Assembly (NCBI GenBank): GCA_900617975.1
Contig: UZAE01013124.1
Coordinates: 1 to 26,187, forward strand
Source: Rodentolepis nana
Taxonomy: Eukaryota; Platyhelminthes; Cestoda; Cyclophyllidea; Hymenolepididae
DNA: 26,187 nt
Direction: 5' to 3'
Part shown: positions 1 through 26,187 of the stretch, one piece after another
Position numbering within the stretch: position 1 is the first letter of the stretch
Layout: every line of letters begins with the position of its first letter
The notes under the pieces: generated by a model
What the model was told of the DNA's origin: nothing
Databases searched by the model: none
Seen by the model: only the letters and a program-made list of their open reading frames with translations
Translations under genes and position numbers: made by a program

Positions 1-31
1 GAAATCGGCAATGACTTAGTTGCCAATCTAA
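1..31 (+). repeat. 3' end of a second mariner copy, cut by the window edge
   Basis: These bases are identical to 2954-2984, the 3' end of the complete mariner in this window, including the inner TIR motif CGGCAATGACTTAG. The identity continues past the element end through TA and seven more bases (to position 40), then stops. The rest of this copy lies left of the window, so its length and state cannot be judged. The shared flank suggests a duplication that included target DNA rather than a fully independent insertion. Confidence 0.8.
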
Positions 32-40
32 TATGTTGAC

Positions 41-1670
41 ATATCAAAGCATCAAGCTCCGAGATATTTTGGATCATTTATTCTGGTTGAGGCGTGCCTT
101 TCAAGGTGAGTAATTTGTTAAGACAATGTCAATTTTCAGAACAAATTATCGCAGTTACTTAGGATTTACCAATCCCGGAGTTAAAGAATCATTTCAAATT
201 GGTCCGATTGACAACAAAAGGTTCGATATTTCACGTTTTATAGAAATAGGTGTTCGTTTCTGTTCCGTTTCTAAGATAAGTAACTGATATTAAGCAACAT
301 AATTTATCCACAATCAATTGACTCGACCTAAACTTGAGTATCTTACATGTTGTATAAACGGCTTTTCATTGTTTTCAATGTCCTTGTTATTTTATTTCAT
401 AAATAGTTACTTTGGAATTGTTTTTAATTTTTAGACGAAACAACCATTTCAAGTAGGATTTGTAATGAAAGGTTATTATTGCTAATGGGTACTTCCTGAT
501 AAAGAGCAGAACTCAAAGAATCGATTTAAATTATTGGAGAAAACATAAAAAGTTTCTGCCATTAGCAATTGAAGTATCGAAAATCGATACTCACTAAACA
601 ACGCACCAGATTATTCCACAGTTTAAATTAATTTATGTAACAGCGTATCATGACGTGACCTATTTTGTCTTGTTGCCCGATTATTCAGCTCAACACGGCA
701 GTAATTTAATTTGCTGACAAAATCATTTTAAAATAATTTCTGGAATTATTTATTATTGTTTCTACAACAACGCGGCTTTTATCCAACTATTAATTAAATA
801 TACGATTTTGAATGAATTATAAAATGAAAAGAATCGATTCGAGTTACCTACTAGATCAATTTTCTAGTACGCACAGCGGTAGGTTGACGAGCCATCCATA
901 GAACGGAAATCGATAATCCCACACTTACGCACCAAGTCTAATGCACATCACAAATGAATAAATTTTAAGTCATAACAGATCTCACAGCTAATAATTAAAT
1001 TGATGAAAATCATTTAGCTTCCTCCGCAATAAACAATATCCAATTTAAAGGCAACAAAATTTAAGTAGACAAGTATCGAGAGTCCATTCAGTTTGTGAAT
1101 TAAAAATACGATTCTTTCTGTCAAAGTGTCACTAACAATTTTTATGATAGCGTGGGCATGTTTCGTTGAATCTTAATTAAGCTCTCTATTATGTGTGTGC
1201 CAACATCATTGAAATTCAAGACAGAGAAAGATCAAAGGCACTTTCAACAAAGACCACACACTCTAATTAGATATAAATTTGCTATAATTATAACACTATG
1301 TAATCGGCTTCATCCATAAGAATAAATAAGTTTCCCTAAGGCGACAAGCCCTTCACGTGAGTATACTTAATTTAGTATTCGTGAATCTGACAAACTGAGG
1401 AAAATCCACTAGATTACTTCGATTATTGAGATGTTTTGATTTGCACTAGTTGTAATCATCACCATCATTGCAAAATTTACACTTCGATAGGTGTGGTTTT
1501 TCGTCTCTTGTATGAGTCGCAATGAGAATGTGAAAGGCATATTACGAAAAGTGCATTAAGTTGATTTGGTTGAAATGCAGTCAGAAATAGTTCACATTAA
1601 CATACAATCTGAAGAGTGGAATTTCGAAAGTTTTAAGTTGTATTTACTAAGGAGGGAGGAAAGCAAAATA
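41..1670. other. AT-rich DNA without a recognisable gene
   Basis: I see no coding region, RNA gene or transposon here. There is a perfect 8-bp inverted repeat with a 3-base loop at 573-591 (AGTATCGA and TCGATACT), and four ATCGAT hexamers lie between 520 and 914. These may be chance in AT-rich sequence. Confidence 0.5.
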
Positions 1671-1696
1671 TTGGGTTGGCAACTAAGTCATTGCCG
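1671..1696 (+). repeat. mariner left terminal inverted repeat
   Basis: This is the 26-bp left TIR, preceded by TA. It differs from the reverse complement of the right TIR only at its third and fifth bases. In the family, TIRs bind the N-terminal helix-turn-helix domains of the transposase. Confidence 0.9.
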
Positions 1697-1852
1697 TTTT
1701 TGTTGACAGATTCACTCTATACTTTCTTTTGTTTTGTTAACGTGGCCAGAGCATCTAACCTATATTTTTTTCTTACTGTATGGGCTTCTAGGTTAATTAG
1801 TAAACAATTTTTTTGTTTAGTTCTTTAGTTTTGTTTTTATCCCAATTTAAAA

Positions 1853-2910
1853 ATGAAAGAACAGGACGTGCACTTCCGACACATTTTATTGTATTACTTC
1901 CGAAAAGGCAAGAACGCATCGCAAGCACAAAAGAAGTTATGTGCCGTATATGGAGATGAAGCCGTGAGGAAGAAAGGCAGTGTCGAAATTGGTTTGAAAG
2001 ATTTCGTTCCGGTGATTTTTCACTGAAAAATTCACAACGATCTGGCCGCCCAGTCGAAGTGGATGAAACCCATATCAAGGCCATTATCGATTCAAATCGT
2101 CACAGCACAACACGAGATATTGCAGAGAAGCTGCTCAATGTGTCGCATACATGCATTGAAAAAAAAATTAAAAACCCTTGGTTATGTCAAGAAACTTGAT
2201 TTATGCATCCCTCACCAGTTAAAGGAAATTCATTTCACGCAACGGATTAGCATCTGTAATTCCCTACTGAAACGCAATGAGAATGATACATTTCTGAAGA
2301 ACCTAGTTACTGGCGACGAAAAGTGGATAGTCTGTCAACAATGTTACTCGCAAGAGATCATGGGTGTAGCAAGATCAACCAGCCCAAACAGTATCAAAAG
2401 CAGAGATTTACCAAAAAAAGATTATGCTGTCAGTCTGGTGGGGGGATCACAAAGGAATTTTGTATTTTGAACTCATGCCGCAGAACCAAACGATAAATTC
2501 AAATGTGTATGTTGAAGGACTCGAAAAACTGAAGGATGCAATTGAAGATAAGCGGCCGGCATTATCAAATCGGCGGAAGGGTGTTGTTTTCCATCATGAT
2601 AACGCAAGGCCCCCCCCCCCACACATCTTTGGTTACTCGGCAAAAATTATTGGAACTGGGTTGGGATGTTTTGTTTTGTTTTGTCACACCCACCATATAG
2701 CCCTGACCTTGCGCCTTCGGATTACCATTTGTTTCGTTCCATGCAAAACTCTTTAAATGGTAAAATTTTTAACAACGCGGATGATGTCGGATCACACCTA
2801 ATTCAGTTTTTAATAGCACAGACCAGACATTTTACGAACGGGGAATTTTTACTCTGCCAGAACGATGGAAAAAGGTCATCGACATGAACGGCCAATATCT
2901 AATTGAATAA
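1853..2910 (+). pseudogene. mariner transposase, frameshifted pseudogene
   Basis: The reading starts at ATG 1853 (MKEQDVHF) and family similarity runs to the TAA at 2908-2910, about 345 codons once shifts are allowed for, the normal mariner length. The N-terminal part includes RSGRPVEVDE, the linker between the DNA-binding and catalytic domains. Catalytic aspartates are visible in VTGDEKW (codon 2315), HHDNARP (codon 2598) and APSDYHLF (codon 2720). The frame changes near 1975, in the A-rich run near 2165, after about 2337, at the C11 run at 2610-2620, at the TTTTG repeat near 2672-2685, and again near 2830. Between the second and third aspartates there are 122 bases instead of 105; seven extra C and two extra TTTTG units explain all 17. 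No functional protein can be made from it. Confidence 0.93.
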
Positions 2911-2958
2911 AGTTATATTTTGAAACAAAAATTCCGAATTTACCTTCTTATTTGAAAT

Positions 2959-2984
2959 CGGCAATGACTTAGTTGCCAATCTAA
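2959..2984 (-). repeat. mariner right terminal inverted repeat
   Basis: This is the 26-bp right TIR, followed by TA at 2985-2986. The inner 21 bases match the left TIR exactly. The same sequence occurs at the left edge of the window. Confidence 0.9.
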
Positions 2985-2986
2985 TA

Positions 2987-5900
2987 TGTTGACTTCTATC
3001 TGGAAGTTAATTTTAATGGCACATCTGAGTACTCAAAACCTCGGATTACAGGATAAAATAATCCTCATCAAAAGTAATTTTCTAAAAGATTCGTTTTTAG
3101 TAAACTGATTCCGAAAATGGTCGGAAATCGAATGGCGACATTCAGGGAATATTAAGTCTTTCGTGTGAAGATATTTTTCCTATATGGACTGAAATACTTC
3201 AGCTTTTTAATAAGCAGTTATTTGTCAGTATTTGTCCAAAAGGTAAAACGAGGCCACATACAATGAAATATGTCATTTAGTTAATGAAGAACGTAATTCA
3301 ATAATCCTGCGTCTGCTTTAAAACCTATCACTAACTTGCGTTAATTCCTCAACCTTTTAGGAAGTGGAAGACGTTAACTACACTTCGAGCTGCCGATGAC
3401 TATTTCTGTTTTAAAGCCGCCATCATCGAATTCTACTTCGCATCACTACCTCAGTAAATGCAAATTTGGAAATCCATGCGTTGGCTTTTCTAATTAGTTA
3501 TTGCAATCCAATTACTTAATGATCGTTTTCTTATAACAAAATAAAATAAATAAAATGGTAATATCAGAGATACAATTGCTACCCCAAGCATGTGAGACAT
3601 CGTCCATTATTGTTTCAACTTAATAATTTTGAGTAATTTTGAAATTTAATTCTAATGACACCTTATAAACAGAATAAAATTGAAAATTGACATTTTAAAG
3701 GCAAATTTTGGGCTGAGAAGTGGCATTTAGTCCCTCCAAGGCAGAAGAACCGTTATGCTAACACAGGCGCTCATTAACCAGATATGCATCTCGAACTTAT
3801 AACCCCCCCCCCCCCCCCCCCCGACGACGACGACGTAGACGCACTCGACACCCATTAACCTAATAGAGTAAGTCAGTTACAGAGAAATAAAAATTGTAAT
3901 TTCAAAAAAAAGACTCAGTTTCTTTATTTCCGTTTACAATTTGGAGCTGATTTTTTTCCTTCTAGCCTACTAATTTTATATAGAAAAATAAATTTATCCA
4001 ATTATTTCTTCATCTTGCCTTCCTATCAACCATTTTAATCGCCTCGACATTTTCTGCAAATTATCTCCCGTAATTGTGAAAATCTAATCAATCACTGTAG
4101 GAACAGGGATATTTTGGTATTGGAGGATTTAATTAAAGACCTTTTCTTCTCGTGTTTATCTTGTCGCCAAATTGTCACTGCTGGGCAATATGCCATCACC
4201 GACCAGAAAAAAACATTGTCCTGGGAAAACGCATGTTCCCTTTCTCGCATTGGCTGCCTGTTGGATGACTGCTCATACACAAAAAGTTCTGGCAGAGAAA
4301 ATGATACTTAATGTATGCCATGTGCCGTTGTCGCCAAGTGTCACTGTCTCTTAGACCCGTTTTTTCACAGACGTTTAAATCAGAAGAATTGAGTTGGGGA
4401 TTTTTTAAGGCATAATTAGAATAATTCAGGCATTGGCTAGCCAAAATTCAATGAAATTTTGGATGAGTTATATTTATGGGAGTACAGAAATTGTAGTTTA
4501 AAACTTGACTCACTTCTGCCGCTAGGAGATAATGAAATAATGTACTTTTCGGATGTTGCAAGGATTGAAGTTGATTCAGGTAGTCACTTCAATATTTTTA
4601 TAAGAATTGAGAGCGGGAGTCAAAAAGATTTGCTTATGGCTAAAACAGAATCTTTAGATAGTTTCCCAAGTCTGGTCTTAGTAAGATGCAAATGATAAAA
4701 GCCTTAGATAAGGTATAAACTATCACAAGCCTTTACTCTAATAAGACTTCATCCATTCAACGCCTCCAACCCCCACCCCGTCATAGGAACCGGCAAATAA
4801 ATATCAGTTCGTGAAGTCTGAGGCGCATAGACACCAACATTGAAATCTCCGTTTTAGTTTTAATCTGATCGAATAAACTGATACTGAAAGTCATAAATCT
4901 CCCTGTTCAAATCCTTTCTCTGACCGACCTTTTGAACCAATTGGTAAATTCAAGAAAATGTTTTCAAAAAATACAGTAACAAGGTCATAGGAATTTTCAT
5001 GCGTACAATCCCAAATTGAAACTTCTAGGGACAGCCAATATCTGTTTAATCTATTTTGCAGAGGGATTTTAGGACAACGCACGAAGACAATCTGATTAAT
5101 CCAAGCTCTAGATTAAAGACAAGTGAGTGAAACATCAGGAGAGGGCTGACGGCAATAACTACCTTGGACCTCCAAAGTCATTTTAACGTGCGTGTTTCCC
5201 AAAACGGATAAGTAGTATTCAAAGGGTTCTCAATTTTTACTATTTTTTTTCATTGAATTTAACAATGTCTTGAAGAATTAAGAAATGTGAGAATTTGTCC
5301 ACAAATGAGTAAAGAGTTAACATGAGAAGGCCATGTAAAGCAATATCACTTTCCATCTGTTTTCCAGCATCTAAGTTAGCTTTTGACTTTTTAATAGGAC
5401 ACTGAACTCTCAAAAGGTTAAGTTGGGTCTTAAGTCTGAGCGGGATGCCTTATTCCTACAAATTTTCTTTGGCAACCATATCATTCCTAATAAAAGTACA
5501 CGATAATTTTCATTTTCAACATATATGACTCCTGTATTTGGTGGCAGTATTTAAACTAAATTTTAGTTGGATACTTTTAAACGTATTGAATATATTGGCA
5601 AATTAATTAGTTCATCAGGTATTATCTACACACACGACTGTTCAGAAAAGTGTGGATTTTATTCCAAAAGCATTTTAATGGTAGAAAGAGTATCATTATT
5701 CAACTTGGAGGTTGTGAGAGGTAGAGAGTCTAGAGGAATTGACGAATCAAATCTTTGAATCTAACCGCTTTTCCATCATTTAGAAATCGATTTTTCACTT
5801 TCGTTTATTAAGCATAGTTCACAATATCAGGCTTTTATACCCAACGTTTGAGACATTCATGATATGCTTCTTTTTTCCTGAGTGCGTTCAAGTTAGTGGC

Positions 5901-6452
5901 GTTTACACCTCATCGTACCCTTGCCAACTGAACTACACGAATGCCGGATAGTAGCTGAATTTTTACGCCTAGTATCCAAATGCAGCGATCATGAATTTCT
6001 ATAATTTCCATCATCCATAAACCTATAAGAAAAGTTTGGATAATTTATAGACAAATTCCATAATCATTTTCAGTAAATATTATTTCCAATTGCTGGAAAT
6101 TTCGCTTCCATTGCCTGCACGAAAGTGGGGGGCAAATATTAACAAAGGAAGCTCCGTAGTTAAAATGTTTGATGACAGAAAACATTTCAATTACAGGGTG
6201 GAAAAAAATGGCGCTAGGAGGATTGGCCCAGAGTGTCCTGAACAGAATAGGGTCCCACGAATTTTTTAAAGTAAAACAACTTCTGATATGGTTAGACGTT
6301 TGGATACTGATATTTCATCAAATTTTTACAAAACGAGGCGAAAATACCTCTCTATGACTTTCCACCGAAATGCTTTTGAACTTGAAATCATGTATATACA
6401 CTCAATCCTCATTAAAAGTAATTGAGTAATTGAATTTGTCAAATAAATAATT
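2987..6452. other. AT-rich DNA without a recognisable gene; C20 run
   Basis: I found no supported gene or RNA. A run of 20 C at 3803-3822 is followed directly by about four GAC units. Short open frames occur on both strands at 4092-4444 and at 4459-4695, but they overlap each other or resemble nothing and look like chance. Confidence 0.5.
3803..3835. repeat. C20 homopolymer followed by (GAC)n
   Basis: Twenty consecutive C are followed by GAC repeated about four times. Such a tract may form an i-motif, or a G-quadruplex on the other strand, and its length is prone to slippage and sequencing error. Confidence 0.9.
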
Positions 6453-6466
6453 CATTATAGAATATT

Positions 6467-6794
6467 TGTTTATTTATTTATATCAAATGGCGGGCCTTTT
6501 GATGGCTATCACTAGCCCATTAGTTGACTTCAGGCTTCACCGAGGGGAGGAGGAACGTCAAAGTGAGAAAAATTCGAGAGGGGGGAGCAGAAGAAAGATT
6601 CGCAGATGTAAAAGAGACAGACACAAAGGAAGAGAAAAGGTAAGGTGAGTACTGCGGAAGGGGTAGAATATGACATACAATGGGGGCATTGCAGTTTGAA
6701 GTCAGAAGTCAACTGCCTGTTAATAGACATTTCTGCCGTATGAGTATACGTTGTCCAGGGTGCACCACGTGGAGGTAAGTCTATCACACACCCC
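6467..6794 (-). mobile_element. Short ribozyme-headed retroposon, copy A
   Basis: This is a full-length short copy with its sense strand on minus. It is flanked by a 14-bp target duplication, CATTATAGAATATT at 6453-6466 and CATTATGGAATATT at 6795-6808 (one mismatch). The sense order is: ribozyme head (6794-6723); about 30 nt shared with the LINE copy F; a pyrimidine-rich body of about 150 nt; a 3' region shared with the LINE; a hairpin TGAT-loop-ATCA at 6500-6511; GCCATTTGA; and an (ATAA)-type tail at 6467-6484. It contains no meaningful coding sequence and no convincing tRNA-type A or B box. It must therefore rely on an outside reverse transcriptase, most simply that of the LINE seen in F and G. 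It is closest to copy C: both have GGACAAC in the head. Confidence 0.9.
6723..6794 (-). ncRNA. HDV-like self-cleaving ribozyme, copy A (predicted active)
   Basis: Sense-strand model from G1 at 6794: P1 GGGGUGU with GCACCCU (G1 pairs with U as a wobble); J1/2 GUG; P2 AUAGAC with GUCUAU; P3 ACC with GGU; L3 UCCACGU, whose CC pairs with the GG after P1 to make P1.1; then ACAA; P4 CGUAU with AUACG, all Watson-Crick, closed by ACUC; and the candidate catalytic C opposite 6735 in GGCAGAAA. The usual third G of GGGCAAC is A here. Known HDV-like ribozymes cleave just 5' of G1, which here is the element's first base. Activity is inferred from folding only. Confidence 0.85.
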
Positions 6795-6808
6795 CATTAT
6801 GGAATATT

Positions 6809-9284
6809 AATAATGGAACATGCATTTGATGCACCATAGGCCTATAAAAATTTAAGTTATTATTTAATAAGCAAATATGTAAAAGAAGCTCATTTCCTCA
6901 AATTTGTTCTTTATCTTTGAAAATTTCTATTGTTCAAACTAGATAATAACCACTTTAAATGAAAATATATTTAGAATTTGCTGTGGGGTGATAAGAATCA
7001 AGTGCTATGAAAATATATGTGAATTTCGAAGCAATTTTACGTTAGTGTTATTTCGATGACTTGTCGGTTAGAGTGAAATTAGAGAAAACATTAAAAGTAT
7101 TAGGTGAATGCTACTATTTGTAATATTGCGTTTTTTACTACTTGGTAAGTACCAAACTATTTTGAAATATAGTTGAATCATTCGATCAATGACTCCTTTG
7201 GAATAAAGATTGTGAGTCGGTTTACTATTTGATCATTCCTAATCGAGTCGGTAATAGTTGCCAGGTGAACGAATTTAACAAAAATTGCATTTGGTAAGCG
7301 GGCTAAATATTTAAAAGAATAGTTATATTAACTCTAGCATAGCTAGACTATTTCGTTGCCTCAGAATGCAGAAGAGATAAAGAGAATTTAATAGGCTGCG
7401 AATAACACACAGTATCCACATATTAATTTTAGAATACGTTTCGTATTATATTCTAGGAAAGTTTCAAGATTTACCTTCTATTTTTCCAAATGAGTTCAAG
7501 TCCACAATGTTCACACATCAATTAATCTTTAATTTGGCTCAATGCTCAGTCAGGATTAGTAGGAAAATTCATCAGTTTCAATAATCAAATGAATAGGAAT
7601 AAAGAAATTTAAATTAGTACCTTAATGGCATGATTAGTATAGTCCTTGTAAAGTGTACAGGTCTTAAATGCTATCGAGCCATTGCGGAAAGTTCGTTAGT
7701 GAAGTTCTACAAACCTTTATCTATTTCACATCAGCTGTTTTAAACTTTAAAGTATTAAATATCAGGTTAGATCATTCAACCTCTCTACCACTGTAAGGAA
7801 GGGTGAATTGGAATTGAAAACTATTCTCTCGAATTCTTGGATGGACCCTGAAACATACATTTTGAAAAGTGAAAAGCCATTTAATAACTAATGTCAAACC
7901 CAGGTCTAAAAATCAGGCAGATTTAGACCTACTCATCCCTTGACTTTGCTCTCTGCTTCCGCCTGATTCCAATTCTTGGTCACTTTTTATCCCACAATAA
8001 AATATTACAGATTTTTATGCCGTTTCACTATGCGTGCCCGTAATAATGACTCCTAATTAATTTTTATTCAAATAAAAGGACTATATAAAGAGCAACTCTA
8101 TTATAAGCTACTTTAGAAAAAAGTTGGAGAGTGTTTCAACAACTTCCCATTTCCGGAGGAAGTTGACATGCTATTAAAAATAATAGGTAGATTATATTGT
8201 TACTAGATGATTTAAGTTTAACTGAATGTTGTTTCATATATGGGCGTGCCTTATTCGTACAACATTAAATCAATTAAAGTTCGGACATTGAATGGCTTTT
8301 AAACGGTGTCTAATGTCGCATGAGAAGCGTGCATTGCATTGTGCATTAAAAGAAAGAAAAATCGAAAGGACTTATATTCCTGTCAAAGTTTCGTTTCCGT
8401 CTTTTTAACCCTCCTCCATTTACTCCACTCAAATGAGCTGAGGTGGGAAGAGTCGCTCGCTAGGGCAACTCTCACTCGGGGATATGGCTCTTTGACCATG
8501 TCCATTAATTAAATTAAGTGGAACTCAAGTGTGAGCACATGGACTCTCCAGTCAATTACTGAGTGAGATAGCGCTAGCGATAAAAAATAAACCTCTTTGC
8601 TGACTTGGCAAGAGTTATAAACTGCATGGCCTGTACATTCAATTAAGAGATAAAATTCATCAGACCTTAACTTGGCTTACCAATTAGACCATTTCTATAA
8701 AAGTTTATTTTAATTTACAAATTACTATTTCTCTATGACGCTGTGTGCTCACAGATGCTCAATATACTGTATTTAGTTAGAATGCTTCGTCTAGAATTCT
8801 GCATTCGAGCCTACAAAGTTGATAAATATTGAGCTCTATCTCGAGCTGAATATTTATAATTATTAACCGTCATATTTGAGAAAGACCTATTTAATAATAT
8901 TTTATTCATTAGAATTTGTTTTATTTTATTTGTTCATGCACAAATTTTGAACTTCGTATGGCTAGCATTCACTTCGAAACTTCATGCCTTCAGTTTTGAG
9001 GTAATCGACAATTTTTTTGAATTTCTTGGTCAATTCAAGTGCATGCTTTCTTCTGCTCTCATGGGAAGGTGAATAGACTTGTGAAAAGATGGATTGCTCT
9101 TGAAAGTGACATCTAGCGTACTTTTCAACTAATTACCTTCAAAGCTGTGAAGTGGTTGGCGCTTCGAAACCAGAAACATCTACTCTCTAAATCTCTTCGC
9201 ACCTAATTAAGTACTTAAAAAAGAATTCTTTTATTCAATTTTAAATGCAGTAGAATGATATACAAAATTAATTATTTCTTTAGG
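6809..9284. other. AT-rich DNA without a recognisable gene
   Basis: I see no gene. The stretch at about 8400-8580 is richer in G and C than its surroundings and includes a TTAATTAAATTAAG motif, but nothing identifies it. Confidence 0.5.
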
Positions 9285-9296
9285 CCCAACAAGCAT

Positions 9297-9609
9297 TTAT
9301 TCAATTATATCAAATGGCAGGTGTTTTGATAATTGATATTAGCTCTTTAGCTGACTTCGGGCTTCACAGAGGAAAGGAACATCAGTATGAGAAAAATTCG
9401 AGAGGGGGGAACAGAAGAGTGATTCACAGATATAAAAGAGATAGAAATAAAGGTAGATAAAAAGGTAAGGTTAGTACTGTGAAAGTGGACAGTGGGATCA
9501 TGGTAGTTTGAAGTGAGAAGTCAAATGAAAGTTAATAGACTTTTTTTGCCTTATGAGTATACGTTGCGTAGGATGCACCACGTGCAGGTAAGTCTATCGC
9601 ACACCACAT
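9297..9609 (-). mobile_element. Short ribozyme-headed retroposon, copy B (degraded)
   Basis: This is a short copy in minus sense, about 313 bp. It lies between CCCAACAAGCAT (9285-9296) and CCCAACTAGCAT (9610-9621), a 12-bp target duplication with one mismatch. It is the most diverged copy: it has lost several bases in the body, the 3' hairpin has broken down, and its head carries multiple changes. Two extra bases lie between the duplication and the position equivalent to G1. The tail on the sense strand is ATATAATTGAATAA. The divergence suggests an older insertion than A, C, D or E. Confidence 0.85.
9535..9607 (-). ncRNA. HDV-like ribozyme remnant, copy B (predicted inactive)
   Basis: It aligns with the other heads from the position of G1 (9607) to the end of P2 (8 bp intact, AUAGACUU with AAGUCUAU). 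P1 has a mismatch at its second pair, and the GG needed for P1.1 reads AC. L3 is UGCACGU, so its pairing CC is also lost, and P4 has one mismatched pair. The candidate catalytic C (opposite 9548) survives. Loss of both sides of P1.1 makes cleavage unlikely. Confidence 0.75.
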
Positions 9610-9621
9610 CCCAACTAGCAT

Positions 9622-10443
9622 AAGAATCTGAATAAATTGATTTTACGTTATGGAGCTTGAATTCTTCATGGTCTTTTGCTCAATAACGATTTTACTATAC
9701 CTTCAAGATTTTTGTAAAGTCCTTATTATAATGATTGATCTCCTTGAAATTAGTGAATTCGAAAAGGACCCTCTATGAAATACCAAGAGCGTGCATCCAC
9801 CATCACGTATTTTACTTATAATTTACCATTTCAATTGCATTTTCACTTAAATATATACGCACAACTTGCAAGTGGTTAGTCTATGCAATTTCAATTTTAA
9901 CGCTCCAGGCAGAAGTGGAGAAATTGGCATTTGAATTCTAAATGGTGGTGAGGCGTTCTATTTTTTATCACTTTCTGTAGGCACAATCAGATCAACCCTT
10001 AGTCTTACCACTTGCAATTCGAAAATTTATTCTTAAAATACCTCCAGCAAATGGGAATTAAAAAATCCACATAATCTAAAATGAGCCTTTAAGGTAAGTT
10101 TGCAGGTCCATTAGTATTGGGCTAGATAAATTTAGTTAAATTGAGAATAGATTTTAAACACCCCTTACTACTTATAATATCTGAAATTGATTTATTCAAA
10201 TAGAAAACAAATTCAACGAAAAATTTGGCAGCCTAAAGGAAAAATATGATTTTTAAGCTTGTTGAAGCATTTTTATTTCCATGTTCTGGTTACCATTGTC
10301 TATTGCTACGATATTTATTTCTTATGGGCAAATTTAATTTCATTAATCCATAATTTATCAAAAAAGTTAATTAGAAGGGATGCAATTTAATTGCAAGTGA
10401 ACTCTGAATGTTATTTAGTGTAAAATTAATTAATGGTAAAATA
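9622..10443. other. AT-rich DNA without a recognisable gene
   Basis: I see no gene, RNA or repeat in this spacer between retroposon copies B and C. Confidence 0.5.
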
Positions 10444-10457
10444 GTGACCTGAGCAAT

Positions 10458-10780
10458 TTATTTACCTCAAATGCCAGGCGTTTTGATAGTTATCATTAGC
10501 CCTTTATCTGACTTCGGACATCACAGAGAGGAGGAGAAACATCAACGTGACAAAAAGTCGAGAGGGGAACAGAGTAATGATTCACAGACGTAAAAGAGAC
10601 AGACAGATTCAAAGGCAGAGAAAAGGTAAGGTGAGTACTGCGGAAGGGGTAGAATATGACAAACAGTGGGGGCATTGCAGTTTGAAGTCAGAAGTCAAAT
10701 GCCGGTTAATAGACATTTCTGCCGTATGAGTATACGTTGTCCAGGGTGCACCACGTGGTGGTAAGTCTATCGCACACCCC
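10458..10780 (-). mobile_element. Short ribozyme-headed retroposon, copy C
   Basis: This is a full-length short copy in minus sense, flanked by GTGACCTGAGCAAT (10444-10457) and GTGACCTGAGTAAT (10781-10794), a 14-bp target duplication with one mismatch. The 3' hairpin is at 10484-10495, followed on the sense strand by GGCATTTGAGGTAAATAA. It shares with copy A the GGACAAC head variant, the AGAAAU segment before the second P2 strand and the body block GCATTGCAGTTTGAAG. A and C therefore form one subfamily. An open frame on plus at 10547-10729 is an accidental reading of the antisense strand. Confidence 0.92.
10709..10780 (-). ncRNA. HDV-like ribozyme, copy C (one core change)
   Basis: G1 is at 10780, immediately next to the target duplication. 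P1 (7 bp with G1-U), P2 (6 bp), P3, P1.1 and a fully paired P4 are all present, and the candidate catalytic C is opposite 10721. L3 reads ACCACGU: its first base is A where the other well-preserved copies and HDV itself have U. In HDV that U makes a non-standard pair with a loop G near the active site, so cleavage may be slower. Confidence 0.82.
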
Positions 10781-10794
10781 GTGACCTGAGTAAT

Positions 10795-13700
10795 CGGTTA
10801 ATCTAAAACACAAGATTTCATCCCCATTATCCAACTCAAAGGATATTAAATATTTTGCATATTCTTAGGTTTTACCACACTTTGAAATTAACTAGGATTG
10901 TCTGCCATTAAAGTATTCTAGAGTATATAAAAGACTCTGTTCGTCGGACCAGTGACCGCCTTAGGTTTAGAGATTGAATAGAATCGAAGACTCTGAAATG
11001 AAGATGATTTCGGAGAAGTTAAGTAGAAAGCCAAAATGTCATATCTGAGAAGCGGACAACAGTCAATTAACAAGTAAAAACACGCGGACAAAACATTGTG
11101 AAGATGCTACAAAACCGAATATTGCCGGTAGTTAGTGCCCTGGGTAATAAGTTTAAACGCCTTCTGTACTCCCCCCCCCCCCAAGCTTTGTTGAGTTAAA
11201 TGTGAATATAATTTCACCTTAACTAAGGTTTGGTTTGTTTCGTTCTAACAAAACCTTAAAGCTTTCACACCATAGAGGAACAGAGGTCTTTTGCAAGTGG
11301 TGATTGCCGAGATCCCTTTGAAACGGGTTTGATTCGTGTAAACTCCTTTGTATCAGTTATAAATAAAATGAAATAAAAAGATTAAATGGGAACTTATGAC
11401 TTTCAAATGCCCAACATTATTCTCCTTCCTTTAAATTAAAAAATTTCATAAATATTACATATGGATTTTGCTACCGACATCTAAATCTAATTCAATTTTC
11501 AATAAAGGGAAACACTCATTTGTTCTGTCTATTTCTCCGTCCCTCGTGATAACGTAGGGTGGTTCACAGCATCCTGTAAAGAGCAGAAGTTGGACTGAAA
11601 ATTAACCATACTGCATCACACGAACCCACTTTCGACCAGATCATGAAATGAGCATGTCAACTTTGGCTTCAAACTCTCTTCCCATCTCATTTCTCTTTCA
11701 GCTTTAATTTATTTGAAGTGAGGATTGTTCAGCTTCATCCACCAACTCGTTTTAATTAATCAGTTAAGCGAAGTTAAATGCATGTAACGGAAACTTTCTA
11801 TTGTAAATTAGGTTGGCTCGCTTAAAGGGCAGAATTTCAATTTATTCTGCCGCGGACGATTTGATTTGCAACAAGATAAATTTTTCTGTTTTGTTTTGAT
11901 GATTTTATATAAAAATAACCCTGTTTTAACTACTGGGTATATTGAATCGATATAAGAAACTTCAAACTTATTCAAAATATTCTTCTTCTAATTGTTATTA
12001 AATGTTTGTTCATTTCTTCTACATTCATTTAATTGGAGTAAATTTCTTTATTACTCTAGCTGCTGCGTTTTGTAAGCTTCTTGCTAACATTGATTTCCTA
12101 TAATCACTTGCCTATTTAATTAAAAACTTCCCCTGAAAAAAGGAAATACTCAAGTATTTTGAATTTCATCATTGTATTATGAACGGCAATCACAATCATT
12201 AGCGACTTAAGTTGTGTCAAAACCATTAAACGTTACCCAATACTAATTTCGTTTATGAAGGGAACTTTAAAAGCGCATTTAATTTCCTTTTTGGCTATTT
12301 CTGTGAAGAAGTAAAATGTTCAAGCCAAATTGATTATTTCCCATTTTCGATTCCATCCTATATCGCCCCCAAATAAATAAAGTATTTACAGTTTATCCCA
12401 AAACCAGTCATAGTTGAACTCAATACACATAACTGGATGCCCCCATTGTTGTAATTTTCAATTTTCGTATCTACCTTATGTGATTGTACCTCCAATCGAT
12501 ACATTAGTTGTTAGTAAATCCGGCCCATGATTGAGAACGCCCTATGAGTCATATTGTCCTGTCCCTTATCACATATTCAAATCACCAAGTCTAGATATCA
12601 GAAAGTATCCTCCAACACTTATCCAGCAAGTAGGCCAAAACTTTCTAAAGCCCCTTGCACTTAATTGGTTCACGGTCAGTTATTTTTCCTTAGGGATAAT
12701 TGGCAATCCGCCTCAACAATCGCCTCTCGTCCTAGGTAACTCCGATGAGAAACTCGCATTCTATAATAGTATGATTTGTCTTTCCCATTATTAAATATGT
12801 ACCGTTAATAAGCGAACCATGACTACTGTTTTTATAGATGTGCAATTTGACTACTGTGTCCCTCCACCCTCCATATTTAAATCGCCACCTTGCACGAAAG
12901 TGGTCTAATTAAGTACTAATTAATTGTTTTCTTGTAAATAAGGTAATATATGATGAAAGGGTATAATAACCACTTTGAACATTAAATACAAATGGTGGGT
13001 TGATAATCATTAAGGGACATCAAGGTAAGTGGAAGGGGTATTTTGTCCATATAAAAATGAGTATATCTCGACATACTGTCAAGAACTTCTAACTGGCAAA
13101 GAGTACTTTCTCGATCACAATTGTTGGAGATACCAACGAACATACTCTAAAGCTCTGTGGGCATAATAATGAGAAAAGATTTACCTTTAAAGAAGATGAA
13201 AGTGGACTAATATCTTAATAAATAATCCTCTTTAAATTAATACAGCGTTTTTGAGTGTCACTTTCTTGTCGCTGCTTAAGTCAGTCATAGTCCAACGATA
13301 TGCTCGATCACTGCTGATTCCCAGTAACAGTAATTGGGTTTTTAATATTATTACACTAGATAATATCGAATTTATATATTTCAAAGGGCTTCACAGTTAA
13401 TTATCTCTGAGATTAGAAGCTTGGAAGTCCCCTTGCTATAAAGTGGACCTTTGACGCGAGACTGGTGCTTATTTTCTAAGATAATCTAATAGGTTGCCAC
13501 TAGACAACGAACATGAAAGAATTTACTTATACACTCAAGGGAGTCCCAGTTACGGTGCGCATATATTCACATAAAGTTAACAGCACGGAGCACATGAACG
13601 AATTCAAGGACGAAATAAGAATGAAAAGGACAGCCCTGGGTTAGAGCAAGACAGGAAATGGGAATACTTAGACCCACCGCAAACGCCATATTTCATCGTC

Positions 13701-16700
13701 CAAGCGCACGTGTTTGAAGGAATATAGGGGGATGGAAACCTCAGAACCATCCCACCTCCTCACATTTCAACCCACCAGTACTTTTTCCCCTAATGATTCG
13801 CTTTAGTTCCCATGTGCAGATGGGGGACTCTTGGTTATGGTTTTTACGAATACCCTGATGACAGAAATGTAGGGTTGGTTAAGCTCGCTTAATAAGATGG
13901 ATTGTCCTAATAAACCATAATAGATCTACCTCTATTCTTCCTTTGCTTTGCCCCTCAAGTCAACAAAACCAAATCCTCTACGGGTGATCTCTTTCCTACC
14001 CTGACTAATCTATCCTGCATTCAACGAAACATCCTGATTCTTTTAAAATATATTTATTTTTTCTCCTTTATAAAAGTTTAACGACTTTTTGCGATGAAAC
14101 AGGGTTTCTGCACACTCAGTCTTATTCTAAATCTAAATAGAAACTAGATTCGATCAGTTGATCAAAAAGCCCTAAAAATCGTTGATTTCTTAATTTCCAA
14201 TTAGACATATGTGCTAAGTGAGAAAAAGGAATCAACATTTCACATGAAACATGAAGCAAATAAAATTTAAACGATATCTTTTCTACTTTAAGCTCGTTGA
14301 CCGTTTCCTTCGATTGTAAAATTTTCCGGAGAGAAGTACAATTTTAACGCTTATACCAAGGTAATAATATAGATTTACTTACAAATAAGACAAGAATTCC
14401 AACAAAAACAGCTGTTTCATAAATATTATCATTATAATGGACATTATTTCATTACAATGGGTTGTATTTTCAATAAAGTCAATGTTGTGGATTTTGAATC
14501 ATAAAATAATCAATGAAGATTAAACCTCAATGCAAGAATTGAAAATTTAAACTACTTGAAAGACGAATTCAAATTTCGGTTAAATTCATTCAAGTATTTT
14601 AGAATAAATTTGTCTTTAAGTTCTTTCTTTAACAGCAAAACAAAGATAAATAAGAAGAAATCCACTGTAATTCTAGCCAGGAATAAGTCGATGAAGACGC
14701 ATATGTCGTTCTCAAGAAATTGCGATAACACATACCTTATTTAACTTGCGCAAGTGACAGGAATATTATTGAACAGTGCTTAGAATGGTAGTTATTACAA
14801 AATCTGAATAAATACAACATTAATCTTACTGACGCTTGATTGTTTTGTTGTGAGAAATCTGCAAGAGTGGAAGAATGCAATTTTATATTACCCAGGCATT
14901 ATGTTAGTCTTGAACACGTTAACGATGGAACCGATAAAATCTAACACTTAAAGCATCCGGCACCATGAGAAAAAAAGAATCAGCATTATGTTGGTTGCTC
15001 TCAGTGACTCGTCATTTTAACGGTTAAGAGTATCTCGATCTCGACCACTAATTGCAGATGCCCACAACACGTTCCACACTCGACCACATTTCATCTCCAT
15101 ACACAATGTCAGTTAAATGCCAATCTGTCCAACCTTCTTTACTGATTCATAAGTTTCCATTAAATACCTGCTCATTTGACCTTCCTACTACCTTCACTAC
15201 CCGCTGTGATAATGAGCCACTAAGCAAATATAGATCACAGCCTACTTTCAAGTGCTTCACGTTACCTCCTTTCTCATCTTAATAAGTGGAATAAAAATGA
15301 GATAAAATTTAATTTTATTCTGTACTTTTATTGTAAAAAAGGTATGTTTCAAAATGCACTTACCCATATGCTAAATATACTTCGAGTGGAAAAAAATCAA
15401 TGACGTGTCGTCTTAATTTCTGCCTATTAATATCGATTTTTCAACTTACGATCATGGTCTTACGAGAGAATCTGGGGGTGATTTAAGTGTTTCGAAGGCG
15501 AATCGATTGATCACTTAAGCGTTATTAAAATTAAACATAAAGCTTTTTCATAAATTTTATTAAACTAAGTAATTTTTGTGAGAGGATAGATGATGGACTT
15601 CCTTCATCTCTAAATGGGCAAAGCAGTTTATTCATGTGTTTTAAAGGAGTGATAGAATCCGGAGGGTACTGAATTATCGTCCTCTGTGTAAGTAGCTTCA
15701 TGTTGTTTTGAGGACAAATTCGACTCTCAAAAGCAAATATTCTGAATTCGCGAACGATCACTCAAGATGTTAGAAAGTGATAACTGTCATAAAGAGAAAT
15801 TTTTCACTGGCATTTTCACCAGGTGTTCTGCTATAAAGGGCAAAATGAGACATAATTTTATGTGCAGTAAATCTGTAAGAGGTAGGGCTAGCTTTAAGGG
15901 CCACTGAAGTAAGCGTTTATTCATCAAACGTTCTGAAAATCTTAGGAATTAGAAAATGAGTTTAACTGGTTTCCATATCTATCTATTTATAAATTATCCG
16001 GCATTTTAACCATCAATGCCTACCAAATCTGAGAGAGCGTGATAGTGAAATTGGGCTTTCGCTCTATAAATTATTATATATTTTTACCAAACCAGGTAAT
16101 AGATTGAATCGATCTCACAATCACTTTATTTATTCAATATTTTCAGCACAATATGGTGTTTTGTTCTCATTGCAATTGTCTACTTCATAAAAAATGTGCT
16201 TTCGACTCCCCCCTTTTCCCAAGCCAAAAATAACTGTTTTCATCCAGATGTCAGTCGGTTCACTTGTTCCTGAATGGTAAATAATGTTTAACGGCTTGGA
16301 GCAGCTGTTGTGATTTCAACTTGTTCGATCCGCCGTCATTGGCTCATGAGGAGGGTTATCTGAGACCAAAATTAATGAAGTTCCCAAGCCACTACAACAA
16401 CTCATAAAACCAACTAAAAGAAAATGGATGATAATTGCCATTTTTATTTGATCAAGATCTTACATTTAACTATTTTGATCTATATTTCTTTCAAAATATA
16501 TGTTATCTATTATTCATTGCGAATAGAACCTGTGATCTTGAGTTCAGAGTACTATTCGCCCTCCCCCACCTCACCCTCCAACACACGCACCTTGTTTGCT
16601 TCGATTTGTACTAGTTCTCCTTTATTGACCTATCATATTTTGCACCTAGACAACCAATTTTCCGAAATTCTTGATATGCCAATTTAAATTTCTGAAGACC

Positions 16701-17686
16701 TTAAAAGGGATTCGTTTCAAACTGAGCTGTAAAACTTAAAAATGTTGTAAAATGTGGTAAGCGATAGAATATGGCACGATAACTGCTTTTACCAGCGAAC
16801 TGTCTGCTTCTCTACCGATCAGACATTTACATTTACATTCACAGTTGTAAACAGTCATTGGCTTTCAAGCAAATAAAAAATGGTTTGTGTAGTGCGTGAT
16901 TAAGGCCAAATGCAAATTTCATTTGGGGAAGTCTATAACAAATGAAATCTTTACGAAAATAACCTGAGCTCCACCTAAACTTGGGAGTCAAGAATTCCAA
17001 GTCACAATTAACAATTAACAATTACTGGTCCGGTATATCCAAATATTGCTTTCATTAAATGTTTGCAATGTTGACAGTCACGAGCCTCCCACCCCAGTTT
17101 CTATTAACCTTATCACCAACTTTAATTAATTATTATCCCGGATGTATGTATATTTAGAAATGGCAACAATACCCACGATATCCTTATCTGGAATCGGCGG
17201 GAAATAAATTTACGAAAATTTCAAATGTCTTCCCTAATATAAAGACCATACTACAGGGGAAATAATCCAAACTGGGCAAATTAAATATGGGCATCTTCGA
17301 AATGCCATGGTTTTCCAATTACCACAACCGACAAAGAAGAATTCAAAGGAGCAATAAAAAATTCTGGTAAGACAACTGCAAGCAGATGCAAAACAGGTGT
17401 TCGGGAAGAAATAGAATATTACAAATTCTTAAACAATTATTTATAATCTCTGAAAAACGTAAGAATGCGCATCGCCTACTCATGTCTTATAAATCTACTA
17501 CCTCAGAATTAAAAGACCAAAGTTGATGTTGCGTGAAAAAACAACCATGCAAATTAATCCACTAGACATTAAGCACTGGTTATAGAGGATAAGAACTTAC
17601 CCGATAGCCTAGATATTTCATGTTATTCGAAGAATTTTAAGTGATGTGTACGGCTTTAGGGAAGTTTTATGCTGTAACATGCTACC
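10795..17686. other. AT-rich DNA without a recognisable gene; C12 run
   Basis: This is the longest featureless part of the window. A run of 12 C lies at 11171-11182. Open frames at 12531-12794, 14556-14744, 15052-15282 and 16424-16687 have low-complexity, family-less translations and look like chance. A 43-codon frame at 13513-13644 is also unrecognised. Three direct AACAATT units lie near 17004-17023. Confidence 0.5.
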
Positions 17687-17701
17687 AATATTACCAAAGA
17701 T

Positions 17702-17773
17702 GGGGTGTGCGATAGACTTACCTCCACGTGGTGCACCCTGGGCAACGTATACTCATGCGGCAAAAAAGTCCAT
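17702..17773 (+). ncRNA. HDV-like self-cleaving ribozyme, copy D (predicted active)
   Basis: G1 is at 17702, directly after the target duplication. P1 GGGGUGU with GCACCCU, J1/2 GCG, P3 ACC with GGU, L3 UCCACGU, P1.1 and GGGCAAC all match the family consensus. P4 is CGUAU with AUGCG (one G-U pair) around ACUC, and the candidate catalytic C is at 17761. P2 is AUAGACUU with AAGUCCAU: seven pairs and one A-C mismatch. Being on plus, it would act only in plus-strand transcripts. Confidence 0.85.
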
Positions 17774-18023
17774 AAACCGGCAGTTGACTTCTCACATCAA
17801 ACAACCATCACCCCACTGTATGTCATATTCGACTCCTTCCACAGAACTCACCTCGCCTTTTTTCAACCTTTATGTCCGTCTCTTTTCCATCTTTAAAACA
17901 CTCTTCTGTTCACCCTTTCCTCTCGACTTTTTATTGGTTTGATGTTCCTCTCCCTCTGTGAAGCCTGAAGTAAACTAAATGGCTAATGATAACTATCATA
18001 AAGCCTGTCATTTTATATAAATA
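17702..18023 (+). mobile_element. Short ribozyme-headed retroposon, copy D (opposite orientation)
   Basis: This is the only copy with its sense strand on plus. It is flanked by AATATTACCAAAGAT (17687-17701) and AATATTACCAAAGGT (18024-18038), a 15-bp target duplication with one mismatch, the clearest in the window. The sense order can be read directly: ribozyme at 17702-17773, shared segment to about 17800, pyrimidine-rich body to about 17955, LINE-like 3' region with the TGAT-AACT-ATCA hairpin, GTCATTTTATAT, and a tail (ATAAATA) merging into the duplication. The open frame at 17646-17942 crosses from flank into element and is not a gene. Confidence 0.93.
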
Positions 18024-18038
18024 AATATTACCAAAGGT

Positions 18039-19368
18039 ACCACAAAGACGAAACGTCAAAATTATTAAAACTAATTTGACAGTTGTGGTTTACAATTTAT
18101 TAAGAAATAAATTTTTTGAAAAAGTCAATTTTTAATTGGTAAATGAGTTTCAATTGGAAATCATAATTTGAAGGTAAATGGTTTAAATTAAGAACGTCAT
18201 CTAAGCAATTTGGGTGCAATTTCTTAAATCTCCTGATCATATTATAGAAACCCTTTTCTTGAGTTTACATTGATCCGAGTAATAATCCTTACCAATCTTT
18301 GTACTCTAACATAAGAATAGTTTCATAAAATGTCGAGTTTGTGAATAAAAAAAGTGAGTCTTATAAATTGTCATTCCAATTTTCTCAAAACTCTCAATGC
18401 CATCTCTAATTTAATAGGAAGCGTGTACAAAACACTTTCGCAGGGTAGCGGTGAGCATCATGTACCGGTGAGTCTGTGTAAGCAAGCAGAACTCAGACAA
18501 GACTGAATGCAGTGAGTGGAGGGGACAAAGAGTCATCATTCCATAAAGACCTTAAGGCCATAATTCTACCGACACCCACTGCTTTTTCCACATGCAGGGG
18601 TTCGATGGAGCAGGGGGGGGGGCAGGATGAAGTCAAGTAGACACATCGTCGGCTAAAAGAAAGAGAAGTAGGGGGCTTAAATTAACTTTATGTGGACTCC
18701 TCTTTCCATTCCGCCTCAGACGCAAACTAGTACTAGGAAAAGATGGGGGGGGGGGAGGTGGGAGACATGAGGTGGATTTATGAGCTCGCGCATGCGTCAC
18801 TACATCACCGCAGGATAGCGACGCGTCATGCACATGTCCCGCTGTCCCGGCGATGTAGACCGACATTCAGCACCTGTCCCGTTTCCTCGTTGTTTTGATT
18901 TTATGAGGGCTACGAAAATAAGTAATTTTGAGGGGAAATAAAACGGCTTTAGGGTTTGGGATTGGAATTTTCATTACGGTAGGCCAAGTTAACATGATTT
19001 GATCTATTTGCAGCTGCAGACTCCGTATGGAGTACGATAGGATAGCTACTATTGCCCAAACGAAAATGCCTTTGGACAAAAAAAGATTAGAAATGGTCAG
19101 TAAAATACTTAAATTACAAAATCCTCGTTTATAAATAAACGCCTTTCATTTCCTTTCCAGCAGCCGCTTAAAACGAACTTCAGCGCTTACATCATCTCGC
19201 TTCCATCTGCCCTTGAATTATTGCCATGGTTTTTTTAACTTGAATATAAACAAGGGCTAGCGTAAGAGCTGCGAAATTAATTTGATCAATATATAACACA
19301 AACACGATATGCTGCTCAAAAGGTCTCCAAGTTGTCAAATTAAATTGCATAAATATGGATGAATTTAA
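18039..19368. other. Non-coding spacer with a G/C- and CpG-rich patch
   Basis: Most of this is AT-rich and without a gene. From about 18430 to 18870 the composition changes: G runs at 18613-18622 and 18745-18755, and a dense group of CpG dinucleotides at 18785-18895 around GCGCATGCGTCA. Open frames on minus at 18633-18866 (proline-rich because of the G run) and 18867-19079 resemble no family I know. Confidence 0.5.
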
Positions 19369-19382
19369 AGAAAGGGGAAAAT

Positions 19383-19711
19383 TATTATCATTTCAAATGG
19401 CAGGTGTTTTTAATAGTTATCATTAGGAATTTGGCTGACTTCGGGCATCACAGAGAGGAGGAGAAACATCAAAGTGACAAAAAGTCGAAATGGGGGGGGC
19501 AGAAGAGTGATTCACAGATGTAAAAGAGACAGACAGACGCGAAGGAAGAAAAAAGGTGAGATGAGTACTGTGAGGGGTTGTGGAATATGACATACAGTGG
19601 GGTCATGGGAATTTGAAGTCAGAAATCAACTACCAGTTAATAGACTTTTTTGCCGCATGAGTATACGTTGCCCAGGGTGCACCACGTGGAGGTAAGTCTA
19701 TCGCACACCCC
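19383..19711 (-). mobile_element. Short ribozyme-headed retroposon, copy E
   Basis: This is a full-length short copy in minus sense. A weaker target duplication, AGAAAGGGGAAAAT (19369-19382) and AGAACGGGTAAAAT (19712-19725), has two mismatches in 14. It has the best-preserved head of all copies and belongs with B and D by the GGGCAAC and A-run variant. The body has a G8 run on plus near 19492-19499. The 3' hairpin has lost one pair, and the sense tail is GCCATTTGAAATGATAAT. Confidence 0.9.
19640..19711 (-). ncRNA. HDV-like self-cleaving ribozyme, copy E (best match to the model)
   Basis: Every element of the HDV fold is present on the minus strand. P1: 19711-19705 with 19680-19674 (G1-U wobble, four G-C, one A-U, closing U-G). 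J1/2: GCG. P2: 19701-19694 with the complementary AAGUCUAU ending at 19640, 8 bp. P3: 19693-19691 with 19683-19681. L3: UCCACGU. P1.1: the L3 CC with GG at 19673-19672. Then GCAA. P4: 19667-19663 with 19658-19654, loop ACUC. The candidate catalytic C is opposite 19652, followed by an A run into P2. At 72 nt it lies within the usual size range for HDV-like ribozymes with a short P4. Confidence 0.88.
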
Positions 19712-19725
19712 AGAACGGGTAAAAT

Positions 19726-22700
19726 AAAACATCCTGCAATAGTTGGTCTCATCTTGATTAAATGCTTATTATTTCAATGAAATTCAAGATGTAATAATTT
19801 TAAATAATGTAAAGTAAACTTCGAATGAAAGTATTAAACCGGTTAACTCTCATAGCCATATTTTTCTCGAACTGAAAATAATTTGCTTCTAAGTTTCTTC
19901 CACTGCCACCTGAAAATATGTATTCTTTTTAACTTAACTTGATTGCCTTTATTAAAGATGGTAACAAGAAATTTATGCAGCAATTGTATCCTTTCAGATC
20001 TTCAGTGAAAACCTCCATCTTCGAATGTAGATTCCATAATGACCTAATGGCAAGGTTGAGTTTTCAATTTTAAAAGCAATATCTTGCTATATATTTACCA
20101 TTCTTTAGAGTACTAATTAGCCTTGAAAACGGGTTAATTATAAATAACTACATACTAGAGTTCAAAATGAATTTCGTATTTTTCAATAGTGCGAAAAATT
20201 GCTTCAACTATTAGATTACCCTGGAGAGGTGAGAGAAGATCGTTTAAGAATCGATCTCCTTAGCGAAAAGTCTCTTGTGCCATTTAAACCCCATATATAT
20301 ATATATAGCTAGCTGTTAAGCACTCTCGCCAAATTAATGTTGGTTGGGTCTAAGGAGCATGGTGCATTTATTTACATTTGATAGCACGAAGACCTATCTT
20401 CTTTCGTTCTCGAAAACATGTGATCGCTTTATGCTACTTATTAATAGTGGGTTAACCGAGTTCGATCATGATTGATGATTCATGTACTTCTCCGTTTGTG
20501 CATTGGTGGAAAATCAGTTTCTGGACTTTCCAGTTGGCATGCCAAGATCAAAATGTGGTAATGAAGCATTGAAATGCATTAAATTATTAACATTAAAATG
20601 TTCGTTAAACAAATGTTGTACTGACAAGTAAGCGTATTAAGTACTGTAAATATTCAAAATGTAAGTAGCAGAATGCATACGTGTAACAGCTTTTAAAAAT
20701 TTTGTCCAATTTTCTTTTCACAAAATCAAATTGCAGTGTTAGGAGTAAAACCAAGCTTAGCAGAATCGTTTGTCAATATGAACGCCAATATCGTTCAACT
20801 TAACAGATACCCCAATAATTCGAATACGTTACGTGGGCCTTAAAAAGCGAGTCTTAACTTTTCCAAAGGAAAAAAGGTATCGTTAGAAGGGTGAGAAAAA
20901 GCCCTCTTAAAAGTAAATTTTACTGTAAAGAAGATTGATACAAATCGGTGTGCATGGTAGATTAATGGTTAATGTGTTTTCCTCCCTAATAATTGGTATT
21001 TGGCACTGTATTATAAAGGCATTCGTGTACTTAGGAAGCAACTGCACACTTGTTCAAACACCTCGTTAATCACGGGGAAATTCCTTGCACAAGGTGGGCG
21101 ATTCAAAGCCAAACAAAGCGCAAAGACGTGAAAATAATTACGTTTTTCCTTTATTTAATAATTCCTAATTGAAATGATATCGAAATTCAATAGATTTTTA
21201 TCGAGCTATTTGGTCGTCATAAATCCTGTTTGAGATTATAATTTTCTGTTCATCTTATCGTTTTCTCTCTTAGTTGCTGTAAAACTAATTTAGACTGATT
21301 AATTGAATTCACTTGCAAATTAACTTCAACTGAATCTGGATTTAATGAATTTCAACAACAGATGCCTCATTAATTGAAACTTAAGCGTAGTCAGGGCATG
21401 TGAACGTTGCCTACTGAATGCGACGAGAGGCAAATGATTTTGAGTAAGATAAGGTCGCACCATGTGATAGCACTTGTTTTGATATTTAATAAAGTGAGGC
21501 AATTCCTTTTCTTAAGTTGAGTTTTTAACTCACCTGAGTAGTTAATTACTTTGGCGCAAAAGCACTGTGAATATCATTAACGTTTAAGGAAGCAATAAAC
21601 ATACCTACGATCAATATTACCCATGATATAATGCCAATTTTAGTCATAAGAAAATGTCAGGATATTGATTTCGTTAAAATAATTCTGATGTAATGGGCGA
21701 TCTTGAGAAGTATTGAAAAACGATAATGCATCCGCGTCTTTAGGTTATCTTCTTTTTCTGTTAATGATAATAATTCACTGTCATGTCCAAATGCACCAAA
21801 ATTCCAACTTCCAGATCACGGGCGAGTTCATGTTTGGCTAAAACTAGTGATTGATAATGTCATCTTGAGAATTTTTTTTCAATTTCCCAAAGAAGCAGTC
21901 TACCAGCCGGTTGCCCAACCACTACCCCTTGTTAATGGAATGTCTTACATGTTGTCAAGCTGATAATGCGCAATGGGAGACTAGGTTATTTATTTTCGAT
22001 TTGGTAATTCGCCTTCTACTTTTCATTGGTGTCGTTAGCAGTGATCTGTCCCATCTTTCACTCACTCTCTTTGTTTCAAAAAAAAGTTGAAATTGATAAA
22101 TTATATCGGAAACCTAAATCCATTAGGTTCTAGTTTCCCGAAAAATGAAAAATGTTACTTTCAAAAGTACTTGTTATTCTTTTAGAAACAAAAGGACCAT
22201 TTATTATTAGTAATTTGAAAACTGGTGTCGGCCATTTACATAAATAGGGCACTTAAAAATTGAATGTAGTCACGAAAATAATATTCTCCCAGGTACCGAA
22301 TTAGGTAAACACCACCTTAGAGTGCAGTTGGAAAAATAATCGATATTTAAAGTACGTGCACCTAACTGTGAATTTAGTCCAAATTCGCGTTTGCTCTATT
22401 TTAAGAGAATTTTAATCAGGATAAATTTAGCATAAATAGGTGCTTGGGATGGAAGCAAAATGTTATTGATTAAATAACGCGACCTTTAGAGAACTTTAGA
22501 GACGAGTGAAATAATCGCCAGATGAATTTCTAGGCCTAAAACATCTGGCAGTTGTCAAAAAATAAGTGCGGTCCTTTCTTTCTGACCCATTGCAAACTCA
22601 TAAAGTCAAGTAAAAATTAAATCTGTTGTCTTCTTTACAATTCCGCCCAGCAACTGTTTAATGCTTCCCTTAATGACAATTATGCTAAATGATTTTCATC

Positions 22701-23322
22701 ACAAAGGATACAAGTTGAGATTCGCGTTGTATACACAAATAATTAAAATTGATGATTAACAAACCTTGCTAAATATTTGTACAAGAAATAGAATTTAGGT
22801 ATAAGTAAATTGTTCACCAGATCCATATCTAACATTTGTTTTCTAAACAGTTATTCGTATTTACAGCTTTTCAGGTTATATCAGGCCCTCATACTAGTTT
22901 TTACCTCCATCGTTGTTAGACAAAGAATGGAGAAAAGTTATATGGACAAAGAACATCGTAGCGAACTTCATGAAAGGTTCATTGGATAAACGGAGAACAC
23001 AGCTTTATGTGCTCTATCATTCAATCCAAGAGTTTTTAACTTCTGAGCCTACTTTCCAAGTGAAATCACGGGTTCAATTCTTCTTATTCACTCTTCCAAT
23101 TAATTAAAGTCAAAACGAATGTTCTGCAAAGAGTGTGATGAAGGACAGTTTACAAGGAAGTGTTATTTCTAGTAGTAGTTTAAGTATTAAGCCATATTTT
23201 CTGTGACTATTGTAAGCATTCATAACCAATGCTATTAGGTAAGAGTTAATTAGCATTTCCCATGGATGCACTGTACTTGAATAGGAGAATCCTCTTTCAG
23301 TGAAATGGGACTACTAAATCAC
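19726..23322. other. AT-rich DNA without a recognisable gene
   Basis: I see no supported gene. There is a short (TA)n run near 20292-20306 and a small inverted repeat GCCAGATG/CATCTGGC at 22517-22549. A stretch near 20950-21110 vaguely recalls tRNA promoter boxes, but the spacing is wrong. Confidence 0.5.
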
Positions 23323-23441
23323 TTTCATTTACTATTTCAAATGGCAGGCTTTATGATATTTATCATTAGCACTTAATCTTTGACTTCAGCTTCCCCCAAG
23401 GGGGGGGGGTACATTTATAGCAGTTAATTAATAGCAGTTCA

Positions 23442-23900
23442 TTAGTTGTCTTCTTGCTTCCAGTATCTCTGGGTTTCCGTCGTTGTCTTTAGGGCTGGAC
23501 ATCGAATCAGGTGGGTCTTCTCCATTTCCTCATGTAGGTTACATAGAGGGCATGTGGGTTGAGTGTATACTCCCAATCTGTGAAGGTGTTTTGCCAAGCA
23601 ATCGTGTCCGGTACGTAGTCTAAACTCAGCAACGGCTTCGATTCTTGGCCAGTCGGGTATGTCGGAGAGTGCCACTGTCCACTGTTTCTCCTTTGTTCGA
23701 GCTTTGAGTTCGTTGAACCTCGAGGTCTTGAATTCTCTCCTGATTAAGGCCTTCATTGTGTGGAAAGACATCGGCCGGTCCATGCATTGCAAAATCGTTG
23801 TCCCCTTCTTAGCAAGTGTGTCAGCAATCTCATTGCCTTTAATGCCACAGTGACCAGGAATCCATTGTAGGACTACTGTTTTGTTTTTCTCTCTCAGCAG
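23442..23900 (-). pseudogene. LINE ORF2 C-terminal fragment: RNase H tail and CCHC motif
   Basis: The minus frame is open from the N at 23901 to TAA at 23442, 152 codons with no start of its own. It begins inside a ribonuclease H domain: LQWIPGHCGIKGNEIADTLA, with the conserved His (codon 23852-23850) and Asp (codon 23822-23820). A linker and EFRLRTGHDCLAKHLHRLGV follow, then a C-terminal CPLC...HLIRC motif (C-X2-C-X9-H-X3-C). This order is typical of non-LTR retrotransposons that encode RNase H (I superfamily, such as Jockey, R1, I and LOA types); the clade cannot be fixed without the reverse transcriptase. Compared with copy G, one base is missing near the end (TGGAAGC against TGGGATGC), which shifts the last residues and gives an early stop. 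All upstream ORF sequence is absent. Confidence 0.9.
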
Positions 23901-23901
23901 N
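23901..23901. other. Unresolved base (N) at the head/body junction of copy F
   Basis: This is the only N in the window. It lies exactly between the ribozyme-bearing head (23902 onward) and the RNase H fragment (up to 23900). An assembler may have joined two repeat copies or closed a gap here, so sequence continuity at this point should not be assumed. Confidence 0.95.
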
Positions 23902-23926
23902 GAAGTCAGAAGTCAACTGCCGGTTA

Positions 23927-23997
23927 ATAGACCTTTTACCGTACGAGTATACGTTGCCCAAGGTGCCCCACGTGGAGGTAAGTCTATCGCACACCCC
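23927..23997 (-). ncRNA. HDV-like ribozyme, copy F (predicted inactive)
   Basis: G1 is at 23997. P1 is kept with a second wobble (GGGGUGU with GCACCUU), and P2 AUAGAC, L3 UCCACGU, P1.1 and GGGCAAC are present. P4 is CGUAU with GUACG, which still pairs through U-G although the sequence differs from the other copies. P3 has one mismatch (ACC with GGG), and the candidate catalytic C is U (position 23938). That last change should abolish normal cleavage. Confidence 0.82.
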
Positions 23998-24009
23998 AAC
24001 TAATTCGCA

Positions 24010-25870
24010 AGGATTAGGCGATAACGGGATTTCATGGATCCGGCCCATTTAGATTTGGGTAAATATGAAACCAGCGTTGAACCAACAGAGCGAATATGTA
24101 ATAATGGCTCAATGACCTTGTCGTTATTCTTACTTTATCTTTGACTTTGCAATCTATCTAGGTTAATGACCAAAACAGATCGTTATTATGACATTGGATT
24201 AAAGTTTCTAATTGGTTTCTTTTCGTTGCTTTACACCTAAAATTAAGTGCCTTAATATTGCCAATTACGTCATATACGTATCAGCGGTAAATGTTATGCT
24301 TGTGAATTATTTCAAATATTTATTCCAACATTTTTTAGCGAATATTTGATTTGGCAAATAGTTCGTCTGCCACTCAAATTGAGGCGGCAGAAAAGTGTCA
24401 TTTTTATACCAAAAAATATAAGTACAAATAAAATAAAGGGAAAAATTTCGAAAAATTAACCACTTTAAATATAATAGGCATTGGTTATCAATGCAAAATA
24501 AATATTTTACTCATTTCTATTATATTTTTCTGTTAAAATTCGCTTGTTTTGGGGGTGGGATAAGAGGTTTACCATATCAACGTATTTTACATGCATCTTA
24601 ATTCCACTGACGGAATTAATCTAACCTAAGATCCGGTACGAATTCATAGAACCATCGGAAGAAACTGTTGTAAGTTAACAATCGTGACTCATACGAATTG
24701 TATCATAGGACATCTCACCCAAAAAAACTCACATTCTGGTATGTTCAGTCACTCCAATAAATCGTTATTCATTTATGAATATCTTATCTGTGTTTTACAA
24801 AAAACCAAGTTTTACTTTAGTTGCTTTGTTTATTTCGATAAAAGACTTTGTTTGGTCCTTGCGTTTTTAGGTTTCGTAGGTCCTAATTTCATCAAACTGA
24901 AATCTTTTCGTCTCACAAAGAAAGAGCATCTTTCATTGTCTCACACTTACTCACGTGCTACATTATTAGAAAGACAACACAACTATGTATTGGCTATGAT
25001 ACCACTGTGAATAATTTGATTTATAAAAGATCAAAACTCAACTGATTTAAGCCTTTCTTAATGGGAAAATAGCATAACCACATATATCATACCATATGTA
25101 TACATATGAAGATTTCAATTTTTAAGCACATTCAATTCAAAATTGGCTCCAAATAAGATACTCACAGTAACTTTACAAATTTTCTCAGAAGCTTTGTGAA
25201 CTGATTTCCCTTAATGACAATCATCTCACGTGCATGACTGTGCACTCAATTTAATCCTTATTTTAGCGAAAAAGAGCCGTTATTTTGATCAGTTGCGTGT
25301 CATGCTAAGTAGTAATTTTGAAGAAAAATTGGGATCGTGGGATTTACCATGAAGATTGATGAGGGTTTTTCTTCCACTTTACCGATCTTTTGCAGTACAG
25401 TTGTATGAAGATTTATACAATTTGGGATGTTAGCATTTTCGCGAGTCAACTCCATTCAACTGAAATAGGTCAATTTTATAAGATAGCGGTTGTAATACTA
25501 CAACACTTCGCATTGTATGGGAGACCAAATGTTCGTGTTTTATCATATTAAGAATCAATTTTGGGCTTGAGATTTGTGATTTCTGGATGTTTGTAAAGTC
25601 TTCAAATGTCTTTATTTTGAAAATTTTTAATGCTGAACAGTGTAGTTATTAAGACAGTCAGTTCTTCCTTTCAATAAATTGTTGAAGGAAGTGACCTCAA
25701 TTGAAACCCTTCAATGCTCCTTCAACACTTTATAATGTGTATCAAAGCATCACCTGTCCATGCGTATTAGGAGTTGGGTCAGTCGATTGCTCTCCTAATG
25801 CTTGAAACCCAAAACACGTCTCCTCTCTCTATATATATATTTATTCAGCTCATTAATTTAGTGAGCAAAA
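24010..25870. other. AT-rich DNA without a recognisable gene
   Basis: I see no supported gene. A 108-codon frame at 24684-25010 is the longest here but matches no family I know. A perfect 16-bp palindrome CATATGTATACATATG lies at 25093-25108. A two-tier inverted repeat lies at 25681-25726 (outer arms GTTGAAGGA/TCCTTCAAC), too short for a microRNA precursor. A short CT/TA repeat lies near 25822-25840. Confidence 0.5.
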
Positions 25871-26187
25871 CTAATATTATTATAATTTCAAATGGCAGGC
25901 TTTGTGATATTTATCATTAGCCCTTAAACTTTGACTTCAGCTTCCCCCAAGGGGGGCGGGGTACATTTATAGCAATTAATTAATAGAAGTTCATTAGCTG
26001 TCTTCTTGCATCCCAGTATCTCTGGCTTTCCATCGCTGTCTTTAGGGCTGGACATCGAATCAGGTGGATCTTCTCCATTTCCTCCTGTAGGTTACATAGG
26101 GGGCATGTGGGTTGAGTGTATACTCCCAATCTGTGAAGATGTTTTGCCAAGCAATCGTGTCCGGTACGTAGTCTAAACTCAGCAACG
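25871..26187 (-). mobile_element. LINE 3' end, copy G, runs off the window
   Basis: The sense strand is minus, and the 5' part lies beyond the right edge. It aligns with F from the tail through the 3' UTR into the ORF, differing at about 17 of 300 positions by hand count (about 94% identity). The 3' end carries the same TGAT-ATTT-ATCA hairpin, GCCATTTGAAAT and an (ATAATAT) tail. The left boundary is approximate because the matching target duplication is outside the window. Confidence 0.9.
25980..26187 (-). CDS. LINE ORF2 C-terminus (partial, open to window edge)
   Basis: The minus frame is open from the right edge to TAA at 25980-25982, 68 codons. It starts within VAEFRLRTGHDCLAKHLHR, continues through CPLCNLQEEMEKIHLIRC (C-X2-C-X9-H-X3-C, a zinc-binding type motif) and ends RRQLMNFY. 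The RNase H part seen in F would lie just outside the window. Unlike F it has no frameshift near the end, so its C-terminus is probably the native one. In such LINEs this protein carries endonuclease, reverse transcriptase and RNase H domains and performs target-primed reverse transcription in the nucleus. Whether the whole ORF is intact cannot be seen here. Confidence 0.85.
   Translation of the reverse strand, partial: VAEFRLRTGHDCLAKHLHRLGVYTQPTCPLCNLQEEMEKIHLIRCPALKTAMESQRYWDARRQLMNFY

Follow-up and report, generated by a model that had tools for sequence, protein, structure and literature searches.

A short dispersed retroposon of the tapeworm Rodentolepis nana with a predicted HDV-like ribozyme at its 5' end

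The stretch of DNA analysed here (the window, 26,187 nt in length) holds copies of a short repeat, A to F, whose first nucleotides resemble the HDV ribozyme. Are these heads self-cleaving ribozymes and, if so, what would cleavage at that place do for a retroposon? Judged from its sequence, the head at 19711-19640 (minus strand, copy E) is very probably an HDV-like ribozyme, with self-cleavage predicted just before its first nucleotide, G1. We hold with considerable confidence that the repeat is a non-autonomous, SIDE-type retroposon of a tapeworm, ca. 312 nt in length, the first 72 nt of which would form this HDV-like ribozyme, and that the predicted cut before G1 would make the 5' end that a LINE would likely copy.

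The head of copy E and its counterparts in the window

Copy E is a full-length short element (19383..19711, minus strand) made up of head, middle, LINE-like tail and AT-rich 3' end. Its head runs from G1 at 19711 to the end of P2 at 19640, with a candidate catalytic C at 19652, exactly where the initial annotation had placed it. Read 5' to 3', it consists of P1, GCG, the AUAGACUU strand of P2, P3, L3, P3', P1', GGGCAAC, the P4 hairpin, GCAAAA, and the AAGUCUAU strand P2'. P1 (GGGGUGU/GCACCCU, 19711-19705/19680-19674) opens with a G1-U pair, P2 (AUAGACUU/AAGUCUAU, 19701-19694/19647-19640) has 8 bp, and P3 (ACC/GGU, 19693-19691/19683-19681) encloses L3 (UCCACGU, 19690-19684). P1.1 pairs CC at 19689-19688 with GG at 19673-19672; J1/4 (GGGCAAC) occupies 19673-19667, P4 (CGUAU/AUGCG) lies at 19667-19663/19658-19654, and J4/2 reads GCAAAA. 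The double pseudoknot of P1, P2, P3, P1.1 and P4, with G1 in the first P1 pair, is complete in this copy; a count of pairs per head found every helix pair intact, in agreement with the earlier statement that E fits at every position. HDV-like ribozymes are marked by a catalytic C in J4/2 and by the U..G of L3, and in copy E these bases are C19652 and U19690/G19685.

Copies A to E form one family of approximately 312 nt with AT-rich ends. The claim that all six copies fit the HDV fold holds for A, C, D and E, the first three with an intact core and one P2 mismatch each, and fails for B and F. The head of B lacks a pair in each of P1, P1.1 and P4; in F, read from the sequence outside the head scoring described below, a P3 pair is broken and a U stands in place of the candidate catalytic C that is present in A to E. 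The ribozymes of B and F are therefore predicted to be weak or inactive. Copy D (17702..18023, plus strand, head 17702-17773) is full-length and flanked by identical 13-nt duplications (17687-17699 and 18024-18036) that pass the score introduced below, with an extra AT before G1. Copies C (10454..10780) and A (6467..6794), both full-length and on the minus strand, likewise pass, with duplications that adjoin G1 and the 3' end: 10 identical nt in C (10781-10790 and 10444-10453) and 13 of 14 nt in A (6795-6808 and 6453-6466). In copy B, full-length with its decayed head (9297..9607, minus strand), the likely duplications (9610-9621 and 9285-9296) agree at 11 of 12 nt, for a score of 8 that falls short of the required 10, and two extra nucleotides separate the duplication from the first head base. 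The likely target-site duplications of copy E are at 19712..19725, adjoining G1, and 19369..19382, and share 12 of 14 letters. They score 6, no more than the control median, and by this score alone do not stand out from chance; this best match, although under the threshold, also stops exactly at G1. Copy F is a decayed head of the short-element type (23902..23997, minus strand), ended by an assembly N at 23901.

Scanned at gathering score, the window gave no Rfam match, the best being RF02682 on copy E with 43.2 bits against the required 44. Of nine matches in the permissive scan, eight were to HDV models, all of them at the heads and on their sense strand. RF02682 recognized E (E-value 4.6e-5), D (42.5 bits, 6.8e-5), A (41.6 bits, 1.1e-4) and C (37.1 bits, 0.0012), gave 26 bits for F (E-value 0.45), and did not match B in the same permissive scan. 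RF00094 scored 29-34 bits for D, E and A (33.1 bits for E), and its alignments of D and E begin P1 at 17702 and 19711. Across the 107-Mb assembly, 37 of the 61 RF02682 matches listed exceeded the gathering score (best 54.5 bits, E-value 1.1e-7), and in the control genomes, where 8 of 14 gave matches, none did so; among the 71 RF00094 matches listed genome-wide, none was over the cut-off. The covariance-model check proposed at the outset came out divided, with four window heads at low E-values but below the gathering score, and with other members of the family in the genome above it. A lax descriptor, composed after the heads had been seen, recognized A, C, D, E and even the decayed F, five matches in all across the window, against none in 100 dinucleotide shuffles, both strands included.

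The window also contains remnants of a DNA transposon, which we take to be of the mariner type: copies of a 40-nt repeat, direct and inverted, at 1-40, 1659-1700 and 2954-2993, and a broken transposase frame at 2370-2753 (PF01359, E-value 8e-22).

Copy number, conservation and the 5' boundary

The 29-nt core GCACCCTGGGCAACGTATACTCATACGGC has 2644 exact matches in the genome, a figure that counts arrays repeatedly and misses copies with any core change, and its reversed control has none. In 29 untargeted full-length copies, chosen so as to include the first three positions, which slightly favours the head, divergence was 7.9% in the head (positions 1-74), 12.6% in the middle and 11.6% in the tail; the lower head divergence relative to positions 98-312 had a permutation p of 0.001. 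The full predicted core was present in 17 of 38 scored heads, comprising 15 of 28 short elements and 2 of 10 LINE heads (one of 39 heads was excluded for a deletion, and LINE head L079 was not entered).

Covariation in the head helices is weak and not clearly above that of shuffles. In 39 heads there were 4 double-sided pair changes, compared with 2.3 in shuffles (84 of 500 shuffles were as high), and the covariation score was equalled by 29 of 500 shuffles. Pairing reached 90.8%, as against 32-53% with slid partners, for a structure derived from the same sequences. Nested folding energies were no better than those of shuffles (z of 0.11, -0.56, -1.02 and -1.54) by a method that cannot model the pseudoknot; the best nested fold lengthens P1 and sacrifices P3.

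The junctions with flanking DNA bear on the 5' end. Among 52 full-length copies, 29 had a target-site duplication with a score of at least 10, and 23, including B and E, did not. The 5' copy of the duplication stopped exactly at G1 in 18 of the 29, one base inside the element in 4, and 1-5 nt upstream in 7; at these last seven junctions, the extra nucleotides were in no case a lone G such as a cap could leave. When flanks were swapped between copies, a score of at least 10 was reached in 2.06% of pairs in one count and in 2.49% (76 of 3055) in another, and none of these 76 chance matches stopped at G1 or at +1. The comparison of 18 of 29 with 0 of 76 by chance implies that integrated copies begin with the predicted cleavage nucleotide. 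Within a set of 46 copies of at least 150 nt, from which search targets, copies truncated at the edge of a locus and smaller pieces had been removed, 36 began no more than 3 nt from G1. The duplications are varied and 10-17 nt long, and the insertions are dispersed. Taken with the RF02682 matches, the coincidence of G1 with the duplication boundary upholds the initial annotation in its central point, namely that a short retroposon family starts with an HDV-like fold.

The partner LINE and the arrays of partial heads

Two 3' parts of a LINE lie on the minus strand of the window, both with an approximate 3' limit: one at 23330..23900, containing the RNase H end of the ORF, the 3'UTR and a tail common to the short element, and one at 25880..26187, cut by the contig end. 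Searches of the genome with the LINE protein found many copies. The 588-aa frame of L088 carries an N-terminal endonuclease (PF14529) and the start of RVT_1 (PF00078, 29.3 bits, cut-off 29.6), and the 477-aa frame of L070 an RNase H (PF00075); this domain set of endonuclease, RT and RNase H was pieced together from several loci, no single uninterrupted full-length copy having been seen. The short element and the LINE have in common a tail of about 75 nt around GCTAATGATAA.TATCA and GCCTGCCATTTGA with ATAA repeats. With a common head as well, the short element shares both of its ends with a LINE, as is expected of a SIDE; its middle had no match in the available LINE sequence, which has gaps. 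These common ends, and duplications of a like kind in both elements, suggest that the LINE would copy the short one.

Twelve endonuclease loci were retrieved, and 9 of them have a head upstream of the endonuclease frame and on its strand. Of the others, L078 has a run of N at this place and L086 has no head. In L089, a complete short element (757-1076, plus strand) sits at the expected site of the LINE 5' head, upstream of the endonuclease frame. The LINE heads are distinct as a group, with P1 mostly GGGGUGC, with GGACAAC and with a different P4 loop; they are able to form the same helices, P4 less well, and the core CCUCCUCGUGG is present in L081, L084 and L088. In the four loci read (L080, L083, L084 and L088; L083 with one early stop), the frame begins where the head ends, and the first ATG of L088 lies approximately 105 nt past G1, so that the ribozyme makes up most of the 5'UTR of that LINE. 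LINE copies L084 and L083 have duplications of 14 and 15 nt, both stopping exactly at G1, and L080 has an exact run of 7 nt only; the flanks and duplications of these three copies differ from one another. In a further copy, L082, the flank was too short for such a comparison.

In the window itself, a single N, at 23901, forms the join between a head of the short-element type and RNase H sequence of the LINE. Copy F was rejected as a LINE 5' end: its head is of the short-element type, the N precedes the RNase H frame, and no matching duplication was found when one was looked for. The earlier report of a LINE copy with the same head accordingly does not hold for F; true LINE 5' ends do exist elsewhere, in the nine loci described above. 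Single Ns occur in many LINE loci as well, so LINE bodies appear to be collapsed or gapped in the assembly.

The initial annotation had also called the family arthropod-type. The closest named proteins of the LINE are those of Rodentolepis nana and Hymenolepis microstoma (one R. nana protein matches contig C2663 at 98-99% over residues 39-459), and by these matches an arthropod origin was rejected in favour of a hymenolepidid, cyclophyllidean tapeworm as host, likely R. nana. Translation of the short element, ribozyme part included, gave a single protein match, an H. microstoma 'hypothetical transcript' with 40 of 82 residues identical. The gene models P0012, P0014, P0016 and P0017 (decapping enzyme, LIM, small acidic protein-like and protein kinase) partly align to the LINE ORF, and public tapeworm annotations thus appear to hold LINE-derived exons. 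In the H. microstoma genome, according to its description, LINEs account for 1% of the assembly and much of the repeat content is unclassified (PMC7653826). As to the place of the LINE among its relatives, a search of solved structures returned general LINE-1, R2 and RNase H relatives and no clade; the order of its domains is by itself not decisive for a LOA/Baggins or an L1Tc/ingi placement. Membership of R2 was rejected, since the differing flanks of L080, L083 and L084 speak against site-specific insertion in 28S rDNA and the endonuclease is N-terminal and of the PF14529 type.

Pieces of the head were found repeated head-to-tail in 7 of 115 head groups (7 of 110 without overlapping loci). 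These partial-head arrays are located at L010:2617-2961, L016:1394-1571, L046:2574-2940 and L027:358-535 on the minus strand, and at L073:503-847, L028:1502-1720 and L017:258-336 on the plus strand; in C90:18569-18686, three exact cores follow one another at spacings of 42 and 47 nt. In L010, L016 and L073, the most regular of the arrays, every one of the 11 repeated units begins between head positions 21 and 34, and 10 of 14 units stop at 60-74; in L028 and L017 the repeated stretch is that behind the core. The pattern looks as if the reverse transcriptase had jumped on its template; slippage at the DNA level would be an alternative origin. One tentative scenario, which we consider clearly less likely than not, is that the folded ribozyme stalls reverse transcription at P3/L3/P1', whereupon the enzyme would jump to the A-run and the P2 strand behind P4 and copy the core again. 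If true, the ribozyme would both trim the RNA and write tandem arrays at the new 5' ends of LINEs and short elements.

Proposed working, alternatives and known systems

The predicted cut just before G1 would set an exact 5' end for copying by the LINE with the same head and tail. Readthrough transcripts of host genes would carry the element; the ribozyme would fold and cleave co-transcriptionally before G1; the freed RNA, with its LINE-type tail, would be recognized by the LINE protein through this common tail; and target-primed reverse transcription would then proceed from the tail to G1. We infer these RNA steps from R2 and L1Tc (PMC3414825, PMC3774820, PMC4035085, PMC8256844). Read directly from the DNA are the common head and its fold, the G1 boundary, the common 3' tail, the lack of convincing Pol III signals, and a head conserved above the body.

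Transcripts begun at G1 would yield integrations from G1 just as cleaved ones would, and the head could then be mainly an internal Pol II promoter resembling Pr77 of L1Tc, its HDV-like fold being a relic or secondary; in trypanosomes, the 77-nt head doubles as promoter and ribozyme according to PMC8256844 and PMC8190864. We regard this explanation as unlikely, as a promoter needs neither P1, P2, P3, P1.1 and P4 jointly nor a match to an HDV model trained elsewhere, and the lone extra G is missing from all seven junctions with extra nucleotides. Another scenario is that of a conserved structured RNA, not self-cleaving, that serves in binding of the LINE protein or in translation start. The position of the head directly before the LINE frame would suit such a role, as would the weak covariation, the ordinary nested energies and the 21 of 38 scored heads that are without some core feature. 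What is retained, however, is the catalytic core, and G1 is the insertion boundary; we consider this reading even less probable than a promoter.

A true Pol III SINE with a chance resemblance to HDV was rejected and is barely credible. Such an element would likewise be short and dispersed with a LINE-like tail and an A+T-rich 3' end, and A-box-like strings with one mismatch do occur. Nevertheless, the window holds no tRNA, 5S or 7SL match, the best B-box match has three mismatches, amounting to no B box, and the internal T runs of the consensus (6, 4 and 7; 4 to 6 in A, C, D and E) are expected Pol III stops. The reading that we prefer is still that of a LINE-dependent short element headed by an HDV-like ribozyme.

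Core sequence and fold are shared with the HDV-F-prausnitzii ribozyme (RF02682), in CCUC.ACGUGG, GGCAACG, P4 and CGGC.AA; its setting is bacterial, and P1 of the model is shifted by two nucleotides from the start at which copy E has its G1-U pair. R2 5' ribozymes define the end of the LINE RNA, as is proposed here for the tapeworm LINE, according to PMC3774820 and PMC5035012, and the CCUCCUCGUGG of three tapeworm LINE heads is, in the latter source, the most conserved string of Drosophila R2; R2 is site-specific in 28S genes and the tapeworm LINE is not. The initial annotation had suggested that the family may be undescribed. Short insect elements with HDV-like ribozymes, the R2 SIDEs, were described in 2012 (PMC3414825), and the suggestion therefore calls for caution; the tapeworm case was not found in the literature searched. 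That literature, which leaves aside most subscription papers, contained no ribozyme together with a tapeworm retrotransposon or Hymenolepis, and paired 'HDV-like ribozyme' with platyhelminths in an R2 context only.

In the present family, a predicted HDV-like ribozyme is borne, in a flatworm, by a short retroposon that is both abundant and dispersed, and by its LINE. With so many copies, the duplications alone reveal that the insertion boundary falls at the site of predicted cleavage. The thousands of ribozyme variants amount to a natural library with a built-in record of reverse-transcribed RNA ends, useful for the study of HDV-like cleavage, of 5' end choice and of template jumping in target-primed reverse transcription.

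In R2Dwi_SIDE and the other R2/R1 SIDEs of Drosophila, the 5' junctions are mostly precise and the ribozymes self-cleave in vitro, according to PMC3414825. As portrayed there, these elements occupy 28S rDNA and rely on the proteins of R2 or R1, whereas the tapeworm insertions are dispersed, the partner LINE has an N-terminal PF14529-type endonuclease and an RNase H, and exact cores number in the thousands. In the trypanosomatid NARTc/L1Tc and SIDERs, as in the tapeworm, a LINE and its short partner both bear a 5' HDV-like ribozyme, and TbSIDER2 has tandem heads comparable to the tapeworm arrays, according to PMC4035085 and PMC8256844; their lineage differs from that of the tapeworm element. 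The family shares its architecture and the behaviour of its boundary with Drosophila R2 SIDEs and trypanosome NARTc. What seems to be new is the host group, the abundance, the arrays of partial heads and a dispersed partner that combines endonuclease, RT and RNase H.
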